Source of the DNA: Streptomyces sp. MZ04
GTDB taxonomy: Bacteria > Actinomycetota > Actinomycetes > Streptomycetales > Streptomycetaceae
Direction: 5' to 3'
Length of the DNA stretch: 64,000 nt
Assembly (NCBI RefSeq): GCF_004684775.1
Contig: NZ_SRIC01000001.1
Location: 1 to 64,000 of the forward strand
The number at the start of each line of letters is the position of its first letter. Position 1 is the first letter of the stretch. Made by a program: the position numbers and the translations under genes. The notes beneath the pieces were generated by a model. The model had not been told where the DNA came from and did no database searches. It worked only from the letters and a program-made list of their open reading frames with translations. Below, piece after piece: positions 1 to 64,000 of this stretch.

Positions 1-848
1 GCCCCCGCCTTCTCCGTCGAGGAGCGATGCATCGTGTCGTGGAGTTCCCCCGGCGGCAGCCACACCGGCAGCTCCATCCACGGCTCGATCCCCGCATCGG
101 CGATCACCGAGGGATCCGTCCACCGCAGCTCCACATCGTCCGCCCCGGCCACGGCGACACACGCCTCAAGGAACTCCCCCATCGTGGTGTGCGCGATGGG
201 GGAGACGATGTTGTACGCCCCGTGAAGACCCGAGAACCCCGCGTCCAGGACCCACTCGGCGAGGTCCCGCACGTCGATGTACTGGAGGTCCAACTCCCGG
301 GGCCCGGGCGCCAGTACGGGCCCGCCCCGCGCCACCCGGTTCAGCCACCACGGCAGCCGCCCGATGTTCTCGTAGGGACCGAGGATCAGCCCGGCCCGAG
401 CCAACACCACCCGCTCCGCGCCGAACTCCGCGACGGCGGCGAGCTCCCCGCCTCGCTTGTCCTCCGCGTACGCCACGGACCGGGCGTCCGCGTCGCCCTC
501 GACCACCGGATACGACTCGTCGGACCCGGCGACCCCCGGATACCGGTACACCGAGCCGCTCGACACATACACGTACCGCCCCGCACGCCCCGCGAGGACC
601 CGCGCCGCATCGCGCACGACGCTCGGCGCCCCCGACCAGGTGTCGACGACCACGTCCCACTCCGCGTCGGAGGCGGAGAGCGCCGCGAGCCCGTCATCGG
701 CCGTGCGGTCCCCGTGCAGGGACGTCACACCGGCGGGTGCATCGTGGCGCCCGCGGTGGAAGACCGTCACTTCCCAGCCACGCGCGAGCGCCGCCTCGAC
801 CACGGCCCGCCCCACGAACTCCGTACCGCCGAGCATCAGAAGTCTCAT
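1..848 (-). CDS. NAD-dependent epimerase/reductase, 3' end cut by window
   Basis: The protein starts at ATG 848 and reads open to the window edge, so about 282 residues are visible and the C-terminus is missing. The N-terminus has a Rossmann nucleotide-binding pattern (LGGTEFVG, residues 6-13) followed by a second strand ending in FHRG, typical of extended/atypical SDR epimerases. A later DLQYIDVRDLA segment is the usual wall of the substrate pocket in this group. No strong ribosome-binding site is seen. It lies 110 bp downstream of the winged-helix gene on the same strand and may be co-transcribed. The substrate cannot be told from sequence; the family call is fairly safe. Confidence 0.8.
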   Translation of the reverse strand, partial: MRLLMLGGTEFVGRAVVEAALARGWEVTVFHRGRHDAPAGVTSLHGDRTADDGLAALSASDAEWDVVVDTWSGAPSVVRDAARVLAGRAGRYVYVSSGSVYRYPGVAGSDESYPVVEGDADARSVAYAEDKRGGELAAVAEFGAERVVLARAGLILGPYENIGRLPWWLNRVARGGPVLAPGPRELDLQYIDVRDLAEWVLDAGFSGLHGAYNIVSPIAHTTMGEFLEACVAVAGADDVELRWTDPSVIADAGIEPWMELPVWLPPGELHDTMHRSSTEKAG

Positions 849-901
849 GCCGACGACTCTGCCCGCCAAGGCCCGCCGGGGGGAACAGGGTTCTGCTCGC
901 A

Positions 902-940
902 GCAGAGCGAGAAAGCAGAGCGAGAAAGCAGAGCGAGAAA
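902..940. repeat. 13-bp tandem repeat, 3 exact copies
   Basis: Three perfect head-to-tail copies of gcagagcgagaaa (902-914, 915-927, 928-940) fill the gap between the stop of the winged-helix gene (958) and the start of the epimerase (848). No hairpin or terminator is obvious here. It resembles the other short tandem arrays at gene 3' ends in this window, but it does not include the stop codon. Confidence 0.85.
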
Positions 941-957
941 CCCGAAGGAGCGGGAGG

Positions 958-1521
958 TCAGCGCGGTGCCGGCGGCGCGTACTTGTAGCCGACGCGGCGC
1001 ACCGTCTGGATCGTCTTGCGGTGCTCGGCACCCAGCTTGCGCCGGAGCCGGGCGATGTGGACGTCGACGGTCCGCCCGTCGCCCACGTGCCCGTACCCCC
1101 ACACCGTGGTCACCAACTGGTCGCGCGTGTGCACCCGGTGGGGGTGCGCGACGAGATGCGCGAGCAGCTCGAACTCCAGATAGGTGAGGTCGAGCGGCAC
1201 CCCGTCGACCTGCGCGGCACGCTGCACGGGATCGATCCACACGGGCCCCGCCCCGGGCCCCGTGGCCTCCCGCCGCGGCTCGGGCTCGGCCACGACAGGG
1301 GCCTCCTGCCCGGCCGGTACGAGCACCAAGTAGCCGATCATCGGCGGCTGGCCCGGCAGCGTGGGCAGCGTGTGCTGGGGTGCGGGGAGCCAGGTCGCGC
1401 CCGGCGGCAGGAAGTCGGTGATCTGCACCACCTCGTCGGGATCGACGGCCCGCAGCCGGCCACGGGCGGGGCTGGTGAGCGGGGTTGCGGTGGACGCGGG
1501 GAAGGAACGGGAGTTCGCCAT
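958..1521 (-). CDS. OmpR/PhoB-type winged-helix regulator without receiver domain
   Basis: A 187-residue protein. The C-terminal ~95 residues form an OmpR-type DNA-binding domain: LTYLEFELLAHLVAHPHR, then RDQLVTTVWGY, the recognition helix region TVDVHIARLRRKLG and the wing TVRRVGYKY. The first ~85 residues contain no phosphoacceptor receiver fold, so this is an orphan regulator not controlled by a classic kinase. It is encoded just downstream of glnII. S. coelicolor has a second GlnR-like OmpR protein, GlnRII, near glnII; equivalence is possible by position but not shown. A perfect palindrome at 1564-1577 lies in its promoter region. Confidence 0.8.
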   Translation of the reverse strand: MANSRSFPASTATPLTSPARGRLRAVDPDEVVQITDFLPPGATWLPAPQHTLPTLPGQPPMIGYLVLVPAGQEAPVVAEPEPRREATGPGAGPVWIDPVQRAAQVDGVPLDLTYLEFELLAHLVAHPHRVHTRDQLVTTVWGYGHVGDGRTVDVHIARLRRKLGAEHRKTIQTVRRVGYKYAPPAPR

Positions 1522-1563
1522 GGGGGATCAGCTCTTTCGCGCGAGGAGTCGTCAGTCGTCGAG

Positions 1564-1577
1564 GACGTACGTACGTC
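1564..1577. promoter_or_regulatory. 14-bp perfect palindrome, possible operator
   Basis: GACGTACGTACGTC reads identically on both strands and sits upstream of the winged-helix regulator. Placement suits autoregulation or another repressor site. Palindromy of this length is visible; any binding protein is inference. Confidence 0.4.
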
Positions 1578-1804
1578 GTGCGCGTCAGGCGAAGGCCGGG
1601 TGAACGGCTTTAGCGGGCCTGCGCGTTCATCGCGCGGCAACACACCCGGTCGAAGTCATGGTGCTGACGGGAAGGCCAGAACGGCTCGAGGTCGTGGTGA
1701 CGACCTGTCGCTGTGTTCCTGTGGCTGCCCATGCCCCCATTGAATCAGATGGCAGAGGGAAGGGGCAGCGGTGTCCCCCTGCAGAAGAGCGGTCACCCCC
1801 TGCC

Positions 1805-1841
1805 GAAGAGGGCGCCCACCGAATCGGCGGGCGCCCTCTTC
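1805..1841 (-). terminator. Hairpin terminator after glnII
   Basis: A 13-bp perfect stem, GAAGAGGGCGCCC (1805-1817) pairing with GGGCGCCCTCTTC (1829-1841), with an 11-nt loop. It begins 18 bp beyond the glnII stop. There is no clear U tract, which is common for Streptomyces terminators. Confidence 0.8.
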
Positions 1842-1859
1842 AGGAACGTACGGACGGGA

Positions 1860-2879
1860 TCAGACCTGACCGGCCTTCTCCAGCGCGGTGCAGCACGTGT
1901 CGACGAGCAGCCGGGTCACGACGTACGGGTCGACGTTGGCGTTCGGGCGGCGGTCCTCGATGTAGCCCTTCTGCTCCACCTCGACCTGCCACGGGATGCG
2001 GACCGAGGCGCCACGGTCGGAGACGCCGTACTTGTACTCGTCCCACGGGGCGGTCTCGTGCAGGCCGGTGAGGCGGTCGTCGATGCCGGCGCCGTAGTTC
2101 TTGACGTGGTCGAGCGGCTTCGAGCCCTCGCCGAGGGACTCGCAGGCGGTGATGATCGGGGCGTAGCCCTCGCGCATCGCCTTGGTGGAGAAGTTGGTGT
2201 GCGCACCGGCGCCGTTCCAGTCGCCCTTGACCGGCTTCGGGTCGAGGGTCGCGGAGACCTTGAAGTCCTCGGCGGTGCGGTAGAGCAGCCAGCGGGCGAT
2301 CCACAGCTGGTCCGAGACCTCGAGCGGGGCGAGCGGGCCGACCTGGAACTCCCACTGGCCGGGCATGACCTCGGCGTTGATGCCGGAGATGCCGAGACCG
2401 GCCTTCAGGCAGTTCTCCAGGTGCGCCTCGACGACGTCACGGCCGAAGATCTCGTCCGAGCCGACGCCGCAGTAGTAGCCGCCCTGCGCGGCGGGGAAGC
2501 CGCCGACCGGGAAGCCGAGCGGGCGGTCGCCCTCGAAGAAGGTGTACTCCTGCTCGATGCCGAAGATCGGCTCCTGCGAGGCGAACCGCTCCTCGAGCTC
2601 GGCGAGCGCGGCGCGGGTGTTGGACTCGTGCGGCGTCATGTCCGTGTTGAGGACCTCGCACAGCACGAGTACGTCGTCACCGCCGCGGATCGGGTCCGGG
2701 CAGGTGAAGACCGGCTTGAGCACGCGGTCGGAGGCGTGACCCTTGGCCTGGTTGGTGCTGGATCCGTCGAAGCCCCAGGTGGGAAGCTCGGCGCCGTCCG
2801 CGAGGATCTTCGTCTTCGAACGGAGCTTGGCGGTCGGCGCGGTGCCGTCGATCCAGATGTACTCGGCCTTGAAGGTCAC
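1860..2879 (-). CDS. glnII: Glutamine synthetase type II
   Basis: A 339-residue eukaryote-like GSII that condenses ammonium and glutamate to glutamine using ATP, in the cytosol. Recognisable motifs are the N-terminal WGFDGSST (Mg/substrate loop), FGIEQEYTFF with the metal-binding glutamates, NAEVMPGQWEFQVGP, the ATP/ammonium loop KGDWNGAGAHTNFSTK, and DRGASVRIP. Length fits the GSII class and is much shorter than GlnA. GTG at 2879 is preceded by an AAGGATG ribosome site. An upstream GlnR-type operator (2968-3005) predicts nitrogen control. Together with glnA at 20.3-21.7 kb the window carries both Streptomyces glutamine synthetases. Confidence 0.97.
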   Translation of the reverse strand: MTFKAEYIWIDGTAPTAKLRSKTKILADGAELPTWGFDGSSTNQAKGHASDRVLKPVFTCPDPIRGGDDVLVLCEVLNTDMTPHESNTRAALAELEERFASQEPIFGIEQEYTFFEGDRPLGFPVGGFPAAQGGYYCGVGSDEIFGRDVVEAHLENCLKAGLGISGINAEVMPGQWEFQVGPLAPLEVSDQLWIARWLLYRTAEDFKVSATLDPKPVKGDWNGAGAHTNFSTKAMREGYAPIITACESLGEGSKPLDHVKNYGAGIDDRLTGLHETAPWDEYKYGVSDRGASVRIPWQVEVEQKGYIEDRRPNANVDPYVVTRLLVDTCCTALEKAGQV

Positions 2880-2967
2880 GGGGGCTCATCCTTAAAACGC
2901 TCGGTACGGCGCAGAACGTGCGGGTGCTGCGGTGCCGTGGTGATGCCGCGCAGCCTGCCAACAGGCG

Positions 2968-3005
2968 ATTTCCCGCCCATTGCTCGAATGTGAACCCCGT
3001 GTTAC
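2968..3005 (-). promoter_or_regulatory. GlnR-type operator upstream of glnII
   Basis: On the minus strand four 5-mers occur with exact 6-bp spacers: GTAAC (3005-3001), TTCAC (2994-2990), GCAAT (2983-2979), GAAAT (2972-2968). This 11-bp periodicity matches the known Streptomyces GlnR a/b box arrangement (gTnAc-n6-GaAAc repeated). It lies 89-126 bp upstream of the glnII start. The match is visible; GlnR binding is inference from the family. Confidence 0.8.
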
Positions 3006-3124
3006 CTGGGGCTGATGTGGCCCACTTCACGTGCCGTCTTCAGAGCCGCTGTTCCGCTGAAGAAGGACCGGCCGAGCGCGACGGCCGAGCCGCGTTCGAC
3101 GGTGATCAGCGAGATAGTGGCCGC

Positions 3125-3979
3125 ATGGCTGACACCGACGCGTTCCGCACGGCGTACGACACGGTCCTCGCGAAGTGGCCCGAGGGGACCGTGCACCGCA
3201 CCGTCCCGACTCCCTTCGGGGACACGTACGTCACGGTGTGCGGTCCGGCCGACGCCCCGCCCCTCGTGCTGCTGCCCGGCGGCGGCGCGACCGCGGGGAG
3301 CTGGTTCGCGAACGTCGAAGAGCCGGCGCGCACGCGGCGCGTGTACGCCGTCGACCTGATCGGCGAGCCGGGCCGCAGCGTGCCAGAGCCGAGCCGGCCG
3401 ATCCGGTCCGTGGCCGACCTGGCGGGCTGGCTGGACGCGCTCCTCGACCAGGTCGTGGGCGATGCATTGGATACGGCGGTCGACCTCTGCGGGCACTCGT
3501 ACGGCGCCTGGATCGCGCTCCACTACGCCCTGCACGCACCCCACCGCGTCCGGCGCCTGGTCCTCGTCGACCCGACCCAGTGCTTCACCGGATTCAGGCC
3601 GGGCTATCTGCTGCACGCGCTGCCGACGCTGCTGCGCCCCTCGGCCCGGCGCACCCGCACGTTCCTCGCCTGGGAGACCGGCGGCGCCCCGCTCGACGCC
3701 GACTGGCTCCGGCTCCAGGAGCACGCGGCCGAGTTCCGCACGGCGAAACCGGTCACCGGCCCGCGCCCGGCCCCCGAAGCGCTCCGCACCCTGAGGCTCC
3801 CCGTCCTGGTCCTGCTCGCCGGGAGCGGACGCGCGCACGACGTGGGCAAGGTGGCCGCCCGCGCCGCCGAGCTGCTGCCCGATGTGCGGACGGCCGTGCT
3901 GCCGGACGTCAGCCACCATGCGCTGCCGCACACGAACCCGGCCGAACTGAACCGCATGGTGGCCGAGTTCCTCGGGTGA
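3125..3979 (+). CDS. Alpha/beta-fold hydrolase
   Basis: A 284-residue protein with an alpha/beta hydrolase fold: an oxyanion-hole strand VLLPGGGATAGSW (residues ~48-60), the nucleophile elbow GHSYG with Ser in the middle (~121-125), and a C-terminal catalytic histidine in the DVSHHALP segment. ATG 3125 is chosen over the longer open frame from 2918, which runs through the glnII control region. The gene is divergent from glnII and convergent with the ArsC-like gene. Substrate is unknown; candidates include esterase or lactonase activity. Confidence 0.85.
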   Translation: MADTDAFRTAYDTVLAKWPEGTVHRTVPTPFGDTYVTVCGPADAPPLVLLPGGGATAGSWFANVEEPARTRRVYAVDLIGEPGRSVPEPSRPIRSVADLAGWLDALLDQVVGDALDTAVDLCGHSYGAWIALHYALHAPHRVRRLVLVDPTQCFTGFRPGYLLHALPTLLRPSARRTRTFLAWETGGAPLDADWLRLQEHAAEFRTAKPVTGPRPAPEALRTLRLPVLVLLAGSGRAHDVGKVAARAAELLPDVRTAVLPDVSHHALPHTNPAELNRMVAEFLG

Positions 3980-4054
3980 AGGGCCGGCGCGACAGCTGAA
4001 GGGCTAGCGGGACAGCTGAAGGGCTAGCGGGACAGCTGAAGGGCTAGCGGGACA
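3975..4054. repeat. 20-bp tandem array spanning two convergent stop codons
   Basis: Three exact units of gctgaagggctagcgggaca (3995-4014, 4015-4034, 4035-4054) follow one degenerate unit (3975-3994). The degenerate unit contains the stop TGA of the hydrolase (3977-3979); the last exact unit contains the stop and final codons of the oppositely oriented ArsC-like gene (stop 4044-4046). The array is therefore built from gene ends rather than inserted between them. Confidence 0.95.
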
Positions 4055-4412
4055 GCGCGTCCCGTACCGCCTCCTCCGTGCGCGCCACCACCGCCGTGCC
4101 GTCGTCGGCGGTGATGATCGGGCGCTGGATGAGCTTGGGGTGCCCGGCGAGTGCCTTGATCCAGCGGGCGCGGCCGGAGGCGTCGCGCGGCCAGGCCTCG
4201 CGGTCCTTCAGGTTCAGGTCCTTGGCGGCCTGCTCCTGGGTCCGTGTGATGTCCCAGGGCTCGAGGCCGAGACGTTCGAGTACGTCGCTGATCTCGGCCT
4301 CGGTGGGTACGTCGTCGAGGTAGCGGCGGACGGTGTAGTCGGCGCCCTCCGCATCCAGCAGGGTGAGCGCGCCGCGGCACTTCGAGCAGGCGGGATTGAT
4401 CCAGATCTCCAT
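4044..4412 (-). CDS. ArsC/Spx-family reductase
   Basis: A 122-residue thioredoxin-fold protein. The N-terminal CSKC motif (residues 9-12) gives an active-site cysteine pair, followed by RRYLDDVPTEAEI, and the C-terminal KLIQRPI holds the arginine and cis-proline typical of ArsC/YfgD/Spx proteins. Two cysteines in CxxC spacing suggest a glutaredoxin-like or generic thiol reductase rather than a specialised arsenate reductase. No arsenic genes are nearby. Start ATG 4412. Its last codons lie in a tandem repeat. Confidence 0.85.
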   Translation of the reverse strand: MEIWINPACSKCRGALTLLDAEGADYTVRRYLDDVPTEAEISDVLERLGLEPWDITRTQEQAAKDLNLKDREAWPRDASGRARWIKALAGHPKLIQRPIITADDGTAVVARTEEAVRDALSR

Positions 4413-4555
4413 GCGTCACACGCTACCCGCGACCCACCCGTCACACCGCCCCAAAGGCCGTCTGGCCAGCGGCGATTGTCAGTGCCGGGCAGTAGAATCA
4501 AAGCAGTGTTCGAGGGTTCCCGACGGGGGTCCTGACCGCGACAGGAGGATTGCCT

Positions 4556-4867
4556 GTGCCCGCTGCCGCACTCACATCGAAGTCGAAGTCGAAGCGCAAC
4601 GCTTCCCGGCCCGTGATGATCGACCTGACGTACGCACCACTGGAGAAGAGGCCGCTCCCGGCCGGACGGCCCCGGGAGTGGTACATCACGCACAACCGGC
4701 GCCTGAAGGCCATGCGCCTGGCGATAGCCCTGCTCGACGCGGGGGTCTACGTACCGAACCAAGCGAGCAACACAAGGATCCGCAGCATGGCGGAGGACGT
4801 GGGAATCCATCCGCCGTCGGACATCACCTGCCATATGGTGCGCGCGCTGATGCGGTACAGCCGCTGA
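4556..4867 (+). CDS. Small conserved-looking protein of unknown function
   Basis: A 103-residue basic protein. GTG 4556 is preferred because AGGAGG (4543-4548) sits 7 bp upstream; TTG 4550 overlaps that site. The N-terminus is Lys/Ser-rich, followed by a REWYITHNRRLKAMRLAIALL helix-like stretch and a C-terminal HPPSDITCHMVRALMRYSR segment. No catalytic motif or membrane segment is seen. Good codon bias and a perfect ribosome site support a real gene; I do not recognise the family. Confidence 0.65.
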   Translation: MPAAALTSKSKSKRNASRPVMIDLTYAPLEKRPLPAGRPREWYITHNRRLKAMRLAIALLDAGVYVPNQASNTRIRSMAEDVGIHPPSDITCHMVRALMRYSR

Positions 4868-4885
4868 GGCGCTGAGGCGCTGAGG
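4862..4885. repeat. 8-bp tandem repeat over a stop codon
   Basis: Three exact copies of cgctgagg (4862-4869, 4870-4877, 4878-4885). The first copy contains the TGA stop (4865-4867) of the small gene, so three successive TGA codons follow the end. Confidence 0.85.
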
Positions 4886-4945
4886 TGAGCGGTACGGGTG
4901 GGGGCCCGCGGGTTCCCGCCCGTACGCGTGGTTCATGCTGGCCGC

Positions 4946-5902
4946 ATGACACAGCAGGAACCAGTCTCGGAGCAGTCGCCCGGCACGGGCGGTGCGCGGT
5001 CAGTCGGTGAGCTGCCGCTGCTCGTCACCGTTCAACTCCCGGACGGGGCAGGGTTTCCCGTCCGCGCTCTGCGCAGGGCCGATGCGGCGCAGGACGGTCC
5101 CGCGGCACCCGGTCCCGCGCCGGCCGTCCTGATCCTGCCCGCCATGGGCACACCCGCCCGCTACTACCGGGCCTTCGCGCACCAGTTGCACGGCGAGGGC
5201 CTGACCGCGCTCACCGTGGACCTGCGGGGGCAGGGCGAGAGCACTCCGCGCGTGACGGACGCCGCCGCCGTCGACCATGGCTACCGCGTGATCGTGGAGC
5301 AGGACCTGGTGGCCGTCATCGAGGCGATACGCGCCGAACTCGGTCCCGAACCCCCGCTGTACCTCCTCGGGCACAGCCTGGGCGGTCAACTCGGTTTGGT
5401 GCACGCCGCGTTGGGGATCGGCCCCGGTGTCGACGGAGTCGCCCTCGTGGCCTCCGGATCGGTCTGGTTCCGTGCGTACGGCCGGCTGCGCGGACCCCTG
5501 CTGCTCGTCGGCGAGCTGTTCGCCGCGGCGACGGCGACGCTGCTCGGCCGGTGGCCGGGCGTGCGGCTCGGCTTCGGCGGCAACCAGAGCAAGGGCGTCA
5601 TGCGGGACTGGGCACGCCAGGGCCGCACGGGCCGCTACGCCGCCACCGGCTCCCGGCACGACTACGAGGCCGCCCTGCGCGCCCTCACCCTGCCCGTCCT
5701 CGCGGTCTCCGTCGAGGGCGACACCCTGGCCCCCGCGCCCGCGGTCGACCACCTCGTCGGGAAGGTGCCGGGCGCCCGCCTCACGCGCCGCCACTACTCC
5801 GCGCAGGAGGCGGGCGGTCACCTCGACCACTTCGCGTGGACGCGGGCGGGCGGGGCGCTGGCCAAGCGGGTGGCGGCCTGGGCGAGCCCGGGCGGCGGCT
5901 GA
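4946..5902 (+). CDS. Alpha/beta hydrolase, serine-type
   Basis: A 318-residue cytosolic hydrolase. After a ~35-residue variable N-terminus, PAVLILPAMGTPARYY provides the oxyanion strand, VDLRGQGES is the classic strand-4 motif, and GHSLGG (~145-150) is the nucleophile elbow. The C-terminal GGHLDHFAW gives the catalytic histidine. ATG 4946 gives the standard length; the upstream open frame has no ribosome site. Resembles the predicted alpha/beta hydrolase group COG4757. Substrate unknown. Confidence 0.85.
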   Translation: MTQQEPVSEQSPGTGGARSVGELPLLVTVQLPDGAGFPVRALRRADAAQDGPAAPGPAPAVLILPAMGTPARYYRAFAHQLHGEGLTALTVDLRGQGESTPRVTDAAAVDHGYRVIVEQDLVAVIEAIRAELGPEPPLYLLGHSLGGQLGLVHAALGIGPGVDGVALVASGSVWFRAYGRLRGPLLLVGELFAAATATLLGRWPGVRLGFGGNQSKGVMRDWARQGRTGRYAATGSRHDYEAALRALTLPVLAVSVEGDTLAPAPAVDHLVGKVPGARLTRRHYSAQEAGGHLDHFAWTRAGGALAKRVAAWASPGGG

Positions 5903-6031
5903 CGGCCGCTGCCCAGGAGTGGGCGCGTCACCCATTTGCCGTACCCGGCATGCGTACGCGCCCCAGGCGGCATTGGCTGCCCCTGAGAGGAGGCTGTTGC
6001 CGGGAGCCACCATCGGAGAGGGGAGCGGGCC

Positions 6032-7372
6032 ATGACCACCCCGGCCGAACGCGCGCGGCTAGGCAAGGCGGCCCGCAAACGCGCGTCCCGCTCCTCGCAC
6101 GGCGCCTGGATACCCTCGGCCGACCGCCCCGACCCGGTGGCCGTCCTGGAACGCCAGGGCGCGGACCGTGTCCAGGAACTCCTGCCCATCCGCTACGGCA
6201 GGATGTCCGCGTCCCCCTTCGCCTTCCTGCGCGGCGCGGCCGCCGTCATGACGGGCGACCTCGCCGTCCAGCGGGACACCGGCCTGACGGTCCAACTCTG
6301 CGGCGACGCCCACCTGTTGAACTTCGGCCTGTTCGCCTCGCCGGAACGCGCCCTGCTCTTCGACCTCGACGACTTCGACGAGACCTACCCCGGCCCCTTC
6401 GAATGGGACGTCAAACGCCTGGTCGCCAGCATCGCCGTGGCCGCCCGCGACAACGGCCACGCGGAACACGCCGCCCGCGACGCGGCCCTCGCGGCGGCGA
6501 CGGCGTACCGGACCTCGATGCGACGCCTTGCCGGGCTCGGCGAACTCGCCGTCTGGTACGAACGCATAGACGCCCACGACTTGTTGACCCTCATCGACTC
6601 CACCGGCGACCGCGAGCGGGTGACGACGACCCTCGACCGCGCCCGTCGGCGCACCAGCCTCCAGGCGCTGGGCAAGCTGACCGAGCAGGTGGACGGAGAG
6701 CGCCGCATCATCCACGATCCACCGCTCCTCGAACCGGTGGGCGCGCCCGACATGGCGGCGCTGCGGAAGATCTTCGGCGACTACCGCTCCACGCTCTCCG
6801 AGGAGCGCAGGCTCCTCCTCGACCGCTACCACTTCGTGGACGCGGCGCGGAAGGTGGTCGGCGTCGGCAGCGTGGGCACCCGCTGCTTCATCGTCCTGCT
6901 GGCGGGCCGCGACGCCGCCGACCCGCTCTTCCTCCAGATCAAGGAGGCGATGCGATCGGTCCTCGAGGACCACCTGCCGCAGGGCCCGTACCGCCACCCC
7001 GGTCACCGGGTGGTCGCGGGCCAGCGGCTGCTGCAGGCCGCGGGCGACATCTTCCTGGGCTGGATGACCGGCCCCCAGGGCCGCGCCTTCTACTGGCGCC
7101 AGCTCCGCGACATGAAGGGCTCGGCGGACGTGACCTCCATGAAGCCCGCGGAACTCTCCCTCTACGCGGGCCTGTGCGGCACGGCCCTCGCCCGAGCGCA
7201 CGCCCGCTCCGGCGACCGGATCGCGATAGCCGCGTACCTGGGCGGCTCCGACCCGTTCGACCGCGCCGTGGCGGATTTCGCGCTGCGGTACGCCGTGCAG
7301 AACGCGGCGGATCACGCGGCGTTGGGCGAGGCGATCGCCTCCGGCGTGGTATCCAGCCTGCCCGGCGTCTGA
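6032..7372 (+). CDS. DUF2252 family protein
   Basis: A 446-residue protein with the DUF2252 signature: RYGRMSASPFAFLRGAA near residue 55, the metal/nucleotide-like CGDAHLLNFG, then FDLDDFDETYPGPFEWDVKRL, which resembles the HxD...DFD arrangement of kinase-like folds. A GGAGAGGGGAG stretch upstream of ATG 6032 provides the ribosome site. The biochemical role of the family is not established; a phosphotransferase-like activity is inferred only from the motif resemblance. It stands alone between a hydrolase and an asparaginase. Confidence 0.9.
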   Translation: MTTPAERARLGKAARKRASRSSHGAWIPSADRPDPVAVLERQGADRVQELLPIRYGRMSASPFAFLRGAAAVMTGDLAVQRDTGLTVQLCGDAHLLNFGLFASPERALLFDLDDFDETYPGPFEWDVKRLVASIAVAARDNGHAEHAARDAALAAATAYRTSMRRLAGLGELAVWYERIDAHDLLTLIDSTGDRERVTTTLDRARRRTSLQALGKLTEQVDGERRIIHDPPLLEPVGAPDMAALRKIFGDYRSTLSEERRLLLDRYHFVDAARKVVGVGSVGTRCFIVLLAGRDAADPLFLQIKEAMRSVLEDHLPQGPYRHPGHRVVAGQRLLQAAGDIFLGWMTGPQGRAFYWRQLRDMKGSADVTSMKPAELSLYAGLCGTALARAHARSGDRIAIAAYLGGSDPFDRAVADFALRYAVQNAADHAALGEAIASGVVSSLPGV

Positions 7373-7411
7373 GGACGAACTCGGCGGAGCCGGTGATGCG
7401 AGAATCTCCGC

Positions 7412-8383
7412 ATGCCGACCACCGTCACCACCTTCACCCTCGGCGGCACCATCTCCGCCCAGCGCGGCGGGAGTTCACCCCGTCTCACCGGGGACGAGCT
7501 CCTGGCTCAGGTGTCGCCCGACGTCGCCGTGGAAGTCCACGACTTCCGCCGACTCCCCAGCTCCTCCCTCACCATCGAGGACATCACCGCCCTCGCGGCC
7601 CAGGTGGACGAGGCGACGGCGGCCGGTCACGGCGTCGTGGTCGTCCAGGGCACCGACACCCTGGAGGAGACCGCCTTCCTGCTCGACCTGACCTGCACGC
7701 CCCGCCCCCGCACCCCCATCGCCGTCACGGGCGCCATGCGCCGCCCGGACCTCCCCGGCGCCGACGGCCCCGCGAACCTCGCCGCGGCCATCGCCGTCGC
7801 CGCCGACCCGGCCTGCGCCGGCCTCGGCGTCCTCACCGTCCTGGCCGACGAGATCCACGCAGCACGCCACGTACGCAAGACGCACACCACATCCACCGCG
7901 ACGTTCGCGTCCCCCGGCGCGGGCCCCCTCGGCACGGTCGTCGAGGGCACACCCCGCATCCACCTCCGCCCGGCACGCCCCACCGTCGAACGCCCCCTCC
8001 GCCTCCGGACCCCCATCCGCGTAGCCCTCGTCACCCTCTCGATGGGCGACCGCGGTGAACTCCTCGAAGCCGTGGACGGGCGGTTCGACGGCCTGGTCGT
8101 CGCGGCCTTCGGCGCGGGCCACGTACCGACCTGGCTGGTCGAACCGCTGGCCGAGCTGACCACGCGTATCCCCGTGGTCCTCGCGTCCCGCACCGGCGCG
8201 GGCACGACTCTCAGCCAGACCTACCGGGGGCCCGGCTCCGAGTACGACCTGATCCGGCGCGGCCTCATCCCCGCGGGCCCGCTGGACGCCCCCAAGGCCA
8301 GGCTCTTCCTGCACGCCCTCATCGCGGACGGCGCCGACCGCACCCGGATCGCCGAGACCTTCGCGGCGCTCCGCGAGAGCTAG
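7412..8383 (+). CDS. L-asparaginase
   Basis: A 323-residue asparaginase converting L-asparagine to aspartate and ammonia. FTLGGTISAQ carries the first catalytic threonine, VVVQGTDTLEETAF the second threonine-aspartate pair, and VTGAMRRPDLPGADGPANL the usual substrate loop. No signal peptide is seen, suggesting a cytosolic enzyme. Its TAG stop overlaps that of the convergent phosphatase gene inside one CTAG (8380-8383). Nitrogen release fits the glutamine synthetase neighbourhood, but co-regulation is not shown. Confidence 0.92.
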   Translation: MPTTVTTFTLGGTISAQRGGSSPRLTGDELLAQVSPDVAVEVHDFRRLPSSSLTIEDITALAAQVDEATAAGHGVVVVQGTDTLEETAFLLDLTCTPRPRTPIAVTGAMRRPDLPGADGPANLAAAIAVAADPACAGLGVLTVLADEIHAARHVRKTHTTSTATFASPGAGPLGTVVEGTPRIHLRPARPTVERPLRLRTPIRVALVTLSMGDRGELLEAVDGRFDGLVVAAFGAGHVPTWLVEPLAELTTRIPVVLASRTGAGTTLSQTYRGPGSEYDLIRRGLIPAGPLDAPKARLFLHALIADGADRTRIAETFAALRES

Positions 8384-9501
8384 CGGATCTCGTCCGGCAC
8401 CACCGTCAGCCACCGCTTGTCGGCGGTGACCTTCTGGCCGAGCTCCCGCTGCCGGTCGGCGTTGGTCTGCTTCATGTCGTTCAGCTGCTTCATGTACTTG
8501 TCCTTGCGGTTGACCCAGACCCGCACCCCGCCGTGCTCCACATCGGCGGAGTGGAACAGCATCGGGCCGTCGCTCACCGGGGTGTCGCCCGCCACCAGGA
8601 CCGGCTTCCTCCACTCGTCGATGTACGTGTTGATGGCCGCGGGCTTGCCCTGATACCAGGTCAGCGGCGCCCACAGGTTCGGCGTGAGCTCGCGCCCGGC
8701 GAGCTTCTTCTCGTCGAAGCGGCCCTCGGCGATCTCCTTGCGGGAGCTGGTGACTTCACCGGTCTTGCGGTCCTTGAGCTGGAGGCCGACGCCGATGACG
8801 TTCTCGGGCTTCACGTTGTAGCCGTACTTGGGGTCCGAAAGGACCATCCGCACCAGGTCCTCGCTCGCCGCGCTGACGACGTACACCTCGATGCCGTGCG
8901 CGCGCAGGGACTTGTAGAGCTCCTGCATGCCGGTGAAGAACTCGGGCGGCTCGACCTCGGTCTTGGTCAGCTTGCCGTCCTCGTAGTACTCGGCCGGGAT
9001 CGGCTTGTCGTGGGCGAGGAGTTCGTCGACGTACCCCTTGAGCTCCTTCAGCGTGAAACCGGAGAAGATCTGCGCGGCCCACGGGTAGCAGACCTGGTCG
9101 TCGACCTCGCAGAGCCGGTTGTAGTAGCTGTACAGGCTCTCCTTGTGCTTCGCCGTGTCCTTGAAGGGGATGACCTTGAGGGACGGGTCCATCGACGCGC
9201 GGGTCAGCACCCCCTTCATCTCCAGGAAGGGCAGGAGGGACTCCTCCAGGTCGTTGCGGTACGTCGTGTTGTCCGCGTCGAAGACGGCGTACGCGCCCTT
9301 GTGGTCGTTGGCCGAGATGACCTTGCCGAGCTTCGCGGCGACCGGCTTCGGCCAGTGCGGCAGCTCGGCCGCGGTCTTGGCGGAGGTCTCCGCCGCCGTC
9401 GCCTCCGTGCCCGGCCAGAGCGCCGTGCCCGCGAGCACCGCCGCGGTGAGCGCGCCCGCCGTACCGAGAACCGCGAGCCTGCCCTTTGCTCCTACTGCCA
9501 T
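8380..9501 (-). CDS. Secreted HAD-superfamily phosphatase
   Basis: A 373-residue protein. The signal peptide has a hydrophobic core (VLGTAGALTAAVLAGTALW) and a likely cleavage after ATAAE. HAD motif I is FDADNTTYRNDLEE (~72-85), motif II VVSAAS, and motif IV GDTPVSDGPML, all with the expected aspartates and serine. Related to secreted phosphoserine-phosphatase-like HAD proteins of actinomycetes. ATG 9501 is chosen because it begins the signal peptide; the frame is open upstream to 10593 only by chance across an AraC gene. Substrate unknown. Confidence 0.88.
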   Translation of the reverse strand: MAVGAKGRLAVLGTAGALTAAVLAGTALWPGTEATAAETSAKTAAELPHWPKPVAAKLGKVISANDHKGAYAVFDADNTTYRNDLEESLLPFLEMKGVLTRASMDPSLKVIPFKDTAKHKESLYSYYNRLCEVDDQVCYPWAAQIFSGFTLKELKGYVDELLAHDKPIPAEYYEDGKLTKTEVEPPEFFTGMQELYKSLRAHGIEVYVVSAASEDLVRMVLSDPKYGYNVKPENVIGVGLQLKDRKTGEVTSSRKEIAEGRFDEKKLAGRELTPNLWAPLTWYQGKPAAINTYIDEWRKPVLVAGDTPVSDGPMLFHSADVEHGGVRVWVNRKDKYMKQLNDMKQTNADRQRELGQKVTADKRWLTVVPDEIR

Positions 9502-9684
9502 GTTTCTGCCCCCTGAGAGCGGTCTGCGCCCCGTCCGGAGCGGCGGGTCATCGTACGAGGTCAGACACCGGATTCCCATGATCGACGTCACCGGTGAATA
9601 GGGGCATGCGGAGCCCGTGAGCGGGTAGCAGCATCCAACGCTTCCGCCCCGCGCCCACGCCCCGTCCATCGCATACTGGAACGT

Positions 9685-10551
9685 ATGAAGACCGGCTCCC
9701 GCGAGTTCGTGCGGGCCGTCCCGCGGCTCGACGGCATGGTCGTGTCCGCGGTCGGCTACCGCACCACGGGCGAGAGTCCTGGCCTGCACCGCGGCCTGCC
9801 GTCCCCGTATCTGACCCTGATCTTCTCGCTCGACGGTCCGGTCGTCAGCGGCCTCACCCCCGAGCAGGCGGGCGGCGCCGACGCGATCAGCACGGACATC
9901 GTCCTGGGCGGACTGCACCAGTCCCCGGCGTACGTCGTGCGGCCCGAGCACGAGGCGGGCATCCAGCTCGCCGTCCATCCGCTCGCCGCCCGCGCCCTGT
10001 TCGGCGTACCGGCCGCCGAACTGACCGGCGACATCGTCACGTCCGGCGCCGATGTGATGGGGCGCCGCGCAGCCGACGTACGGGAGCTGCTGTGCGAGCG
10101 GGACGGCTGGGAGGAGCGATTCGCCGCCCTGGCCGCCTACTTGAGGCAGCGCGTGGCCGCCGACGGCACCGGCGGATCCGTCCGCCCCGAGGTCGCGGAG
10201 GCCTGGGCCTGGCTGGCCAGGCACCGGGGCGCGGGCACGCTCGGCGGTCTCTCCCGGCACGTCGCGCTCAGCGAGCGCCGCCTCACCGCCCTCTTCCGCG
10301 CCGAGTTGGGGCTCAGCCCCAAGCAGGCCGCCCGCCTGATGCGCTTCCAGCGCGCGCGGAACACCGTCGTGCGCTCCGTCGCCGCGGGCGGCGCGCCCGA
10401 TCTGGCGCGGGTCGCCGCCGACTGCGGCTATTACGACCACTCCCACCTGGTGCGGGACTTCCGGCAGTACACCGGCACGAGCCCCAGCGGCTGGCTGGCC
10501 GAAGAGTGCCGGAATATCCAAGCCGGGAGCCATGGAGGGGGCGAAGAGTAG
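9685..10551 (+). CDS. AraC-family transcription regulator
   Basis: A 288-residue regulator. The last ~100 residues hold two helix-turn-helix units: TLGGLSRHVALSERRLTALFRAELG and VAADCGYYDHSHLVRDFRQYTGTSPSGW, the latter being the conserved AraC signature. The N-terminal part resembles the ligand-binding domain of DUF6597/AraC-like regulators. It is followed 5 bp later by a VOC-domain gene, so the two form an operon and the regulator probably controls a response involving that protein. Ligand unknown. Confidence 0.9.
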   Translation: MKTGSREFVRAVPRLDGMVVSAVGYRTTGESPGLHRGLPSPYLTLIFSLDGPVVSGLTPEQAGGADAISTDIVLGGLHQSPAYVVRPEHEAGIQLAVHPLAARALFGVPAAELTGDIVTSGADVMGRRAADVRELLCERDGWEERFAALAAYLRQRVAADGTGGSVRPEVAEAWAWLARHRGAGTLGGLSRHVALSERRLTALFRAELGLSPKQAARLMRFQRARNTVVRSVAAGGAPDLARVAADCGYYDHSHLVRDFRQYTGTSPSGWLAEECRNIQAGSHGGGEE

Positions 10552-10556
10552 GAGCC

Positions 10557-11000
10557 ATGGACACCACCGAGAAGCAGCAGACCCAGACCGCATCCACCCC
10601 CGCGGGCCGCGCCCCCGACGTCTGGCCGACCCTCCAGGCCCATGACGCGCCCGCCCTGATCGACTTCCTGGTCGGCACGGTCGGCTTCCTGCGCACCGCC
10701 GTGTACGAGGACGGCGACCGCGTGGCCCACGCCGAGCTCGACTGGCCCGAGGGCGGCGCCGTGATGCTCGGCTCGTACGACGAGAAGTCCCAGGACTGGT
10801 GCCTGAAGCCGGGCACCTTCGGGGCGTACGTGGTCACCGACCACGTCGACGATCTGCACCGGCGCCTCACCGACGCCGGAGTGAAGATCATCCGCGAGAT
10901 CGAGGACCAGCCGTACGGCAGCCGGGAGTTCGCCATCGCCGACCCCGAGGGCAACAAGTGGTCCTTCGGCACCTACCGCGGCTCGCCCCGGCCCGCGTGA
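10557..11000 (+). CDS. VOC-superfamily (glyoxalase-like) protein
   Basis: A 147-residue protein in an operon with the AraC gene. The TLQAHDAPALIDFLVGTVGF start, the YVVTDHVDDLHRRLTDAGV central strand-helix and the DPEGNKWSFGTY end follow the PhnB/YdeM-like glyoxalase fold. ATG 10557 has GGAG immediately upstream (10551-10554, tight) and AGGGGGCGAAGAG further out. Could be a metal-dependent lyase, dioxygenase-like protein or binding protein; the motif set does not decide. Confidence 0.85.
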   Translation: MDTTEKQQTQTASTPAGRAPDVWPTLQAHDAPALIDFLVGTVGFLRTAVYEDGDRVAHAELDWPEGGAVMLGSYDEKSQDWCLKPGTFGAYVVTDHVDDLHRRLTDAGVKIIREIEDQPYGSREFAIADPEGNKWSFGTYRGSPRPA

Positions 11001-11003
11001 TAA

Positions 11004-11178
11004 TTTGCGCACGCCAGTCGAACCCACACCAGGGCCAGGGAATCCGGTGCGAATCCGGAACTGACGCGCAGCGGTGAGGGGGAACGGGCGGGGCAACGGC
11101 CACTGGGCGTCCACGGACGCCTGGGAAGGCGCCCCGTCCGGCCGATCCCCGAGTCCGAAGACCTGCTGGCACCTCCGT
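11004..11178 (+). ncRNA. Cobalamin riboswitch
   Basis: The leader of the B12 importer operon contains the conserved core: CAGGGAATCCGGTGCGAATCC (around 11036-11056) followed by GGAACTGACGCGCAGCGGTGAGG, then the peripheral CACTGGG...CTGGGAAGGC, and the B12 box GTCCGAAGACCTGCTGGC (11153-11170). Order and spacing match the AdoCbl/B12 element upstream of B12 transport genes. Binding of cobalamin normally shuts off expression. Exact 5' boundary is approximate. Confidence 0.92.
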
Positions 11179-11201
11179 CCGCGCACCGGGCGGCGGAGGT
11201 G
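11170..11201 (+). promoter_or_regulatory. Riboswitch expression-platform hairpin
   Basis: CACCTCCG (11170-11177) pairs with CGGAGGTG (11194-11201), extended inward by CCG/CGG. It begins at the last base of the B12 box, so the two structures compete for that edge. There is no U tract. It lies 50 bp before the GTG of the first gene. Transcription attenuation or an anti-terminator switch are both possible. Confidence 0.6.
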
Positions 11202-11250
11202 ATCAAGCAGGCCAGGCTCCGCGTATGAGCCGTGAGACTCAAGGGATCGT

Positions 11251-12291
11251 GTGTCCTCCACAGCCCGTCGTGTACGTATGCCCGTCCTCCTCGGCATGGC
11301 CCTGGCCGTCACGCTGACCTCCTGCGGCGGCTCGTCGACCCCCTCCACCACGGAAAAGAAGGCCGCAGGCTACCCGCTGACCCTCACCTCCTGCGGCAAG
11401 AAGTCGGAGATCAAGGCGCCGCCGCGGCGGGCGGTCTCCCTGGACCAGGGCTCCACCGAGATCCTGCTCTCCCTGGGCCTCGCCGACCGCATGGTCGGCA
11501 CCGGCACCTGGACCGACCCGGTACTGAAGGGCCTGGAGAAGGAGAACGCCAAGGTCGAGCGCCTCTCCGACCGCTACCCCTCCTTCGAGAAGGTCCTGGC
11601 CCAGGAGCCGGACTTCGTGACCGCCTCCTTCCTGGCGACGGTGAGCCAGGGCGGCGTCGCCGACCGCGCCAAGTTCACCGAGCTCGGCGTCCCCTCGTAC
11701 GTCTCGCCCACCGACTGCGCGGGCAAGGACAACGCCGGTGACGGCGACGGCAGCCGCGTCAAGACGCTCACCATGGACACGGTGTACGGCGAAGTGCGCG
11801 ACCTGGCACGGGCGTTCGGGGTCCAGAAGCGCGGCGAGCGCCTCGTCGCCGACCTGAAGTCCCGCCTGGCGAAGGCCAAGCAGGACATCGACGCCTCCGA
11901 CACCACGCTCCTCTACTGGTTCTCCGACTCCAAGTCCCCCTACATAGCGGGCTGCTGCGGCGCCCCCGGCATCATCACGCGCGAGCTCGGCGCCGAGAAC
12001 GTCTTCGACGACACCCGCGAGGAGTGGCCCCAGATCAACTGGGAGACGGTGGCGGACCGCGACCCCGACGTCCTGGTCATCGGCGACCTCACCCGCACGT
12101 CGCAGACCGCCGAGAGCGCGGAGAAGAAGATCGAGTTCCTGGAGTCCAACCCGGTCACCAAGAACCTGACCGCCGTGAAGAAGAAGCGGTACGTCCTGCT
12201 CAGCGGCCAGGCGATGAACCCCACGATCCGGACGGTGGACGGAGTGGAGCAAGTCGCGGACGCCCTGCGCGAGTTCGGGCTCGCCAAGTGA
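11251..12291 (+). CDS. B12/siderophore-type ABC importer, substrate-binding lipoprotein
   Basis: A 346-residue lipoprotein. The signal peptide ends in a lipobox LTSC (Cys25). The PPRRAVSLDQGSTEILLSLGLADRMVG segment and GIITRELGAENVF are typical of BtuF/FecB-like periplasmic-binding folds. GTG 11251 follows AAGGGA (11241-11246). The upstream cobalamin riboswitch makes a corrinoid the most likely ligand. It overlaps the permease gene by 4 bp (GTGA), so the operon is translationally coupled. Confidence 0.9.
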   Translation: MSSTARRVRMPVLLGMALAVTLTSCGGSSTPSTTEKKAAGYPLTLTSCGKKSEIKAPPRRAVSLDQGSTEILLSLGLADRMVGTGTWTDPVLKGLEKENAKVERLSDRYPSFEKVLAQEPDFVTASFLATVSQGGVADRAKFTELGVPSYVSPTDCAGKDNAGDGDGSRVKTLTMDTVYGEVRDLARAFGVQKRGERLVADLKSRLAKAKQDIDASDTTLLYWFSDSKSPYIAGCCGAPGIITRELGAENVFDDTREEWPQINWETVADRDPDVLVIGDLTRTSQTAESAEKKIEFLESNPVTKNLTAVKKKRYVLLSGQAMNPTIRTVDGVEQVADALREFGLAK

Positions 12292-13307
12292 CGCAAGCGC
12301 GCGGCGCCCTGCTGTGGACGGCGGGCGCCGCCGCGCTCGCGCTCTCCGTGGCGGTGGCCGTCACCATCGGCCCCGCCGCCATCTCCGTACCGGACGTGTT
12401 CTCGGCGGTCGTGGCGCACCTCGGCGGGGGAGAGACGCGCCTTACGCCGCTGCGGGACGGCATCGTCTGGAACCTGCGGATGCCGCGCACCCTGCTCGCC
12501 GCGGTGTGCGGCGCGGGCCTCGCGGTCTGCGGGACCGTCCTCCAGTCCCTCCTGCGCAACCCGCTCGCCGACCCCTTCGTCCTCGGTGTCTCCTCCGGGG
12601 CGTCCACGGGGGCGGTCGCGGTGGTCGTCCTGGGGGTCGGCGGGGGAGCCGTCTCGGTCTCGGCGGGCGCCTTCGCCGGCGCCCTGTGCTCGTTCGCGCT
12701 GGTCCTGCTGCTCAGCCACGCGCTGGGCGGCAGCGCCGACCGCGTCGTGCTCTCCGGGGTCGCGGTCATGCAGCTGTTCTCGGCGCTCACCTCGTTCGTG
12801 ATCCTGACGGCGGCCGACGCGGAGACGACGCGCGGGGTGCTGTTCTGGCTGCTCGGCTCGCTCAGCGGGGTGGGCTGGACGGACGTATGGATCTGCGCGG
12901 CGGTCCTCCTGGCGGCGCTCACCGTCTGCCTGGCGCACGCCCGCACCCTGGACGCCTTCGCGTTCGGCCAGGACGCGGCGGCGACGCTGGGCGTCCAGGT
13001 GGCCCGCACCCGTCTGATCCTGCTCTCCGTCACGGCCCTCCTGACGGCGGTCCTGGTCAGCAGCGCGGGCGCCATCGGCTTCGTGGGCCTGGTCCTGCCG
13101 CACGCGGCCCGCGCGGTGGTCGGCTCCGGGCACGCGCGGCTGCTCCCGGTCACGGCGCTGGCGGGCGCGGTGTTCCTGGTGTGGGTGGACACCCTGGCCC
13201 GCACGGTCCTTGACCCGCAGGAGGTGCCGGTGGGAGTCGTGACGTCGCTGATCGGCGTCCCTGCGTTCGTCCTGGTCCTCTACCGCACGCGGAAGGCGGC
13301 CCTATGA
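12288..13307 (+). CDS. B12 ABC importer permease (FecCD/BtuC family)
   Basis: A 339-residue membrane protein with about nine to ten hydrophobic helices. Family motifs are WNLRMPRTLLAAVCGAGLAVCG, LLRNPLADPFVLGVSSGAS, and the coupling region GAIGFVGLVLPHAARAVVG near residue 260, followed by RTVLDPQEVPVGVVTSLIGVPAF. The GTG start lies inside the stop of the binding-protein gene. Acts as the transmembrane channel of the cobalamin importer. Confidence 0.93.
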   Translation: MTQARGALLWTAGAAALALSVAVAVTIGPAAISVPDVFSAVVAHLGGGETRLTPLRDGIVWNLRMPRTLLAAVCGAGLAVCGTVLQSLLRNPLADPFVLGVSSGASTGAVAVVVLGVGGGAVSVSAGAFAGALCSFALVLLLSHALGGSADRVVLSGVAVMQLFSALTSFVILTAADAETTRGVLFWLLGSLSGVGWTDVWICAAVLLAALTVCLAHARTLDAFAFGQDAAATLGVQVARTRLILLSVTALLTAVLVSSAGAIGFVGLVLPHAARAVVGSGHARLLPVTALAGAVFLVWVDTLARTVLDPQEVPVGVVTSLIGVPAFVLVLYRTRKAAL

Positions 13308-14071
13308 CCGCCGGCCTGGGGGCGGACCGGGTCAGCCGCCGGGCGGGCGGGCGCCTCGTCGTCGACGGGGTGAGCATCGCCCCGCCGCCGGGTGCGACGG
13401 TCGGCCTCCTCGGCCCCAACGGCTCGGGCAAGTCCACCCTCCTGCGCCTGCTCGCCGGTGTGCTGTCCCCGGCCTCGGGGGTGGTCACCCTGGACGGCCG
13501 CCCGCTGCCGGAACTCGGCCGCCGCACGGTGGCGCGCAGAGTGGCTGTGGTCGACCAACACTCCGTGACCCAGGTCGAGTTGACCGTACGAGACGTCGTA
13601 CGCCTGGGCCGCATCCCGCACCGCAGGGCCTGGTCACCGCCCACCGCGCAGGACGACGAGGCGGTGTCCGATGCCCTCGACCGCACCGGCCTCACCGACC
13701 GCGCCGCCCAGTCCTGGCACACCCTCTCCGGCGGCGAACGCCAACGCGTCCAGATAGCCCGCGCGTTGGCCCAGAACCCCCGCGAACTCCTCCTGGACGA
13801 GCCCACCAACCACCTGGACATCCACCACCAGCTGGACCTCCTCTCCCTGGTGGCCGACCTCCCCGTGACGAGCGTCATCGCCCTGCACGACCTCAACCTG
13901 GCGGCGATGTTCTGCGACCACCTGCTGGTCCTGCACGAGGGCAGGACCTACGCGTCGGGCACCCCCGCCGAGGTGATCACGGAGGAGCTCATCGCGAAGG
14001 TGTACGGGGTGCGGGCGGTGGTGACCGGGGCCACGGACGGGCGCCCGGCGATCCGGTTTCTCAGAAATTAG
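13304..14071 (+). CDS. B12 ABC importer ATPase (BtuD-like)
   Basis: A 255-residue ABC ATPase. Walker A is GPNGSGKST (~39-47), the Q loop follows in VAVVDQHS, the signature is LSGGERQRV, Walker B is LLLDEPTNHLD, and the switch histidine is in IALHDLNL. ATG 13304 overlaps the permease stop by 4 bp. Completes the importer operon; the last codons fall at the edge of a tandem repeat array. Confidence 0.94.
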   Translation: MTAGLGADRVSRRAGGRLVVDGVSIAPPPGATVGLLGPNGSGKSTLLRLLAGVLSPASGVVTLDGRPLPELGRRTVARRVAVVDQHSVTQVELTVRDVVRLGRIPHRRAWSPPTAQDDEAVSDALDRTGLTDRAAQSWHTLSGGERQRVQIARALAQNPRELLLDEPTNHLDIHHQLDLLSLVADLPVTSVIALHDLNLAAMFCDHLLVLHEGRTYASGTPAEVITEELIAKVYGVRAVVTGATDGRPAIRFLRN

Positions 14072-14164
14072 AGATCACGAGTCAGAGATCACGAGTCAGA
14101 GATCACGAGTCAGAGATCACGAGTCAGAGATCACGAGTTAGAGATCACGCTTTTCTCAGAAATT
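14057..14164. repeat. 14-bp tandem array bracketed by a duplicated 13-mer
   Basis: Units of agagatcacgagtc run at 14070-14083, 14084-14097, 14098-14111, 14112-14125, a variant at 14126-14139 and a partial at 14140-14149. The 13-mer tttctcagaaatt occurs on both sides (14057-14069 and 14152-14164); the left copy encodes the end of the ATPase gene, the right copy contains the stop of the vWA remnant on the other strand. The array sits exactly between two convergent gene ends. Confidence 0.93.
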
Positions 14165-14530
14165 GGAGATCACGCTGGTGATCACATCATTGATGAGTTT
14201 GGGGTTCTTCGCGTCGTACGCCCGGCCTCCGGTGGCGGAGGCGACTTCCTGGAGGACGGTCCTGCCCCCGGCGTCCTTCTCGTCCGCCTTGTCGCCGTAG
14301 GCAATCGTGAACACCCGGATCTGCGGCTGTCCGCGATCACCGATCCGCTTCAGGAGCTTGTCGAGCGAGAGGCTGTCGCTGTCTTCGTTGACGCCGTCGG
14401 TCAGCAGCACGACCGCGTTGATGGCCGCCGGGTCGTAGTCCTCGCGCAGGTTCTTCACCGCCGCGTCCAGGGTGTCGTACAGACCGGTGTCGGGGTGCGG
14501 GCCCGTTCGCTCGCCTGGCGCTCGGGGGTC
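14156..14530 (-). pseudogene. von Willebrand factor A domain remnant (3' part)
   Basis: In one frame the minus strand reads TGPHPDTGLYDTLDAAVKNL, then AVVLLTDGVNEDS, VFTIAYGDKAD and ATGGRAYDAKNP, ending SNF-stop at 14156. This is the C-terminal ~110 residues of a substrate-binding/vWA protein. TGLYDT and LLTDG are late MIDAS elements; the first DxSxS element is absent and no start codon opens the frame before ~14458. The N-terminal part is lost or joined out of frame to the upstream nucleosidase. The 5' limit given is approximate. Confidence 0.75.
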
Positions 14531-15421
14531 GGCTCGCTCTGCGCCTGGCTGACGGGCGTCTGTCCGGTCGGGTTCTCGTGGGCGGCTTCGCCGGTCCGTG
14601 TTTCGCCGGGCGGTGCTTCGCCGGTCTGTGCTTCGACAGGCGGTGCTTCAACGGGCAGCGCTTCGACCTGCGGCGCTTCACCGGGGGGTGCCGGCTTGAG
14701 CGCGCTCAGGACGGCGAAGGCGGCCTCGGCCGCGTTCCCGGCGGCGGCCGGCTGGGAACCGGCGGCGTCGGTGATGTGCTTCTGGCCGTCGGCCTTGTCG
14801 CTGATGCCGCGGATGGTGAGCCAGAGCGTGCCGGCGAGGTGGGCCGCCTGGGCGACGCCCGCGCTCTCCCTCTCGATGGCCACGGCGTCGTTGAACCGCT
14901 CGTCGAGCTGCGCGGCGAGGGCGGAGTCCGGGCTGTTGAGCACGACTTCGCCGGCCGCGACCGGCTTGAAGTGGACCGTGCCGCGCCACTGCGGGCCGCG
15001 CAGAGCGAACTTCGCGGCCTGAAGCAGCCGGTGCGAGGCTTCCCAGCTCCGTGGGCGTGACTTGAAGCCCTCCGCGGACTCCTTGCCTCCGTGCACCGCG
15101 TGCACACGGGTCGCCACGACGACGTCCGAGCTGGATGTCGCTCTTCACGCCGCCCGCGATCCCGACGAAGAACAGCGCGTCGGGCTGCAGCCAGGCGCGC
15201 AACTGCCCCGTCAGCGCGGCGGCGGCCTGGTTGCCCTCGCCGATCTCGGCCAGGGCGACCCGCCAGGTGGCGTGGTCGCCCTGATGGGACCCGACCTCCA
15301 CGAAGGTGCCGTCGGCGTGCCACTGTGGCTGAGGGTCGGCGAGATGACTTCGTACGGCCTCGTACTCCAGCCGAAGTGCCGTAAGGATGACCACCGTGCG
15401 CATCGGAAGAGCTTCTGTCAC
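14455..15421 (-). pseudogene. Frameshifted MTA/SAH-type nucleosidase (PNP_UDP superfamily)
   Basis: The first part (from ATG 15403 or GTG 15421) reads MRTVVILTALRLEYEAV... FFVGIAGGVKSDIQL; the family sequence continues as DVVVATRVHAVHGGKE only in another frame, with the shift near 15125-15130 in a CTCGGACGTC stretch (two bases short of LGDVV). Catalytic residues remain: LTALRLEYE, VAIERESAG and the Asp of RGISDKAD. After about residue 235 comes a Pro/Glu/Ala-rich repetitive tail (EAPPVEA-like units), ending in the vWA region. Either a real disruption or a sequencing error; the second frame break near 14500 favours decay. Confidence 0.75.
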
Positions 15422-15564
15422 CTGACCAACCGAATCTCGATGCCGACCTGTCCGGGAGACTCACGCTAGGACATCGTCACACGGTAACTCCCCTTGATGG
15501 AGGGGGACATGGTTGATCGCCGAGCTTTTGTCGGGTCGCCGTGACACGCCGTCACTTCAGGTCT

Positions 15565-16362
15565 TCAGCCCAGATCGAGGCGATCCGCGAGCCCCGCCCC
15601 GGCGAAGGCGGAGACCAACTCCTCGCGCCCCTCGGTGAAATGGGCCCAGCTGTCGAAGTGGACGGGAACGACCCGGCGCGCCCCCAGGATCTTGGCGGCC
15701 TCCGCGGCCTGGGCGCTGTCGAGGACGATGGGCGCACCGTCGAACAGGAACGGGAAGCGGGGAGCCCCGGCGAACAGCACGGCGGTGTCCACCGGCCCGA
15801 ACCGCGCGGCGATCTCCCCGACCGCGCTGAGGGAGGCATTGTCGCCACTGACGTAGACCGTGGGAAGTCCGTCCCCGGTCAGGACGAAGCCGACGACCTC
15901 ACCGGTCACCGCTTCGACGTCCCCGCGCGGCCCCGGACCGTGGACGGCGGGCACGCCCGTCACGGTCACCCGCCCGCCGCCGGGCCGCTCGAGCTCTATG
16001 GCCTCCCAGTCGGCCAGGCCCTTCGCGCCATCCCCAAGGCGGCGCCCGCCGCCCGGGGTGGTGAGGGTGAGCGGCACGTCGGCGAGCAGGGCCCGCCCGG
16101 AGTCGTCGAGGTTGTCCGGGTGCTCGTCGTGCGAGAGCAGGACCACGTCGACGTGGCCGAGGTCGGCGGGGGAGCCGGCGGCGGGCGCGGTCTTGGTCAG
16201 GCCGGGGCCGCCCGGCACCGGGTAGTAGTCGCCGGGCGCGTCGAAGGTGGGGTCGGTGAGGAACCTCAGCCCGCCGTACTCGAAGAGGGCGGTCGGGCCG
16301 CCGAAGACGCGTACGGGGAGCTGGTCGTAGGTCGTGCCGGAAGCAGCCATGGAAGCAGCCAT
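15565..16362 (-). CDS. Metallo-beta-lactamase-fold hydrolase (UlaG-like)
   Basis: A 265-residue protein. The fold is indicated by RFLTDPTFDAPGDYY, LLSHDEHPDNLD (the metal-binding HxxHxDN-type loop with Asp), VPAVHGPGP, VYVSGDNAS and VPVHFDSWAHF, each carrying expected His/Asp ligands. ATG 16362 is chosen over GTG 16374 because GAGGTG (16372-16377) then lies 9 bp upstream. Divergent from the CGNR regulator with a shared repeated motif between them, so regulation by that protein is likely. Substrate unknown. Confidence 0.87.
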   Translation of the reverse strand: MAASMAASGTTYDQLPVRVFGGPTALFEYGGLRFLTDPTFDAPGDYYPVPGGPGLTKTAPAAGSPADLGHVDVVLLSHDEHPDNLDDSGRALLADVPLTLTTPGGGRRLGDGAKGLADWEAIELERPGGGRVTVTGVPAVHGPGPRGDVEAVTGEVVGFVLTGDGLPTVYVSGDNASLSAVGEIAARFGPVDTAVLFAGAPRFPFLFDGAPIVLDSAQAAEAAKILGARRVVPVHFDSWAHFTEGREELVSAFAGAGLADRLDLG

Positions 16363-16374
16363 GATGAAACGCAC

Positions 16375-16427
16375 CTCACGGATGGGGGTCGAGTTATCCG
16401 TGAGGACGTTAGTCGTTTCTCACGGAT
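16375..16427. promoter_or_regulatory. Three-copy ATCCGTGAG operator between divergent genes
   Basis: ATCCGTGAG or its complement occurs at 16375-16383 (CTCACGGAT), 16396-16404 (ATCCGTGAG) and 16419-16427 (CTCACGGAT). The second and third form a 9-bp inverted repeat with a 14-bp spacer. One copy overlaps the ribosome site of the hydrolase gene, another abuts the CGNR start. The arrangement suits a dimeric repressor acting on both promoters, probably the CGNR protein itself; that is inference. Confidence 0.65.
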
Positions 16428-16443
16428 GAGGGCAAGACGTACC

Positions 16444-17214
16444 ATGAGGCACGTGAAGGAGTACGTGATCGCTGAGGCGCGGGCGACGGGCGCGGCCGAG
16501 CCGCCGTCGCCGGGTGCCGCAGAGCCGCCGTCGCCGGGTGCAGCAGAGTCGACGCCCCCGCCTGCCGAAGAGTCGACGCCCCCGCCTGTCGAAGGGTCGA
16601 CGCCCCCGCCTGTCGAAGAGTCGACGCCCCCACCCGCCCCCGGCGCGGAGCGGTACGCCGCCCTCGACTTCGCCAACAGCGCCATCGCCCTGCCCGGCGG
16701 CCAGTTCACCGACCTCCTCGGCACCCCGGCCGCCGCCAACCAGTGGCTCTTCGCGCACGACCTCGCCCCGGCCGACGCCGGACTCCAGGAGATGTGTACG
16801 GCCCAACTCCGCGCCCTGCGGGAGCAGATCCGCTCCCTGCTCGCCGCCCGGGTCGACGGATGCCCGCCCCCGTCGAGCGCGCTCGCCGCACTCAACGAGG
16901 CACTGACCAGAGCGCCCGCGGCCACCCTGCTGCACTGGGACCCCGCCCGCGGGCTGTACCGGGCCGCCTCCCACCCCACGACGCAGATCGTCGAGCACGC
17001 CCTGGCGACCCTCGCCGCCGACGCCGCCGACCTGCTCACCGGCCCCGCCGCCGACCGCCTCACCGCCTGCGGCTCCGCCCCCTGCAACCGCTACCTGCTG
17101 CGGCACGGCCGCCGCCACTGGTGCTCCACCCGCTGCGGCGACCGCGCCCGAGCGGCCCGCGCGTACGCCCGACGTACGCGGCCGGGGTCGGGGTCGGGGT
17201 CGGAGTCGGACTGA
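16444..17214 (+). CDS. CGNR zinc-finger (ABATE domain) regulator
   Basis: A 256-residue protein. The C-terminus has the CGNR zinc finger: CGSAPCNRYLL then HWCSTRCGDRARAARAYARR, with four cysteines. The middle, from ALDFANSAIAL to about residue 195, is the ABATE-type ligand domain. The N-terminal ~60 residues are an unusual Ser-Thr-Pro-rich repeat (ESTPPPxE-like units) encoded by a 24-bp tandem repeat at about 16545-16640. ATG 16444 has GAGGGC upstream; ATG 16426 would also work. Likely controls the divergent metallo-hydrolase gene. Confidence 0.87.
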   Translation: MRHVKEYVIAEARATGAAEPPSPGAAEPPSPGAAESTPPPAEESTPPPVEGSTPPPVEESTPPPAPGAERYAALDFANSAIALPGGQFTDLLGTPAAANQWLFAHDLAPADAGLQEMCTAQLRALREQIRSLLAARVDGCPPPSSALAALNEALTRAPAATLLHWDPARGLYRAASHPTTQIVEHALATLAADAADLLTGPAADRLTACGSAPCNRYLLRHGRRHWCSTRCGDRARAARAYARRTRPGSGSGSESD

Positions 17215-17381
17215 GCGGGTCCACCTCGGGGTGTTCCGTGAAGCTGCGGTGGTGATCAGTGGAACGCAAGTCGAACGCACGGCAATGGATCGCTAAGGTA
17301 AATGATCACCGCCCCGCATGAAGCCGAGCAGGAACGCCCTGTTCGGGTGGGGCGATGGACGCAACACCAACGAGGGGATCC

Positions 17382-17954
17382 ATGAAACTGAGCATGCGTC
17401 ACATACCGTCCGTGCCACGCTCGTCCGCCGCGCGGAAGGCCGTCGCGGCCGCACTGGTCGGCGCGACCGTCGCCGGCACCGCGGTCCTGGCCGCGACCCC
17501 GGCCTCCGCGCTGAGCTGGAAGTGCAACTCCAGCTCCCGCACCATCGACGACGCTGGCTACTCCGGTCCCTGGGGCGACAACTGGGACTTCACCGTCAAG
17601 AACTGCGTGGCCCGCTCCGGCGGTTACATCTACGCCAAGGCAACCGTGAGCTGGGACGCCCCGCCGTGGTACGCCGGTACGGACCTGTCGAACACCTTCG
17701 ACAACGCCCACTTCCGGCTGTACGTGAAGCACGCCGACGGCGGCGCGGACACCGTACTCGGCAAGAAGACGTTCTACATCCAGGACAACCTGGCGACCAT
17801 GAACGGCAGCGGCAACGGCTCGTGGACCACGTCCACGGCGAAGAAGTACGTGGGCGGCAAGAGCGCGTACACCGACGGCGCCCTGCTGCTCGACTGGAAC
17901 AACGACGGGGATGACGCGCGCCACTACGGCTTCGAGGGCTCCGGTTCGAAGTGA
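17382..17954 (+). CDS. Small secreted protein of unknown function
   Basis: A 190-residue protein with a clear Sec signal: basic start, hydrophobic AAALVGATVAGTAVLAATP and cleavage site ASA-L. The mature part (~150 residues) has two cysteines (KCNSSS and KNCVAR) that could form a disulphide and many aromatic and Gly/Asn residues, suggesting a beta-rich extracellular protein. GAGGGG (17372-17377) precedes ATG 17382. No catalytic motif is recognised. Downstream is a strong bidirectional terminator. Confidence 0.8.
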   Translation: MKLSMRHIPSVPRSSAARKAVAAALVGATVAGTAVLAATPASALSWKCNSSSRTIDDAGYSGPWGDNWDFTVKNCVARSGGYIYAKATVSWDAPPWYAGTDLSNTFDNAHFRLYVKHADGGADTVLGKKTFYIQDNLATMNGSGNGSWTTSTAKKYVGGKSAYTDGALLLDWNNDGDDARHYGFEGSGSK

Positions 17955-18012
17955 CGCGAGCCTGAATACAAGTGACGCGTCCCTGACTCCAGGGGCACCA
18001 CACTGAACACAG

Positions 18013-18048
18013 CGAGGGCCGCCACCCCGACCGGGACGGCGGCCCTCG
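18013..18048. terminator. Bidirectional hairpin terminator
   Basis: CGAGGGCCGCC (18013-18023) pairs perfectly with GGCGGCCCTCG (18038-18048). It lies between the convergent secreted-protein and MFS genes and can serve both. Confidence 0.85.
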
Positions 18049-18056
18049 CCACAGTC

Positions 18057-19256
18057 TCAGCCGGCCCGGCGCGCCCGGTCGAGGAGGACGAGCGGAACAG
18101 CGGCCACGGCGAGGGCGGCCCCGATCCAGCCGACCGAGGTGAGCGAGGCGCCTTGGGTGAACGCGGCTGCTGCCAGTACGGGGGTGATGCTGATGCCCAG
18201 CTGGAACGCCGACACGGTCGTGGCGCCGGCGAGGGTCGGGGCATCGGCCGCGATCGCGAAGACGCGCCCGTAGATCGCGGGGTTCAGCACGAACGCGGCG
18301 ACACCGAGCAGGAACACGGTCGGCACCACGGCCCAGACCTCCTCGACCGCCGCGACCAGCACGACCGACAGGAGCACGATCGCCGTCGCGCCGGTGAGCA
18401 GCGCGAGGTGGGGGCGCCGGTCGGAGACGCGCCCGCCGATGGACAGACCCACAAAGGAGCCGATTCCGAACAGCGCGAGGATCGCAGGGACCCAGACCTC
18501 GGGAAGGGCGGTGATGTCCGTGAGCATCGCCGCCAGATAGTTGAACGAGATCATGTACGCCGCAGTGGTCAGGACAGTGATCGCGAGCATGCTCCAGAGC
18601 GCGGGCCTGCGCATCGTGGCCAGCTCGGCAGACACACACGGCGCGACGGCCGATGAGGCGCCCGACCTGGTGGCGGGAAGCCCGAGAAGGCAACCGGCCA
18701 TCCCAGCGACCGTCAAGACGACGACGGCCCAGAAGCCCCCGCGCCAGTCGGTGAAGTGGCTCAGCAGTGTGCCCGCAGGACCACCGGCGACCATCGCCAG
18801 GCTGAGGCCGCTGACCACGACACCGGAAGCGCGGGCGTTGCGGTCCGGCGTCACCAGGCTGATCGCGGTCACCGACGCGACGGCGAAGAACCCCGCGTAG
18901 GCGATGCCCGACACCACTCTCGTGACCAGCAGCACCTGATAGTCGCCGAGCAGCCCGGCGGCCACACCGGCCGCGAAGACGGCCTGCGTGGCCACCAGCG
19001 CGGTGCGGCGCGGCCAGCGCAGGCTGAGCACGGCGAACGGCGGCCCTCCGACCACGACACCGACGGCGAACGCGGTGATGAGCATCCCGGCCGAGGACAG
19101 CGAGACGTCCAAGTCGTCGGCGACGGCGGGCAGTACACCCGCAAGCAGGAACTCCGCGCTTCCCATGGCGAACAGGCTGAAGCCCAGCAGGTAAACGCCT
19201 GCGGGCAGCCGCCCGGAGCCAGTGCTCCGGCCCGACATCGTTTCGGTTCTGACCAT
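18057..19256 (-). CDS. MFS drug-efflux transporter (DHA1/CmlR-like)
   Basis: A 399-residue membrane protein with twelve predicted helices. The start of helix 1 (FSLFAMGSAEFLLAGVLPAVADDLDVS) and FAVGVVVGGPPFAVLSLRWPRR match the drug:proton antiporter family that includes Streptomyces chloramphenicol exporters. ATG 19256 has GAGGG 10 bp upstream. A trinucleotide-repeat stretch (19270-19320) precedes it. Divergent from a cupin/XRE regulator, which probably controls it. Substrate not predictable. Confidence 0.88.
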   Translation of the reverse strand: MVRTETMSGRSTGSGRLPAGVYLLGFSLFAMGSAEFLLAGVLPAVADDLDVSLSSAGMLITAFAVGVVVGGPPFAVLSLRWPRRTALVATQAVFAAGVAAGLLGDYQVLLVTRVVSGIAYAGFFAVASVTAISLVTPDRNARASGVVVSGLSLAMVAGGPAGTLLSHFTDWRGGFWAVVVLTVAGMAGCLLGLPATRSGASSAVAPCVSAELATMRRPALWSMLAITVLTTAAYMISFNYLAAMLTDITALPEVWVPAILALFGIGSFVGLSIGGRVSDRRPHLALLTGATAIVLLSVVLVAAVEEVWAVVPTVFLLGVAAFVLNPAIYGRVFAIAADAPTLAGATTVSAFQLGISITPVLAAAAFTQGASLTSVGWIGAALAVAAVPLVLLDRARRAG

Positions 19257-19269
19257 CAGGACCCACCCT

Positions 19270-19320
19270 CTTCGTCATCGTCATCGTCATCGTCTTCGTC
19301 ATCGGCTTCGTCTTCATCGA
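19270..19320. repeat. GAC/GAT trinucleotide-rich stretch
   Basis: The plus strand reads repeated tcgtcatcgtca-type triplets for about 50 bases just upstream of the MFS start. On the minus strand one frame would encode an Asp/Glu run, but that frame runs into the regulator gene and lacks a credible start. Treated as a low-complexity leader. Confidence 0.6.
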
Positions 19321-19433
19321 GCCCGTAGCGGTGGTCCATCCGGATCACGACGGCAGCCCAAAGGATCGGGAGATGCGCAGGGCCCCGACAAAAACCGTTG
19401 CCGTTTCCGGGACATGTTGATTCCCTGCCGACC

Positions 19434-20018
19434 ATGGACGAGCAACCGAGTGTCGACGCCGTGATCGAGCAGATCGCCCCCCGCCTGCGACGTGCCCGCG
19501 AGAAGAAGGACATCAGCCTGGCCGAACTCGCCCGCGCCACGGGCATCTCGACCAGCACGCTGTCCCGGCTGGAATCCGCTCAGCGCAAGCCGAGCCTCGA
19601 ACTCCTCCTGCCGATCACCGCGGCCCTCGGTATCCCGCTCGACGAGATCGTCGCCGCACCACGGATCCTCGATCCGCGCGTGCCGCAGAAGCCCACGAGG
19701 AAAGACGGCCGAGTGCTGATCCCGTTGTCACGGCAGCAAGCGGAGCCACGTGCCTACAAGTTGACGATCCCGGCGCACGACACCGAACCCCATCTACGCA
19801 CCCACGCGGGCCACGAATGGCTCTTCGTACTGCGCGGGCGGCTTCGCGTGAAGCTGGGCGACGGCGACTTCGTCGCCGGACCGGGCGAGGCGGTCGAGTT
19901 CGACTGCAACATCCCGCACTGGTTCGGTGCGGCGGGCCGGGGCAGCGTCGAGGTGCTCAGCCTCTTCGGGAAGCAGGGCGAACGCATTCACTTCCTGTCC
20001 CGGAATCGGCAACAGTAA
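19434..20018 (+). CDS. XRE-family regulator with cupin domain
   Basis: A 194-residue regulator. The N-terminal helix-turn-helix is RRAREKKDISLAELARATGI, followed by STLSRLESAQRKPSLELLLPI; residues ~105-190 form a cupin barrel (HLRTHAGHEWLFVLRGRLRV, GEAVEFDCNIPHWFG) with His ligands. Members of this family sense small molecules or metals. ATG 19434 matches the domain start; no clear ribosome site is seen, so translation may be leaderless. Divergent from the MFS exporter. Confidence 0.88.
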   Translation: MDEQPSVDAVIEQIAPRLRRAREKKDISLAELARATGISTSTLSRLESAQRKPSLELLLPITAALGIPLDEIVAAPRILDPRVPQKPTRKDGRVLIPLSRQQAEPRAYKLTIPAHDTEPHLRTHAGHEWLFVLRGRLRVKLGDGDFVAGPGEAVEFDCNIPHWFGAAGRGSVEVLSLFGKQGERIHFLSRNRQQ

Positions 20019-20068
20019 TGGTCGGCTGAGGCGCGCTCGGCGCAGCCTGTGCCCCGGAGGTGATCGCA

Positions 20069-20308
20069 GTGAGCGACACGCAGAAGAACGGGCAGACGAC
20101 AGGGCAGAACACATACGACGCCGTCGTCATAGGGGTGCGCAGGACCGTCGGCAACGTCGCCGACGCGCGAGCGCTGGTTATCTCCGCCGCGGGCATGGGC
20201 GCGACGGCGGCTTTCGCGCTCAACCACGACCTGGTCGACGCGGAGGTGGAGCGGTCCGTAACCGAGCTGAGGGCCGCCACCTCGTACCGAGGCGGCGGCC
20301 CTCACTGA
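20069..20308 (+). CDS. Small protein of unknown function
   Basis: A 79-residue protein. GGAGG (20056-20060) is 8 bp upstream of GTG 20069, which fixes the start. The centre (ARALVISAAGMGATAAFALN) is mildly hydrophobic. No known motif. Its last codons (LRAATSYRGGGPH) form the terminator hairpin described separately, so coding and termination signals overlap. Confidence 0.65.
   Translation: MSDTQKNGQTTGQNTYDAVVIGVRRTVGNVADARALVISAAGMGATAAFALNHDLVDAEVERSVTELRAATSYRGGGPH
20268..20304. terminator. Terminator hairpin inside a coding 3' end, also serving glnA
   Basis: TGAGGGCCGCC (20268-20278) pairs perfectly with GGCGGCCCTCA (20294-20304). It ends 2 bp before the stop TGA (20306-20308) of the small gene and 30 bp past the glnA stop on the other strand. 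It can terminate both convergent transcripts. Confidence 0.8.
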
Positions 20309-20333
20309 TTTCCGCAGGTCACGACCCAGCGGC

Positions 20334-21743
20334 TTAGATGTCGAAGTACAGCTCGAACTCGTGCGGGTGCGGCCGCAGCTGGATCGGGGCGATCTCGTTC
20401 GTGCGCTTGTAGTCGATCCACGTCTCGATCAGGTCGGACGTGAAGACGCCGCCCGCCTGGAGGTACTCGTTGTCCGTCTCGAGGGCGTCGAGGACCGCCG
20501 GGAGCGAGGTCGGGACCTGGGCGACGCCCGCGTGCTCCTCGGGGGCCAGCTCGTAGAGGTCCTTGTCGATCGGCTCCGGCGGCTCGATCTTGTTCTTGAC
20601 GCCGTCCAGGCCCGCGAGGAGGAGCGCCGAGAACGCCAGGTACGGGTTCGAGGACGGGTCCGGGGCACGGAACTCGACGCGCTTGGCCTTCGGGTTCGAG
20701 CCCGTGATCGGGATACGCATGGCCGCGGAGCGGTTGCGCTGCGAGTAGACCATGTTGACCGGGGCCTCGAAGCCGGGGACCAGGCGGTGGTAGGAGTTCA
20801 CCGTCGGGTTGGTGAAGGCCAGCAGCGACGGGGCGTGCTTGAGGATGCCGCCGATGTAGTAGCGGGCGGTGTCCGAGAGGCCCGCGTAGCCCTGCTCGTC
20901 GTAGAACAGCGGGTCGCCGTTGGCCCACAGCGACTGGTGGACGTGCATGCCCGAGCCGTTGTCGCCGAAGATCGGCTTCGGCATGAAGGTCGCGGTCTTG
21001 TCGTTGCGCCAGGCGACGTTCTTCACGATGTACTTGAAGAGCATCAGGTCGTCGGCCGCGGCGAGCAGCGTGTTGAACTTGTAGTTGATCTCCGCCTGGC
21101 CGGCCGTGCCGACCTCGTGGTGCTGGCGCTCGACCTGGAGGCCCTGCTTGTCCAGCTCCAAGGAGATCTCGGCACGCAGGTCGGCGAAGTGGTCGACCGG
21201 CGGGGTCGGGAAGTAGCCACCCTTGTAGCGGACCTTGTAGCCGCGGTTGTTCTCGGTCGAGCCGGTGTTCCAGGCGCCGGCCTCGGAGTCGATGTGGTAG
21301 AAGCTCTCGTTCGCCGACGTCTGGAAGCGGACGTTGTCGAAGACGTAGAACTCGGCCTCGGGGCCGAAGTACGCGGTGTCGGCGATCCCCGTCGAGGCCA
21401 GGTACGCCTCCGCCTTCTTCGCCACGTTCCGCGGGTCACGGCTGTACTGCTCGCCCGTGATCGGGTCGTGGATGAAGAAGTTGATGTTGACGGTCTTGTC
21501 GCGGCGGAAGGGGTCGACCCGGGCGGTCGACAGGTCCGCGCGCAGCGCCATGTCGGACTCGTGGATGGCCTGGAACCCGCGGATCGACGAGCCGTCGAAG
21601 GCCAGCTCCTCGTTCGGGTCGAACGCCGCTGCCGGGATGGTGAAGTGCTGCATCACTCCGGGCAGGTCGCAGAACCGGACATCTACGAACTTCACGTCCT
21701 CGTCCGCGATGAACTTCTTTGCGTCGTCGGCGTTCTGGAACAT
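20334..21743 (-). CDS. glnA: Glutamine synthetase type I
   Basis: A 469-residue dodecameric GSI, the exact usual length. Motifs: [11 protein letters not shown]-like ([11 protein letters not shown]), [47 protein letters not shown], and the adenylylation loop [11 protein letters not shown] containing the modifiable tyrosine. ATG 21743 follows GGAGGAG. Assimilates ammonium into glutamine; activity in Streptomyces is modulated by adenylylation. A GlnR-type operator lies at 21845-21882, so glnA and glnII share nitrogen control. Confidence 0.98.
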
Positions 21744-21844
21744 CCAACTCCTCCTACTCCCGGCCCCCAGGTGGGTACGGGGTTGCAGCTCGTTGTGCGG
21801 CCAGTGCGGTGGCACACGCTGGGACCCGACCATAGGGACGGGGG

Positions 21845-21882
21845 ATTTCTCAAGCATGACCCATTTGTTTCGCCGAAGTTAA
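21845..21882 (-). promoter_or_regulatory. GlnR-type operator upstream of glnA
   Basis: On the minus strand: TTAAC (21882-21878), GAAAC (21871-21867), GTCAT (21860-21856), GAAAT (21849-21845), each separated by exactly 6 bp. This is the same 11-bp-period design as at glnII and matches the Streptomyces GlnR consensus better there (GAAAC exact). Located 102-139 bp upstream of the start. Confidence 0.85.
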
Positions 21883-21961
21883 CCGGGCCGGGTGCGAGGC
21901 GGGCGCCATTCGTCCTACCCCGCCCGTCCTCGTACGAAATCGGGCGCAGTACCGTGGACGG

Positions 21962-22429
21962 GTGGACAACAGGAAAGTAATCGGATCGTGGCTGTCCGGC
22001 CCGCGTGCGGCGGCAGAGGACGCGGGCGTCGACTTCGGCTATCGGGGCGAGCAGCTCGGCCTGCCGGAGGAGGGGCCGGGTTCGGTCGCGCGGCCGGGGC
22101 GCCGGATCGGCGCCGTCGTCGTCGACTGGGCCCTGTGCCTGTTCATCGCATACGGCCTGCTCGCGCGCGGTGACCAGCAGGCGATGGGCAACTGGGGCCT
22201 GGGGGTCTTCCTCGCGCTCAACGTGCTGACCGTCGGCACCGTCGGCTGCACCCCGGGCAAGGCGCTCTTCAAGCTGCGCGTCGTCGCCGAGGGCGGCGGC
22301 CGGCTCGGCATGGGCTGGACCGTCGTCCGCAGCCTGCTGCTCTGCCTCGCCATCCCGGCCCTGATCTGGGACCGAGACGGCCGTGGCCTGCACGACCGCC
22401 TCGCCCGCGCGGTCCAGGTGCGGATCTGA
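21962..22429 (+). CDS. RDD-family membrane protein
   Basis: A 155-residue membrane protein. PGRRIGAVVVDWALCLFIAYGLL contains the Arg...Asp of the RDD domain, followed by helices around LGVFLALNVLTVGTVGCTPGKALFKLRVV and LLLCLAIPALIW, and the terminal RDGRGLHDRLARA carries the last conserved Asp. GTG 21962. Gene position next to glnA is conserved in Streptomyces as I recall. Function of RDD proteins here is not known; transport is often proposed. Confidence 0.9.
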   Translation: MDNRKVIGSWLSGPRAAAEDAGVDFGYRGEQLGLPEEGPGSVARPGRRIGAVVVDWALCLFIAYGLLARGDQQAMGNWGLGVFLALNVLTVGTVGCTPGKALFKLRVVAEGGGRLGMGWTVVRSLLLCLAIPALIWDRDGRGLHDRLARAVQVRI

Positions 22430-22439
22430 TCGTTTCCGT

Positions 22440-22529
22440 ACGACGTAGGCCCCGGAATCCGCACGACGAAGGCCCCGGAATCCGAACGACGAAGGCCCCG
22501 GAACCGCTTCGGTTCCGGGGCCTTCGTCG
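22440..22529. terminator. 20-bp-stem terminator with repeated 5' arm
   Basis: CGACGAAGGCCCCGGAACCG (22487-22506) pairs perfectly with its complement at 22510-22529 across a 3-nt loop. The left arm is the third unit of a 23-bp tandem repeat (22440-22462, 22463-22485, 22486-22506), so earlier copies could pair with the same right arm. It serves the convergent RDD and DUF4191 genes. Confidence 0.9.
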
Positions 22530-22543
22530 ACGTAGAGACAGGG

Positions 22544-23245
22544 TCAGCGCATCTTCGGTCCGCCGCGAGGCATCCGCATGCCCTTCGGCATCGGCCCCTT
22601 CGGCAGCGGCATGTTGCTCATCAGGTCGCCCATCGCGCGCAGCCGGTCGTTGGTCGCCGTGACCTGCGGGCCCTGGAGGACGCGGGGGAGCTTCAGAAGC
22701 GTCGTACGCAGCTTCTTCAGCGGGACCTCGCCCTCGCCGGTGCCGACGATGACGTCATGCACCGGGACGTCGGAGACGACGCGCGCCATCTTCTTCTTCT
22801 CGGCGGCCAGCAGGCTCTTCACCCGGTTCGGGTTGCCCTCGGCCACGAGCACGATGCCCGCCTTGCCGACCGTGCGGTGCACGACGTCCTGGCTGCGGTT
22901 CATCGCCACCGCCGGAGTCGTCGTCCAGCCGCGGCCGATCTTGTCGAGCACCGCGGCCGCCGCACCGGGCTGGCCCTCCATCTGCCCGAAGGCGGCCCGC
23001 TCGGCCCTGCGCCCGAAGACGATCGCCATCGCGAGGAAGGCGAGCACAAAGCCGAGAATGCCGAGATAGATCGGGTGGCCGATCGCGAAACCGATCGCGA
23101 GGAAGACACCGAAGGTGACGATTCCCACAGCCGCGATGACAAGCCCGATCCGCGGATCGGCCTTGCGGGTCATCTTGTAGGTCAGAGCGATCTGCTTGAG
23201 TCGCCCGGGGTTCGCGGCGTCCGCCGCGGTTTCCTTCCTCGCCAT
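22544..23245 (-). CDS. DUF4191 membrane protein
   Basis: A 233-residue protein with two adjacent transmembrane helices (residues ~33-80: IGLVIAAVGIVTFGVFLAIGF and IYLGILGFVLAFLAMAIVFG) and a long cytosolic tail, including NPNRVKSLLAAEKKKMARV. The family is actinobacterial and found next to lipA/glnA. The C-terminus is Met/Pro/Lys-rich (PKGPMPKGMRMPRGG). ATG 23245. Function unknown. Confidence 0.88.
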   Translation of the reverse strand: MARKETAADAANPGRLKQIALTYKMTRKADPRIGLVIAAVGIVTFGVFLAIGFAIGHPIYLGILGFVLAFLAMAIVFGRRAERAAFGQMEGQPGAAAAVLDKIGRGWTTTPAVAMNRSQDVVHRTVGKAGIVLVAEGNPNRVKSLLAAEKKKMARVVSDVPVHDVIVGTGEGEVPLKKLRTTLLKLPRVLQGPQVTATNDRLRAMGDLMSNMPLPKGPMPKGMRMPRGGPKMR

Positions 23246-23275
23246 GTCCTGAAGTCTACGTGTCCCTGGAAGTGA

Positions 23276-23479
23276 CTACGACGTGCGGGTTGTCATCGCC
23301 TCTTCGAGCACGCGCAGCGCCTCGGCCCGGTCCTTGGCGCGGCGCCGGTCGTCGAGCACGGACGTCCAGGCGTTGCGGCGTGCGGTGCGCTGGCCGCCGC
23401 TCATGAGCAGCGACTCGACGGCACGCAGTGCGTCGGTGACGGACGGGATGGCGGTGGCGCGTACGGGCGCGGCCTGCAT
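23276..23479 (-). CDS. Small conserved-type protein of unknown function
   Basis: A 67-residue protein upstream of DUF4191 on the same strand. AGGAGGG lies about 10 bp before ATG 23479, a strong ribosome site. Sequence is Ala/Arg-rich and helical (ALRAVESLLMSGGQRTARRN, DRAEALRVLEEAM). No motif recognised. Position between lipA and DUF4191 is shared with Streptomyces relatives as I recall. Confidence 0.7.
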   Translation of the reverse strand: MQAAPVRATAIPSVTDALRAVESLLMSGGQRTARRNAWTSVLDDRRRAKDRAEALRVLEEAMTTRTS

Positions 23480-23809
23480 GGTGGGGCCCTCCTGAGCGGC
23501 TATGGGTAGGGCTGTACGTGGGGTAATTCCAGGGTCACTGATTGGTGTTACCAGGGCGTGACCGACCGGTCAAACACCGATGAAACCTTGACGCTGAGCC
23601 CCAAAACGCTGATGCGGCCCATACGGTCCCCTCACCTGCGGGGACTGCGTGGACCGCATCATCTCGGCTACTACTGGCCGGTAGTTACTTGTGCGCCGAT
23701 TCACACAGTCGGGCTCCCGACCGGATCACACGGCTCGGATCACACGGCTCGGATCACACGGCTCGGATCACACAGCTCGGATCACACAGCTCGGATCACA
23801 CCGACCGGA
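23480..23809. other. 330-bp intergenic region between lipA and small gene
   Basis: No coding sequence is supported. The half near 23480 holds the promoter of the small gene, including a TGACC-n4-GGTCA inverted repeat (23559-23572). A weak ACTAC-n6-GTAGT repeat lies at 23670-23685. The rest (23722-23819) is the tandem array at the lipA 3' end. Confidence 0.55.
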
Positions 23810-23819
23810 TCACACCGCC
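23722..23819. repeat. 14-bp tandem array of 7 units covering the lipA stop
   Basis: Units of cggatcacacggct at 23722, 23736, 23750, then variants at 23764, 23778, 23792 and 23806. The last unit contains the lipA stop (TCA on plus, 23810-23812) and final codons; every unit carries the same TCA. There are no spacers, so it is not a CRISPR array. Confidence 0.95.
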
Positions 23820-24775
23820 TGCGAGGCGACGTACGCGCCACGCTTCTCGATCGCCATCTGGTAGAGACGGCCGGCCCGGTACGAGGAGCGGACCAGCGGG
23901 CCGGACATGACCCCGGAGAAGCCGATCTCCTCGGCCTCCTCCTTCAGCTCCACGAACTCTGCGGGCTTGGCCCAGCGCTCCACGGGGTGGTGGCGCGGCG
24001 TCGGGCGCAGGTACTGGGTGATCGTGATGAGCTCGCAGCCCGCGTCGTGCAGGGCGTGCAGCGCCTCGCTGATCTCCTCGCGCTCCTCGCCCATGCCGAG
24101 GATGAGGTTCGACTTGGTGACCAGACCGGCCTCGCGGGCGCGGGTGATGACCTCGAGCGAGCGCTCGAAGCGGAAGCCGGGGCGGATCCGCTTGAAGATG
24201 CGCGGCACGGTCTCCACGTTGTGCCCGAGGACCTCGGGGCGGGACGAGAAGACCTCGGCCAGCTGGTCCGGGTCCGCGTTGAAGTCGGGGATGAGGAGCT
24301 CGACCTTGGTCTGGCCCTCGGCGCGGTCCGCCGTCATCGCGTGGATCTGGCGCACGGTCTCCGCGTACAGCCAGGCGCCGCCGTCCTCCAGGTCGTCGCG
24401 GGCGACGCCGGTGATCGTGGCGTAGTTCAGGTCCATCGTCACGACGGACTCGCCCACGCGGCGCGGCTCGTCGCGGTCGAGGGCCTGCGGCTTGCCCGTG
24501 TCGATCTGGCAGAAGTCGCAGCGCCGGGTGCACTGGTCACCGCCGATGAGGAAGGTGGCCTCGCGGTCTTCCCAGCACTCGTAGATGTTGGGACAGCCCG
24601 CCTCCTGGCAGACCGTGTGCAGACCCTCGCTCTTCACGAGGTTCTGCATCTTCGTGTACTCGGGGCCCATTTTCGCCCGGGTCTTGATCCACTCGGGCTT
24701 GCGCTCGATGGGGGTCTGGGCGTTCCGGACCTCCAGGCGCAGCATCTTGCGTCCGTCGGGTGCGACTGCGGACAC
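23810..24775 (-). CDS. lipA: Lipoyl synthase
   Basis: A 321-residue radical-SAM enzyme that inserts two sulfurs into octanoyl groups on E2/GcvH lipoyl domains. The auxiliary cluster motif is [12 protein letters not shown], the SAM cluster motif CTRRCDFC; further motifs are [14 protein letters not shown] and the C-terminal [11 protein letters not shown] with the conserved serine. GTG 24775 is preferred (GGGAG just upstream) over ATG 24811, which would add 12 residues. Pairs with lipB upstream; supplies the cofactor for the E2 gene at 44.5 kb. Confidence 0.97.
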
Positions 24776-24876
24776 ATCGGCTCCCTGTAGCTTCGATTCT
24801 TCGGCGTACATCAGGGTACGCCCGTGATGTCGTTGGGCTTACGTCTGGCCAACCTGCGGCCGGCGGGGCGCATTCC

Positions 24877-25752
24877 CTAGGCGGTGGCCTTTTCGGCCTC
24901 GGGCCGCTCGGTGGTCTCTGCGGTCTCGGTGGTCTCTGCGGTCTCTGCGGTCTCGGTGGTCTTTGCGGTCTCGACGAGGCGCGGCTTGAGCTCCGCGTTC
25001 TCCAGGATGTCCCGCAGATGCCGCTCGGCGACCGGCAGCACGTCGGCGATCGTGACCTCGCGGCCCAGTTCGTACGAGAGCGACGTCACGCCCGCGTCGC
25101 GGATGCCGCACGGGATGATCTTGTCGAACCAGGTGCTGTCCGGATTCACGTTGAGCGCGAAGCCGTGCATGGTCACGCCCTTGGCCACGCGGATGCCGAT
25201 CGCGGCGATCTTGCGGTCCTCGCGGCGCTGGCCCGCGTTGGACGGGGCGTACTCCGGGCCGTTGAGCCGGGGGTCGAACTCCTCGTCCGCGACCCGAGGG
25301 TCGAAGTCCAGGTTCAGCCCGCCCAGCGCCGGGCGCTGCTCCACCGGGTCGCCCAGGACCCATACGCCGCTGCGGCCCTCGACCCGCGAGGTCTTCAGGC
25401 CGAATTCCGCACACGTACGGATAAGCGCCTCTTCCAGACGGCGCACATGTGCTACGACGTCCACCGGGCGCGGCAGCTTCTGGATCGGGTAGCCCACGAG
25501 CTGGCCCGGACCGTGCCAGGTGATCTTTCCGCCGCGGTCCACGTCGATGACGGGGGTGCCGTCCAGCGGGCGCTCACTGGGGTCCGTGCGGCGGCCCGCC
25601 GTGTAGACCGGCGGGTGCTCGAGGAGCAGACAGGTGTCGGGGAGCTCGTCGGCGAAGCGCGCGGCGTGTACGCGACGCTGCTCGTCCCAGGCCTCCTGGT
25701 ACTCGACGAAGTCCGGACCGAAGCCCAGCCGGACGAACTCAATCTCACTCAC
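24877..25752 (-). CDS. lipB: Octanoyl-ACP:protein octanoyltransferase
   Basis: A 291-residue enzyme transferring octanoyl from acyl carrier protein to lipoyl domains. [19 protein letters not shown] is the family signature, the catalytic lysine is in [10 protein letters not shown] and the catalytic cysteine in IIPCGI. GTG 25752 follows GGGAGG by 8 bp. After the conserved domain (~residue 260) comes a Thr/Glu/Ala repeat tail ([12 protein letters not shown]), encoded by a short-period DNA repeat and probably dispensable. Upstream of lipA, 101 bp apart. Confidence 0.96.
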
Positions 25753-25972
25753 GGCAAGTGCCTCCCTAGAACCTTCACCGTGCACATATCGCGCCCCCAG
25801 CCACTGTACGGGCAGCGGATTCCCGTCAGTCCTCCGGTCAATCCTCACACGATCGGATGAATGCGGGTCGAAGGTCACGATGAGGGCGTTGAGGGCCGCT
25901 ACATTCACGCCGTTCACAGAGCCATAAGGGCTGCTCAAGGCAACGCCCGAAAGGCAGGAGACCGCACAGCTG

Positions 25973-27415
25973 ATGACGGAACGACCTCCGCAGCGCACCC
26001 CCAACCGCCAGCTAGCCGCGCTCATCTCAGAAGCCGGGTTCTCCAACGCGGGGCTCGCGCGCCGCGTCGATCAGCTGGGGCTCGAGCACGGTCTCGATCT
26101 GCGGTACGACAAGACATCGGTGACCCGCTGGCTGCGCGGGCAGCAGCCGCGCGGCACCACGCCCGCGCTGATCGCCGAGGTCTTCACCCGGCGGCTCGGC
26201 CGGCGCCTCTCCGCCCAGGACCTGGGGCTCGACGCGTGCGCGCCGGTGTACGCCGGTCTGGAGTTCGCGGCAACGCCCGAGGAGGCCATCGACATCGTCG
26301 GCGGGCTCTGGCGCAAGGACTCCGGGAGCCATGCCGAGCTGCGGAAGATCGCGTTCACCCCGGCCGGGCTCGTCGTCCCCAGCAGGGACTGGCTGATCGG
26401 CCGCGCCGACGACCGGGTGGGCCGCGGCGACCTCGGCCCCGGCGCCCGTGTGCCGTCGCAGGGGCGTCCGGCCATACCGCGCCAGCGCAAGGAGCCCGAG
26501 CGAGGCGTCGGGGCGAAGGTGAGCAGCGGTGACATCGCCGCCCTGCGCTCCGTCGGCGAGCTCTTCCGGGCGCTCGACCACGCGTACGGCGGCGGGCACG
26601 CCCGGCAGGCGCTCGTGCGCTATCTGGAGCACGAGGCCGAGCCGATGCTGCGCGGCAGCTACGGCGAGCAGGCCGGGCGGCGGCTCTTCGCGGCCGCCGC
26701 CGACCTGACCCGGCTCGCGGGCTGGACCTCGTACGACATCGCGGCGCACGGCCTCGCCCAGCGGTACTACGTCCAGGCGCTGCGCCTCTCGCAGGCGGCG
26801 GGGGACCGGGCGTACGGCAGTTATGTCCTGGTCACGATGAGCCGCCAGGCCGTCTACCTCGGGCACGGGCGCGAGGCGGTCCAGCTGGCGCGGGTGGCGC
26901 AGCAGGGCGTCGGCTCCGCGGCGCCACCCGTCGTGCAGGCGCTTCTGCACTCCGTGGAGGCGCGGGGGCACGGGGTGCTCGGGGAGGTGCGGGCGTGCAC
27001 GGCGTCGATGGTGCGGGCCGAGCGTGCGCTCGAGGCCGCGCGGCCCGGTGACGATGTCCCCTACTGGGCGCGGTTCTTCGACGAGGCGCAGCTCGCCGAC
27101 GAGTTCGGCCACTGCCACCGGGACCTCCAGCAGTACCGGGTGGCCGCCCAGCACGCGGAGCGCTCGCTCCAGCTGCGGGGCGCCGGCTACGCCCGCAGCA
27201 GGCTCTTCTGCCGGGTGGTGCTCGCCTCCGCGCGCCTCGCCCTCGGAGAGCTGGAGCAGGCCTGCCAGCTGGGCGCGGAGGCGGCGCAGGCTGCGGGTGA
27301 GATGCGCAGCGTCCGTGCGGTCGAGTACGTACGGGAATTCGAGCGGCGCCTGGAGCCCTACCGGGACGCGGCGCCGGTGCGCGGCTACCGGGACAAGGTG
27401 GCGGCGCTGGGGTGA
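25973..27415 (+). CDS. NsdA-like regulator with N-terminal HTH and TPR-like C-terminus
   Basis: A 480-residue protein. The N-terminus ([37 protein letters not shown]) is a helix-turn-helix-like domain. From residue ~190 the sequence is all-helical with TPR-like repeats. This layout is that of the Streptomyces NsdA-type regulators that affect sporulation and antibiotic production. ATG 25973 is 221 bp from the divergent lipB start. Targets unknown; the family assignment is from memory of the layout. Confidence 0.75.
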
Positions 27416-27424
27416 GGTCCGGCG

Positions 27425-27473
27425 GTGCGATGTAAGGGGCGGGGCACCTGGTGCCCCGCCCCTTACATCGCAC
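27425..27473. terminator. 23-bp-stem bidirectional terminator
   Basis: A perfect 23-bp stem (27425-27447 with 27451-27473) and 3-nt loop between the convergent regulator and hexosaminidase genes. One of the strongest hairpins in the window. Confidence 0.92.
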
Positions 27474-27484
27474 TCCGTAGCGCG

Positions 27485-29734
27485 CTATTTCAGGTTCGCG
27501 ACCGCCTCCGGAGTCAACGCCTCGTCCCACGTGGTCAGTTCGTCGAGGTCGCCCCGCAGGCTCGCGGTCTCCGTCCCGATGGACCGCAGCGGCAGCGGGA
27601 TCGACGCCGCGACGGCCCCGACCCGCTCTCCGTCGGCGTACAGAGTGGTGTGACCCTCGGTCGTCACCCAGGTCAGCCGCGTCCAGCGGTCCAGCGGGAG
27701 CGTGTAGTCGAAGCTGTGGTCAGCCGAGCCGTACCGAGTGAAGCCGACCCTGCCGGTGCCGTGCTGCATCAGTTTCAGGGCGCCCGCCTTGGAGCTGAGG
27801 AGCACCTGGTCGGTGGTCCTGGCCGAGGGGCGCACCTGCACCGAGACCGTCCACGGCTCGGCGACGTCGAGGCCGCCGAAGCCCACGCCGTCCCGGTCGG
27901 AGTCGAAGCGCCAGGCCTGGCCGCGCACGCCGGGCACGGGCGTCGGGTTGTTGATGATGTACGAGGTGCCGGGCAGGTCACCTGCCACGTCCTCGGCGAA
28001 GATCGTGTTGCCGGGGCTTCCCGCGTACGTCCAGCCACTCGGGTACGACGCGTCGTCGAAGGTCCAGCGGTGGCTCGGGCGCCCCTGGACGCGCGGCGGA
28101 ACCGGCGCGGGGGTGGTGCCCGGAGGGTCGCCGATGCGGGTCGCGCGGGCCCGGAAGTCGGCGAGCGTGTCGGGTGTCGCGGACTTGTTCCAGGCGCGGT
28201 CGGCGAGGATCGCGCGGGCGCCCGCCATGCTCTTCTCGAAGTAGCCGTCGTCGGCCCAGAAGTTGTAGTCCGCCCAGTTGGTGAGGCCGGAGCCGAGCAT
28301 GTCGGGGTCGGTGTTCGGGGCCCAGCTGTCGTACATCCAGGGCTCGTCCGGGTAGAGGTGGTGGTAGTTGTTCGGGGTGTCGTAGAAGGGGCCGATGGCG
28401 ATCTCGTCGTGGCCGGGGACGGCGGGCTCGGCGCCCGTGCCCTCCCAGGTGAGGAAGACGACGGGGGCGCGGACCTGCTGCTGGGGCGCGGTGAGGTGCT
28501 CGGAGCCGTTGTAGACGGCGGTGCGCTTGCCGTGCGAAGTGACCACGTCGTCCAGGGTGTTGATGTAGCGGTTGAGCAGGTCGCCGAGAGTGGAGACGTC
28601 GGGGGCCGACGCGAGGTAGTCCTTCACACGCGGACACTCGGCCAGCTGTCCGGGCACTTCCTCCGCGCCGATCGAGAAGAGCGGCGCGTCGAACCAGCCG
28701 GCGAACTCGTCGACGATCTCCTTCGACTTCTCGATCGCCTTCTCGCTGGTCATGTCGATGATCCAGTCGGGCGTGAGGTGTGAGTGCGTGTGTGCGCCCG
28801 TGCAGGCGTTCGCGCCGGATCCGAAGCCGATGCCGAAGGCCTCACTGATCACGGTGGCATGGCCGGGGAGTTCGAGGCCCGGCATCAACTGGACGTGGTG
28901 GCGGGCCGCGAAGGACTTGAGGTGCTCGATGTCGGCGCGGCTGTAGCTGTGCTCCGGGTCGGCGAGGCCCGGGAACTTGGGGCTGTAGAGGCGGAAGCCC
29001 TCGGACTCGGAGAGGTGCAGGAAGAGGGTGTTGAGCTTCTGGTCGCCCATCCTGCGGATCAGGTTCTCCAGGTAGGAGATCTTCCAGTACTTGCGGCCCG
29101 CGTCGAGGTGGACCATGCGGACGGCCTGCGCGGGGCGGTCGGTGGAGCGGGCGCGGGGGACCTCGCGGTGGTCCTTCGTGTCGGTGGCGCGCAGGAGTTG
29201 GAGCAGGGTGCGCGTGCCGTAGTACAGGCCATGGGCGGACGCGGCCCTGATGCGGATCGGGCCCGCGCTGTCGAAGGCATAGCCCTCGGCGCCCAGTTGG
29301 CCATCGGCGGTCAGGCCGAGCGCGATGTCGCCGTCGGCGGGGTGCCCCGTGTCGTCGCTGATGCGGGGCGTGATGCCCGTGACCTGCTTGATCTCCGTAC
29401 GGAGCTGGGTGGCGAGCTGGTGTACGGACTGCCGTGCGGGGCCCGGCAGTTCACTGCGTCCCTGGGGGAGCGTGGTGGTGGATTCGGCGCGCGGGTCGAT
29501 GAGGATGCGAGTGCGCTCGGTGAGCTTCGTACGGCCGTCGAGCGCGGTCCAGTCGGTGGGGCGGGGGATCACGGAGGGGGTGTTCGGGGCCGCGGTCGTG
29601 TTCGGAGCCGCGGTCGTGTTCGGAGCCGTTGTCGTGTTCGGAGCCGTTGTCGTGTCGGCGTGGGCGGTTGGCAAAGCTAGACCTCCCATGAATAGGCCGA
29701 GGATGAGCGATATCACCGGCATGGTGCGACGCAC
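27485..29734 (-). CDS. Secreted GH20 beta-N-acetylhexosaminidase with LamG-like domain
   Basis: A 749-residue exoenzyme. Signal peptide (LILGLFMGGLALPTAHA), then a repetitive linker (TTAPNT units, from an 18-bp repeat at ~29580-29655), an alpha+beta GH20 N-domain, and the catalytic barrel with MVHLDAGRKYW, LHLSESEGFRL, LELPGHA and FSIGAEEVPG. The last should be GGDEV; the catalytic Asp is replaced by Glu while the acid Glu is kept. Residues ~560-749 form a concanavalin-like LamG fold. Probably acts on chitin- or glycan-derived GlcNAc. Confidence 0.9.
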   Translation of the reverse strand: MRRTMPVISLILGLFMGGLALPTAHADTTTAPNTTTAPNTTAAPNTTAAPNTPSVIPRPTDWTALDGRTKLTERTRILIDPRAESTTTLPQGRSELPGPARQSVHQLATQLRTEIKQVTGITPRISDDTGHPADGDIALGLTADGQLGAEGYAFDSAGPIRIRAASAHGLYYGTRTLLQLLRATDTKDHREVPRARSTDRPAQAVRMVHLDAGRKYWKISYLENLIRRMGDQKLNTLFLHLSESEGFRLYSPKFPGLADPEHSYSRADIEHLKSFAARHHVQLMPGLELPGHATVISEAFGIGFGSGANACTGAHTHSHLTPDWIIDMTSEKAIEKSKEIVDEFAGWFDAPLFSIGAEEVPGQLAECPRVKDYLASAPDVSTLGDLLNRYINTLDDVVTSHGKRTAVYNGSEHLTAPQQQVRAPVVFLTWEGTGAEPAVPGHDEIAIGPFYDTPNNYHHLYPDEPWMYDSWAPNTDPDMLGSGLTNWADYNFWADDGYFEKSMAGARAILADRAWNKSATPDTLADFRARATRIGDPPGTTPAPVPPRVQGRPSHRWTFDDASYPSGWTYAGSPGNTIFAEDVAGDLPGTSYIINNPTPVPGVRGQAWRFDSDRDGVGFGGLDVAEPWTVSVQVRPSARTTDQVLLSSKAGALKLMQHGTGRVGFTRYGSADHSFDYTLPLDRWTRLTWVTTEGHTTLYADGERVGAVAASIPLPLRSIGTETASLRGDLDELTTWDEALTPEAVANLK

Positions 29735-29816
29735 GTGAGCCTCCCGCGGCTTGACGATCCGGTGGGACCGTAGCCGGGTGATACCGGTGTGGCAAGGGGA
29801 GTTGCAGGGAAGAGGG

Positions 29817-29844
29817 AAGCCCCCGCGTGGGGGCGCGGGGGCTT
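29817..29844. terminator. Hairpin terminator
   Basis: AAGCCCCCGCG (29817-29827) pairs with CGCGGGGGCTT (29834-29844), 6-nt loop. Located past the end of the minus-strand oxidoreductase gene (stop 29910) and before the hexosaminidase promoter. Confidence 0.8.
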
Positions 29845-29909
29845 CCGGGAGTTGGCCTAGAGGTCGGATGGATGGCGGCGGCTCAAGGCATCAGGCCCCG
29901 AGGCGTACG

Positions 29910-31250
29910 TCAGGCCGCGAGCGGCAGAGAACTCGTCCCGTACGTAGGGGGCACGCCGAAGTCCGCGAGTGCTGCCCGCGCCGCACGGCGACCCGAGTGC
30001 AGGGCCCCTTGCACCGTGCTGGTGTCCCGGTGGTCCCCGCACACGTAGAGCCCGGCGAGCAGCCGCACCGGGCGGCGCAGGTCGTGCGGGGGCGGCATCG
30101 CGGGCACGGCCTCGCGGGTGTGGTGGACGGCCAGCGGCTCCCAGCGGGCCGTCGACGTGCCGTAGAGGTCGGCGAGATGGGCGAGGACGGCCCGCTCGTC
30201 GGGCGGCGGTCCGAGGACCGTCGAGGAGATGAGGGCGCGTCCCGCGGGCGCGCGCGAGGGGTCGACGTGACTGATGACGGCCGTGTGCGCGACCGGGCCC
30301 GAACGGTCGGCGTCGAGCAGCAGCGCGGGCTCGGCGAGCGGCGGCTCGGGAGCGGCGTGGTGCAGGACGGTCACCGGGTGGAAGGACGGCACGCGCAGGC
30401 CGGGCAGGAGTTCGGCGGCGGCACGGGCGTCGGTGGCCAGCAGGACGGCGCGGCAGGGCAGTTCGCCGTGGTCCGCCGTCGTGACCGAGGTGGTGGAGAC
30501 GTCGGTGACGCGTACGCCGGTGCGTACCGTCTCCGGCGGCAGTGCGGCCGCCAGGTGCTCGGGGAGCACTTCGGCGCCGCCCTCCGGCAGGCACAGCCGG
30601 CCGCGCGCGTAGGCGTGCAGGGCGAGGTCCGCGCACCTGCTCGACGTGGTCAGGTCCGGGTCGCACAGGAGCGCCGAGAGCAGCGGGCGCAGGAAGCCGT
30701 TGATGGTGCGCGACGGCAGGCCGCGGGCGAAGAGGGCGTCCGCCGCCGGGAGTTCGGGGCGCGCGAGGAGGCGTTCCACGGGCGTTGCCCCGATCCTGGC
30801 GAGCGCCGCGCCGAGGCGGGCCTGGTCGAGGGCGCCGCCGAGAGGGGCGGCGCGGGGCGCGGTCCTCGCGGCTCGCGGAACCCGGGGGGCGCTCGCGAGG
30901 GCGCGCGCCGCCGTGAGTGCGCCCCTTGCGCCCCGTGCGCTCGTGGGCTCGACGGCGCGGTGGTGGCGTCCGTCGCTGTGCACCAGGATGCCGGGGGCGA
31001 AGGGCCGCAGCACGAGGGCGTCCAGCGCCGGCGTGTGACGCAGTTCGGGGTACGACGTGGTGAGCAGTTGGCCCACCCTGTCGAGCCGGAACCCGTCGAC
31101 CTTCTCCGTGGACATCCGTCCGCCGACGTAAGGGGCGGCCTCCAGGACAACGGTCGTTACACCGGCGCTGGTCAGCTGGTGGGCGGCCGCCAGTCCCGCG
31201 ACCCCCGCTCCCACGACGACGACATCCGCTTGGTGCGCAGGGTCTAGCAC
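29910..31250 (-). CDS. FAD-dependent amine oxidase-like oxidoreductase
   Basis: A 446-residue flavoprotein. The dinucleotide site is VVVVGAGVAGLAAAHQL followed by an acidic strand end VVLEAAPYVGGRMST, the classic amine oxidase/phytoene desaturase start; the C-terminal LYVCGDHRDTSTVQGALHSGRRAA is the second FAD-binding motif. GTG 31250. No membrane segment or signal. Substrate unknown; protoporphyrinogen- or carotenoid-type oxidoreductases share this layout. Confidence 0.88.
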   Translation of the reverse strand: MLDPAHQADVVVVGAGVAGLAAAHQLTSAGVTTVVLEAAPYVGGRMSTEKVDGFRLDRVGQLLTTSYPELRHTPALDALVLRPFAPGILVHSDGRHHRAVEPTSARGARGALTAARALASAPRVPRAARTAPRAAPLGGALDQARLGAALARIGATPVERLLARPELPAADALFARGLPSRTINGFLRPLLSALLCDPDLTTSSRCADLALHAYARGRLCLPEGGAEVLPEHLAAALPPETVRTGVRVTDVSTTSVTTADHGELPCRAVLLATDARAAAELLPGLRVPSFHPVTVLHHAAPEPPLAEPALLLDADRSGPVAHTAVISHVDPSRAPAGRALISSTVLGPPPDERAVLAHLADLYGTSTARWEPLAVHHTREAVPAMPPPHDLRRPVRLLAGLYVCGDHRDTSTVQGALHSGRRAARAALADFGVPPTYGTSSLPLAA

Positions 31251-31425
31251 GTGCCCCTCCCCGAGGTTGCGCGGCTGCTGGGGACGTCATGCCCTCAACA
31301 GGGCTCCGGAATACCCGAGTTCCGCACGAGGGTAGGAGCCGGACCGGTCAGAGGCAGTCGCGCATGGACCGGGCACGGTCGCACGACGGTCGCACGGCGA
31401 TCGCGGGCGTGCCGTCATTGCCTTG

Positions 31426-31488
31426 GTGCCGCGCGGAGTCATCGGCGCAGCACCGCACGGAGTCATCGCCGCAGTGCCGCGCGGATCG
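31426..31488. repeat. 24-bp tandem repeat over a stop codon
   Basis: Unit A 31426-31449, unit B 31450-31473 (three mismatches) and a partial unit from 31474. Unit B contains the stop (TCA, 31463-31465) and last codons of the TIGR01777 gene; unit A is its downstream duplicate. Confidence 0.85.
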
Positions 31489-32458
31489 TCTCCTCGATGC
31501 CCGGGAACGCGAACGTGAATCCTGACTCCAGGAGGCGGGTCGGCAGGACCCGCAGGCTGCCGAGCGCGTCACCGGCCATCTCCCCGAGCACGAGCCGCAG
31601 CGCGGGCTCCGGTGCCGTGAAGAGCGTGGGCCGGTGCAGCACCCGCCCCATCGCGGCCGTCACCTCACGGTTGGTGAGCGGATCGGGCGCCGTCAGGTTG
31701 AACGGCCCCGACAGGTCGTCCCGGTCCAGGAGGTGGCGCAGCGCGGCGACCTCGTCGTGCAGCGAGATGAAGCTCCAGTACTGGCGGCCGTTGCCCAGGC
31801 GCCCGCCGAGCCCCGCCTTGAAGAGCGGGAACATCCGTCCCCAGGCTCCGCCCTCACGCGCCACCACCAAGCCGTTGCGCGCGATGACCGTGCGGATGCC
31901 CGCGTCCTGGGCGGCGGCCGCGGCCCCCTCCCACTCCACGCACAGCGACGGCAGGAAGCCCTCTCCAGGAGGCGCGCTCTCATCCACCGCGCGCTGACCG
32001 GTGTCTCCGTAGTAGCCGATCGCGCTGGCGCACAGGAACACCCGCGGCGGCTCGTCGAGCGCGGCAGCGGCGGCGGCGAGCGCCGCGGTGCCGAGCACCC
32101 TGCTGTCACGGAGCTCCCGCTTGTACGCGTCCGTCCAGCGGTGGTCACCGATCCCGGCCCCCGCCAGATTGACGAGCGCGTCACAGCCCGCGAGCCCCGC
32201 CGTGTCGACGTACCCCTCCTTGGGGTCCCAGCGCACCTCGTCCTTCGTACGAGGTGCCCCTCGCACGAGCCGCACCACCTCGTGTCCGTCGTCGGCGAGG
32301 GCGCGCGTCAGCGCCGACCCGATGAGACCGGACGAGCCGGCCACCGCGACGCGCAGCCGCCGCGTCGACGGAGCTGACGGAGCTGACGGAGCTGACTGTG
32401 CTGACGAGGGGGCTGACGGGGCTGACGGGGCTGACTTCTTGGGCTCGGTGGGCTCCAT
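31463..32458 (-). CDS. TIGR01777-family epimerase
   Basis: A 331-residue atypical SDR. RVAVAGSSGLIGSALTRAL is the NAD(P) site; ALVNLAGAGIGDHRW, VFLCASAIGYYGD and NLTAPDPLTNREVTAAMGRVL are family hallmarks. ATG 32458 is preferred over the longer frame. The N-terminal ~30 residues are a Ser-Ala-Pro repeat (SAPSAPSAP) from a 9-bp DNA repeat. Members are often called nucleoside-diphosphate-sugar epimerases, but the reaction is not established. Confidence 0.9.
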   Translation of the reverse strand: MEPTEPKKSAPSAPSAPSSAQSAPSAPSAPSTRRLRVAVAGSSGLIGSALTRALADDGHEVVRLVRGAPRTKDEVRWDPKEGYVDTAGLAGCDALVNLAGAGIGDHRWTDAYKRELRDSRVLGTAALAAAAAALDEPPRVFLCASAIGYYGDTGQRAVDESAPPGEGFLPSLCVEWEGAAAAAQDAGIRTVIARNGLVVAREGGAWGRMFPLFKAGLGGRLGNGRQYWSFISLHDEVAALRHLLDRDDLSGPFNLTAPDPLTNREVTAAMGRVLHRPTLFTAPEPALRLVLGEMAGDALGSLRVLPTRLLESGFTFAFPGIEETIRAALRR

Positions 32459-32520
32459 GGAGCCATCCTGCCGCGAAACCCCGCTGCTGGGCCTCAAGGG
32501 GCCGCCGTACAGTGACGCTC

Positions 32521-33009
32521 ATGCCGGATACGCACATACGTACCGCTCTGCCGGACGACGAAGAAGCCCTCGGCCGTATCGACCGCGACACCTGGTCCAC
32601 GCTGCACGCGGTGCAGCCGGCGCCGCAGCCGCCACACCCGCCCTTCTTCAACGAACGCTTCGGCCCCCACGACCATCTGGTCGCCGAACTGCACGGCAAG
32701 GTCGTCGGCTACATCAGGCTCGGCTATCCCACACCCCTGCTCGCCAACGCCCACGTACGCCAGATCCTGGGCTTCGCCGTCGCCGACGAGGCGCGCGGCA
32801 AGGGGATAGGGCGTGGCCTGGTCAGGGCCGCGGTGCAGGAGGCCCGGCGGCAGGGCGCGCGGCGCATCACGCTGCGGGTCCTCGGCCACAACGCTCCGGC
32901 GCGGACGCTCTACGAATCCGAGGGGTTCGTGGTCGAGGGAGTGCTGCCGGGCGAATTCTTCCTGGACGGTGTCTACGTGGACGACGTGCTGATGGGCCGC
33001 ACCCTCTGA
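32521..33009 (+). CDS. GNAT-family N-acetyltransferase
   Basis: A 162-residue acetyl-CoA-dependent transferase. Motif A is LGFAVADEARGKGIGRGLVRAA (residues ~82-103) with the RGKGIG pyrophosphate loop; LYESEGFVVEGVLPGEFFLDG is the usual motif B region. ATG 32521. Divergent from the epimerase. Its end runs into a tandem array. Acceptor unknown. Confidence 0.9.
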   Translation: MPDTHIRTALPDDEEALGRIDRDTWSTLHAVQPAPQPPHPPFFNERFGPHDHLVAELHGKVVGYIRLGYPTPLLANAHVRQILGFAVADEARGKGIGRGLVRAAVQEARRQGARRITLRVLGHNAPARTLYESEGFVVEGVLPGEFFLDGVYVDDVLMGRTL

Positions 33010-33011
33010 CA

Positions 33012-33066
33012 CACCGGGCACCTGACCACCGGGCACCTGACCACCGGGCACCTGACCACCGGGCAC
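33012..33066. repeat. 15-bp tandem array after GNAT stop
   Basis: caccgggcacctgac at 33012-33026, 33027-33041, 33042-33056 and a 10-bp partial unit. The gene's stop (TGA, 33007-33009) lies in a ctctgac stretch that resembles the unit's end, and each unit repeats TGA. A second imperfect duplication (cccgaaggaccgg) follows to about 33105. Confidence 0.9.
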
Positions 33067-33163
33067 CGGCCCCCGAAGGACCGGCCCCCCGAAGGACCGG
33101 CCCGGCGTGCGGTCTCCACGCGCGCGTAGGAGCGTGAAGACGTACCCCGGAAGGAGCGAACCG

Positions 33164-34264
33164 ATGATCAGGGCCGCGGCCAGTCGTCGGGACCGAGACG
33201 AGCCGAGCAGGCTTCGCGAAGCGCCGCGGCCCCGCTGGGTGCGCGGGTCTCCGCCGCTGCTCCTGGTCGTGATCTGCGTGATCCAGCTGGTCACCCCGGA
33301 GGCGGTCGACCTCAGCTTCCTGCTCGCGGCCGTCCCGCCGATGGCGGCGATGTCGTACGGCGCGTCCGCCACGGCCCTCTTCGGCGGCACCGTGATCATC
33401 CTGCTCTCCCTGCCGGGCTTCGGTCTCGGCCGCCCCGGAGACAGCGATCTGCTGACCGTCACTTTCGTGGCGCTGCTCAGCATCGTGTTCGCCTTTGTGC
33501 GCAGCCGGCGCGACGCCCAGCTCGTGACCGTCCGCACCGTCGCGGAGGCCGCCCAGTTCGCCGTCCTGCCGCCGCTGCCGGAACGCGTGGGCCCGGTGCG
33601 CTGCGCGGGCCTCTACCGTGCGGCACAGGGCGGGACCCTGGTGGGCGGCGATCTCTTCGACGTACGCAAGGGGCCGTGCGGTGTGCGGGCGCTGGTCGGC
33701 GATGTACAGGGGCACGGGCTCGCGGCCGTGGGGACGGTCGCCTCGCTGCTCGGCGCCTTCCGGGAGGCGGTGCTCGACCAGCCCGACCTGGAGGGGGTGG
33801 CCGGACGGCTCGACCGCCGTCTCGTGATCGACTCCGCGCAGGCCGAACACGCCGAACTCTTCGCCACCGCCGTGCTCCTGGAGTTCCGCGACGACGCCGC
33901 GGAGGTGCGGCTCGTCTCCTGTGGTCACCCGCCGCCGCTGCTGCTGCGCGGCGGCACCGTGGAGGAGCTCGATGTGACCCCGGGACCCCCGCTGGGCCTG
34001 GGCATCGCCGGTGTCGCGCCGCCCGAGGAAGTGAGCGTGGCGCTGAAACCCGGCGACCGGCTCCTCGCGGTCACCGACGGGGTGACCGAGGCGCGGGACG
34101 CGTCCGGCGCCTTCTATCCGCTGGCCGAGCGCCTCTCGACGTTCCCCGTCGAGGTGTGGGACCACCCGGCGGCGCTGACGTCCGCGGTCTGGCGGGACCT
34201 CGTACGGTTCTCCGGCGGGGTCGGGGACGACGTGGCGCTGCTGGCGTTCGCGGTGGAGGTCTAG
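33164..34264 (+). CDS. Membrane-linked PP2C/SpoIIE-type phosphatase
   Basis: A 366-residue protein. Residues ~28-105 contain about three hydrophobic helices; the rest is a SpoIIE/PPM phosphatase domain with GGDLFDV, VGDVQGHGLAA, VSCGHPPPLLL and VTDGVTEARD, carrying the metal-binding aspartates. AAGGAG (33151-33156) fixes ATG 33164. Such proteins dephosphorylate anti-sigma-factor antagonists. No partner gene is adjacent. Its TAG stop lies in the left CTAG of the MITE-like element. Confidence 0.92.
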   Translation: MIRAAASRRDRDEPSRLREAPRPRWVRGSPPLLLVVICVIQLVTPEAVDLSFLLAAVPPMAAMSYGASATALFGGTVIILLSLPGFGLGRPGDSDLLTVTFVALLSIVFAFVRSRRDAQLVTVRTVAEAAQFAVLPPLPERVGPVRCAGLYRAAQGGTLVGGDLFDVRKGPCGVRALVGDVQGHGLAAVGTVASLLGAFREAVLDQPDLEGVAGRLDRRLVIDSAQAEHAELFATAVLLEFRDDAAEVRLVSCGHPPPLLLRGGTVEELDVTPGPPLGLGIAGVAPPEEVSVALKPGDRLLAVTDGVTEARDASGAFYPLAERLSTFPVEVWDHPAALTSAVWRDLVRFSGGVGDDVALLAFAVEV

Positions 34265-34490
34265 GGCCTGTCCGATGGGTCCTGCCGGGGTCGCGACCCC
34301 TGGCACGCGCTCCCCCAAGCTCTCGGCTTCGCTCGAGCAGGGAGGTGCCCCCTCCGGCGTTGTCGTCGGTTGCCGACGCTCCGCGTTGCCGCCCTCCTCC
34401 GCCTTGCAGCCGCACGCACCAGGGCCCGCTCGGCCCTGATCAATCGGCACCCGGCGCGAAGACCGGCCTGACCCACCGGACAGGCCCTAG
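34261..34490. mobile_element. MITE-like element with terminal inverted repeats and CTAG flanks
   Basis: A 230-bp non-coding segment starts CTAGGGCCTGTCCGATGGGT (34261-34280) and ends with the inverted copy (34470-34490), 20 of 21 positions matching. The outermost CTAG on each side looks like a target duplication. Both flanking genes use these CTAGs as stop codons (34262-34264 plus, 34487-34489 minus). No transposase frame is present. The interior includes a 44-bp core (34309-34352) repeated inside aceE. Confidence 0.8.
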
Positions 34491-35149
34491 GCCCCCCGGC
34501 TCTTAGGGGCGGCGAGCAGCCGCAGGCCGCCCGTCAGCTCCCGCAGGCAGTGCACCGCGAGGGCGGCGGGGGAGCCGGGGCCCTCGGCCGGCGCGTCCGT
34601 GGCGGCCCAGGTCTCCAGGGCCAGGCGGACGGCATCCGTGGCGGCGGCCGCCGCCAGGCGTACGTCCAGTGGGTCGGCGTCGTCCCCGGCGAGCCGGGCG
34701 AGGACGGGGACCAGTTGCTCTTCCGACTCCTGGTTCACGCGGTACCAGACGGCACGCAGCGCCGGATCGTCCTGCGCGGCGCGCAGCAGGCCGCGCGTCC
34801 ACTCCAGGGACTCGACCGCGCGGTCGTCCGCCGCGGTGAGCACGTCAGCGATGGACCGCTCCAGGGCCGTCGACACCCCGGCGGCCGGATCGAGCGCGGC
34901 CAGGTGCGTACGCCACCGGGCGCCGCCGCCCGCGAGGAGCGGGCCGACCGCGTCCTGCTTGTTGCGGAAGTACCGGTAGAAGGTGCGCAGCGCCACCCCG
35001 GCCCGGCCCGCGATCTCCTCGGCCGTGGTGCCGTCCGGGCCGCGCTCGGCGAAGAGCTCGGCGGCGGCGCGGGCGATGTCGAGCTGCGTGGCCGCTTTGC
35101 GGCGCTCGGTCAGCGACGGTTGCGATGGCTGCGTCGGTTGGGTGCTCAC
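34487..35149 (-). CDS. TetR-family repressor
   Basis: A 220-residue regulator. The N-terminal DNA-binding domain is ARAAAELFAERGPDGTTAEEIAGRAGVALRTFYRYFRNKQ, as expected. GTG 35149. It is divergent from two SDR genes and an imperfect palindrome lies between them, so it likely represses that operon and itself. Its stop codon sits in the right CTAG of the MITE-like element. Confidence 0.92.
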   Translation of the reverse strand: MSTQPTQPSQPSLTERRKAATQLDIARAAAELFAERGPDGTTAEEIAGRAGVALRTFYRYFRNKQDAVGPLLAGGGARWRTHLAALDPAAGVSTALERSIADVLTAADDRAVESLEWTRGLLRAAQDDPALRAVWYRVNQESEEQLVPVLARLAGDDADPLDVRLAAAAATDAVRLALETWAATDAPAEGPGSPAALAVHCLRELTGGLRLLAAPKSRGA

Positions 35150-35189
35150 GCCCGCAGCCTACGCGCGGACATCACCCTGATACATGAAT

Positions 35190-35216
35190 TGTCGGCATGG
35201 CAAAACATGCCAGACA
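35190..35216. promoter_or_regulatory. Imperfect palindrome, likely TetR operator
   Basis: TGTC-GGCATG (to 35199), a 6-bp spacer and CATGCC-A-GACA (from 35206) form an inverted repeat with one bulged base. It lies 41 bp from the TetR start and about 80 bp from the first SDR start, suited to repress both. Confidence 0.55.
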
Positions 35217-35294
35217 GGCGTACATTGAAATGAGACCGGGGAGGCCGGGTCCATCGACGGACCGGGGATCCCGGAGCTGATCGGAGGCATTTTC

Positions 35295-36080
35295 ATGAAC
35301 CGCTACGAAGGCCGTCGCGCACTCATCACCGGCGGCGGCTCGGGCATCGGCCAGGCCACCGTCCTGCGGATCCTCGATGAGGGCGGCAAGGTCGTGGCCG
35401 CCGACGTCAGCGAGGCCGGCCTGAAGGACACCGTCGAGAAGGCGGGCGCCGCGGCCGACCGGCTCACCACCCTGGTCGTCGACATCTCCGACGAGACCTC
35501 GGTGCGCGAGGGCGTCGCCGCCGCGGTCACCGCGCTCGGCGGCCTCGACGTCCTGGTGAACGCGGCGGGCGTGCTCCGCTCCTCGCACACCCACGAGACC
35601 AGCCTGGACTCCTTCAACCGCGTCATCCAGGTCAACCTGGTCGGTACGTTCCTGGTGATCCGCGAGGCGATACCGGCCCTGCTTCAGGGCGACGGCGCGG
35701 CCGTCATCAACTTCAGCTCCACGTCCGCGATGTTCGCCCACCCGTACATGGCGGCGTACGCGGCGAGCAAGGGCGGCATCCAGTCCATGACGCACGCGCT
35801 CGCCAGTGAGTACGCCAAGCAGGGCATCCGCTTCACCGCCGTGCAGCCCGGCTCCATCTCCAGCGGCATGACCGACGGCAGCGGCGCCAGCAGGCAGAGC
35901 GTGGGCCCCGGCCTGCCCGAGGGCGCGGACATGAGCCTGTTCATGAAACTCGCCCCGGCCATCGGCCAGGGCTTCGCGGGACCGGAGTCCGTGGCCTCCG
36001 TGGTCGCGATGCTCGGCTCCGAGGACGGCAAGTTCATCACCGGCACCGAGGTCCGCATCGACGGCGGCACCCACTTCTGA
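35295..36080 (+). CDS. Short-chain dehydrogenase/reductase
   Basis: A 261-residue classical SDR. The cofactor site is ITGGGSGIGQ with VAADVS (Asp favours NAD), then VNAAG, catalytic Ser in INFSSTSAM and YxxxK in YAASKGG; the end TGTEVRIDGGTHF is standard. A GGAGG site precedes ATG 35295. First gene of a two-SDR operon probably under the divergent TetR protein. Substrate unknown. Confidence 0.93.
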   Translation: MNRYEGRRALITGGGSGIGQATVLRILDEGGKVVAADVSEAGLKDTVEKAGAAADRLTTLVVDISDETSVREGVAAAVTALGGLDVLVNAAGVLRSSHTHETSLDSFNRVIQVNLVGTFLVIREAIPALLQGDGAAVINFSSTSAMFAHPYMAAYAASKGGIQSMTHALASEYAKQGIRFTAVQPGSISSGMTDGSGASRQSVGPGLPEGADMSLFMKLAPAIGQGFAGPESVASVVAMLGSEDGKFITGTEVRIDGGTHF

Positions 36081-36104
36081 GGGTTCGATCTTCTGAGGGT
36101 TCGA
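36074..36104. repeat. Duplicated gene end, 16-bp period
   Basis: cttctgagggttcga occurs at 36074-36088, containing the stop TGA of the first SDR, and again at 36090-36104 in the 34-bp gap before the second SDR. Confidence 0.85.
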
Positions 36105-36114
36105 CAGGAGCACC

Positions 36115-36957
36115 ATGAGCAACGCAAGCGAGACCTTCGCGGGCAAGGTCGTCGTCATCACCGGCGCCTCCGCGGGCATCGGATCCGGATTCGCCCGGCA
36201 TGCCGCTTCCCTGGGCATGCGTCTGGTCCTCGCCGACATAGCCGCCGACCGCCTCTCGGCGCTGGCCGATGAACTGCGGGGCTCCGGCGCCGAGGTCGAG
36301 GCGGTCGTGACCGACGTGGCCGACCCGCTGTCCGTCGACGCCCTCGCGGACCGCGCGTACGACCGCTTCGGCACGGTCGACATGCTGATCAACAACGCCG
36401 GGATCATGGCGATGGGCTACTCCTGGGAGATCCCCGCCGAGCGCTGGGACGCCGCCCTGCGGATCAACATCGGCGGGTATGTGAACGGCATACGTTCCTT
36501 CGTGCCGCGTCTGCTCGAGCGGTCCACGCGGACCTGGGTGCTCAATGTGTCCTCGGTCGGCGGACTGCTGCCGAGCCCCCTGATGGCGCCCTACAGCGTG
36601 ACCAAGTTCGGGACGCTCGCGCTCACCGAGTCCCTCGCCCACGAGATGCGGATGAAGCAGGCGCGGGTGCAGGTCTCGGTGGTGCTGCCGGACTCGGTCA
36701 AGAGCGAGATATTCAGGGCCGCGCGGCCGGGGGACGGCACACCGCCGGAGATAGCGGGCTTCAGCGAACAGCTGCAGCAGCGCGCCGACACCCAGGGGAT
36801 CACGCCCGAGGAGCACGCACGCCGTGTCTTCGAGCAGGCCGCGGAGGGCCGATACTGGATCACTCCGCAGCCCGAGATGATCGACGCGGCACTCCAGCCG
36901 CGTACGGACATGATCCTCGCGCGGACGAACCCGGGGCAGGAGCCGGGCGCGGTCTGA
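36115..36957 (+). CDS. Short-chain dehydrogenase/reductase
   Basis: A 280-residue classical SDR with ITGASAGIGSG, LADIA, INNAG, Ser in LNVSSVGG and YSVTKFG. The tail is longer than usual (EPGAV end). ACAGGAG precedes ATG 36115. Second gene of the operon; the pair may act on successive steps of one pathway such as an alcohol or steroid-like substrate, which is not decided by sequence. Confidence 0.92.
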   Translation: MSNASETFAGKVVVITGASAGIGSGFARHAASLGMRLVLADIAADRLSALADELRGSGAEVEAVVTDVADPLSVDALADRAYDRFGTVDMLINNAGIMAMGYSWEIPAERWDAALRINIGGYVNGIRSFVPRLLERSTRTWVLNVSSVGGLLPSPLMAPYSVTKFGTLALTESLAHEMRMKQARVQVSVVLPDSVKSEIFRAARPGDGTPPEIAGFSEQLQQRADTQGITPEEHARRVFEQAAEGRYWITPQPEMIDAALQPRTDMILARTNPGQEPGAV

Positions 36958-37080
36958 GCGGGAGCCGCTGCCCGACGAGCCGCGCCGGGTGGCCCTTCAG
37001 CCGACCCACGCCGGGTGCTCGTTCAGCCAAGTGGCATACCGCGGATCGCGGGCTGGGCCGGGCGGGCGGAGAGTCGGACC

Positions 37081-38022
37081 ATGCGTGTCTTCCGCGGTAT
37101 ACCGATATCCGTGAGGCGCGTGCCGTCTTCGGTGCGCGCCGCGGGGGCCCGAGCGATAGCGGACGGCCGGCCGGCGGCCCGAGCGGCCCGTGTCGCCTTG
37201 TGCTGTGTGCCCGGGGCCGCGGCCGTGTCGCTGCTGCTGATGTGCGCGGTGTCCGTGGGGCCGGGGACATCGGGGGCGGTGGCGCGGGCCCGCGGACCGG
37301 TGGAGTTCGGCGGGGTCACCGGGGCGGCGGTCGGCGTGACCGGGCGGGCCGCCCTGATGCCGGCGGCCGCGACGCGGGTACGGCGGCCCGCCGGGTATCC
37401 GGCGGCGCGGCCCCCCGTGGTGCTCCGCGCCGACTGGCTGGCCGACGGGGTGAAGGATCCGCCGCCCGCCCGGTACGCCGACCGGGTCGACGCGGTCTTC
37501 GTGCACCACACGGACTCGCCGAACGGCTACGACTGCGCGGATGTCCCGCGCATCATCCGCTATCTGTACCAGGGGCAGGCGGAGGGCAGGCAGTGGGACG
37601 ACATCGGTTACAACTTCCTGGTCGACCGGTGCGGGACCATCTACGAGGGGAGGGCGGGCGGAATCGACAAGGCCGTGGTGGGGGCGCACGCGCAGGGCTT
37701 CAACCGGGGCTCGGTGGGGATCGCGGCGATCGGGACGTTCACGGAGGGGGTGCCGGTTCCGAAGGCCATGACGGATGCCGTGGCGGCGCTGGCGGCGTGG
37801 AAGCTCGGGCTCTCGGGCATCGACCCGCGGTCGACGGTGCGGCTGGTCTCCACGAACAGCCTCAGCAAATACCGGGCGGGCACCAGCGGGCAGTTCCGGG
37901 CGATCTCCGGGCACAACGACGGCTACTTCACCTACTGCCCGGGTGCGGCGCTGACGGCCGCGCTCCCCGCGATCAGGGAGACGGCGGCGAGGCTGCAGAG
38001 CCGCGAGCCCCGCAAGGGCTAG
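37081..38022 (+). CDS. Secreted PGRP-type N-acetylmuramoyl-L-alanine amidase
   Basis: A 313-residue exported protein. A long basic N-terminus precedes a hydrophobic segment (VALCCVPGAAAVSLLLMCAVSV). The PGRP/amidase_2 domain starts at VVLRADWLAD; zinc ligands are likely His in VFVHHTDSPN and His in ISGHNDG near the C-terminus with the Cys of YFTYCPG nearby. GIAAIGTF and VVGAHAQGFNRG are typical. ATG 37081. Predicted to cleave peptide stems from peptidoglycan. TAG stop shares CTAG with the convergent gene. Confidence 0.9.
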   Translation: MRVFRGIPISVRRVPSSVRAAGARAIADGRPAARAARVALCCVPGAAAVSLLLMCAVSVGPGTSGAVARARGPVEFGGVTGAAVGVTGRAALMPAAATRVRRPAGYPAARPPVVLRADWLADGVKDPPPARYADRVDAVFVHHTDSPNGYDCADVPRIIRYLYQGQAEGRQWDDIGYNFLVDRCGTIYEGRAGGIDKAVVGAHAQGFNRGSVGIAAIGTFTEGVPVPKAMTDAVAALAAWKLGLSGIDPRSTVRLVSTNSLSKYRAGTSGQFRAISGHNDGYFTYCPGAALTAALPAIRETAARLQSREPRKG

Positions 38023-38543
38023 TCCATACCGCCGAACGCGACCCAGAGCTTCGGATAGCGCTCTGCCATCACGCTGTCGTTCTCGAAGTCCAGCGGGGTG
38101 CCCTCCGGCTCCGGCGGGGCCGGTGCGATGCCGAGGTCGGGGGTGACGACGCCCGTGAGCTGCTCGTACGCCTCGTCGGCGGCGTACCCCAGCTCCTCGC
38201 CGTCGCCGTCGATCTCCTCGTCGAAGTCCTCCAGGAGATCCGCGAGCGAGTCGGGGTCGTGCAGGGCGCCCTCGAAGACCTCACGGCCCTGGCCGATCAG
38301 CCAGCACCGGAAGTAGTCGAAGGCGTCGTCGCTCGCGCCGCCGAGCAGGATCCAGGCGGCGCCCCAAAGGTCCCAGCGGTAGGCGCGGTTGTAGCGCGCC
38401 TCGAAGTGACGGGCGAAGTCGAGCACCATGTCCGGCTCGAGCTCGAGCAGTCGCTCGGCGAGCAGGTCGGCGTGGTCCTCCGGGTCGCCTTCGGCGGCCA
38501 CGCGGGTGCGGTCCACGATCTCCCAGAACTCCGTCTCGTCCAT
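38019..38543 (-). CDS. DUF4240 family protein
   Basis: A 174-residue acidic protein with the DUF4240 pattern: ETEFWEIVDRTR at the start, RWDLWGAAWILLGGASDDAFDYFRCWLIGQGREVFE in the middle. These short proteins are scattered in Streptomyces and of unknown role. ATG 38543; GTG 38546 is one codon earlier. Its stop overlaps the amidase stop within CTAG 38019-38022. Confidence 0.88.
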   Translation of the reverse strand: MDETEFWEIVDRTRVAAEGDPEDHADLLAERLLELEPDMVLDFARHFEARYNRAYRWDLWGAAWILLGGASDDAFDYFRCWLIGQGREVFEGALHDPDSLADLLEDFDEEIDGDGEELGYAADEAYEQLTGVVTPDLGIAPAPPEPEGTPLDFENDSVMAERYPKLWVAFGGMD

Positions 38544-38675
38544 CACGGGACAAGCATCGGTCCTGGGGGATGGGTACGCACGCGGAGTGCGGCGGATGCG
38601 ACTGTCTCGTTATGCGTGCACATGCCCATGGAAAACCCGACAGCAGATGTCGGCATTGGGTGGAAGCCTCGAAGT

Positions 38676-39635
38676 ATGGACACCACACGCGCACTGCCGC
38701 ACGCACTGACCGGAAAGATCGCCCTCGTCGCCGGTGCCACCCGTGGCGCGGGCCGGGCCATGGCCGTGGAGCTCGGCCGCGCCGGGGCGACCGTGTATGT
38801 GACGGGGCGGACGACCCGCGAGCACACCAGTGAGGTCGGCCGCACCACCGAGACCATCGAGGAGACCGCGGAGCTGGTCACCGAGGCGGGAGCGGGAGCG
38901 GAAGCGGGCGGCGGCCAGGGCATCGCCGTACCCACCGACCATCTGGAGCCCGAGCAGGTCGAAGCCCTGGTCGAGCGGATCGACCGGGAGCAGGGCCGCC
39001 TCGACATCCTGGTCAACGACATCTGGGGCGGGGACGTCCACGTCGAGTGGGGCAAGAAGATGTGGGAGCACGACCTCGACAAGGGGATGCGCATCCTCCG
39101 CCTCGGCGTCGAGACCCACATCGTCACCAGCCGGTACGCGCTGCCGCTGCTCGTGAAGAACCCCGACGGCCTGGTCGTCGAGGTCACCGACGGGACCGAG
39201 GAGTACAACGGCCCCAACTACCGCAAGCCCTTCTACTACGACCTGGCCAAGTCCGCCCCGCTGCGGATGGCGCGCGGTCTCGCCGAGGAGGTCGGGGAGT
39301 ACGGCTGCACGGCGCTCTGTCTGACTCCCGGCTGGCTGCGCTCCGAGTTCATGCTCGACACCGCCTTCAGCGTGAGCGAGGAGAACTGGCGGGACGGCTG
39401 CGAGCAGAACCCGCACTTCGCGATCTCCGAGACGCCGACCTTCGTGGGCCGCGCCCTCGTCGCGCTCGCCTCCGACCCCGAGGTGGCCCGCTGGAACGGA
39501 AAGTCGCTCTCCAGCGGCGGCCTCGCCAAGGAGTACGGCTTCACGGACGTGGACGGTTCGGCCCCCGACGCCTGGCGCTATCTGACGGAGGTCGACCAGG
39601 CGAGCAAGACCGCCGACGTCACCGGCTACCGCTGA
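38676..39635 (+). CDS. SDR-family oxidoreductase
   Basis: A 319-residue protein. AGATRGAGRAMAVELGRAGATVYVTGRTTR is an NADP-type Rossmann start (Arg after the second strand). VNDIWGGD replaces the usual NNAG, and PFYYDLAKSA provides Y and K of the active site. The length and the WGGD motif fit a subgroup annotated simply as SDR oxidoreductases. ATG 38676. Substrate unknown. Confidence 0.87.
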   Translation: MDTTRALPHALTGKIALVAGATRGAGRAMAVELGRAGATVYVTGRTTREHTSEVGRTTETIEETAELVTEAGAGAEAGGGQGIAVPTDHLEPEQVEALVERIDREQGRLDILVNDIWGGDVHVEWGKKMWEHDLDKGMRILRLGVETHIVTSRYALPLLVKNPDGLVVEVTDGTEEYNGPNYRKPFYYDLAKSAPLRMARGLAEEVGEYGCTALCLTPGWLRSEFMLDTAFSVSEENWRDGCEQNPHFAISETPTFVGRALVALASDPEVARWNGKSLSSGGLAKEYGFTDVDGSAPDAWRYLTEVDQASKTADVTGYR

Positions 39636-39642
39636 GGGCACC

Positions 39643-40623
39643 TCAGGAGTCGTACAGCCCCGTCATCCGCGCCGCCGCCCGCGCGAATCGCGCCCGCAGA
39701 CCCGCGGGCGCGATGACCTCCGCCTCCGGCCCGAGCGCCATGAGCTGGGTGAACGCCACGTCCTCGTTCTCGACGGGCAGCGTGACACACACCCGGCCCG
39801 CCGCGTCGGGCCCGCCCGCCGACTCCATCGCCTCGCGCGCGGACGCGGGATCGGTGGCGTACGGAAGGTGCCGCACCCCTGCCTCGGAGAGCCGCACCAC
39901 GACCTCGGCCCGCAGGATCGCCCGCGCGAACTGCGCGGCCCGCTCCTCCCAGAACCCCGGCAGGTCGAACTCCTCGTCGCGTACGAAGCGTTCCTCGCCG
40001 GCGGTGACCGAGACGAACCGGTCGATGCGGTACACGCGGAAGGCGGCGGAACCGGATGCCGGGACCCGCGCGCACAAGTACCAGACGCCCGCCTTGAGCA
40101 CGAGCCCGTACGGCTCCAACTCCCGCTCGACCTCGGCCTCTTGGCGCCGGTAGCGGGCGGTGACCCGGCGGTCGTCCCACACCGCGTCCGCCACGGCGGG
40201 CAGCAGCTCCGGGGCGGGCGTCTCCTTGAACCACCCCGGCGCGTCCAGATGGAACCGCTGCGAGGCGTTCTGCGAGGCGTCCCGCAGCGAGGGCATCAGC
40301 GCCGCCGACACCTTCAGCCGGGCCGCCGAAGCCGCGTCCTGAAGGCCCATCTCCCGCAGCGCGCCCGGCACTCCGGACAGGAACAGTGCCTCGGCCTCGC
40401 TGCGCCCGAGCCCGGTGAGGCGCGTACGGTACCCGCCGATGAGCCGGTAGCCGCCGGTCCGGCCCCGGTCGGCGTACACCGGAACGCCCGCCTCCGACAG
40501 CGCCTGCGCATCCCGCGTGATGGTCCGCTCGGACACTTCGAGCTCGGCCGCGAGCTCGGCGGCGGTCATGGAGGGCCGTGCCTGGAGCAGCAGCACCATT
40601 TTGATGAGGCGGGCAGCGCGCAT
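39643..40623 (-). CDS. WYL-domain (DeoR/YafY-type) transcription regulator
   Basis: A 326-residue regulator. The N-terminal winged helix is RLIKMVLLLQARPSMTAAELAAELEVSERTITRD; the WYL domain begins around VWDDRRVTARYRRQ, with YGLVLKAGVWYLCARV holding the W-Y-L-like triad. ATG 40623 is chosen; the longer frame reaches into the aceE terminator. It follows aceE on the same strand after a terminator and is convergent with the SDR gene. WYL domains bind nucleic acids or nucleotide ligands. Confidence 0.9.
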   Translation of the reverse strand: MRAARLIKMVLLLQARPSMTAAELAAELEVSERTITRDAQALSEAGVPVYADRGRTGGYRLIGGYRTRLTGLGRSEAEALFLSGVPGALREMGLQDAASAARLKVSAALMPSLRDASQNASQRFHLDAPGWFKETPAPELLPAVADAVWDDRRVTARYRRQEAEVERELEPYGLVLKAGVWYLCARVPASGSAAFRVYRIDRFVSVTAGEERFVRDEEFDLPGFWEERAAQFARAILRAEVVVRLSEAGVRHLPYATDPASAREAMESAGGPDAAGRVCVTLPVENEDVAFTQLMALGPEAEVIAPAGLRARFARAAARMTGLYDS

Positions 40624-40648
40624 GGTCCCATGATGCCGCGCACACGAA

Positions 40649-40680
40649 TGCGGGCCCCCACCAGACGGTGGGGACCCGCA
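40649..40680 (-). terminator. aceE terminator
   Basis: TGCGGGCCCCCACC (40649-40662) pairs with GGTGGGGACCCGCA (40667-40680) with one mismatch and a 4-nt loop, 27 bp past the aceE stop. Confidence 0.82.
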
Positions 40681-40706
40681 CACGTATCAAGCGTCAAGCC
40701 GAAGGC

Positions 40707-43451
40707 TTACAGGCCGTACTTGGCCCGAGCCTCCTTCACCGCGGCGGCGGGCACCTCGCCACGACGGGCGAGCTGCGCGAGCGCGGCGACGACGATCGAC
40801 TCGGCGTCGATGCCGAAGTGGCGACGCGCGGCGTCACGCGTGTCGGAGAGCCCGAAGCCGTCCGCACCGAGCGAGGAGTAGTCCTGCTCGACCCACTGCG
40901 CGATCTGGTCCGGGACCTGCCGCATGTAGTCGGAGACGGCGAGCACGGGACCCTGCGCACCCTCAAGTGCCGTACGCACGTAGGGAGTACGCTCCTCGCC
41001 GCGCAGGATGGCCTCGTCGGCCTCCAGGGCGTCGCGGCGCAGCTCGGTCCAGGAGGTGGCGGACCACACGTCGGCGGCCACACCCCACTCCTCGGCGAGC
41101 AGCTGCTGGGCCTTGAGCGTCCAGTGGATGGCCGTGCCCGAGCCGAGCAGCTGGATGCGCGAGACGAAGGGGGTACCTCCCTGCTCGAGCGAAGTCGAGA
41201 GCTTGGGGGAGGCGGGGGAGAGCCCGGCCGTCTCGGCGGTGTTGAAGCGGTAGAGACCCTTGACGATGCCCTCGTCCACACCCGCGGGCTTCGCGGGCTG
41301 CGGCATCGGCTCGTTGTAGACGGTGAGGTAGTAGAAGACGTTCTGGTCCTCACCGGGGGCCGCCTCGCCGTACATCCGGCGCAGACCGTCCTTGACGATC
41401 GCCGCGACCTCGTAGGCGAAGGCAGGGTCGTACGACATCGCGGCGGGGTTCGTCGCGGCGATCACCGGCGAGTGGCCGTCCGCGTGCTGCAGACCCTCAC
41501 CCGTCAGCGTCGTACGACCGGCGGTGGCGCCGACGAGGAAGCCGCGGCCGAGCTGGTCGCCGAGCTGCCACATCTGGTCGGCGGTCCGCTGCCAGCCGAA
41601 CATCGAGTAGAAGATGTAGAAGGGGATCATCGCTTCGCCGTGCGTCGCGTACGACGACGACGCGGCGATGAAGTCCGCCATCGACCCGGCCTCGGTGATC
41701 CCCTCGTTGAGGATCTGGCCGTCCTTCGCCTCGCGGTAGTACATCAGCTGGTCGCGGTCGACCGGCTCGTAGTTCTGGCCCTTGGGCGAGTAGATGCCGA
41801 GCGACGGGAAGAGCGACTCCATGCCGAAGGTGCGCGCCTCGTCGGGGACGATCGGCACCCAGCGCTTGCCGGTCTCCTTGTCGCGGATCAGGTCCTTGAC
41901 GAGTCGTACGAACGCCATGGTCGTCGCGATGGACTGGCTGCCGGAGCCCTTGTCGAACGAGGCGAAGGCCTTGTCGGCGGGGGCGGGCAGCGGCGCGAGC
42001 GGCTGCGTGCGGCGGGCCGGGGCCGGGCCGCCGAGGGCCGCGCGGCGCTCCTGGAGGTAGCGGACCTCGGGGGAGTCGGCGCCCGGGTGGCCGTAAGGCA
42101 CCTGGCCGTCGACGAACTGGCTGTCGGAGATGGGCAGTTCAAGGAGGTCACGCATGTCCTTGAACTCGTCCACCGTCAGCTTCTTCATCTGGTGGTTGGC
42201 GTTCTTGGACTCGAAGCCCTTGCCCAGCGTGAAGCCCTTGACCGTCTGCGCGAGGATCACGGTCGGCGCGCCCTTGTGGGTGAGCGCCGCGCGGTAGGCC
42301 GCGTAGACCTTGCGGGCCTCGTGGCCGCCGCGCGAGAGGTGGAAGCACTCGCTGATCTTGTCGTCGCTCAGCAGCTGGCCAAGAGCCACGAGCGCGGGCT
42401 CGGCACCGAAGAAGTGCTCGCGGATGTAGGCGGCGTCGCGCGTCGCGTACGTCTGGAACTGGGCGTCCGGCACCTCACGCAGGCGGCGGACGAGCGCGCC
42501 CGTGGTGTCGAGCTGGAACAGCTCGTCCCAGGCGTTGCCCCACAGGACCTTGATGACGTTCCAGCCGGCGCCGCGGAACTGGGCCTCAAGCTCCTGCACC
42601 ACGCGGAAGTTCGCGCGGACCGGGCCGTCGAGGCGCTGCAGGTTGCAGTTGATGACGTAGGTGAGGTTGTCCAGACCCTCACGCGCGGCCAGGGCGAGGG
42701 CCGCCGTCGACTCGGGCTCGTCCATCTCGCCGTCACCGAGGAACGCCCACACGTGCGAGGCGGAGACGTCCTTGATGCCGCGGTTGGTGAGGTACCGGTT
42801 GAAGCGCGCCTGGTAGATGGCGGAGAGCGGACCCAGACCCATGGAGACGGTCGGGAACTCCCACAGCCAGGGGAGGCGGCGCGGGTGCGGGTAGGAGGGG
42901 AGGCCGTTGCCGCCCGCCTCCTGCCGGAAGTTGTCGAGCTGCGTCTCGTTCAGACGGCCGTCGAGGAAGGCGCGGGCGTAGATGCCGGGGGATGCGTGGC
43001 CCTGGATGTACAGCTGGTCACCGGAACCGGCGGCCTCCCCGGACTCCTTGCCCTTGAAGAAGTGGTTGAAGCCCGTCTCGTACAGCCAGGCGGCGGAGGC
43101 GAAGGTGGCGATGTGGCCGCCGACGCCGTACTTCGAACCACGCGTCACCATCGCGGCCGCGTTCCAGCGGTTCCACGCGGCGATCTTCCGCTCCATCTCC
43201 TCGTCGCCCTCAATGGCGGGCTCGGCGGAGGTGGGGATGGTGTTGACGTAGTCGGTCTCGAGGAGCTTGGGCAGCGCCAGGCCCGCGCCCTCGGCGCGCT
43301 CCAGCGTGCGGCGCATCAGGTACGCGGCACGGTGCGGCCCGGCCGCCTGCGTAACGGCGTCCAGGGAGGCCTGCCATTCGGCGGTCTCCTCGGGGTCGCG
43401 GTCCGGGAGCTGGTCGAGCTCGCTCGGCTGGATTGCGGAGGGGTCGGTCAT
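40707..43451 (-). CDS. aceE: Pyruvate dehydrogenase E1, homodimeric
   Basis: A 914-residue thiamine-diphosphate enzyme that decarboxylates pyruvate and acetylates the E2 lipoyl arm. [37 protein letters not shown], the ThDP motif [12 protein letters not shown]...[13 protein letters not shown], and [15 protein letters not shown] are typical of AceE. ATG 43451 with AGGAAGG upstream. Near residue 750 the chain carries an extra segment, [12 protein letters not shown], encoded by a 44-bp sequence repeated at 34.3 kb. A 17-bp palindrome lies in its promoter region and a GntR gene is just upstream. Confidence 0.96.
41169..41212. repeat. 44-bp repeat core inside aceE
   Basis: Read on the aceE coding strand, this stretch matches 34309-34352 at 41 of 44 positions. 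It keeps the aceE frame and encodes [14 protein letters not shown]. The AT of local composition does not differ much from the surroundings. Likely a mobile or recombined repeat tolerated in a surface loop. Confidence 0.85.
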
Positions 43452-43570
43452 GTCGCCGCCTTCCTGAGTCGGAGGGGGTCCCCTGTTTCGGTAAGGGGTG
43501 GGGGTGCCCTAGGTCTTTGGCAGGACAGGGCGTGGGGCCTTGGTGAAAGCCCCGGGAGACTCTAACTCCG

Positions 43571-43587
43571 TGATCGATGATCGATCA
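43571..43587. promoter_or_regulatory. 17-bp palindrome TGATCGATGATCGATCA, possible GntR operator
   Basis: TGATCGAT and ATCGATCA flank one central G, a perfect odd-length palindrome 120 bp upstream of aceE. The neighbouring FCD-type GntR gene makes a PdhR-like control of pyruvate dehydrogenase plausible. AT-rich compared with its surroundings. Confidence 0.55.
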
Positions 43588-43626
43588 AAGGGTTGAAGGC
43601 GAAAACTCCGCCAGAGGGGGAAAGTA

Positions 43627-43661
43627 GGCATCCGGTGCCAGTAAAGCGGGCACCGGGTGCC
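43627..43661 (-). terminator. Hairpin between GntR and aceE
   Basis: GGCATCCGGTGCC (43627-43639) pairs with GGCACCGGGTGCC (43649-43661) with one mismatch and a 9-nt loop. Sits 95 bp after the GntR stop; probably terminates that transcript. Confidence 0.65.
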
Positions 43662-43755
43662 TTGGATTTGAAGGGTTTACGCAGGTGAGGGCACGTTTGC
43701 AGGGGTGCGGCCACGGATGAGCGGGACCCCTGAGGGGGTGTCCTGAGGAAGGGCG

Positions 43756-44379
43756 TCAGGCGCGCGGGGCGCAGCCGAGAACGTGGGCCTTCACCAGCTC
43801 CGCGATCGCCGGGTCACGCCTGCGGAAGGCCGAGACCAGGGCCTCGTGCTCCTCCGCGTACGACTGCTGGACGGTCCCCAGCCACCGGATGGACAAGGCG
43901 GTGAAGACCTCGATGCCGAGGCCCTCCCAGGTGTGCAGGAGTACGGAGTTGTCCGCGGCCCGCACCAGCTCCCGGTGGAAGCCCACCGTGTGCCGCACCT
44001 GCGCGGTGCCGTCCGCGGCCCGGTCCGCCTCGTACAGGGCGGCCACATGGGGCTCCAGGGCCGAGCAGTCCTCGGCCAGGCTCTCGGCCGCGAGCTCGGC
44101 GGCGATCGCCTCAAGGCCCGCACGGACCGGGTAGCTCTCCTCCAGGTCCGCCGCCGTCAAGTTGCGTACGCGTACGCCCTTGTTGGGCGCGGACTCGATG
44201 AGCCGCAGCGTCTCCAGCTCCCGCAGGGCCTCGCGGACGGGGGTCTGCGAGACCTCCAGCTCCACGGCGATGCGGCGCTCCACGATCCGCTCGCCCGGCT
44301 TCCAGCGCCCGCTGACGATCCCCTCCACGATGTGCTCGCGGATCTGTTCGCGCAGCGAGTGAACAACGGGCGCGGTCAT
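43756..44379 (-). CDS. GntR-family (FCD) transcription regulator
   Basis: A 207-residue regulator. The winged helix is LREQIREHIVEGIVSGRWKPGERIVERRIAVELEVSQTPVREAL; residues ~85-207 form the helical FCD ligand domain (VRAGLEAIAAELAAE, HRELVRAADN) with likely metal-binding His/Asp. ATG 44379 follows AGGAGGAG. It lies between aceE and the E2/lpdA genes, so control of pyruvate dehydrogenase by a small acid such as pyruvate or lactate is likely but inferred. Confidence 0.92.
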   Translation of the reverse strand: MTAPVVHSLREQIREHIVEGIVSGRWKPGERIVERRIAVELEVSQTPVREALRELETLRLIESAPNKGVRVRNLTAADLEESYPVRAGLEAIAAELAAESLAEDCSALEPHVAALYEADRAADGTAQVRHTVGFHRELVRAADNSVLLHTWEGLGIEVFTALSIRWLGTVQQSYAEEHEALVSAFRRRDPAIAELVKAHVLGCAPRA

Positions 44380-44438
44380 GTGGGCTCCTCCTGCGGGGGC
44401 AGCGCCCCAGGGCATGGTGACCCCTAGACAATACGGCG

Positions 44439-44472
44439 ACGCCCCCGTCCGGAAACCTCCGAACGGGGGCGT
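44439..44472 (-). terminator. Terminator after E2 gene
   Basis: ACGCCCCCGTCCGG (44439-44452) pairs with CCGAACGGGGGCGT (44459-44472), one mismatch, 6-nt loop, 45 bp past the E2 stop. Confidence 0.82.
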
Positions 44473-44516
44473 ACGCGCTGATGAGACGAGTCTTACAGCC
44501 CTACGGGGCGGTAGGA

Positions 44517-46277
44517 CTACAGACCGAGCTCGACCTCGAACTCGCCGGCCTCGAGGATCGCCTTGACCGCGGTCAGGTAGCGGGCGGCGTCCGCGCCGTC
44601 CACCAGACGGTGGTCGTAGGAGAGCGACAGGTACGTCATGTCACGGACGGCGATGGTCTCGCCCAGGTCCGGGTGGTTGATGACGACCGGACGCTTCACC
44701 GTGGCACCGATGCCCAGGATCGCGGCCTGGTTCGGCGGCACGATGACCGTGTCGAACAGGGCGCCGCGCGAACCGGTGTTGGAGATCGTGAAGGTGGCGC
44801 CGGACATGTCGTCCGGGGTGAGGCCACCGCCACGGGCCTTGCCGGCCAGCTCGGCGGTCTTCTTGGAGATACCGGCGATGTTCAGGTCGCCCGCACCCTT
44901 GATGACCGGCGTCATCAGACCCTTCTCGGCGTCAACGGCGATGCCGATGTTCTCCGAGTCGAAGTACGTGATGGTGCCTTCGTCGTCGTTGATCCGGGCG
45001 TTGACGACCGGGTGGGCCTTCAGAGCCTGGGCGGCGGCCTTGACGAAGAACGGCATCGGGGAGAGCTTGACGCCCTCGCGAGCCGCGAACGAGTCCTTCG
45101 CCTTGGCGCGCAGCTTCATCAGCTTGGTGATGTCGACCTCGACGACCGAGGTCAGCTGGGCCTGCGAGTGCAGCGCCTTCATCATGTTGTCGCCGATGAC
45201 CTTGCGCATGCGGGTCATCTTGACCGTCTGACCGCGCAGCGGGGAGACCTCGAGGGCCGGGGCCTTCGAGGCGGCCGGGGCAGCGGCGGCGGCCGGAGCC
45301 GGGGCGGTCTTCTTGGCCTCGGCGGCGGCGATGACGTCCTGCTTGCGGATGCGGCCACCGACGCCGGTGCCCTTGACCTCCGCGAGGCTCACGCCGTGCT
45401 CGCCCGCGAGCTTGCGGACCAGCGGAGTGACGTACGCGCCGTCGTCGGCCGGGGAGGCCGGCGAGGTCGCGGCGGGCGCGGCCGGAGCGGCCGGAGCGGC
45501 CGGAGCGGCCGGGGCGACGGGGGCCGGGGCGACCGGAGCCGGAGCGGCGGGCGCAGCCGGAGCCGGAGCCGGAGCCGCGGGCTGAACCGGAGCCGGAGCG
45601 GCAGCGGCGGGGGCGGCCGGAGCCGCAGCCGGAGCGGCCGGGGCAGCCGGAGCGGCGGCCGCCGGAGCGGCACCCGCGGCGCCGATGACGGCGAGCTTGG
45701 CGCCGACCTCGGCGGTCTCGTCCTCGCCGACGGCGATCTCGAGCAGCACGCCCGCGACCGGCGACGGGATCTCGGTGTCGACCTTGTCCGTGGAGACCTC
45801 GAGCAGCGGCTCGTCCTCGGCGACCTCGTCGCCGACGGCCTTCAGCCAGCGGGTGACGGTGCCTTCGGTGACCGACTCGCCCAGGGCGGGCAGCGTCACG
45901 TCGGTGCCGGTGGCGCCACCGGCCGGGGCGGCGGCCGGAGCCGGGGCCTCGGCGGCGGGAGCCGGAGCGGCGGGGGCCTCGGCGACCGGGGCCGGAGCGG
46001 GCTCGGCGGCCGGAGCCGGGGCGGCAGCGGGCGCACCGCTGCCGTCGTCGATGACGGCGAGCTCGGCGCCGACCTCGACGGTCTCGTCCTCGGCGACCTT
46101 GATGGACGCCAGGATGCCGGAGGCGGGCGACGGGATCTCGGTGTCGACCTTGTCGGTCGACACCTCGAGCAGCGGCTCGTCGGCCTCGACGCGCTCGCCC
46201 TCGGCCTTCAGCCAACGGGTGACAGTGCCCTCGGTGACGCTCTCGCCGAGCGCCGGAAGGGATACGGAAACCGCCAT
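44517..46277 (-). CDS. sucB: Dihydrolipoyl acyltransferase E2 with two lipoyl domains
   Basis: A 586-residue E2. Two lipoyl domains (~1-80 and ~125-205) each carry [11 protein letters not shown] with the lipoylated lysine. Long Ala/Pro linkers separate them. The E1/E3-binding domain is [29 protein letters not shown] (~290-320), then a catalytic CAT domain ending [16 protein letters not shown] with the catalytic His and Asp. ATG 46277. Annotated sucB in actinobacteria, though next to aceE it probably also serves as the pyruvate dehydrogenase E2. Substrate for LipA/LipB. Confidence 0.96.
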
Positions 46278-46340
46278 GGTTTCAGTTGCTCCTTACGAAA
46301 TTGCGGAAGTCTTGGTCGTCGCGCCCGTGTGACTGAGAGA

Positions 46341-47729
46341 TCAGTCGTGGGAGTGCAGCGGCTTGCCCGCGAGGGCCAGGTGGGCCTCGCCCATCGCCTC
46401 GTTCTGCGTCGGGTGGGCGTGGATGAGCTGCGCGACCTCGGCCGGCAGCGCCTCCCAGTTGTAGATCAGCTGGGCTTCGCCGACCTGCTCGCCCATGCGG
46501 TCGCCGACCATGTGGACGCCGACCACGGCACCGTCCTTGACCTGGACGAGCTTGATCTCGCCCGCGGTCTTCAGGATCTTGCTCTTGCCGTTGCCCGCCA
46601 GGCTGTACTTGAGGGCGACGACCTTGTCCGCGCCGTAGATCTCCTTGGCCTTGGCCTCGGAGATGCCCACGGAGGCGACCTCGGGGTGGCAGTACGTCAC
46701 CTTCGGCACGCCGTCGTAGTCGATCGGGACGGTCTTGAGACCGGCCAGGCGCTCCGCCACCAGGATGCCCTCGGCGAAGCCGACGTGCGCGAGCTGGAGG
46801 GTCGGCACCAGGTCGCCCACGGCCGAGACGGTCGGGACGTTGGTCTGCATGTACTCGTCGACCAGGACGTAACCGCGGTCCATCGCGACGCCCTGCTCCT
46901 CGTAGCCGAGACCGGCGGAGACCGGGCCGCGGCCGATGGCGACCAGAAGCACCTCGGCCTCGAAGGTCTTGCCGTCGGCGAGGGTCACGCGGACGCCGTC
47001 CTGCGTGTACTCGGCCTTCTCGAAGAAGGTGCCGAGGTTGAACTTGATGCCGCGCTTGCGGAACGCGCGCTCAAGAAGCTTCGAGGAGTTCTCGTCCTCG
47101 ACCGGCACGAGGTGCTTGAGGCCCTCGACGACGGTCACCTCTGCGCCGAAGGACTTCCACGCCGAGGCGAACTCGACGCCGATGACGCCGCCGCCCAGGA
47201 TGATCGCGGACTTCGGCACGCGGTCCATGACCAGGGCGTGGTCCGAGGAGATGATGCGGTTGCCGTCGATCTCCAGGCCCGGCAGCGACTTCGGCACGGA
47301 GCCGGTCGCGAGGAGCACGTGGCGGCCCTGGACGCGCTGGCCGTTCACGTCCACGGAGGTCGGGGACGACAGACGGCCCTCGCCCTCGATGTACGTCACC
47401 TTGCGCGAGGCGATGAGTCCCTGCAGGCCCTTGTAGAGGCCCGAGATCACGTCGTCCTTGTACTTGTGGACGGCCGCCATGTCGATGCCCTCGAAGGTGG
47501 CCTTCACACCGAACTGGTCGGCCTCGCGAGCCTGGTCGGCGACCTCGCCCGCGTGCAGCAGGGCCTTCGTCGGGATGCAGCCGTTGTGCAGGCAGGTGCC
47601 GCCGACCTTGCCCTTTTCGATCAGGGCGACGTCCAGGCCCAGCTGCGACGCGCGCAGTGCCGCGGCGTAACCGCCGCTACCGCCGCCGAGGATCACTAGG
47701 TCGAAAACGGTGCTGGCGTCGTTCGCCAC
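46341..47729 (-). CDS. lpdA: Dihydrolipoyl dehydrogenase E3
   Basis: A 462-residue flavoprotein disulfide reductase that reoxidises lipoyl groups with NAD. FAD site VILGGGSGGYAAALRA, redox disulfide GGTCLHNGCIPTKALL, NAD site IILGGGVIGVEFASAWKSFG, and the C-terminal HAHPTQNEAMGE supplying the catalytic His-Glu pair. GTG 47729 (GGAGG 7 bp upstream) gives standard length; the frame is open upstream to 47936. Followed 63 bp later by the E2 gene, so the two form an operon. Confidence 0.97.
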   Translation of the reverse strand: MANDASTVFDLVILGGGSGGYAAALRASQLGLDVALIEKGKVGGTCLHNGCIPTKALLHAGEVADQAREADQFGVKATFEGIDMAAVHKYKDDVISGLYKGLQGLIASRKVTYIEGEGRLSSPTSVDVNGQRVQGRHVLLATGSVPKSLPGLEIDGNRIISSDHALVMDRVPKSAIILGGGVIGVEFASAWKSFGAEVTVVEGLKHLVPVEDENSSKLLERAFRKRGIKFNLGTFFEKAEYTQDGVRVTLADGKTFEAEVLLVAIGRGPVSAGLGYEEQGVAMDRGYVLVDEYMQTNVPTVSAVGDLVPTLQLAHVGFAEGILVAERLAGLKTVPIDYDGVPKVTYCHPEVASVGISEAKAKEIYGADKVVALKYSLAGNGKSKILKTAGEIKLVQVKDGAVVGVHMVGDRMGEQVGEAQLIYNWEALPAEVAQLIHAHPTQNEAMGEAHLALAGKPLHSHD

Positions 47730-47973
47730 GTCACGTCCTCCATGCATGTGCGCCGTACGCCGGACCGCTCTTCCCGGGGGACGACCGGTCGGTCGGCTGG
47801 TATTCGGCCGCTCTTGTTTCGGCCCTGTGGTGGGGGCCCTGTCCTGCCGAGAACCCATCTTCGCACTTGTCGGCGGGAGGTGGGACGGCGGGCCGGGCTG
47901 TGAGACGTCTGATTCGACACGTCCAGGGGTTACCAAGGTGTACGAACGTACGGATTTCGTTGTGGGCGAAACC

Positions 47974-48014
47974 GCGTGGGGCCCCGGACGTACCTGCCGT
48001 CCGGGGCCCCACGC
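47974..48014. terminator. 17-bp-stem terminator after pepA
   Basis: GCGTGGGGCCCCGGACG (47974-47990) pairs perfectly with its complement at 47998-48014 across a 7-nt loop, 12 bp past the pepA stop. Confidence 0.9.
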
Positions 48015-48026
48015 AACGTACGCAAA

Positions 48027-49550
48027 TCAGCCGAGGTCGCCCGCGGCCGTGCGCTCCGCGAGCCGGACCAGGGTGCGGACCGCGGTGCCGGTGCCGCCCT
48101 TGGGCGTGTAGCCGAACGGGCCGCCCTCGTTGAAGGCCGGGCCCGCGATGTCCAGGTGCGCCCAGGTGATGCCCTCGCCCACGAACTCCTGGAGGAAGAG
48201 ACCGGCCACCAGACCGCCGCCCATCCGCTCGCCCATGTTGGCGATGTCGGCGGTGGGGGAGTCCATGCCCTTCTTCAGGTGCTCGGGCAGCGGCATCGGC
48301 CAGGAGGGCTCGCCCGCCTCCTCGGAGACGTCGTGGATCGCGGCGCGGAACGCGTCGTCGTTGGCCATGATGCCGAAGGTGCGGCTGCCGAGCGCCATCA
48401 TCATCGCGCCGGTCAGCGTCGCCACGTCGACGATCGCGTCGGGCTTGTCCTCGGAGGCCTTGGCGATCGCGTCGGCCAGGACGAGCCGGCCCTCGGCGTC
48501 GGTGTTGAGCACCTCCACCGTCTTGCCGCTGTACATCCGCAGGACGTCGCCGGGGCGGGTCGCGGAGCCGGACGGCATGTTCTCGGCGAGGGCGAGCCAG
48601 CCGGTGACGTTCACCTCGAGGCCGAGGCGCGCGGCGGCGACGACGGCGGCGAAGACGGCCGCGGCACCGGCCATGTCGCACTTCATGGTCTCGTTGTGAC
48701 CGGCGGGCTTCAGCGAGATGCCGCCCGAGTCGTAGGTGATGCCCTTGCCGACGAAGGCGAGGTTCTTCTTCGCCTTGGACGACGTGTACGACAGCTTCAC
48801 CAGACGCGGCGGGGCCTCCGAACCGGCGCCGACGCCGAGGATGCCGCCGAAGCCGCCCTTGGTGAGCGCCTTCTCGTCCAGGACCTGGACCTTGATGCCG
48901 TGCTCCTTGCCGGCCGCGGTGACGACGGCGGCGAAGGCCTCGGGGTTCAGGTCGTTCGGCGGGGTGTTGACGAGGTCGCGGGCGCGGTTCAGCTCCTCGG
49001 ACACGGCGGTGGCGCGCTCGATCGCGGCCTTGTACGCCTTGTCGCGGGGCTTGCCGCCGAGCAGGGCGATCTCGGCGAGCGGACCCTTGGCGTCCTTGCC
49101 CTTGGCGGAACCGTTCTCCTTGTACGCGTCGAAGGAGTACGCGCCGAGCAGCGCGCCCTCGGCGATCGAACCGGCGTCCTCGGCGTCCTCGGCGGGCAGG
49201 GCGAACCCGGCCTTCTTCGAGCCGGACAGGGCACGCGCGGCGGTACCGGCGGCGCGGCGCAGGGCGTCCGTGCCGTACGTCTCGTCCTTCTCCGGCACCG
49301 TGCCGAGGCCGACCGCGACGATGACCGGCGCCTTGAAGCCGGAGGGGGCGGGCAGCTTGGTCACCTCGCCCTCGGCGCCCGTGGCGCCGAGGGTCTCCAG
49401 GACAGACGCGAGCTTGCCGTCGTACGCCTTGTCCACGGACTCGGCGCCGGGCGCGACGACCGGCCCCTTGGCGCCCTTCGCGACGCCGACGACGATCGCG
49501 TCGGCACGGAGGCCGGACGCGGCGGCGGTGCTGAGAGTCAGAGCAGTCAC
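48027..49550 (-). CDS. pepA: Leucyl aminopeptidase (M17)
   Basis: A 507-residue zinc/manganese peptidase that removes N-terminal residues from peptides. Metal and catalytic motifs: GKGITYDSGGISLKP, KCDMAGAAAV, and the signature NTDAEGRLVLAD. N-terminal ~170 residues are the variable M17 domain. GTG 49550. Upstream of lpdA but separated by a strong terminator, so independently expressed. Confidence 0.96.
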   Translation of the reverse strand: MTALTLSTAAASGLRADAIVVGVAKGAKGPVVAPGAESVDKAYDGKLASVLETLGATGAEGEVTKLPAPSGFKAPVIVAVGLGTVPEKDETYGTDALRRAAGTAARALSGSKKAGFALPAEDAEDAGSIAEGALLGAYSFDAYKENGSAKGKDAKGPLAEIALLGGKPRDKAYKAAIERATAVSEELNRARDLVNTPPNDLNPEAFAAVVTAAGKEHGIKVQVLDEKALTKGGFGGILGVGAGSEAPPRLVKLSYTSSKAKKNLAFVGKGITYDSGGISLKPAGHNETMKCDMAGAAAVFAAVVAAARLGLEVNVTGWLALAENMPSGSATRPGDVLRMYSGKTVEVLNTDAEGRLVLADAIAKASEDKPDAIVDVATLTGAMMMALGSRTFGIMANDDAFRAAIHDVSEEAGEPSWPMPLPEHLKKGMDSPTADIANMGERMGGGLVAGLFLQEFVGEGITWAHLDIAGPAFNEGGPFGYTPKGGTGTAVRTLVRLAERTAAGDLG

Positions 49551-49731
49551 GGTGGTGAATTCTCGCTTCCGTTGAGTTCCAAGGCCGATGGGGTTGGGTC
49601 GACCGGGCCCGGCGCCAGCCTAGAACGGGCCGGAAGGGCGCCGGACATGAGCCTACGCGCGTCATGCCGATTCGATCGCGCCAGCGCAGATTCATCCGAA
49701 CGTGTCGGCATTTTCATGTTTGCCGCGCGCC

Positions 49732-50514
49732 TCAGCCGAGAGCCAGGGCGACCAGGGCCGTTGTCGCGGCGGTCTCGGCGAGGGCGCCGAAGACATCGCC
49801 GGTGATGCCGCCGAAGCGGCGGACGCAGTGGCGAAGGAGCAGTTCGGCGGCGCAGACCGCGAGGACGACGGCGACCGCGTACCGCACAACCTCGTACGTA
49901 CCGAAGGGCAGAGCCGCAGCCGCGGCGGCCGCGGTGACGGCGGCCGCCGTGAGCAGCGCGGCCTTCCTCGGAACGGTCCCCGCCACGGCGGCGCCGAGGC
50001 CCTCCGGGCGGGCCGGGGGTACGCCCGTGCGGGCGGCCAGGGTGAGGGCGAGCCGGGCCGCCGCCGCGGAGACGACGGCGGCGAGGGCGCCGCGGGTCCA
50101 CGAGGCGTCGTAGAGCTGGAAGAGGACGGCGACCTGGGCGAGCAGCACGAAGAGAAGCGTGATGACGCCGAACGGCCCGACGTCGGACTGCTTCATGATC
50201 CGCAGCGCGTCCTCGGCGGGCTTGGCACTGCCGAGACCGTCGGCGGTGTCGGCGAGCCCGTCGAGGTGGAGGCCGCGGGTCAGCGCGGCGGGGGCCGCGA
50301 CGGTCGCCACGGCGGCGAGCAACGGCCCCGCACCGAGGGCCATGAGCCCTCCGCCGACCGCCGCGGCACAGAGCCCGACGGTCAGCCCGGCGAGGGGAGC
50401 GCAGAGCATCCCGGAGCGGGCGGCTTCACGGTCCCACCGGGTGACGTCGACGGGCAGCGCGGTGAGGGTGCCGAAGGCGAAGCGGGGGCCGTCGGCGGGG
50501 GAGGATCGGGGCAC
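49732..50514 (-). CDS. cobS: Adenosylcobinamide-GDP ribazoletransferase
   Basis: A 260-residue membrane enzyme joining adenosylcobinamide-GDP and alpha-ribazole in the last step of B12 synthesis. GLHLDGLADTADGLGS with the aspartates is the family signature, followed by EDALRIMKQSDVGPFG and RFGGITGDVFGA at the C-terminus. GTG 50514 is chosen; the frame is open upstream to 51648 across another gene. No riboswitch is seen before it, unlike the importer operon at 11 kb. Confidence 0.94.
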   Translation of the reverse strand: MPRSSPADGPRFAFGTLTALPVDVTRWDREAARSGMLCAPLAGLTVGLCAAAVGGGLMALGAGPLLAAVATVAAPAALTRGLHLDGLADTADGLGSAKPAEDALRIMKQSDVGPFGVITLLFVLLAQVAVLFQLYDASWTRGALAAVVSAAAARLALTLAARTGVPPARPEGLGAAVAGTVPRKAALLTAAAVTAAAAAAALPFGTYEVVRYAVAVVLAVCAAELLLRHCVRRFGGITGDVFGALAETAATTALVALALG

Positions 50515-50577
50515 CGCGGAAGGGTATCCGGGGCGGCAGCGGGTGCGGTGCCGTACCCCCCGGCCGAGGATGGCCCC

Positions 50578-51336
50578 ATGGCCGACTGGTGGGAAACGAA
50601 CATCGTGGAGCCGGGGAAGCTTCCGCTGCTCCTGGCCCTGCTCTCCTTCGTCGCCACCTTCCTCGTCACCCGCACCATCACCCGCCTCATCCGCGCGGGC
50701 AAGGGCCCCTTCCGGAACATCAGCACGGGCGACGTACACATCCATCACGTCGTACCCGGCATCTTCCTCATGCTCGTCGGCGGCTTCTGGGCCGTGGCCG
50801 CGGGCATGCACAGCCTGGGGTCGATGCTCGCGGCGGTCATGTTCGGGGTCGGCGCCGGCCTCGTCCTCGACGAGTTCGCGCTGATCCTCTACCTCGACGA
50901 CGTCTACTGGAGCGAACAGGGCCGCAAGAGCGTCGAGGTGGTGATGCTCACCGCGGCCCTGGTGGTGCTCATCCTCACCGGCTTCACCCCGTTCGGCGTG
51001 AACGACCTGTCGCCCGAGGAGCGGAACAACCGCGCCGCGCTCGCCCTGAACATCGCCTTCAACTGCTGCTTCGCCCTGATCGCCCTGGCCAAGGGCAAGC
51101 TGCAGACGGCCCTGATCGGCATGGTGGTCCCGCTCGTCGCGATGGTCGGCGCGATCCGCCTCGCCCGCCCCGGATCGGCATGGGCCAGGCGCTTCTACCG
51201 CAACCGGCACCGCGCCCGCGCCCGAGCGGGCCTGCGCGCCTACCGCCACGACCGCCGCTGGGCGGGCCCGCGCCGCAAGTTTCAGGATCTGATCGGCGGC
51301 AAGCCCGACACGGAACTCGCGCGCCCGCGCCGCTGA
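50578..51336 (+). CDS. Integral membrane protein of unknown function
   Basis: A 252-residue protein with about six hydrophobic helices. NISTGDVHIHHVVPGIFLMLVGG holds a HIHH motif near the first helix end, and DEFALILYLDDVYWSEQGR is an acidic loop. The C-terminus is Arg-rich. ATG 50578. Divergent from cobS. The HIHH motif might bind metal, but I do not recognise a family function. Its last 55 bp overlap the convergent gene. Confidence 0.78.
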   Translation: MADWWETNIVEPGKLPLLLALLSFVATFLVTRTITRLIRAGKGPFRNISTGDVHIHHVVPGIFLMLVGGFWAVAAGMHSLGSMLAAVMFGVGAGLVLDEFALILYLDDVYWSEQGRKSVEVVMLTAALVVLILTGFTPFGVNDLSPEERNNRAALALNIAFNCCFALIALAKGKLQTALIGMVVPLVAMVGAIRLARPGSAWARRFYRNRHRARARAGLRAYRHDRRWAGPRRKFQDLIGGKPDTELARPRR

Positions 51337-51986
51337 ACCACCGCCGAGCAGCCGCACAGCACGAGTACGGCCGCGATCGCCGCCAAGTGCTCCTTGCCCG
51401 CGAGGTTGTTCTTCACGAAGACCTCGATGACCATCACGGCGATCACCAGGGCCCCCGTGAACCACGCCCGGTACCGCCAGCACACATAGACCGCGAGCCC
51501 CACCACGGCGGCGGAAGGCCCGGTGTCGACGACCTGCGCGTCGGACGCGGGAAGCCCCAGCGGGTTGCCGGGACCCCACGCGATGCCCACGCGCGCGTAG
51601 AGCGTGCCCGCGAGGGTGGCCGCGTAGCCGATGACGAGCGTGCGCCACCAGCCGACGCAGATCTCGGCGATGCCGAACACCAGCAGGACCTGCGCGAGCG
51701 CTCCCCAGACGGGCAGGTCGAGCGCGGGTACGAAGAGCGAGAGCGGGGTTCGAAGGAGGGCGAGCCAGAGCGGGTCATCGGCCCGTACGGAACCGATGTT
51801 CTGGACGAACTGATAGCCCCAGGACTGGTTCTGCACGAACTGGAGGAGGGCGGTCAGACAGACCGCGGCGAGCGTCATCGGCGCCGCCCGCCACCGCCGC
51901 TCGGCGATGCCGTCCCGCACGGCGGCGTACAGCGGCCCCCACTCGTCGCGTGCCATCCGGGACAGGGACAGGGGCAGGGTGTTCAT
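51282..51986 (-). CDS. Rhomboid-like/uncharacterised membrane protein
   Basis: A 234-residue membrane protein with about six helices. GPSAAVVGLAVYVCWRYRAW resembles a rhomboid-like GxS region, but a clear catalytic Ser-His pair is not evident, so it may be an inactive relative. ATG 51986 overlaps the stop of the MprF-like gene (ATGA), indicating coupling. It overlaps the convergent gene by 55 bp. Confidence 0.75.
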   Translation of the reverse strand: MNTLPLSLSRMARDEWGPLYAAVRDGIAERRWRAAPMTLAAVCLTALLQFVQNQSWGYQFVQNIGSVRADDPLWLALLRTPLSLFVPALDLPVWGALAQVLLVFGIAEICVGWWRTLVIGYAATLAGTLYARVGIAWGPGNPLGLPASDAQVVDTGPSAAVVGLAVYVCWRYRAWFTGALVIAVMVIEVFVKNNLAGKEHLAAIAAVLVLCGCSAVVQRRGRASSVSGLPPIRS

Positions 51987-53749
51987 CGTCGGGACTCCAG
52001 ATGCTTGCGATGCAGCCACTTCGGCAGGCCCGGCGCTTCCAGGAAGCCCTCCGCACGGGCCGACGCGATGCCGATGCGCGGCAGGTCACCGCTCTTCTCG
52101 AAGAGAAGGAAGCGCGGCTCCCAGATCGGGCGGTACTTCGCGTTGGCCCGGTACAGCGACTCGATCTGCCACCACCGTGAGAAGAAGGTGAGCAGCGAGC
52201 GCCACAACCGCAGGACCGGGCCCGCGCCGAGCCGCGAGCCGCGTTCGAAGACGGACCGGAACATCGCGAAGTTCAGCGACACCTGAGTGATGTCGATCTC
52301 CGGGGCGCGCTGGAGCAGCTCGATGACCATGAACTCCATCAGGCCGTTCTCGGAGTCGCGGTCGCGCCGCATCAGGTCGAGGGAGAGCCCGTTCGGCCCC
52401 CAGGGCACGAACGAGAGCACCGCTCTCAACTCGCCGGCGCCTTCCCCCGCGCGGCTGTCCCTGCATTCGAGCATCACGCACCGCCCGTCGGCGGGGTCGC
52501 CCAGCCGCCCGAGCGCCATGGAGAAGCCGCGCTCGGTGGCCCCGTCCCGCCAGTCGTCGGCGCGCTCGAGCAGATACGCCATCTCGTCGGCCGGAATATC
52601 CTCGTGACGCCGGATCCGCACCTCGTACCCGGCCCGCTTGACCCGGTTGTACGCCTGCCGGACGGTGCGCATGGCCCGCCCCTCCAGCGTGAACTCAGCC
52701 GTCTCGACGATCGCTTCGTCGCCCAGCTCCAGCGCGTCGAGACCGTGCCGCGCGTAGATCGTGCCCGCCTCCTCGCTCGCCCCCATCACGGCCGGGATCC
52801 AGCCGTGTTCGCGGGCGGCGGCGAGCCACGGCTCGATGGCGCCGGGCCAGGCCTCCGGATCCCCGATGGGATCACCGGAGGCCAGGGAGACGCCCCCGAT
52901 CACCCGGTAGGCGACCGCCGCCTTGGCGCTCGGCGACCACACGACGCTCTTCTCGCGGCGCAGCGCGAAGTACCCGAGCGAGTCGCGCTCCCCGTACTTG
53001 TCGAGCAGCCCGTGCAGCTTGGCCTCGTCGTCCTCGGTGAGCGGGTCGACGGCCTTGCGTGAGCGGAAGGCGGCGTACAGCACGGCAAGGAGGAGGAGCG
53101 TGCTGAGCACGTTGATGGTGACGTTGACCCAGCCCGGCGTGGCGATGCCCTCGAACCGTGTGTCGTCGGCGGCGAGCGAGACGAGCCGCATGGTGCCGTA
53201 GCGCCAGCGGTCGAGGAAGGTCGAACGGTACTCGTCGTCCGCGTGGTTGGTGACGGTGACGAGGAGTGCGGCGATCAGCGAGGTCACGAGAAGACCGCCG
53301 ACCGCGACGGCCGCCGCGAGCTTCGGATTCGACCGGTCGCCCTTGGCGTAGAACTCCCGGCGCCCGACGATCAGCGCGGCGACGAAGGCGGCGGTCAGGA
53401 CGAGGGAGATCCAGTTCTGCGCGTGCTGACGGATCTCCGGAAAGATCATCGCGAACGCGAAGAGAAGCAGGAAGAGCCCGCTGAGTACGAGGTTGAGAAT
53501 CCAGGCGGCGCGTTTGCGGCGGCGCATCGTGATGGCCAGGAACATCGTGAACGCCCCCGAGGCGAATCCTGCCGTCAGCAGATACGGGGTGAAGTAGTTC
53601 TCGGTGTTGTGCCGCCGCAGATCCTGCCCCAGGGAGACCCAGACCGCGCTCAGAAAGTTGATGAAGGTGACGGCGCGCAAGTACCAGACACTGAAGCCCG
53701 CAGCGATCCGCCGATTACGCCCAGAAGCAACATTCGGCTCATCTCCCAT
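51983..53749 (-). CDS. MprF/LysX-like phosphatidylglycerol lysyltransferase (DUF2156)
   Basis: A 588-residue membrane protein. Residues ~20-235 contain about six transmembrane helices; the C-terminal ~350 residues are the DUF2156 aminoacyl-phosphatidylglycerol transferase fold: YFALRREKSVVWSPSAKAAVAYRVIGGVSLASGDPIGD, then FSLALGRLGDP-like and LSFVPWGPNGLSLDLMRRD...NFAMFRS. No lysyl-tRNA synthetase domain is fused. Likely modifies membrane lipids to resist cationic peptides; donor and lipid are inferred. ATG 53749. Confidence 0.9.
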   Translation of the reverse strand: MGDEPNVASGRNRRIAAGFSVWYLRAVTFINFLSAVWVSLGQDLRRHNTENYFTPYLLTAGFASGAFTMFLAITMRRRKRAAWILNLVLSGLFLLLFAFAMIFPEIRQHAQNWISLVLTAAFVAALIVGRREFYAKGDRSNPKLAAAVAVGGLLVTSLIAALLVTVTNHADDEYRSTFLDRWRYGTMRLVSLAADDTRFEGIATPGWVNVTINVLSTLLLLAVLYAAFRSRKAVDPLTEDDEAKLHGLLDKYGERDSLGYFALRREKSVVWSPSAKAAVAYRVIGGVSLASGDPIGDPEAWPGAIEPWLAAAREHGWIPAVMGASEEAGTIYARHGLDALELGDEAIVETAEFTLEGRAMRTVRQAYNRVKRAGYEVRIRRHEDIPADEMAYLLERADDWRDGATERGFSMALGRLGDPADGRCVMLECRDSRAGEGAGELRAVLSFVPWGPNGLSLDLMRRDRDSENGLMEFMVIELLQRAPEIDITQVSLNFAMFRSVFERGSRLGAGPVLRLWRSLLTFFSRWWQIESLYRANAKYRPIWEPRFLLFEKSGDLPRIGIASARAEGFLEAPGLPKWLHRKHLESRR

Positions 53750-53817
53750 GAAAGGGGATCATATGGGCCGTGATGTCCGAGTTGCGGGCAGGCGTTCCGC
53801 ACGGCGGCGCCCCGCGG

Positions 53818-54888
53818 CTACTCCGCGTCCTGCGCCGCCGGTTCAGGCGCAACCGGCAGCTCGGCGGAGAGCGCCGCCGCGGCCCGCACCAGCGGCACGG
53901 CGAGCAACGCGCCCACGCCCTCGCCCACCTTCACGCCCTGCTCGAGCACCGGATCGAGCGCCATCCGGTCCAGCGCCTTGGCCTGCGCAGGCTCCCCGCT
54001 CGCATGCCCCGCGAGCCACCAGTCCGGCGCCCGGAAGGCGACCCGCTGGGCCACCAGCGCGGCCGCCGAAGCCACCACGCCGTCAAGAATCACGGGCGTA
54101 CGCCGCACCGCGCACTGCAGCAGGAACCCGGTCATGGCGGCGATGTCCGCCCCGCCGACCGCCGCGAGCAGCTCCAGCTGGTCCCCGAGCACGGGCCGCG
54201 CCCGCCGCAGCGAGTCACGGACCGCCGCGCACTTGCGCATCCACGCCAGGTCGTCGATCGGCGAGCCGCCCCGCCCGGTCACCACGGACGCGTCGGTCCC
54301 GCAGAGCGCGGCGACCAGCGTCGCGGCGGGTGTCGTCCCGCCGACGCTCACATCGCCGAGCACGACCAAGTCGGTGCCGGAGTCGGCCTCTTCGTCGGCG
54401 ACGGCCATCCCGGCCCGCACCGCGGCCTCGGCCTCCTCGGCCGTCAGCGCGTCCTCGATGTCGACGCGCCCCGAGCCGCGCCGCACCCGGTGACCCGCCA
54501 CCTCGGCGGGCAGTTCGGCCGGGTCGCAGTCCAGGGCCATGTCGACGATGCGGACGGGCACGTCCAGGCGGCGCGCGAGCACGGCGACGGGGCTCTCGCC
54601 GGAGAGTACGGAGCGCACGAGTTCGGCCGCGCCGCCGGCGGGCCTTGCGGAGACGTCGAGCTCGGCGACCCCGTGGTCGCCCGCGAACAGGATCACGCGC
54701 GGCCGCTCGATCGGCTTGACCGGAACCGACGACTGGGCGGCGGACAGCCACTCGCCCAGCTCGTCGAGGCGCCCGAGCGCCCCGGGCGGCACGCTCTGCC
54801 GTTCCCTGCGCTCCTCGGCGTCGCGCCGCACGCCGCCGTCGGGGCGCTCGATCAGGTCGGTGAAGTCGTCGAGATTCAGCGAGCTCAT
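53818..54888 (-). CDS. cobT: Nicotinate-nucleotide:dimethylbenzimidazole phosphoribosyltransferase
   Basis: A 356-residue enzyme making alpha-ribazole phosphate for the lower B12 ligand. VPPGALGRLDELGEWL, the FAGDHGVAE loop, GDVSVGGTTPAATLVAAL, and EQGVKVGEGVGA carrying the catalytic glutamate. ATG 54888 is chosen over the longer open frame. Followed by the MprF-like gene with a 68-bp gap. Together with cobS and cobU it forms the nucleotide-loop assembly set. Confidence 0.95.
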   Translation of the reverse strand: MSSLNLDDFTDLIERPDGGVRRDAEERRERQSVPPGALGRLDELGEWLSAAQSSVPVKPIERPRVILFAGDHGVAELDVSARPAGGAAELVRSVLSGESPVAVLARRLDVPVRIVDMALDCDPAELPAEVAGHRVRRGSGRVDIEDALTAEEAEAAVRAGMAVADEEADSGTDLVVLGDVSVGGTTPAATLVAALCGTDASVVTGRGGSPIDDLAWMRKCAAVRDSLRRARPVLGDQLELLAAVGGADIAAMTGFLLQCAVRRTPVILDGVVASAAALVAQRVAFRAPDWWLAGHASGEPAQAKALDRMALDPVLEQGVKVGEGVGALLAVPLVRAAAALSAELPVAPEPAAQDAE

Positions 54889-55031
54889 TCGCCGAACAGT
54901 ACCGGGAGGGTCGGGGACCCGTGCGGTCGCCTCCGTGGTGTCATTGCACCGGTGTCGATCATCCCTTACGTGCCGTTTCAAGGGGATTGTCGTACTGCTC
55001 GAACCGCCTGACAGAGGAGCCCTCCACCCCC

Positions 55032-55772
55032 ATGGACGCCGCCCAGGTCGCCGCAGCCCAGGCCGAGAAGATCCTCGCCGCCCCGCACTCGGCGGCCCGC
55101 CGCCACCAGGCACGCGCCCGCGCGATGGGCCGCTTCATCGAGCCCGAGAGCTGGCTGGACGTCGACACCGGACACGGGCACTTCCCCGCCGCCGCCAAGC
55201 AGGTCCACCCGTACACCGCCTTCGACGGGCTCGACCGCACCGAGCGGGTGGAGGCGGGCCGCGAGGCGGGCCGCGTGGAGGAGGCCCACCGGGGACTGCT
55301 CGCCGATCTCGCGCCGAAGCTCGCGGGGCGCTACGACGCGCTGAGCATGTTCCACTACCTGGAGCGCAGCGCCGATCCGCGCATCGAACTCATCGCCGCC
55401 CGCACGGTGTTGCGGCCCGGCGGCCATCTGATGATCGAGGTCCCCGTCCCGGAGAGCCGGTACGCCAGGCTCCTCGGCAAGGGCTGGATCCGGCCCGAGC
55501 CCCACCACCGCATCCCGCTCACCGCGCTCCGGCGCGAGCTGGAGAGCCTCGGCTACACCGTCGTGGCCACCGACCGGCGCGAGCCGCACATCCCGCTCGA
55601 CCTCACCGCGGGCCTCGCCGTCACCCTCGGCCGCATCCGCGCCGCGGCCCGCCTCGCGACCCCGCTGCTGGCCGCCGCCGCCCTGGCCGACCGGCTGCTC
55701 GCACCCGTGGTCAGCCGCACCCGGTTCTCCAACGCCTACCGGATCATCGCCCGCAGGAACCCGGACGCGTGA
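55032..55772 (+). CDS. Class I SAM-dependent methyltransferase
   Basis: A 246-residue protein. WLDVDTGHGHFPAAAK resembles the SAM motif I (LDxGxGxG) though with Asp in place of Gly; RYDALSMFHYLERSADP is motif IV and TVLRPGGHLMIEVP motif VI. ATG 55032; GAGGAG lies about 12 bp upstream. Divergent from cobT and convergent with the cobU fusion. Substrate unknown. Confidence 0.82.
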   Translation: MDAAQVAAAQAEKILAAPHSAARRHQARARAMGRFIEPESWLDVDTGHGHFPAAAKQVHPYTAFDGLDRTERVEAGREAGRVEEAHRGLLADLAPKLAGRYDALSMFHYLERSADPRIELIAARTVLRPGGHLMIEVPVPESRYARLLGKGWIRPEPHHRIPLTALRRELESLGYTVVATDRREPHIPLDLTAGLAVTLGRIRAAARLATPLLAAAALADRLLAPVVSRTRFSNAYRIIARRNPDA

Positions 55773-55774
55773 GC

Positions 55775-55810
55775 GGCCCGGTCGGCCCGGTCGGCCCGGT
55801 CGGCCCGGTC
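55775..55810. repeat. 9-bp tandem array over the cobU stop
   Basis: Four exact ggcccggtc units (55775, 55784, 55793, 55802). The stop of the convergent cobU fusion gene (TCA, 55809-55811) begins inside the last unit; the methyltransferase stop (55770-55772) is just before the first. Confidence 0.9.
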
Positions 55811-57008
55811 AGCCCCGCAGGGCCAGCGCCTGGCCCGCCACGACCATCAGGACCTGCTCGCACTCCGCCGCGAACGCCGCGTTGAGACGGCCCAGTTCAT
55901 CGCGGTAGCGGCGGCCCGACGCGGTCGCGGGGACGATGCCCGAGCCGACCTCGTTCGAGACGGCGACGACCGTGCGCCGGGTCGCCCGCAGCGCGTCCGT
56001 GAGCTCGGCGACCCGCTTGCGCAGGGCCCGCTCGCCGCCGCCCGCCCACTCGGCGTCGTCCCACGCGTTCACCTCGTCCATCGCGTACGTCAGCCACAGC
56101 GACAGGCAGTCGATGAGCAGGGGAGGCCCGTTCCCGGCGAGCAGCGGCACGAGGTCGCAGGTCTCGGCGGTGCTCCACGAACCGGGCCGCCGCTCGCGGT
56201 GCGCGCTCACCCGGTCCGCCCACTCGGAGTCGCCGTTCCTGGTCCCGCCCGTCGCCACGTACAGCACATCGGGGAACGCCTCGAGCCGCCGCTCGGCCTC
56301 CACCGACTTCCCCGACCGGGCGCCGCCCACGACGAGGGTGCGCCGCGGCACATCCGGTACGTCCTCATAGGCGCCGACCACCAGCGTCGCACCGTCCCGC
56401 ACGGCCCGCGCACCGGCGGCCGCGAGCCTGCGCCGCAGCTCCGCGCCCGGCGGCACCTCATGGCTCAGATGCACGGCGATGATGTCCGTCGTCGGCCCGA
56501 TGGCGCCCGCCGCCCGCAGCCGGGCGAGCCCGTCGGGCCGCCCGATGACATCGGCCACGACCATCTCGTACGCCGGTGCGCCGTCCGGCACCCCGGACGG
56601 CGCACCCCCCGGCGGCAGATACAGCAGCCGCTCGCCGTCGGGCCCGGTCACCTCGTACCCCGTGCCCGGGTGGTCCATCGCCACCGCGCGCACCCGGTGC
56701 CCGGTGAGCAGCGCGAGCTCCCGCCCGTCCGGCACCCGGCCCGGCTGCGGCAGACCGGCCGGTACCTCCACCGAGGGGCCGTCGTGCGGATGGGAGAGGA
56801 GGACCTGGCGTACGCCGCCGAGCGTGTGCCCGGAGCGGGCGGCCGCGAGGGCGGCGCCAGGAGTGAGGTCGAGCAGCAGAACGCCGTCGACGAGGAGCGC
56901 GGTGGCGGCGCGTGCGGCGTCGCCGAGCGCCGTCGCGCAGGCCGCGCACGGGCAGCCTGGGACGGGCAGGCCTTCGGGAGCGCCGGTGCCGAGCAGAGTC
57001 AGTTCCAC
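55809..57008 (-). CDS. cobU: MBL-like domain fused to adenosylcobinamide kinase/guanylyltransferase
   Basis: A 399-residue fusion. The C-terminal ~175 residues are CobU: P-loop VVGGARSGKSVEAE, VATGGTRNGDSEWADRV, and VSNEVGSGIVP. They phosphorylate and guanylylate adenosylcobinamide. The N-terminal ~220 residues resemble PhnP-like metallo-beta-lactamase folds (LGTGAPEGLPVPGCPCAAC start), but the metal motif is degenerate (SHPHDG instead of HxHxDH). ATG 57008. Role of the MBL part is unknown; an alpha-ribazole-phosphate phosphatase is a speculation. Confidence 0.9.
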   Translation of the reverse strand: MELTLLGTGAPEGLPVPGCPCAACATALGDAARAATALLVDGVLLLDLTPGAALAAARSGHTLGGVRQVLLSHPHDGPSVEVPAGLPQPGRVPDGRELALLTGHRVRAVAMDHPGTGYEVTGPDGERLLYLPPGGAPSGVPDGAPAYEMVVADVIGRPDGLARLRAAGAIGPTTDIIAVHLSHEVPPGAELRRRLAAAGARAVRDGATLVVGAYEDVPDVPRRTLVVGGARSGKSVEAERRLEAFPDVLYVATGGTRNGDSEWADRVSAHRERRPGSWSTAETCDLVPLLAGNGPPLLIDCLSLWLTYAMDEVNAWDDAEWAGGGERALRKRVAELTDALRATRRTVVAVSNEVGSGIVPATASGRRYRDELGRLNAAFAAECEQVLMVVAGQALALRG

Positions 57009-57098
57009 GAGAAGATCCTCCCGCGTCGCCGCGAGCGCCGCTCGCCCGGCTAGGCTTCAAGCGGCTTCACACAGCTGTCGGACCATCGGGAGGCTGGC

Positions 57099-57320
57099 AT
57101 GGCGGCATGGACGTGGCGGTTCGAGAAGGCGGACGGGACGGAGGTCCAGCCCGCGCTGCAGCCCGAGGAGTTCACCACTCAGGGCGACGCGGAGTCCTGG
57201 GTCGGCGAGTACTGGAAAGAACTCGCCGACGGCGGCGCCGACCAGGTGTCGCTGTTCGAGGACGCGAACAAGATCTACGGGCCGATGAGCCTGCACGCGG
57301 AGGACGCGGCACAGGGCTGA
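57099..57320 (+). CDS. Small acidic protein of unknown function
   Basis: A 73-residue acidic protein. GGGAGG is a few bases before ATG 57099. WRFEKADGTEVQP and ESWVGEYWKELADGGADQVSLFED suggest a compact fold rich in aromatics. No motif known. Divergent from cobU, convergent with the HtrA-like gene, with a strong terminator behind it. Confidence 0.75.
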   Translation: MAAWTWRFEKADGTEVQPALQPEEFTTQGDAESWVGEYWKELADGGADQVSLFEDANKIYGPMSLHAEDAAQG

Positions 57321-57332
57321 GCCGGGCCTGGA

Positions 57333-57375
57333 CGTGAGGGAGGCGGTGGCCGTCGGCCACCGCCTCCCTCACGTC
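57333..57375. terminator. 20-bp-stem bidirectional terminator
   Basis: ACGTGAGGGAGGCGGTGGCC (57333-57352) pairs perfectly with its complement (57356-57375), 3-nt loop, between convergent genes. Confidence 0.92.
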
Positions 57376-57378
57376 CCG

Positions 57379-58431
57379 CTACATCTCGCCCAGCGTGACG
57401 TCGACGGTCTTCTCGGCGCCGTCCCGTACGTACGTCACCTTCGTCTCGTCGCCCGGCTGCTGCCCGGCGAGGGCCTCGGAGAGCGAGGTGATCGTGGTGA
57501 TGTCGGCGTCGCCCACCTTGGTGATGATGTCGCCGGTCTCGATACCCGCATCGGCCGCCGCACCGTCCTGCTGCTCGTCGACCACGGCGACGCCCGCGGG
57601 CCGGTAGTCGTCGCCGAGGACCGTGCGTCCCGTGATGCCGAGCGCGGCCCGGCCCGAGTCGGTGACCTTGCCGTCCTTGATGATCTGGTCGGCGACGGTC
57701 TTCACCATCGAGGACGGGATCGCGAACCCGATGCCGGGCGCCGCGCCGTCCCCCATGTCCGGGTCGGTCGCCGCGAGCGTCGGGATGCCGATGACCTCGC
57801 TGTCGAGATCGACCAGGGCGCCGCCGCTGTTGCCCGGGTTGATCGCCGCGGACGTCTGCACCATGTTGGCGATGGTGGCGCCGGTCCCGCCGCCCGTGCT
57901 GCCCTCGCTGACGGTCCGGCCGGTGGCGGAGACGATGCCTTGAGTGACGCTGGACGAAAGACCCAGCGGCGAACCCATGGCGAGCACGATCTGCCCGACC
58001 TCGGCCTTGTTGGAGTCGCCGAACTTCGCGGCCTTGAGCCCGCTCGGCACGTCGTCGAGCTTGATGACGGCGAGGTCCTGCTCCGGGTACGCGGCGACGA
58101 GCTCCGCGCCGAGGGTCTGCTCGCCGGTGGCCGTCGTCACCTTGAAGGTCCGCTCCTTGCCCACGACATGGGCGTTGGTGACGATGTGCCCCTTGTCGTC
58201 GTAGACGACGCCGGAGCCGAGGCTGTCGGAGGCCTCGATCTGCACGACGGACGGCAGGACGTCCTCGATGACCTGCTGGTAGTCGTCCTCCAGGTCGTTC
58301 GCTGCGGCGGGCGCGGCCTGCGTGGTGGACTCACCGGAGTCCCCGGAGCCGCCGCTCGAACAGCCGCCGAGAAGGAGCCCCGCGACGAGGGCCGCGGCGA
58401 CGGTGGCGTGACGGGTACGCGAGACATTCAT
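57379..58431 (-). CDS. HtrA/DegP-like serine protease lipoprotein with PDZ domain
   Basis: A 350-residue membrane-anchored protease. Lipobox LLGGC (Cys24), a Ser/Gly linker, then a trypsin-like domain: TNAHVV (His), DLAVIKL (Asp), GNSGGAL (Ser). Residues ~255-345 are a PDZ domain (DGAAADAGIETGDIITKVGD). ATG 58431. Degrades misfolded envelope proteins; position near PspA fits an envelope-stress role. Confidence 0.94.
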   Translation of the reverse strand: MNVSRTRHATVAAALVAGLLLGGCSSGGSGDSGESTTQAAPAAANDLEDDYQQVIEDVLPSVVQIEASDSLGSGVVYDDKGHIVTNAHVVGKERTFKVTTATGEQTLGAELVAAYPEQDLAVIKLDDVPSGLKAAKFGDSNKAEVGQIVLAMGSPLGLSSSVTQGIVSATGRTVSEGSTGGGTGATIANMVQTSAAINPGNSGGALVDLDSEVIGIPTLAATDPDMGDGAAPGIGFAIPSSMVKTVADQIIKDGKVTDSGRAALGITGRTVLGDDYRPAGVAVVDEQQDGAAADAGIETGDIITKVGDADITTITSLSEALAGQQPGDETKVTYVRDGAEKTVDVTLGEM

Positions 58432-58512
58432 GCCCCGAGTGTCGTGTTTGCCCGAATGTGCCGCTCTGGGATGCGGGGCAATCGGGTGGCTGCACGGATC
58501 CGGGGCGTACCC

Positions 58513-59298
58513 CTAGTCCCGTACCCCGCAGAGATGCAGCAGCGCCGCGACCCGGCGATACGGGTCGGTACGCCCGGCCCGCTCCTCGGCCGCGAGCAAC
58601 GCGTCCAGCTCGGCCTCCGCAGGAGGCGCGACCCCGTCCGCCGCCGTATCGGTGAAGACCCGCACCCCGTACCAGGCGTGCAGCGGCGCCGCGATCCCGG
58701 CGAGGGACGCGACCACCGCGTCGAGCCGGTCCGCACGCGCCTCGATGCCGATGCGGTTGCGATAAGTGGTGGAGTCGAAGGCGGCCAGCGCCCCCGCCCA
58801 GTCCCCGGCGAGCCCCGGCCGCATGGCCAGCGCGTCCGCGTTGCGGACGAGCAGCGAGAGGAGCCCCCCGGGCGCCAGCATCCGGGCAAGCCCCGCGAGC
58901 AACGCGTCGGGCTCCTCGACGTACATGAGTACGCCATGGCACAGCACCACATCGAAGCTGCCCGGCAGGAAGTGCACCCCGGTCTCGTGCCCGTCGCCCT
59001 CGACGATCCGCACCCTCCCGCGGATGCCCTCGGGCTCCGCGTCGAGCGCGGCACGCGCCGCGGCGACCATCGTCGGATCCTGCTCGACGCCCGTCACCTT
59101 GTGACCGGCACGGGCGAGGCGCAGCGCCTGCGTGCCCTGGCCCATGCCCACGTCGAGCACCCGCAGCCGCTGCCCCACGGGGAAGCGCGCGGCTATCTGT
59201 TCGTCGAGCTGCCGGGACACCAGCTCCTGGCGTACGGCATTGCGCAGGCCGCCCAGCTTCTCCAGCCAGGCGGCGGCCCCGCCGGCGAAACCGCTCAG
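58513..59298 (-). CDS. SAM-dependent methyltransferase, probable CTG start
   Basis: A methyltransferase of 261 residues if it starts at CTG 59298. LRVLDVGMGQGTQALRLA (motif I), VTGVEQDP (II), FDVVLCHGVLMYVEEP (IV), MLAPGGLLSLLV (VI). The only in-frame GTG is at 59220, but 26 well-formed upstream codons (AAAWLEKLGGLRNAVRQEL) look coding, with GGAG seven bases before CTG 59298, which overlaps the TGA of DUF3043. Resembles tRNA/small-molecule methyltransferases; substrate unknown. Confidence 0.85.
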   Translation of the reverse strand: MSGFAGGAAAWLEKLGGLRNAVRQELVSRQLDEQIAARFPVGQRLRVLDVGMGQGTQALRLARAGHKVTGVEQDPTMVAAARAALDAEPEGIRGRVRIVEGDGHETGVHFLPGSFDVVLCHGVLMYVEEPDALLAGLARMLAPGGLLSLLVRNADALAMRPGLAGDWAGALAAFDSTTYRNRIGIEARADRLDAVVASLAGIAAPLHAWYGVRVFTDTAADGVAPPAEAELDALLAAEERAGRTDPYRRVAALLHLCGVRD

Positions 59299-59891
59299 GG
59301 CCGCTCTCCGCGCTTGACCTGCGGCTTGGGCAGTCGCAGTCGGCGCATCTGGAGCGTACGCATCAGGGCGTAGGCGACGGCGCCCTTCTTGCTCTGGTCC
59401 GGGAAGCGCTCGGCGAGGCGCTTCTTCAGGCGGAACGCCGTCGTGACGGAGTCCAGGATGATCAGGACGATCACGACGAGCCAGAGCAGCAGCGCGATGT
59501 TCTGCAGCTGCGGGATCCGGACCATGCTCAGTACGAGGATGATCACTGCCAGCGGCAGGAAGAACTCGGCGATGCAGAACCGCGAGTCCACGAAGTCACG
59601 GGCGAACTTGCGCACCGGACCCTTGTCGCGAGCGGGCAGATAGCGCTCGTCACCGCTGGCGAGCGCCTGACGCTGCTTGTCCATCTGGACGCGGCGCTCG
59701 CTGCGCTGCCGCTTCGCGGCCTCCTTGCGCGTCACAGGCGTGTTGGCCACGCTGCGGCGCTGGGTCTGGGCCTCACTGCGCTTGGGCGTGGGGCGGCCCT
59801 TGGGGGCCTCGGGGTCACGGGTCTGCTGGGAGTCGGTCACCGGGGCCTTGCTCGCCGGGGCCTTCTCGTCCTTGGATCGGCTACGGAACAC
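59295..59891 (-). CDS. DUF3043 membrane protein
   Basis: A 198-residue actinobacterial protein. A charged N-terminal ~85 residues (KRSEAQTQRRS, RKEAAKRQRSERR) precede KGPVRKFARDFVDSRFCIAEFF and two transmembrane helices (PLAVIILVLSMVRI, ALLLWLVVIVLIILDSV). GTG 59891 matches the usual start FRSRSKDEK. No ribosome site is seen. A leader hairpin with a T6 tract lies upstream. Overlaps the methyltransferase start. Function unknown. Confidence 0.88.
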   Translation of the reverse strand: MFRSRSKDEKAPASKAPVTDSQQTRDPEAPKGRPTPKRSEAQTQRRSVANTPVTRKEAAKRQRSERRVQMDKQRQALASGDERYLPARDKGPVRKFARDFVDSRFCIAEFFLPLAVIILVLSMVRIPQLQNIALLLWLVVIVLIILDSVTTAFRLKKRLAERFPDQSKKGAVAYALMRTLQMRRLRLPKPQVKRGERP

Positions 59892-59911
59892 AAAACCCAA
59901 GGGTACGGGGT

Positions 59912-59939
59912 AAAAAATAGGTGCGGGGCCGAAGGCCCC
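59912..59939 (-). promoter_or_regulatory. UUCG hairpin with T6 tract in DUF3043 leader
   Basis: On the minus strand GGGGCC-TTC-GGCCCC (59939-59925), a stem capped by the stable C(UUCG)G loop, is followed 7 bases later by TTTTTT (59917-59912). This is the form of an intrinsic terminator but lies 20 bp before the DUF3043 start, so attenuation is possible. Confidence 0.55.
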
Positions 59940-59994
59940 TCTTTGCAAGGGCGGTGGTGGGAGACGGGCGGGCGTGTGGACTCCAGCCCGACGG

Positions 59995-60020
59995 GGAACG
60001 ATCCGGCAACACCGGGCGTC
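59995..60020 (+). promoter_or_regulatory. Possible ECF (SigE-type) promoter for pspA
   Basis: GGAAC (59995-59999), 17 bp, CGTC (60017-60020). Streptomyces SigE promoters have GGAAC...CGTCT with about this spacing. It lies 238 bp upstream of pspA. Short motif, so chance matches are possible. Confidence 0.4.
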
Positions 60021-60257
60021 TTGATTATGTGTCTACGGGGACGTTCAGTGCGGTTTGCAGCCGCTTTGCGGGCGCTTGCAGAGGGGTTCACAGGGGTGCA
60101 CCTACTCCCTGCGCCGGAGCGCGGCAGGACGCAGTCGTCCTTGGGGATGAGCGCATCCGCACGCGAACAGTGCGGTAATGGATGCAGGGCCCGTACTGTG
60201 GGTTCTGTTGCAGTACCTGGAGCTGAGAAGTCCGTCAGAAGGGGGCGCGCGAAGCCC

Positions 60258-61049
60258 ATGAGCGGTGTCATGAAGCGTATGGGGATGATCTTCCGCGCGA
60301 AGGCGAACAAGGCCCTTGACCGGGCCGAGGACCCGCGCGAAACCCTCGATTACTCCTACCAGAAGCAGCTGGAGCTGCTGCAGAAGGTGCGCCGTGGTGT
60401 CGCCGACGTGGCGACGTCGCGCAAGCGCCTCGAGCTGCAGCTGAGCCAGCTCCAGAAGCAGTCCTCCACCCTCGAGGACCAGGGTCGCAAGGCCCTCGCC
60501 CTGGGCCGTGAGGACCTGGCCCGCGAGGCGCTGTCGCGCCGGGCCGCCCTGCAGCAGCAGGTGACCGACCTGGAGACGCAGCACCAGACCCTCCAGGGCG
60601 AGGAGGAGAAGCTCACTCTCGCGGCGCAGCGCCTCCAGGCCAAGGTCGACGCCTTCCGTACGAAGAAGGAGACGATCAAGGCCACGTACACCGCGGCGCA
60701 GGCGCAGACCCGGATCGGCGAGGCCTTCTCCGGCATCTCCGAGGAGATGGGCGACGTCGGCATGGCCATCCAGCGTGCCGAGGACAAGACCGCGCAGCTC
60801 CAGGCGCGGGCCGGCGCGATCGACGAGCTGCTCGCCTCCGGTGCCCTCGACGACTCCTCCGGGCTGGCCAAGGACGACATCCAGACCGAGCTGGATCGCC
60901 TCTCCGGTGGTACTGATGTAGAGCTGGAACTGCAGCGCATGAAGGCGGAACTGGCCGGCGGCTCGACGCCGAAGCAGGCCATCGAGCCGGGTCAGGGACA
61001 GCCCCAGGCCCAGCAGCCGCAGGACACCCCGCGCTTCGACAAGCAGTAG
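60258..61049 (+). CDS. pspA: Phage-shock protein A (PspA/IM30)
   Basis: A 263-residue coiled-coil membrane-associated protein. MKRMGMIFRAKANKALDRAEDPRETLDYSYQKQLELLQKVRRGVADVATSRKRLE is the PspA hallmark; then long heptad coiled coils to about residue 230 and a Gln/Pro-rich tail. ATG 60258 is chosen, though ATG 60270 also fits. Protects membranes under envelope stress. Followed by a PspA-partner gene 39 bp downstream. Confidence 0.94.
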   Translation: MSGVMKRMGMIFRAKANKALDRAEDPRETLDYSYQKQLELLQKVRRGVADVATSRKRLELQLSQLQKQSSTLEDQGRKALALGREDLAREALSRRAALQQQVTDLETQHQTLQGEEEKLTLAAQRLQAKVDAFRTKKETIKATYTAAQAQTRIGEAFSGISEEMGDVGMAIQRAEDKTAQLQARAGAIDELLASGALDDSSGLAKDDIQTELDRLSGGTDVELELQRMKAELAGGSTPKQAIEPGQGQPQAQQPQDTPRFDKQ

Positions 61050-61088
61050 CTCCACATCGGCTCACCGCTCACGTCCGAGGAGGACGAC

Positions 61089-61367
61089 ATGATCGTACGG
61101 ATCATGGGGGAGGGGCAGGTGAAGCTGGCCGACAGCCACTTCACCGAACTGAACAAGCTGGACGACGAGCTGCTGGCCGAGATGGAGAGCGGCGACGAGT
61201 CCGGCTTCCGCAGAACGCTGGCCGCGCTCCTCGACAAGGTCCGGGAGCTGGGCGAGCCCCTCCCGGACGAGGCGCTGGAACCCTCGGAACTGATCCTCCC
61301 CGCCGAGGAAGCGACGCTGGACGAGGTCCGCCAGATGCTGAGCGACGACGGCTTGATCCCCGGCTGA
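61089..61367 (+). CDS. pspAA: PspA-associated protein PspAA
   Basis: A 92-residue protein with the PspAA pattern: IVRIMGEGQVKLADSHFTELNKLDDEL at the start, acidic helical remainder with LPAEEATLDEVRQML. GAGGAGGACGAC precedes ATG 61089. Usually encoded directly after pspA and thought to bind it. Supports an operon with pspA. Confidence 0.9.
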   Translation: MIVRIMGEGQVKLADSHFTELNKLDDELLAEMESGDESGFRRTLAALLDKVRELGEPLPDEALEPSELILPAEEATLDEVRQMLSDDGLIPG

Positions 61368-61473
61368 CTGCGGGTCAATCGGACGGGTGGGCGGCGGACG
61401 GCTCCCGGTGCCCAAAGCAGCCGAGCCGGCAGACCGGTCCCGGCAGCCCGCAGGGCCCCGTACCGTTTAAGGC

Positions 61474-62718
61474 GTGACGACTCTCGTGCGAGGCCGCTGT
61501 TGGGCCAAGGCTCATCCCCTGGCGGTGGACGGCGCCCTCGCGGCGGCCGTTCTCGTCTGCATGATCATCGGGTCGTTCGTCGAGCCGTACCGGCACGACG
61601 GAGGACCCAGCTGGGGCACCCGCACCCCGAGCACCTTGAGTGTGATGCTGATGGTGCTCGGGGCCGCGGCGCTGGTCTTCCGGCGCCGCGACCCCTGGAT
61701 CGTGCTCGCCGCGACCTCCACCGTCTCCGTCATCGACCTCGTCACCGGCGCGTACCGCGGTGCCGTGGTCATGAGCGCGGTCGTCGCCCTCTATACCGTC
61801 GCCGCCACCACCAACCGGCCCACCACCTGGCGCGTCGGCCTGGTCACCATGACGGGACTGACAGGAGTGGCGATGGTCGCGGGGCCCCTGCCCTGGTACT
61901 CCCAGGAGAACCTCGGCATCTTCGCCTGGACCGGCATGGCCGCCGCCGCGGGCGACGCCGTCCGCAGCCGCCGTGCCTTCGTCGACGCCATAAGAGAGCG
62001 TGCCGAGCGGGCGGAACGGACGAGGGAGGAAGAGGCCCGGCGGCGCGTCGCCGAGGAGCGGCTGCGCATCGCCCGCGATCTGCACGATGTCGTCGCCCAT
62101 CACATCGCCCTCGTCAACGTGCAGGCCGGAGTCGCCGCGCATGTGATGGACAAGCGGCCGGACCAGGCGAAGGAAGCCCTCTCCCACGTGCGCGACGCCA
62201 GCCGCTCCGCGCTCAACGAACTGCGCGCCACCGTCGGCCTGTTGCGGCAGTCCGGCGACCCAGAGGCCCCCACCGAGCCCGCCCCCGGCCTCGCCCACCT
62301 CGACGATCTCGTCGACACCTTCCGGCACGCGGGCCTCCCCGTGGAGGTGACCCGCGGCGACGCGGAGACGGAGCTGCCCGCCGGGGCCGACCTCGCCGCC
62401 TACCGGATCATCCAGGAGGCGCTCACCAACGTACAGAAGCACGCGGGTACGGGCGCCAAGGCCGAAGTCAGCGTCGTCCGCGTAGGACCGAACATCGAGG
62501 TGACGGTCCTCGACGACGGGCCGGGGGAGGGCACCGAGCCCCAGGATGACGAGGACAACGGCGGCGGGCACGGTCTGATCGGGATGCGTGAACGCGTCAG
62601 CGCGCTCAGCGGCCGCTGCACCGCGGGCCCCCGCTACGGCGGCGGTTTCCGCGTCCATGCGATCCTGCCCGTCACGGCAAAGCCGGTCAGCCCGGCAGAG
62701 GGAGGGACCACCGCGTGA
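61474..62718 (+). CDS. Two-component sensor histidine kinase
   Basis: A 414-residue membrane kinase. Residues ~15-170 contain about five hydrophobic helices; the HisKA_3 box is RLRIARDLHDVVAHHIALVNVQ with the phosphoacceptor His; the ATPase domain ends GGGHGLIGMRERVSAL. GTG 61474. Overlaps the response-regulator start by 4 bp (GTGA). Signal probably envelope or membrane state given PspA upstream, by context only. Confidence 0.94.
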   Translation: MTTLVRGRCWAKAHPLAVDGALAAAVLVCMIIGSFVEPYRHDGGPSWGTRTPSTLSVMLMVLGAAALVFRRRDPWIVLAATSTVSVIDLVTGAYRGAVVMSAVVALYTVAATTNRPTTWRVGLVTMTGLTGVAMVAGPLPWYSQENLGIFAWTGMAAAAGDAVRSRRAFVDAIRERAERAERTREEEARRRVAEERLRIARDLHDVVAHHIALVNVQAGVAAHVMDKRPDQAKEALSHVRDASRSALNELRATVGLLRQSGDPEAPTEPAPGLAHLDDLVDTFRHAGLPVEVTRGDAETELPAGADLAAYRIIQEALTNVQKHAGTGAKAEVSVVRVGPNIEVTVLDDGPGEGTEPQDDEDNGGGHGLIGMRERVSALSGRCTAGPRYGGGFRVHAILPVTAKPVSPAEGGTTA

Positions 62719-63401
62719 CGATCCGGGTGCTGCTCGCCGACGATCAGGCACTGCTGCGCAGCGCGTTCAAGGTGCTCGTGAACTCCGAGTCCGACATGGA
62801 AGTCGTCGCCGAGGCGTCGGACGGCGCGGAGGCCGTCGAGCTCGCCAGGGCGCAGGCCGCCGACGTCGTCCTGATGGACATCCGCATGCCCGGCACGGAC
62901 GGCCTCGCCGCCACCCGGATGATCAGTGCCGACCCCGCCCTGGCCCACGTACGCGTGGTGATGCTGACGACCTTCGAGGTCGACGAGTACGTGGTGCAGT
63001 CGTTGCGCGCGGGTGCCTCCGGATTCCTCGGCAAGGGGGCCGAGCCGGACGAGCTGCTCGGCGCGATCCGCATCGCGGCCGCCGGCGACGCGCTGCTCTC
63101 CCCGGCGGCGACCAAGGGCCTGATCGCCAAGTTCCTCGCGCAGGGCGACGGTTCGGACGGTGACGGCGCGGGCGGGGTGCGCGGCGAGCGGCTCGACGCG
63201 CTCACCGGGCGTGAGCGCGAGGTCCTCGTCCAGGTCGCGGGCGGCCACTCGAACGACGAGATCGCCGAGCGGCTCGAGGTCAGCCCGCTCACCGTGAAGA
63301 CCCATGTGAACCGCGCGATGGCGAAGCTGGGCGCCCGTGACCGGGCACAACTCGTGGTGATCGCCTACGAATCCGGCCTGGTACGTCCAAGGGTGGAGTG
63401 A
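62715..63401 (+). CDS. NarL/LuxR-type response regulator
   Basis: A 228-residue regulator. Receiver: LLADDQALLRS (acid pair), VVLMDIRMPG (phosphoacceptor Asp ~54), VVMLTTFE (Thr), FLGKGA (Lys). C-terminal LuxR HTH: LTGREREVLVQVAGGHSNDEIAERLEVSPLTVKTHVNRAMAKLG. GTG 62715 lies inside the kinase stop. Cognate partner of the adjacent kinase; may control the following RND gene. Confidence 0.95.
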   Translation: MTIRVLLADDQALLRSAFKVLVNSESDMEVVAEASDGAEAVELARAQAADVVLMDIRMPGTDGLAATRMISADPALAHVRVVMLTTFEVDEYVVQSLRAGASGFLGKGAEPDELLGAIRIAAAGDALLSPAATKGLIAKFLAQGDGSDGDGAGGVRGERLDALTGREREVLVQVAGGHSNDEIAERLEVSPLTVKTHVNRAMAKLGARDRAQLVVIAYESGLVRPRVE

Positions 63402-63496
63402 GCCGGAGTGCGGTGTACTGCGCCCGCAGTATGCGCCGCATCAGAACGGGACCCGGGAGTGACAGTTCCCTCTCCGGACATGGCAGATCGTGTAGG

Positions 63497-63518
63497 GGGC
63501 ACCGGCCTGCCGGTGCCC
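63497..63518. terminator. Hairpin between response regulator and RND gene
   Basis: GGGCACCGGC (63497-63506) and GCCGGTGCCC (63509-63518) form a 10-bp perfect stem with a 2-nt loop (tight, so the inner pair probably opens). Terminator of the two-component operon or a leader structure of the RND gene. Confidence 0.6.
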
Positions 63519-63552
63519 GTTCCTGCGCAGTACGCCACAGAGAGAGACCACC

Positions 63553-64000
63553 ATGTCCTGGCTGTCCCGATTCAGCCTGGCCCAACGGGCCCTGATCGGG
63601 CTGATATCGATCGTCGCGCTCGTCTTCGGCGCCATCGCGATCCCTCAGCTCAAGCAGCAGTTGCTGCCCTCCATCGAACTCCCGATGGTGTCCGTCCTGG
63701 CCCCGTACCAGGGCGCGTCCCCCGATGTGGTCGAAAAGCAGGTCGTCGAGCCGCTCGAGTCCTCCATCGACGCGGTCGACGGGATCACCTCAATCACCTC
63801 CACGGCGAGCGAGGGCAACGCCGTGATCATGGCCCAGTTCGACTACGGCAACGGCTCCAAGCAGCTCGTCGCCGATGTCCAGCAGGCCGTGAACCGCGCC
63901 GGGGCCGAACTCCCCGACGACGTCGACCCGCAGGTCATCGCGGGCTCCACGGACGACATCCCGACCGTGGTCCTCTCCGTCACCTCCGACAAGGACCAGC
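63553..64000 (+). CDS. RND (AcrB/HAE1-type) efflux permease, cut by window
   Basis: The first 149 residues of a large RND pump. FSLAQRALIGLISIVALVFGAIAIPQLKQQLLPSIELPMVSVLAPYQGASPDVVEKQVVEPLESSIDAVDGITSITSTASEG is the classic start of HAE1 permeases: helix 1, then the porter domain entrance. ATG 63553. The rest lies beyond the window. In actinomycetes these export drugs or lipids; regulation by the adjacent response regulator is likely. Confidence 0.9.
   Translation, partial: MSWLSRFSLAQRALIGLISIVALVFGAIAIPQLKQQLLPSIELPMVSVLAPYQGASPDVVEKQVVEPLESSIDAVDGITSITSTASEGNAVIMAQFDYGNGSKQLVADVQQAVNRAGAELPDDVDPQVIAGSTDDIPTVVLSVTSDKDQ

Follow-up and report, generated by a model that had tools for sequence, protein, structure and literature searches.

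In Rhodococcus equi, the IS481-family transposon TnRErm46 has been described to insert into the tetranucleotide CTAG with preservation of stop codons (PMC6794481). Within the IS5 family, ISMysh01 (IS5 group) of Mycobacterium shottsii is flanked by 4-bp CTAG direct repeats (PMC9241763), and IS5 of E. coli by 4-bp repeats of the C(A/T)A(G/A) type (PMC11677980). Insertion sequences (ISs) of the IS427 group of the same family have mostly 2-bp direct repeats in Paracoccus (PMC3281130).

Here, a 230-bp element at 34261-34490 of a 64-kb Streptomyces window (the whole stretch of DNA that was analysed) was compared with these systems. The family to which it belongs is a MITE of known kind; the family itself is new and has a sharp stop-codon distribution. 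Very probably, an IS5-type MITE was moved in trans into a CTAG shared by two convergent stop codons, both stops were kept, and copies of the family were retained. Neither CTAG-flanked or IS5-type MITEs of Streptomyces, nor this MITE family, nor a comparable stop-codon statistic was found in the open-access literature, outside which most subscription journals lie.

Structure of the element and its flanking genes

The window was scanned for inverted pairs of 21 bp whose arms lie within 400 bp of each other and differ at no more than one position. The segment 34261-34490 was the sole pair with distant arms, all others being tight hairpins of approximately 45–50 bp. Its 21-bp ends including CTAG, CTAGGGCCTGTCCGATGGGTC (34261-34281) and the reverse complement of CTAGGGCCTGTCCGGTGGGTC (34470-34490), differ by one mismatch, and the sequence bears out the 230-bp segment with CTAG flanks that the initial annotation had proposed. 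The left CTAG (34261-34264) is followed by the left terminal inverted repeat GGCCTGTCCGATGGGTC (34265-34281, plus strand), which is also found in IS5-family ISs of other Streptomyces. The right terminal inverted repeat GGCCTGTCCGGTGGGTC (34470-34486, minus strand), with one mismatch to the left one, is followed by the right CTAG (34487-34490). At 34308-34359 (element positions 48-99), the long form of the MITE includes a dispersed palindromic repeat (CTCCCCCAAGCTCTCGGCTTCGCTCGAGCAGG...), which also has stand-alone matches at numerous positions in the own genome, i.e. the genome that contains the window, and in its sister G320. No strand was assigned to this repeat, to either CTAG or to the element as a whole. 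The element (34261-34490) has no coding capacity; open reading frames (ORFs) crossing it are mechanical readings, and no gene of its own was called. A search of the element against Rfam gave no match.

A gene for a SpoIIE-domain phosphatase (33239-34264, plus strand; Pfam PF07228, E 2e-45) ends in the left CTAG; its start is uncertain, the ORF opening at 33107. A TetR-family regulator gene (34487-35149, minus strand; PF00440, E 6e-15) ends in the right CTAG. ORF ends and Pfam matches agree with the earlier assignment of the left CTAG to the phosphatase TAG and of the right CTAG to the TetR TAG, and the intact convergent 4-bp CTAG overlaps listed with it at 8380-8383 and 38019-38022 are real. 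Viral contigs were searched with the TetR protein and contained no relatives. Elsewhere in the window, at 3996-4055, a 20-bp unit gacagctgaagggctagcgg forms approximately three tandem repeats with CTAG in each, the third CTAG being a called gene stop.

Copies in the own genome and empty sites in a sister genome

The own genome (9.1 Mb draft, 630 contigs) contains 24 complete copies of 81–237 bp, plus fragments. CTAG was present on both sides of 20 copies and on one side of the other four, which have a variant of 1-2 bases on the other side (CCAG, CCAG, CTGG and CTGA). This flanking is far beyond chance. When the ends were searched with CTAG left out of the pattern, CTAG still stood at nearly all listed own-genome ends, and the expectation that copies elsewhere also carry CTAG flanks was confirmed. 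The copies differ chiefly by internal deletions of varying extent, with a mean pairwise divergence of 4.3%. Single ends only were found at C608, C80 and C611, and no transposase-bearing element was seen beside the C608 end. Short and non-coding, with terminal inverted repeats and many dispersed copies, the element has the features of a MITE. Exact ends were present in 9 of 199 sampled genomes of the genus and were most abundant in the own genome; almost all named records that share these ends come from Streptomyces.

Other Streptomyces carry 30-58 bp hairpins that consist of nothing but the two ends and are flanked by CTAG on at least one side (L096, L098, L103, L105, L161 and others), and one such minimal hairpin, of 30 bp, is present in the own genome (C196:788-817). 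A full-length relative of the MITE, 67% identical, is located on the Streptomyces plasmid NZ_CP109366.1 (L383:1501-1749); a hypothetical gene (1746-1970, minus strand) has its annotated stop at the right CTAG of this relative. Two contig ends, the right end of C98 (L003) and the left end of C414 (L008), share a flank beside oppositely oriented MITE copies, and the L003 flanks are on different contigs in G320. This points either to an assembly fault or to rearrangement through the repeat.

Empty sites were sought in relatives. For the window locus, a search of 198 genomes of the genus yielded nothing but distant junctions that differ in length; the sister genome G320 was found only via the concatenated empty sites of several copies. 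A search of G320 for the MITE yielded no copy, only matches to the repeat at positions 48-99, which occurs alone in at least 30 places there. Identity between G320 and the own genome is approximately 87–97% at most aligned flanks and 95% at the window locus. Here, the joined flanks of 804 bp are 94.7% identical and unchanged in length, and the junction GGAGGTCTAGGCCCCC contains a single CTAG. Phosphatase and TetR proteins end at the identical residue in G320, and both protein tails match. Collapse of the element to one CTAG, which according to the initial annotation leaves a 4-bp overlapping convergent stop, is seen in G320 as the empty site itself. Because G320 lacks the copy and has one CTAG serving both stops, the window locus is shown to have received its insertion in a CTAG without change to either protein. 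The locus is a clean natural insertion in which the target site coincides with a stop codon and neither protein is altered, and its empty site has been preserved in a sister species.

Further single-CTAG empty sites were present in G320 at five loci, L004, L010 (where a C run is one C shorter), L011, L019 and L023; together with the window locus, they provide the target-site duplication and the empty sites in relatives that are expected of a MITE. At nine loci (L001, L002, L004, L010, L011, L019, L020, L023 and L024) the gene whose stop is at the CTAG in the own genome has its stop at the aligned position in G320. In two relatives that are more distant, the gene pair lacks the element and its stops are separated by approximately 7 or 62 bp.

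Related insertion sequences and target duplication

In other Streptomyces, matching ends lie approximately 0.8-1.7 kb apart and flank a transposase with DUF4096 and DDE_Tnp_1, which matches the NCBI IS5-family model NF033580 at 5e-80. Of these loci, L142 comes closest, with 22-23 nt (CTAG included) in agreement with one of the MITE ends. The ends of the MITE are common to ISs encoding an IS5-family transposase, and the full IS with the same ends that the initial annotation proposed to look for exists in other Streptomyces.

An intact partner IS with matching ends was not found in the own genome (draft, 630 contigs), where IS5-type genes are distant only, none of them has these ends close by, and no match was obtained at E 1e-70. 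The partner may have been lost, may be located on an unassembled molecule or may have diverged further than the search covered. A MITE does not need such a partner within its own genome. Judging from sequence, the MITE was probably mobilised in trans by an IS5-type transposase. In the proposed mechanism, a non-autonomous DNA transposon with 17-18 bp ends matching those of Streptomyces IS5-family ISs would be inserted, by a transposase supplied in trans, into the CTAG of a 4-bp convergent stop overlap. The duplication would comprise either all of CTAG or its central TA only, leaving CTAG on each side, and each gene would keep its TAG stop and its exact C-terminus.

On a CTAG target, duplication of TA by an element ending in G...C and duplication of CTAG give an identical product. 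The quartets beside 28 related ISs were compared. CTAG/CTAG in 13 of them is uninformative on duplication length. Five fit TA only (TTAG/CTAA in two, CTAG/CTAA in two, TTAG/CTAG in one) and one (CTAA/CTAA) fits 4 bp only, while three (CTAA/CTAG) fit neither length without mutation and the remainder are degenerate. These quartets lean, without being decisive, towards a 2-bp duplication (TA) over a 4-bp one (CTAG). With a TA duplication, the final G of the phosphatase TAG would come from the element. The initial annotation had postulated insertion into CTAG with 4-bp duplication that leaves the proteins unchanged. The insertion and the unchanged proteins stand with the G320 empty site; the 4-bp duplication is weakened, a 2-bp duplication of TA being possible.

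Alternatively, the element might be a palindromic repeat, REP-like or of another kind, that an IS5-type transposase does not move. It does contain the dispersed palindromic repeat at 34308-34359, and relatives carry the minimal CTAG-ended hairpins of 30-58 bp; the empty Rfam search speaks against such a repeat. This origin, which is most improbable, was rejected because the empty sites are precise with a single CTAG, the flanks are duplicated and full-length ISs have these ends too.

Copies at stop codons and comparison with known systems

Genes were called with a simple codon-usage caller trained on 797 kb of the own genome, and the 156 CTAGs outside the family within these 797 kb served as background. 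Of these, 37 were at a gene stop (4 of them double convergent), 32 inside genes and 87 intergenic, 38 of the latter between divergent genes. About a quarter of the CTAGs in this high-GC genome are gene stops, which gives a CTAG-targeting element a built-in safe harbour. TAG stops were the location of 20 of the 24 MITE copies compared with 37/156 (24%) ordinary CTAGs (p ~3e-8). The caller itself gave 21/24; one copy, L006 (G000:C7:6703-6932), was taken out by hand, its called stop being due to a frameshift in a broken gene. No MITE site was located between divergent genes, and inside genes there was none by the caller and L006 by manual correction. This sole clear within-gene copy is inside an aldo/keto reductase gene that is frameshifted relative to the sister; insertion can therefore occur outside stops as well. 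Copies in other Streptomyces were at stops in 19 of 31 cases, against 39/156 (p=2e-4).

Double convergent stops accounted for 3/24 copies and 4/156 background CTAGs (p=0.05). Among 120 convergent pairs in the sample, 6 overlap by 4 bp, 4 of these at CTAG. The suggestion that convergent CTAG overlaps are natural targets is thereby weakened: only three copies are found there, and most are at the stop of a single gene.

Related full-length ISs, taken from other genomes and in some cases from plasmids, were at stops in 8/28 cases, which is the background rate. The difference between MITE copies, mostly at stops, and these ISs makes the question of targeting or retention testable. Since the ISs show no stop excess, the excess among MITE copies suggests retention of harmless insertions more than targeting. 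The excess would then arise mainly through selection keeping such insertions, in addition to CTAG targeting, and insertions in gene interiors and promoter regions would be lost. Alternatively, the transposase itself may prefer CTAGs at gene ends, through a longer motif, DNA structure or the ending of transcription, so that copies arrive at stops. The 20/24 copies at stops are compatible with such a preference, and the excess persists when only permissive CTAGs (non-genic and non-divergent) are compared (20/23 vs 37/81, p=3e-4). However, it is not significant in convergent intergenic regions alone (12/15 vs 13/23, p=0.18), an extended target motif looked for around MITE sites was not evident, and the stop enrichment is absent from the related ISs. 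Targeting of gene ends is rather unlikely, retention being preferred.

Retention could also have a functional cause. On each strand, the RNA fold is stronger than in shuffled sequences (z -4.7 and -7.3), and copies lie directly behind stops. In that case the folded element would terminate transcription, on one strand or on both, and protect the neighbouring genes, and copies might be kept for this effect. However, the inverted ends and the internal palindromic repeat would fold anyway, the window copy retains its stem mismatch, internal parts are freely deleted among copies, and the sister manages without the element. Such a benefit appears improbable, and an equally doubtful reading is that the MITE persists at gene ends in particular because its hairpin is a mobile two-way terminator. 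On that reading, a CTAG-targeting transposon would land on stops, leave the protein unchanged and insulate neighbouring or convergent genes. Most likely the element has no function beyond being carried.

CTAG insertions that keep a gene stop are already known from TnRErm46, as described in the available sections of its account (PMC6794481). Like the MITE, TnRErm46 has a CTAG target and leaves the gene stop in place. It differs in being autonomous and 6.9 kb long, in carrying a resistance gene and NCTAGN repeats, and in having unrelated ends and a transposase of another family; a convergent double-stop case and a genome-wide stop statistic are not given in those sections (PMC6794481). ISMysh01 and E. 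coli IS5 are, unlike the MITE, autonomous ISs, and what they share with it is the type of target repeat (PMC9241763, PMC11677980). The IS427-group ISs of Paracoccus share with the Streptomyces relatives the IS5 family and the 2-bp repeats suggested by the quartets of some relatives; they are approximately 0.85 kb long with mostly two overlapping ORFs, whereas the Streptomyces relatives have a single ORF (PMC3281130). The Streptomyces IS5-family ISs themselves (NF033580; for example L142, L101, L086 and L407) have the same 17-18 bp ends beside CTAG as the MITE, and differ from it in their length of approximately 0.8-1.7 kb, their coding capacity, their unshared internal sequence and their lack of enrichment at stops.
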